Assembly: GCA_018667995.1 (NCBI GenBank)
Contig: JABIQT010000290.1
Coordinates: 1-5,193 of the forward strand
Length of the DNA stretch: 5,193 nt
Direction of reading: 5' to 3'
Origin: Candidatus Latescibacterota bacterium
Lineage (GTDB): Bacteria; JAAXHH01; JABIQT01
The stretch's first letter is position 1. Each line of letters starts with the position of its first letter. The notes under the pieces were generated by a model that saw only the letters and a program-made list of their open reading frames with translations, was not told the origin of the DNA and did not search any database. Of the stretch, positions 1-5,193 are shown one piece after another. A program made the position numbers and the translations under genes.

Positions 1-1
1 C

Positions 2-79
2 ACCCCACCAACCCTACCGGACGCCGTGTGGATCAATCCGCCAAAACCCGTACAGGAGGACATAGCCGAACTACACTAA
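2..79 (+). CDS. Possible C-terminal end of an unidentified upstream protein (partial)
   Basis: A reading frame is open from the left edge and ends at TAA (77-79), giving 25 residues that include LPDAVWINPPKPVQEDIAEL. The composition looks like ordinary protein, with acidic, hydrophobic and proline residues and few Cys or His. The other two + frames here read as cysteine-, arginine- and threonine-rich sequence. The fragment is too short to assign to a family, and I do not recognise it. A competing frame is open from the edge to 213 but has a non-protein-like composition. The call rests on composition alone. Confidence 0.35.
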   Translation, partial: TPPTLPDAVWINPPKPVQEDIAELH

Positions 80-431
80 ATTCACAAAAAAAGTGTCCCA
101 TTTTTGTTGTCACATTCCGGTGGACTCCGAGTGAGTGTATCGCGCGACGCTACCACTCGACTCAGTATATGCGACCTGTTAATATTGTCATAGCTCACTG
201 TCACGAGTGTTGAAGAAACACTGATGTTCATACATTTTGAGGGCCCTATTGTCAAGAGGAATCAGCCTCTCCGGCACCTGAAATTGGTTGCGATAAGGTG
301 CTGTTCGGCTTATGATATATCTTGTCGCAAAGCCTTCGCACTTGATACCTGTCTGAACCGGATTTGGAGGCAGTGTTACCGAATGTTTGAACATATTTGC
401 TGTCACATCTAACAGATCTCGGAGAACCTGA
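80..431. other. Intergenic region upstream of the hemD-hemE fusion, no supportable gene
   Basis: This 352-base stretch is AT-richer than the genes around it. All three + frames are broken by stops, and the short open stretches (for example 194-412) are rich in Cys, His and Arg, which is typical of non-coding sequence. It holds a candidate promoter (288-316). It also holds a small imperfect hairpin at 133-158, where GAGTG-TA pairs with TA-c-CACTC around a GC-rich loop; there is no T-tract, so it does not look like an intrinsic terminator. Because the gene that follows lacks the first half of HemD, I read the region in three frames for that missing half. The only trace is a faint resemblance in frame 2 around 236-346, where a Gly-Pro is followed by LRHLKLVAIR. 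It is too weak to annotate as a pseudogene. Confidence 0.5.
288..316 (+). promoter_or_regulatory. Candidate sigma70-type promoter for the hemD-hemE fusion
   Basis: TTGCGA (288-293, 4 of 6 to the -35 consensus) lies 17 bases upstream of TATGAT (311-316, 5 of 6 to the -10 consensus). Transcription would start near 323 and leave a leader of about 110 bases before the ATG at 432. Such matches arise by chance in AT-rich DNA, and the host's sigma factor preferences are unknown, so this is only a candidate. Confidence 0.25.
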
Positions 432-434
432 ATG
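421..434 (+). promoter_or_regulatory. Ribosome binding site and start codon of the hemD-hemE fusion
   Basis: GGAG (421-424, extended by one A) sits 7 bases upstream of the ATG at 432. An in-frame TGA occupies 429-431, directly before the ATG, so the reading frame cannot extend upstream. The good spacing and the adjacent stop together fix 432 as the earliest possible start, and support it being a real start. Confidence 0.5.
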
Positions 435-1952
435 CCTTTTGACTTTGGAAAGTTCACTGTCGCCCTCTGTCTCACTTCTGACCAGGAAGACGCGCTCCTC
501 GCAAGCGTGACGACACGTGGTGGAGAGTCTTTGATCGCCATCCATGGCGACGGTGATTCGTATGGGATTATGTTGAACCAGATGAATGAAGGAAAGGTCG
601 ATGTCCTCCTTTTTACAGATCCGGATGCTGCCCGTGGCCTATTTCACATGGCATCTCAGCGCAATGAGCTTGGTGCACTCATGGATTCCGTGCGACATAC
701 TGTTATCGGTTCCGTCGGCGGTGCTACCACACAGGAGCTCCAGAAGCATGCGGTGAGCGTCGATTTTGAGTCTGACCGAATGGACCCGGAGGACCTGATC
801 GCAGCCATTGCTCGGATCAGCGAGCATCTTGTAGCCAAGAAACGGTCGGCCCATAACGCAGGACTCACGACTATATACTGGCGTCGGACGGACATGACTT
901 GGCCACTTGAGCAAGATCACCACAATATCTGGGCAGAATCTGTTTTTCTAAAAGCCTGCCGCGGAGAACCGGTGGACTACACACCCATATGGATTATGCG
1001 CCAGGCTGGAAGGTACCAGCGTGAGTTTCGCGATCTGCGTGCCCGTGTCAGTTTTCTGGAGGTGTGCAAGACGCCGGAATTGGCGGCAGAAGTCACGCTG
1101 ATGGCAACTGAAAGACTAGGGGTCGATGCTGCCATCATCTTTTCTGACATACTGCCTCTTCTTCAACCCATGGGATTCGAGCTTGAATACATCAAAGGTA
1201 CCGGACCTGTGATTCATAACCCGCTCAGGTCAAGCACCGCCGTGGACCAGATCCTTGAAGTAGATGCTCAATCTATGTCATATGTATACGAGGCCATCCG
1301 CCTCTCGAGACGGGCGCTGCCGCCGACGGTTCCACTCATCGGTTTCTCGGGCGCACCTTTTACACTAGCCGCCTATGCCATCGAGGGCGGCTCATCCCGA
1401 AACTACCAGCATACAAAAATGACCATGTACAATGATCCGGGCTCCTGGCACGCCTTCATGGAAAAACTGGCGCGAGCTATCACGGCATACTTGAATGAGC
1501 AGATTATGGCTGGCGTTCAGGCGGTTCAGCTGTTCGACAGTTGGGTCGGCTGCCTTTCGCCCGATGACTATAGGGAATTCGTCTTGCCCCATATGGGTTA
1601 CATATTCTCGCATTTGCTACCGGATGTGCCATCGATACATTTTGGCACGGGCACCTCGACTCTGTTGAAGCATATGCAGGAAGCCGGAGGCGATGTGATC
1701 GGAATCGACTGGAGGGTCGACCTTGCTGAGGCGCGCGAAAGACTCGGTTACGATACCGTTGTGCAGGGCAACCTTGACCCTGTGATTCTGTTTGCTTCGC
1801 AGACACAGATCAAGCAACACGCGACCGCAATCCTCCACAAGGCTGAGAGGCGCCCAGGGCATATCTTCAACCTGGGCCACGGCGTACTTCCCGGAACACC
1901 GGAAGACAACGTTACCGCATTGATAGATATCGTTCACGAGCACCGAGTGTAG
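432..1952 (+). CDS. hemE: Fusion of a partial uroporphyrinogen-III synthase (HemD-like) domain with uroporphyrinogen decarboxylase (HemE)
   Basis: The protein has 506 residues. Residues 155-506 form a full-length HemE, which decarboxylates the four acetate side chains of uroporphyrinogen III to give coproporphyrinogen III in the cytosol. Visible HemE signatures are MRQAGRY (189-195, with substrate-binding Arg190 and Arg194), FSD with Asp239, GFSGAPFTLA (304-313), EGGSSRNY (318-325), FDSWVGCLSPDDY (368-380) and NLGHGVLPGTP (480-490, with His483). Residues about 6-135 resemble the second half of HemD: a GK-x-VAL strand, then VDVLLFTDPDAARGLF (56-71), then VIGSVGGATTQELQKHAVSVDF (91-112, quoted as motif positions for VIGSVGGATT and the Val-Asp-Phe end). 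The first half of HemD is missing, because a TGA lies directly before the start codon. A 20-30 residue linker joins the domains with no stop. An internal ATG at 894 (Met155) would give a HemE of 352 residues, the family's normal size, behind a weak GGA motif. HemE function is near certain. The HemD identity is likely from its motifs, but synthase activity is doubtful because half the fold is absent. Confidence 0.93.
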   Translation: MPFDFGKFTVALCLTSDQEDALLASVTTRGGESLIAIHGDGDSYGIMLNQMNEGKVDVLLFTDPDAARGLFHMASQRNELGALMDSVRHTVIGSVGGATTQELQKHAVSVDFESDRMDPEDLIAAIARISEHLVAKKRSAHNAGLTTIYWRRTDMTWPLEQDHHNIWAESVFLKACRGEPVDYTPIWIMRQAGRYQREFRDLRARVSFLEVCKTPELAAEVTLMATERLGVDAAIIFSDILPLLQPMGFELEYIKGTGPVIHNPLRSSTAVDQILEVDAQSMSYVYEAIRLSRRALPPTVPLIGFSGAPFTLAAYAIEGGSSRNYQHTKMTMYNDPGSWHAFMEKLARAITAYLNEQIMAGVQAVQLFDSWVGCLSPDDYREFVLPHMGYIFSHLLPDVPSIHFGTGTSTLLKHMQEAGGDVIGIDWRVDLAEARERLGYDTVVQGNLDPVILFASQTQIKQHATAILHKAERRPGHIFNLGHGVLPGTPEDNVTALIDIVHEHRV

Positions 1953-1981
1953 TTGCCCCTTTGGCATCCAAGCCTACACTC
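1945..1981 (+). other. Hairpin spanning the hemE stop codon
   Basis: GAGTGTAG (1945-1952, containing the stop codon) is perfectly complementary to CTACACTC (1974-1981). Inside it, TTGG (1961-1964) can pair with CCAA (1968-1971) around a three-base loop, giving an interrupted stem. No run of T follows, so it is not a canonical Rho-independent terminator. It could stabilise the 3' end, attenuate read-through into hemY, or be chance. Confidence 0.35.
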
Positions 1982-2001
1982 CCATGCATGACAATATTAG
2001 A

Positions 2002-2029
2002 TGGACATTATCTGAAAAAGTACTATATT
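2002..2029 (+). promoter_or_regulatory. Candidate promoter for hemY
   Basis: TGGACA (2002-2007, 5 of 6 to the -35 consensus) is separated by 16 bases from TATATT (2024-2029, 5 of 6 to the -10 consensus), within the AT-rich gap of 1953-2096. Transcription would start near 2036, leaving a leader of about 60 bases before the hemY ATG at 2097. It would let hemY and the glycosyltransferase be transcribed independently of hemE. It is supported by sequence match only. Confidence 0.35.
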
Positions 2030-2096
2030 AGTGCCATTAATTTACGAAATAGATCTGATCTCAACGTGATATTGACTGGGAAAACGCACGGGTATA

Positions 2097-3545
2097 ATGG
2101 CGCATCGTGTTATTATCATCGGGGCCGGCATTACCGGATTGAGTGCCGCACACCGTCTACAGGAGCTTCAGGATTTCCCCGCGCAAATTGACCTCAAGAT
2201 TCTTGAGGCGAGCGAGCGGCCGGGTGGCACCATTGAGACAGTAGAACGAGATGGCTTCCTCGTTGAAAAAGGCCCCGATTCCTTCCTCTCCTCTAAGCCC
2301 TGGCTACTGAATCTCTGCAAACGATTGAAAATCATCGATCGAGTTGTACAAACCAACAGCGATAATCGCCGATCATTCGTGGTATATCAGGGAGCCCTAC
2401 ATCCCCTGCCTGAGGGCTTCCTGATGATGGCCCCCACCCGTTTACGTCCGTTCATCACCTCATCGCTCTTTTCGTGGGCAGGAAAACTGAGAATGGGATT
2501 GGATCTCGTCCTTCCCCGTGCAGAACCCAGCGATGACGAAAGCGTTGCCTCTTTTGTCCGGAGACGACTTGGACGCGAGGCGCTGGAACGCGTAGTGCAA
2601 CCATTGATAGGTGGCATATATACGGGAGACCCCGAAAATCTCAGCCTCCGCGCAACCATGCCACGCTTTCTTGAGATGGAGGAAAAACACGGCAGTGTCA
2701 TAAGGGCCATGTGGCGTGAGCAGAGACAGGCCGCTTACCGTGCAAAGAGCAGGGGATCTGCTGACAGCGGCGCCCGATACAGCATGATGGTCTCCTTCGA
2801 CCGAGGCATGCAGACTATTGTCGACGAATTGGTGAGAATACTTCCTGACCAAACTCTCCAATTGGGACGCAAGGCCACGGGAATTCGACGTCTCGGCACG
2901 GAATGGCAGGTCACCACCTCTGCCGGTGCAGTGCATACGGCCGATGACGTTATGATCGCACTCCCCTCTTACAAAGCAGCGAACTTGGTGAAGGATACTG
3001 ATCCTGAACTGGCAAGACGGCTATCAGGGCTGTCTTATGCGTCGTCTGCCATCGTCAACTTCGCATACGATCGTTCAGATATCCCGCACGCTCTGGACGG
3101 TTTCGGCTTTGTGGTTCCAGAAATTGAGGGGAGAAACATCATAGCGGGATCATTCAGTAGTATCAAATTCCCGAATCGTGCCCCCGATGGCAAAGTGCTT
3201 CTCAGGGCATTTGTAGGCGGCGCCATGCAGGCACATCTATACGATATGGATGACGAAGAGATTGAGCACCTTGCCAGCCAGGAACTCTTAGATCTTATGG
3301 GAATACAGGCAGATCCGCTATGGTCAATTGTCACCAGATGGCCGCTCTCAATGCCTCAATATCTTGTGGGTCACATGCAGCGCACTGAGCAGATTCAGAC
3401 ACATGTTTCTCGGCACACCGGACTGACGCTCATGGGTAACGCCTACGCCGGTGTCGGTCTACCAGACTGCGTTCGTTCTGGTGAGGACGCTGCAGAAAGG
3501 GTTATCTCCCGTTTGCAGCCCCAGGAAGCAGTTCTTCAGGCTTGA
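2097..3545 (+). CDS. hemY: Oxygen-dependent protoporphyrinogen/coproporphyrinogen oxidase, HemY type (HemG)
   Basis: This 482-residue FAD enzyme removes six electrons from a porphyrinogen near the end of heme synthesis, typically at the inner face of the membrane. The N-terminus has the dinucleotide-binding motif GAGITG (9-14) after a hydrophobic strand, then ILEASERPGG (35-44), with Glu37 expected to bind the FAD ribose. GFLVEKGPDSFL (53-64) and QPLIGGIYTGDP (168-179) are typical of the family. The C-terminal FAD signature runs over 443-469, including GNAYAGVGLPDCVRSG (447-462). The length is normal and both FAD motifs are intact. The start at 2097 is the only one that keeps the glycine motif near the N-terminus; its Shine-Dalgarno is weak (GGG at 2090-2092). 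Whether the substrate is protoporphyrinogen IX or coproporphyrinogen III cannot be told from sequence, and no ferrochelatase or HemQ gene is in view to decide it. The glycosyltransferase gene starts 4 bases after its stop. Some databases name this family hemG, which is unrelated to the E. coli flavodoxin-like HemG. Confidence 0.93.
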   Translation: MAHRVIIIGAGITGLSAAHRLQELQDFPAQIDLKILEASERPGGTIETVERDGFLVEKGPDSFLSSKPWLLNLCKRLKIIDRVVQTNSDNRRSFVVYQGALHPLPEGFLMMAPTRLRPFITSSLFSWAGKLRMGLDLVLPRAEPSDDESVASFVRRRLGREALERVVQPLIGGIYTGDPENLSLRATMPRFLEMEEKHGSVIRAMWREQRQAAYRAKSRGSADSGARYSMMVSFDRGMQTIVDELVRILPDQTLQLGRKATGIRRLGTEWQVTTSAGAVHTADDVMIALPSYKAANLVKDTDPELARRLSGLSYASSAIVNFAYDRSDIPHALDGFGFVVPEIEGRNIIAGSFSSIKFPNRAPDGKVLLRAFVGGAMQAHLYDMDDEEIEHLASQELLDLMGIQADPLWSIVTRWPLSMPQYLVGHMQRTEQIQTHVSRHTGLTLMGNAYAGVGLPDCVRSGEDAAERVISRLQPQEAVLQA

Positions 3546-3549
3546 TACG

Positions 3550-4572
3550 ATGAGCCAACCACGTGTCTCTGTCTTGATGCCGGTACACAACGCAGAGCAT
3601 ACCCTTCCCGAAACTCTCCAGAGCATCCAGAACCAAACCTACACAGAAATGGAGATCGTCATCGTAGATGACGGTTCGAGCGATGATAGCTTACACATCC
3701 TTGAAGCTGCTCGAGAGCAGGACCCAAGGCTGATCATTTCCGCACAGCCTCATCGTGGGCTGATTGCCACACTGAACGAAGGCCTCTCGCTATGCCGTGG
3801 TCCTTTTGTAGCACGCATGGACGCCGACGATTTGATGCATCCTGAGAGAATAGAGAAACAGGCTGCTTTACTAGCATCGCAAGCGGACCTCAGCGTGGCG
3901 AGCTGTCTGGTGGAAACAATCGCCGTTCCTGAGGTAGGTGAGGGCATGAAGATCTACGAAGGCTGGCTGAACGGGCTTATGCATCACGACGACATCGTCC
4001 GTGAGATCTTCATAGAGAGTCCGGTCGCTCATCCTTCCGTGATGTTAAAGCGCCATGAGATTGACCAATTGGGCAGATATCAGGACAGAGGCTGGCCAGA
4101 GGACTATGACCTTTGGCTTCGGTATCATCATGCAGGAAAACGCTTCGAGAAGGTTCCGGAAGTACTCCTATACTGGCGAGACCACCCGGAACGCGCAACC
4201 CGCACCGACAGCCGTTACTCCGTGGAGAACTTCATTCGTACCAAGGCTCACTACCTGGTTGCTGGACCACTGAGACGTTGCCATGATGTGTTAGTCTGGG
4301 GAGCTGGTCAAACCGGGCGACGCCTGTCAAAACACCTCATACGCCTGGAGCGGTCACCAAGTCTCTTCATTGACATCAACCCGGGCAAGATCGGAGGCAC
4401 TCTAAGAGGGATACCTATCTCGTCTGCGGATGACCTTGGAGAGCTCTGGCCCAGATTCAAACGCCCGCTACTTTTGGTCGCAGTGGCCTCTCGTGGAGCC
4501 CGAGGCCTGATACGTAAACGATTAGCAGAGCTAGGGCTAATCGAGGGTACCGACTACTTATGCGTCGCATAA
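3550..4572 (+). CDS. Family 2 glycosyltransferase with C-terminal Rossmann-like domain
   Basis: The protein has 340 residues. Residues 1-235 form a GT-A fold glycosyltransferase: VSVLMPVHNAE (6-16), IVIVDDGSSDDS (36-47) for nucleotide-sugar binding, the metal-binding MDADD (90-94), HPSVMLKR (161-168), and WPEDYDLWLRY (182-192) with the probable catalytic base Glu184-Asp185. Residues about 246-340 form a second domain with VWGAGQTGR (249-257), FIDINPGKIGG (273-283), LLLVAVASRGAR (307-318) and the ending EGTDYLCVA. This resembles the nucleotide-binding alpha/beta tails on some bacterial GT2 enzymes. No transmembrane segment or signal peptide is visible, so it is probably cytosolic. It should transfer a sugar from a nucleotide donor, perhaps onto a surface polysaccharide or lipid; the acceptor is unknown. 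The frame is open back to an ATG at 3451 inside hemY, but 3550 is preferred: it lies 4 bases past the hemY stop, behind an AGG 9 bases upstream, and puts the first strand at the N-terminus. Two stop codons (TAA TAA) end the gene. Confidence 0.88.
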   Translation: MSQPRVSVLMPVHNAEHTLPETLQSIQNQTYTEMEIVIVDDGSSDDSLHILEAAREQDPRLIISAQPHRGLIATLNEGLSLCRGPFVARMDADDLMHPERIEKQAALLASQADLSVASCLVETIAVPEVGEGMKIYEGWLNGLMHHDDIVREIFIESPVAHPSVMLKRHEIDQLGRYQDRGWPEDYDLWLRYHHAGKRFEKVPEVLLYWRDHPERATRTDSRYSVENFIRTKAHYLVAGPLRRCHDVLVWGAGQTGRRLSKHLIRLERSPSLFIDINPGKIGGTLRGIPISSADDLGELWPRFKRPLLLVAVASRGARGLIRKRLAELGLIEGTDYLCVA

Positions 4573-4577
4573 TAAAT

Positions 4578-4606
4578 TTGGTAATAGCATCGAGACGACC
4601 TATATT
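4578..4606 (+). promoter_or_regulatory. Candidate promoter for the CNNM/CorC-type gene
   Basis: TTGGTA (4578-4583, 4 of 6 to the -35 consensus) and TATATT (4601-4606, 5 of 6 to the -10 consensus) are separated by exactly 17 bases, in the 79-base gap after the glycosyltransferase. The predicted transcription start near 4613 would leave a leader of about 39 bases before the TTG start at 4652. No terminator hairpin is evident in this gap, so read-through from the upstream genes is also possible. Confidence 0.35.
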
Positions 4607-4651
4607 CAGGCTATTCCTAACTAATACCACCTCTAAACTGGTTGCCCGAAC

Positions 4652-5193
4652 TTGATCTGGGATATAACACTAATCATCGCACTGGTCGCGGCAAACGGAT
4701 TCTTCGTGGCCGCAGAGTTTGCCTTGGTTAAGGTTCGACAGAGTGAGATTGAATCCCTCGCCCAGGAAGGCAGCCGAACGGGTCAGATCGCCGATCGCAT
4801 TCTTAAACGACTTGATGCCTATCTATCAGCCTGTCAGCTGGGTATCACTCTGGCCAGTCTGGCTTTAGGATGGTACGGTGAAGTCCAAGTCGCAGGGATG
4901 CTGGAGCCCGTGGTTATCTCAATGGGGCTGCCCGCCGAATCGGCCCATTTCATTGCCCTCCCACTTGCTTTCGCAGTGATAACCTTTCTCCACATAACGG
5001 CTGGAGAACAGGTCCCTAAGATGTTGGCCATTCAGCAATCACAGCGCATAGCCCTTTACATAAGCGCCCCGCTCATGGGATTCTATAAGGTATTCCAGCC
5101 CTTCATCTGGCTGTTGAACGCCAGCAGCAATCTTATGCTCCGTGTGGCCGGGGTGCCCTTGGTCTCGGACCACGATGACACCGCTACGGAAAC
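4652..5193 (+). CDS. CNNM-domain (DUF21) membrane protein of the CorC/HlyC 'hemolysin' family, N-terminal part
   Basis: The gene runs off the right edge; 180 complete codons are visible. They cover most of a DUF21/CNNM transmembrane domain: a first membrane segment of about residues 4-21 leading into the hallmark NGFFVAAEFALVKVR (15-29), then LSACQLGITLASLALGWYGE (58-77), a second segment near 99-115, and HITAGEQVPKMLAIQ (114-128), which matches the family's H-x3-G-E-x2-P-K motif. The family is linked to magnesium or cobalt transport and to divalent-cation homeostasis; 'hemolysin' is a historical label. CBS and CorC_HlyC domains would be expected beyond the window. The start must be TTG at 4652: an in-frame TAA lies at 4634-4636, and no ATG, GTG or other TTG occurs between them. 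No good Shine-Dalgarno precedes it. The candidate promoter at 4578-4606 suggests its own transcription unit. Confidence 0.88.
   Translation, partial: MIWDITLIIALVAANGFFVAAEFALVKVRQSEIESLAQEGSRTGQIADRILKRLDAYLSACQLGITLASLALGWYGEVQVAGMLEPVVISMGLPAESAHFIALPLAFAVITFLHITAGEQVPKMLAIQQSQRIALYISAPLMGFYKVFQPFIWLLNASSNLMLRVAGVPLVSDHDDTATE

Follow-up and report, generated by a model that had tools for sequence, protein, structure and literature searches.

Gene organization at the locus

The window, that is, the whole 5,193-bp stretch of DNA that was analysed, is itself the contig, and its base 1 is the contig start. It encodes a truncated HemD-like domain fused in one frame to a complete uroporphyrinogen decarboxylase (HemE), followed by hemY. 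The features, with the evidence for each, are as follows.

421–424, + strand: GGAG, likely ribosome-binding site, 7 nt 5' of the ATG (sequence)
432–1952, + strand: truncated HemD-like domain fused to complete HemE, a single open reading frame of 506 aa (ORF listing, Pfam, NCBIfam, recurrence in 12 genomes of the same order)
456–542, + strand: strand-helix-strand opening HemD domain 1, residues 9–37 (predicted structure, N-terminal profile tests)
540–554, + strand: place of the missing domain 2, flanked by residues ~37 and ~41 (secondary-structure comparison, shared 33-residue spacing)
552–857, + strand: C-terminal part of HemD domain 1, residues 41–142, ending in a long helix at 119–142 (HEM4, tblastn, 1wd7 superposition)
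840–935, + strand: linker with the motif KKR.A...G..T..W.R.DM.W, common to locus L014 and other close full-length fusions (alignment)
915–1949, + strand: complete HemE (TIGR01464, 1uro superposition, catalytic positions)
2097–3545, + strand: hemY, protoporphyrinogen oxidase (TIGR00562, 335 bits; tblastn of neighbours)

The coding part of the fusion gene (432–1949) begins with an ATG and specifies a HemD (HEM4) piece and a complete HemE. A TGA at 429–431 abuts the start codon and, together with the GGAG 7 nt 5' of the ATG, fixes the N-terminus and makes further in-frame HemD sequence upstream impossible; tblastn of the HemD parts of L014 and L019 against the window found no HemD remnants upstream in other frames. 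HEM4 (PF02602) matched residues 49–124 to profile positions 162–231 of 231, with a score of 31–34 bits (cut-off 27.5) and E-values of 1.5e-7 to 2.4e-8, and the HemE profiles matched residues 171–504 (PF01208, 433 bits; TIGR01464, 414 bits, cut-off 303). The occurrence of the two matches in one frame is not due to chance. The original prediction, made from the sequence alone, had described one uninterrupted frame with a HemD piece followed by a complete HemE and had proposed a HEM4 profile search of the N-terminal part; both the frame and the HemD identity are borne out by matches above cut-off.

The HemE part scores as a TIGR01464 equivalog (413.6 bits against a cut-off of 302.95, profile positions 2–338 of 338), superposes on 1uro over 343 residues (Z 49.0), and keeps the catalytic positions R190, R194, D239, Y315, S370, and H483 in the expected motifs, which we take to correspond to R37, R41, D86, Y164, S219, and H339 of the human enzyme. 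Most of the catalytic residues are invariant across 28 aligned proteins, and the gene is the sole good hemE match in the window's genome, the next being a distant 26% relative on contig C810. The window protein is predicted to have HemE decarboxylase activity. A neighbouring hemY is common to most relatives; the full-length fusions L058 and L060 show the order fusion, hemH, hemY, and in the window no hemH lies between the fusion and hemY, hemH being located elsewhere in the genome (C1134). Directly after hemY lies a family 2 glycosyltransferase (3550–4572), the C-terminal part of which (residues ~246–297) has a Rossmann or CoA-binding look at a score just under the cut-off, and the window ends with the start of a CNNM-domain membrane protein (PF01595; 4652–5191), cut by the contig end.

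The N-terminal module is domain 1 of HemD

Domain 1 of HemD (uroporphyrinogen-III synthase, U3S) is formed by ~35 residues at the N-terminus and ~90 at the C-terminus of the protein, with domain 2 inserted between these segments, and the active site is the cleft. The window piece is a discontinuous domain 1, in which the first ~37 residues are joined to the C-terminal ~100 residues and domain 2 (~140 residues) has been cut out. In the predicted structure of the window protein (mean pLDDT 88.9, pTM 0.88; pLDDT of the HemD domain mostly 80–94), a strand (residues 9–14), a helix (19–28), and a strand (32–37) are followed by a helix at residues 41–52. In the model of the full-length fusion L058 (identical to L014), the corresponding strand (9–12), helix (18–27), and strand (31–34) are followed by domain 2 and only then by the helix at residues 181–191. 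The lost stretch of ~140 residues equals residues ~38–177 of L014, the HemD part of which shows 43% identity to the window over nt 591–902 (tblastn).

Residues 7–136 of the window model superpose on domain 1 of Thermus thermophilus uroporphyrinogen-III synthase (1wd7, 1wcx, 3d8n), with 124 residues of the 1wd7 chain (8..260) aligned at 1.8 Å (Z 18.4, VIA-align), and the full-length fusion superposes on the same chain over 251 residues. The window model is not independent of homology, as the folding alignments contained full-length relatives. The best 50 Foldseek matches were all HemE-type folds, the HemD match appearing only with VIA-align, and the truncated domain alone gave chance matches only when compared by sequence with the PDB. 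In contrast to the Thermus enzyme, the window protein lacks domain 2 and the interdomain cleft.

In profile tests, 12 of the 13 N-termini in the truncated family scored 5–9 bits with the start of domain 1 but about 0 with the end of domain 2; that of the window protein, having diverged too far to discriminate, scored 0.8 and 0.4 bits, respectively. MAFFT alone placed the N-terminal ~30 residues ambiguously. Since the first ~40 residues, outside the HEM4 match, are also HemD and represent the start of domain 1, the missing part is an internal domain, and secondary structure, superposition, and the family N-terminal profiles identify it as domain 2, of ~140 residues. The alternative that the family merely lost the N-terminal half of HemD was rejected, because the ~30 N-terminal residues fit the start of domain 1 better than the end of domain 2 and the superposition begins at residue 8 of the 1wd7 chain. 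The piece had initially been taken for the second half of HemD; its HemD identity stands, but what is retained is the N-terminal strand-helix-strand plus the C-terminal part.

By descent, the module belongs to the HemD superfamily, as judged from its PF02602 score and its Z of 18.4 to 1wd7, but it falls short of an active two-domain HemD, having domain 1 only and covering HEM4 positions 162–231 only. The domain-2 motifs RGPK, EPNTW, VQEYG, and VY.W, which are invariant or nearly so in full fusions, are absent from the truncated form, and conserved domain-1 positions of the full fusions, e.g. P177, P182, K257, M258, G259, and E264, are gone from every truncated copy examined. With these motifs and positions lost, the truncated protein is very unlikely to have U3S activity, consistent with the earlier contention that its active site cannot be complete, half of the cleft (domain 2) being missing.

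Recurrence of the truncated fusion and selection on its parts

Among 16 genomes of the phylum that were examined, 13, the window's included, carried the truncated fusion; the other three had a full-length HemD-like-HemE fusion (G001), a plain HemE (G011), and a contig starting inside hemE (G014). A search of related genomes, which the original prediction had proposed, thus yielded the same architecture in 12 further genomes of the same order. The spacing across the junction, counted between the GG in the first helix-strand turn and the T (S in one protein) of LL(F/L)T, was 33 residues in 13 of 13, which suggests a single deletion event. An assembly artefact was rejected, the frame and the junction being the same in 13 genomes. 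No relatives were found in viral contigs. The HemE of G011 (L180:3682–4755), from the same family, has no HemD part at all, apparently owing to complete loss, and branches within or beside the truncated fusions; in at least one lineage, then, the module can be done without.

The selection estimates come from sister genera (genus g3); the window's own lineage is represented by one genome. The pooled pN/pS in the truncated family was 0.26 for the module, 0.14 for HemE, and 0.08 for the linker, the lowest of the three parts, although the linker is short (about 37 codons). Pairwise dN/dS of the module was 0.14–0.37 in seven pairs, with bootstrap upper 95% bounds of 0.31–0.69, and that of domain 1 in close pairs of full fusions was about 0.06–0.26. 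The truncated domain is therefore under purifying selection in sister genera and is not decaying freely; compared with full fusions, the constraint is somewhat relaxed, yet it is present. The linker (window 840–935) is better conserved than either other part of the truncated fusions, although it varies between distant full-length fusions.

Full-length fusions and the origin of the truncated form

In G001, which belongs to the same order, L014 is a 688-aa frame encoding a full-length HemD-like-HemE fusion. Using the full-length fused HemD part as a query, 84,980 species genomes were scanned, and among the best 80 of 270 relatives, the HemD-like domain ran in frame into HemE in 34 (of these, L058 comes from the same genome as L014, and L076 is frameshifted further on). 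According to the depositors' labels, the hosts included Dadabacteria, Acidobacteria, Omnitrophota, Armatimonadetes, Abditibacteriales, FCPU426, Tectomicrobia, and others. A HemE with half of HemD at its N-terminus had been regarded as unfamiliar; an N-terminal HemD on HemE proves not to be rare, as full-length fusions are spread over many phyla. The literature searched, mostly without subscription papers, contained descriptions of HemC-HemD, CobA-HemD, and NnaR, and none of a HemD-HemE fusion.

The full-length fusions (L014/L058 from Candidatus Latescibacterota NC_groundwater_1462, L061–L067 from Dadabacteria, L074 and L099 from Acidobacteria) share with the window protein the order of parts, a HemD-like domain preceding HemE within a single frame, and the HemE clade. 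They often have hemY close by, and the linker of the nearest ones is homologous to that of the window. They differ in having both HemD domains (~275 aa), whereas the HemD-like part of the window protein is incomplete for want of domain 2. In a HemE tree (64 rows, quick method), the 13 truncated proteins grouped with G011's plain HemE in one set (SH-aLRT 97), which sits beside L014 (99) within a larger group of full-length fusions (90). The simplest history would be a full fusion that lost domain 2, followed by complete loss in G011; the direction of change rests on this nesting, as the tree was not formally rooted.

A separate HemD in the same genomes

The window's genome contains an intact 257-aa hemD directly after hemC on another contig (HEM4, 213 bits), which answers the earlier call for a search for a second, full-length hemD. 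Likewise, 26 of the 27 genomes with a full-length fusion encode another HEM4 protein, which in most cases is the better match of the two, the sole exception (G076) being a small draft, and the possibility that the fused HemD is the hosts' only U3S was rejected on this ground. At the second-HemD loci (L138–L161), a CobA sequence lies upstream in the same frame in 23 of 24, and L139 ends at a contig edge. Where the second HemD is fused to CobA, one genome has a HemD domain on each of the two uroporphyrinogen III branch enzymes. Within the window's order, CobA-HemD was found in the g3 genomes tested and in G001, and cobA and hemD are separate in the window's genome and in G013.

In a FastTree phylogeny, canonical HemD lay on one side of a 100% branch, and the fused and stand-alone HemD-like domains lay on the other; the HemE-linked HemD is a lineage separate from canonical HemD. 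An intact separate hemD had been named in advance as grounds for dismissing the fusion as an assembly artefact; such a gene was indeed found, but the dismissal does not follow, since this hemD is unlinked and of another HemD lineage, and the fusion is found in 13 genomes. Among profile models, PRK07239 (NnaR family) gives the full-length fused domain its best score (168 bits), canonical families scoring far lower, and the domain's best PDB match is Thermus U3S (E 4e-17). The HemD domain of NnaR is reported to be catalytically inactive in Streptomyces and has been suggested to sense HMB or uroporphyrinogen III (PMC11162112, PMC6277429), so it would be unsafe to take even the full-length fused domain for a synthase. 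The stand-alone HemD-like members L116:2203-4849, L137:3323-4816, and L075:2926-4840 adjoin nirA (nitrite reductase), sirohaem synthesis, or moaA genes, neighbours that are in line with an NnaR-like tie to nitrate/nitrite metabolism.

No free domain-2 piece was detected in the window's genome, where PF02602 at E 10 recovered only the fused domain and one complete HemD, nor, at E 0.1, in other genomes of the same order, including the 96% complete G002. The window's genome is 85% complete, and a domain-2 gene could therefore have been overlooked there.

Role of the truncated module

We consider it probable that the window protein is a working HemE with the non-catalytic remains of a second HemD-like enzyme at its N-terminus, the HemD module being most likely a non-catalytic structural or regulatory appendage. 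The ancestor would have had a full-length HemD-like domain fused to HemE, and in an order-level ancestor, one in-frame loss would have taken out all of domain 2, leaving domain 1 as a folded module closed on itself and ending any U3S activity of the chain. The U3S reaction would then be provided by the separate canonical hemD, which lies beside hemC here and is fused to cobA in most relatives. The module and its conserved linker were probably retained for support of HemE, through folding, packing, or oligomer or partner contact, a regulatory contact being a less likely reason; for the present role of the module, we infer support or regulation. The first reading of the domain as a degenerate remnant or a scaffold was sensible in view of the incomplete U3S site and is partly upheld: the remnant is one of domain 1, derived from a full-length fusion and kept by selection.

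It is rather unlikely, though worth weighing, that the module has a sensory or regulatory function, with domain 1 still binding a tetrapyrrole, linear or cyclic, or a protein partner and tuning HemE where the pathway branches at uroporphyrinogen III. On this view, a regulatory role like that proposed for NnaR would go back to the full-length HemD-like domain, which agrees with that domain's best score, to PRK07239, with its position across a 100% branch from canonical HemD, with the inactivity and sensing role reported for the NnaR domain (PMC11162112, PMC6277429), and with the second HemD in 26 of 27 genomes. However, Thermus U3S, crystallised as a U3S, falls in the same sequence neighbourhood (E 4e-17), and in the truncated form the interdomain cleft in which a ligand would sit is gone, along with several conserved domain-1 positions. 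Loss of these positions would also suit a passive relic, kept merely for want of removal so far, as would the drop in HEM4 score (141 bits for the full fusion, 32 for the window, below 22 for relatives) and the complete absence of the HemD part in G011; moreover, some of the constraint may stem from the need to keep the attached HemE from misfolding, and such an effect is not easily distinguished from a positive role. We nevertheless regard a relic as improbable, given dN/dS values with upper bounds well below 1 in all seven pairs, an intact frame with an identical junction in 13 genomes, and a confidently predicted fold.

Retention of both activities, with the protein making uroporphyrinogen III and channelling it to HemE as was once envisaged, would accord with the consecutive steps of HemD and HemE and with the two HemD domains of the full-length versions, but is scarcely credible with domain 2, half of the U3S interdomain cleft, absent and a separate complete hemD present. 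We give just as little credence to another early suggestion, that the protein is half of an enzyme completed in trans by a separate domain-2 piece: split enzymes exist in principle, but no free domain 2 was found in the window's genome or in other genomes of the order, the 96% complete one included. More speculatively, each competitor for uroporphyrinogen III might carry its own HemD (CobA-HemD for sirohaem/B12, HemD-like-HemE for haem), the HemE-linked copy serving as a branch-point control or docking module for which domain 1 alone is sufficient; we hold this idea only tentatively.

The window protein, in which a working HemE with a non-catalytic domain-1 module is our preferred reading, resembles NnaR (PRK07239) in having a HemD-like domain beside a second HemD and joined to another functional domain. 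NnaR differs in having both HemD domains and a DNA-binding partner instead of HemE, and the C-terminal part of the window protein is HemE rather than an NnaR-type DNA-binding domain. In CobA-HemD and HemC-HemD, HemD is likewise joined to an enzyme that precedes or follows it around uroporphyrinogen III (PMC4921024, PMC11237513), but the partner enzyme is a different one, and the HemD is complete and of the canonical lineage.

HemD-like-HemE fusions are widespread and coexist with a second HemD, mostly CobA-HemD. Because the cleft is gone while the rest has been kept by selection, the truncated fusion separates catalysis from other function and amounts to a natural deletion experiment, in which any effect of the fused HemD on HemE is set apart from HemD catalysis. 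Full fusion, truncated fusion, and plain HemE occur within one order, and their comparison could tell whether the HemD part serves channelling, regulation, or mere support of HemE.
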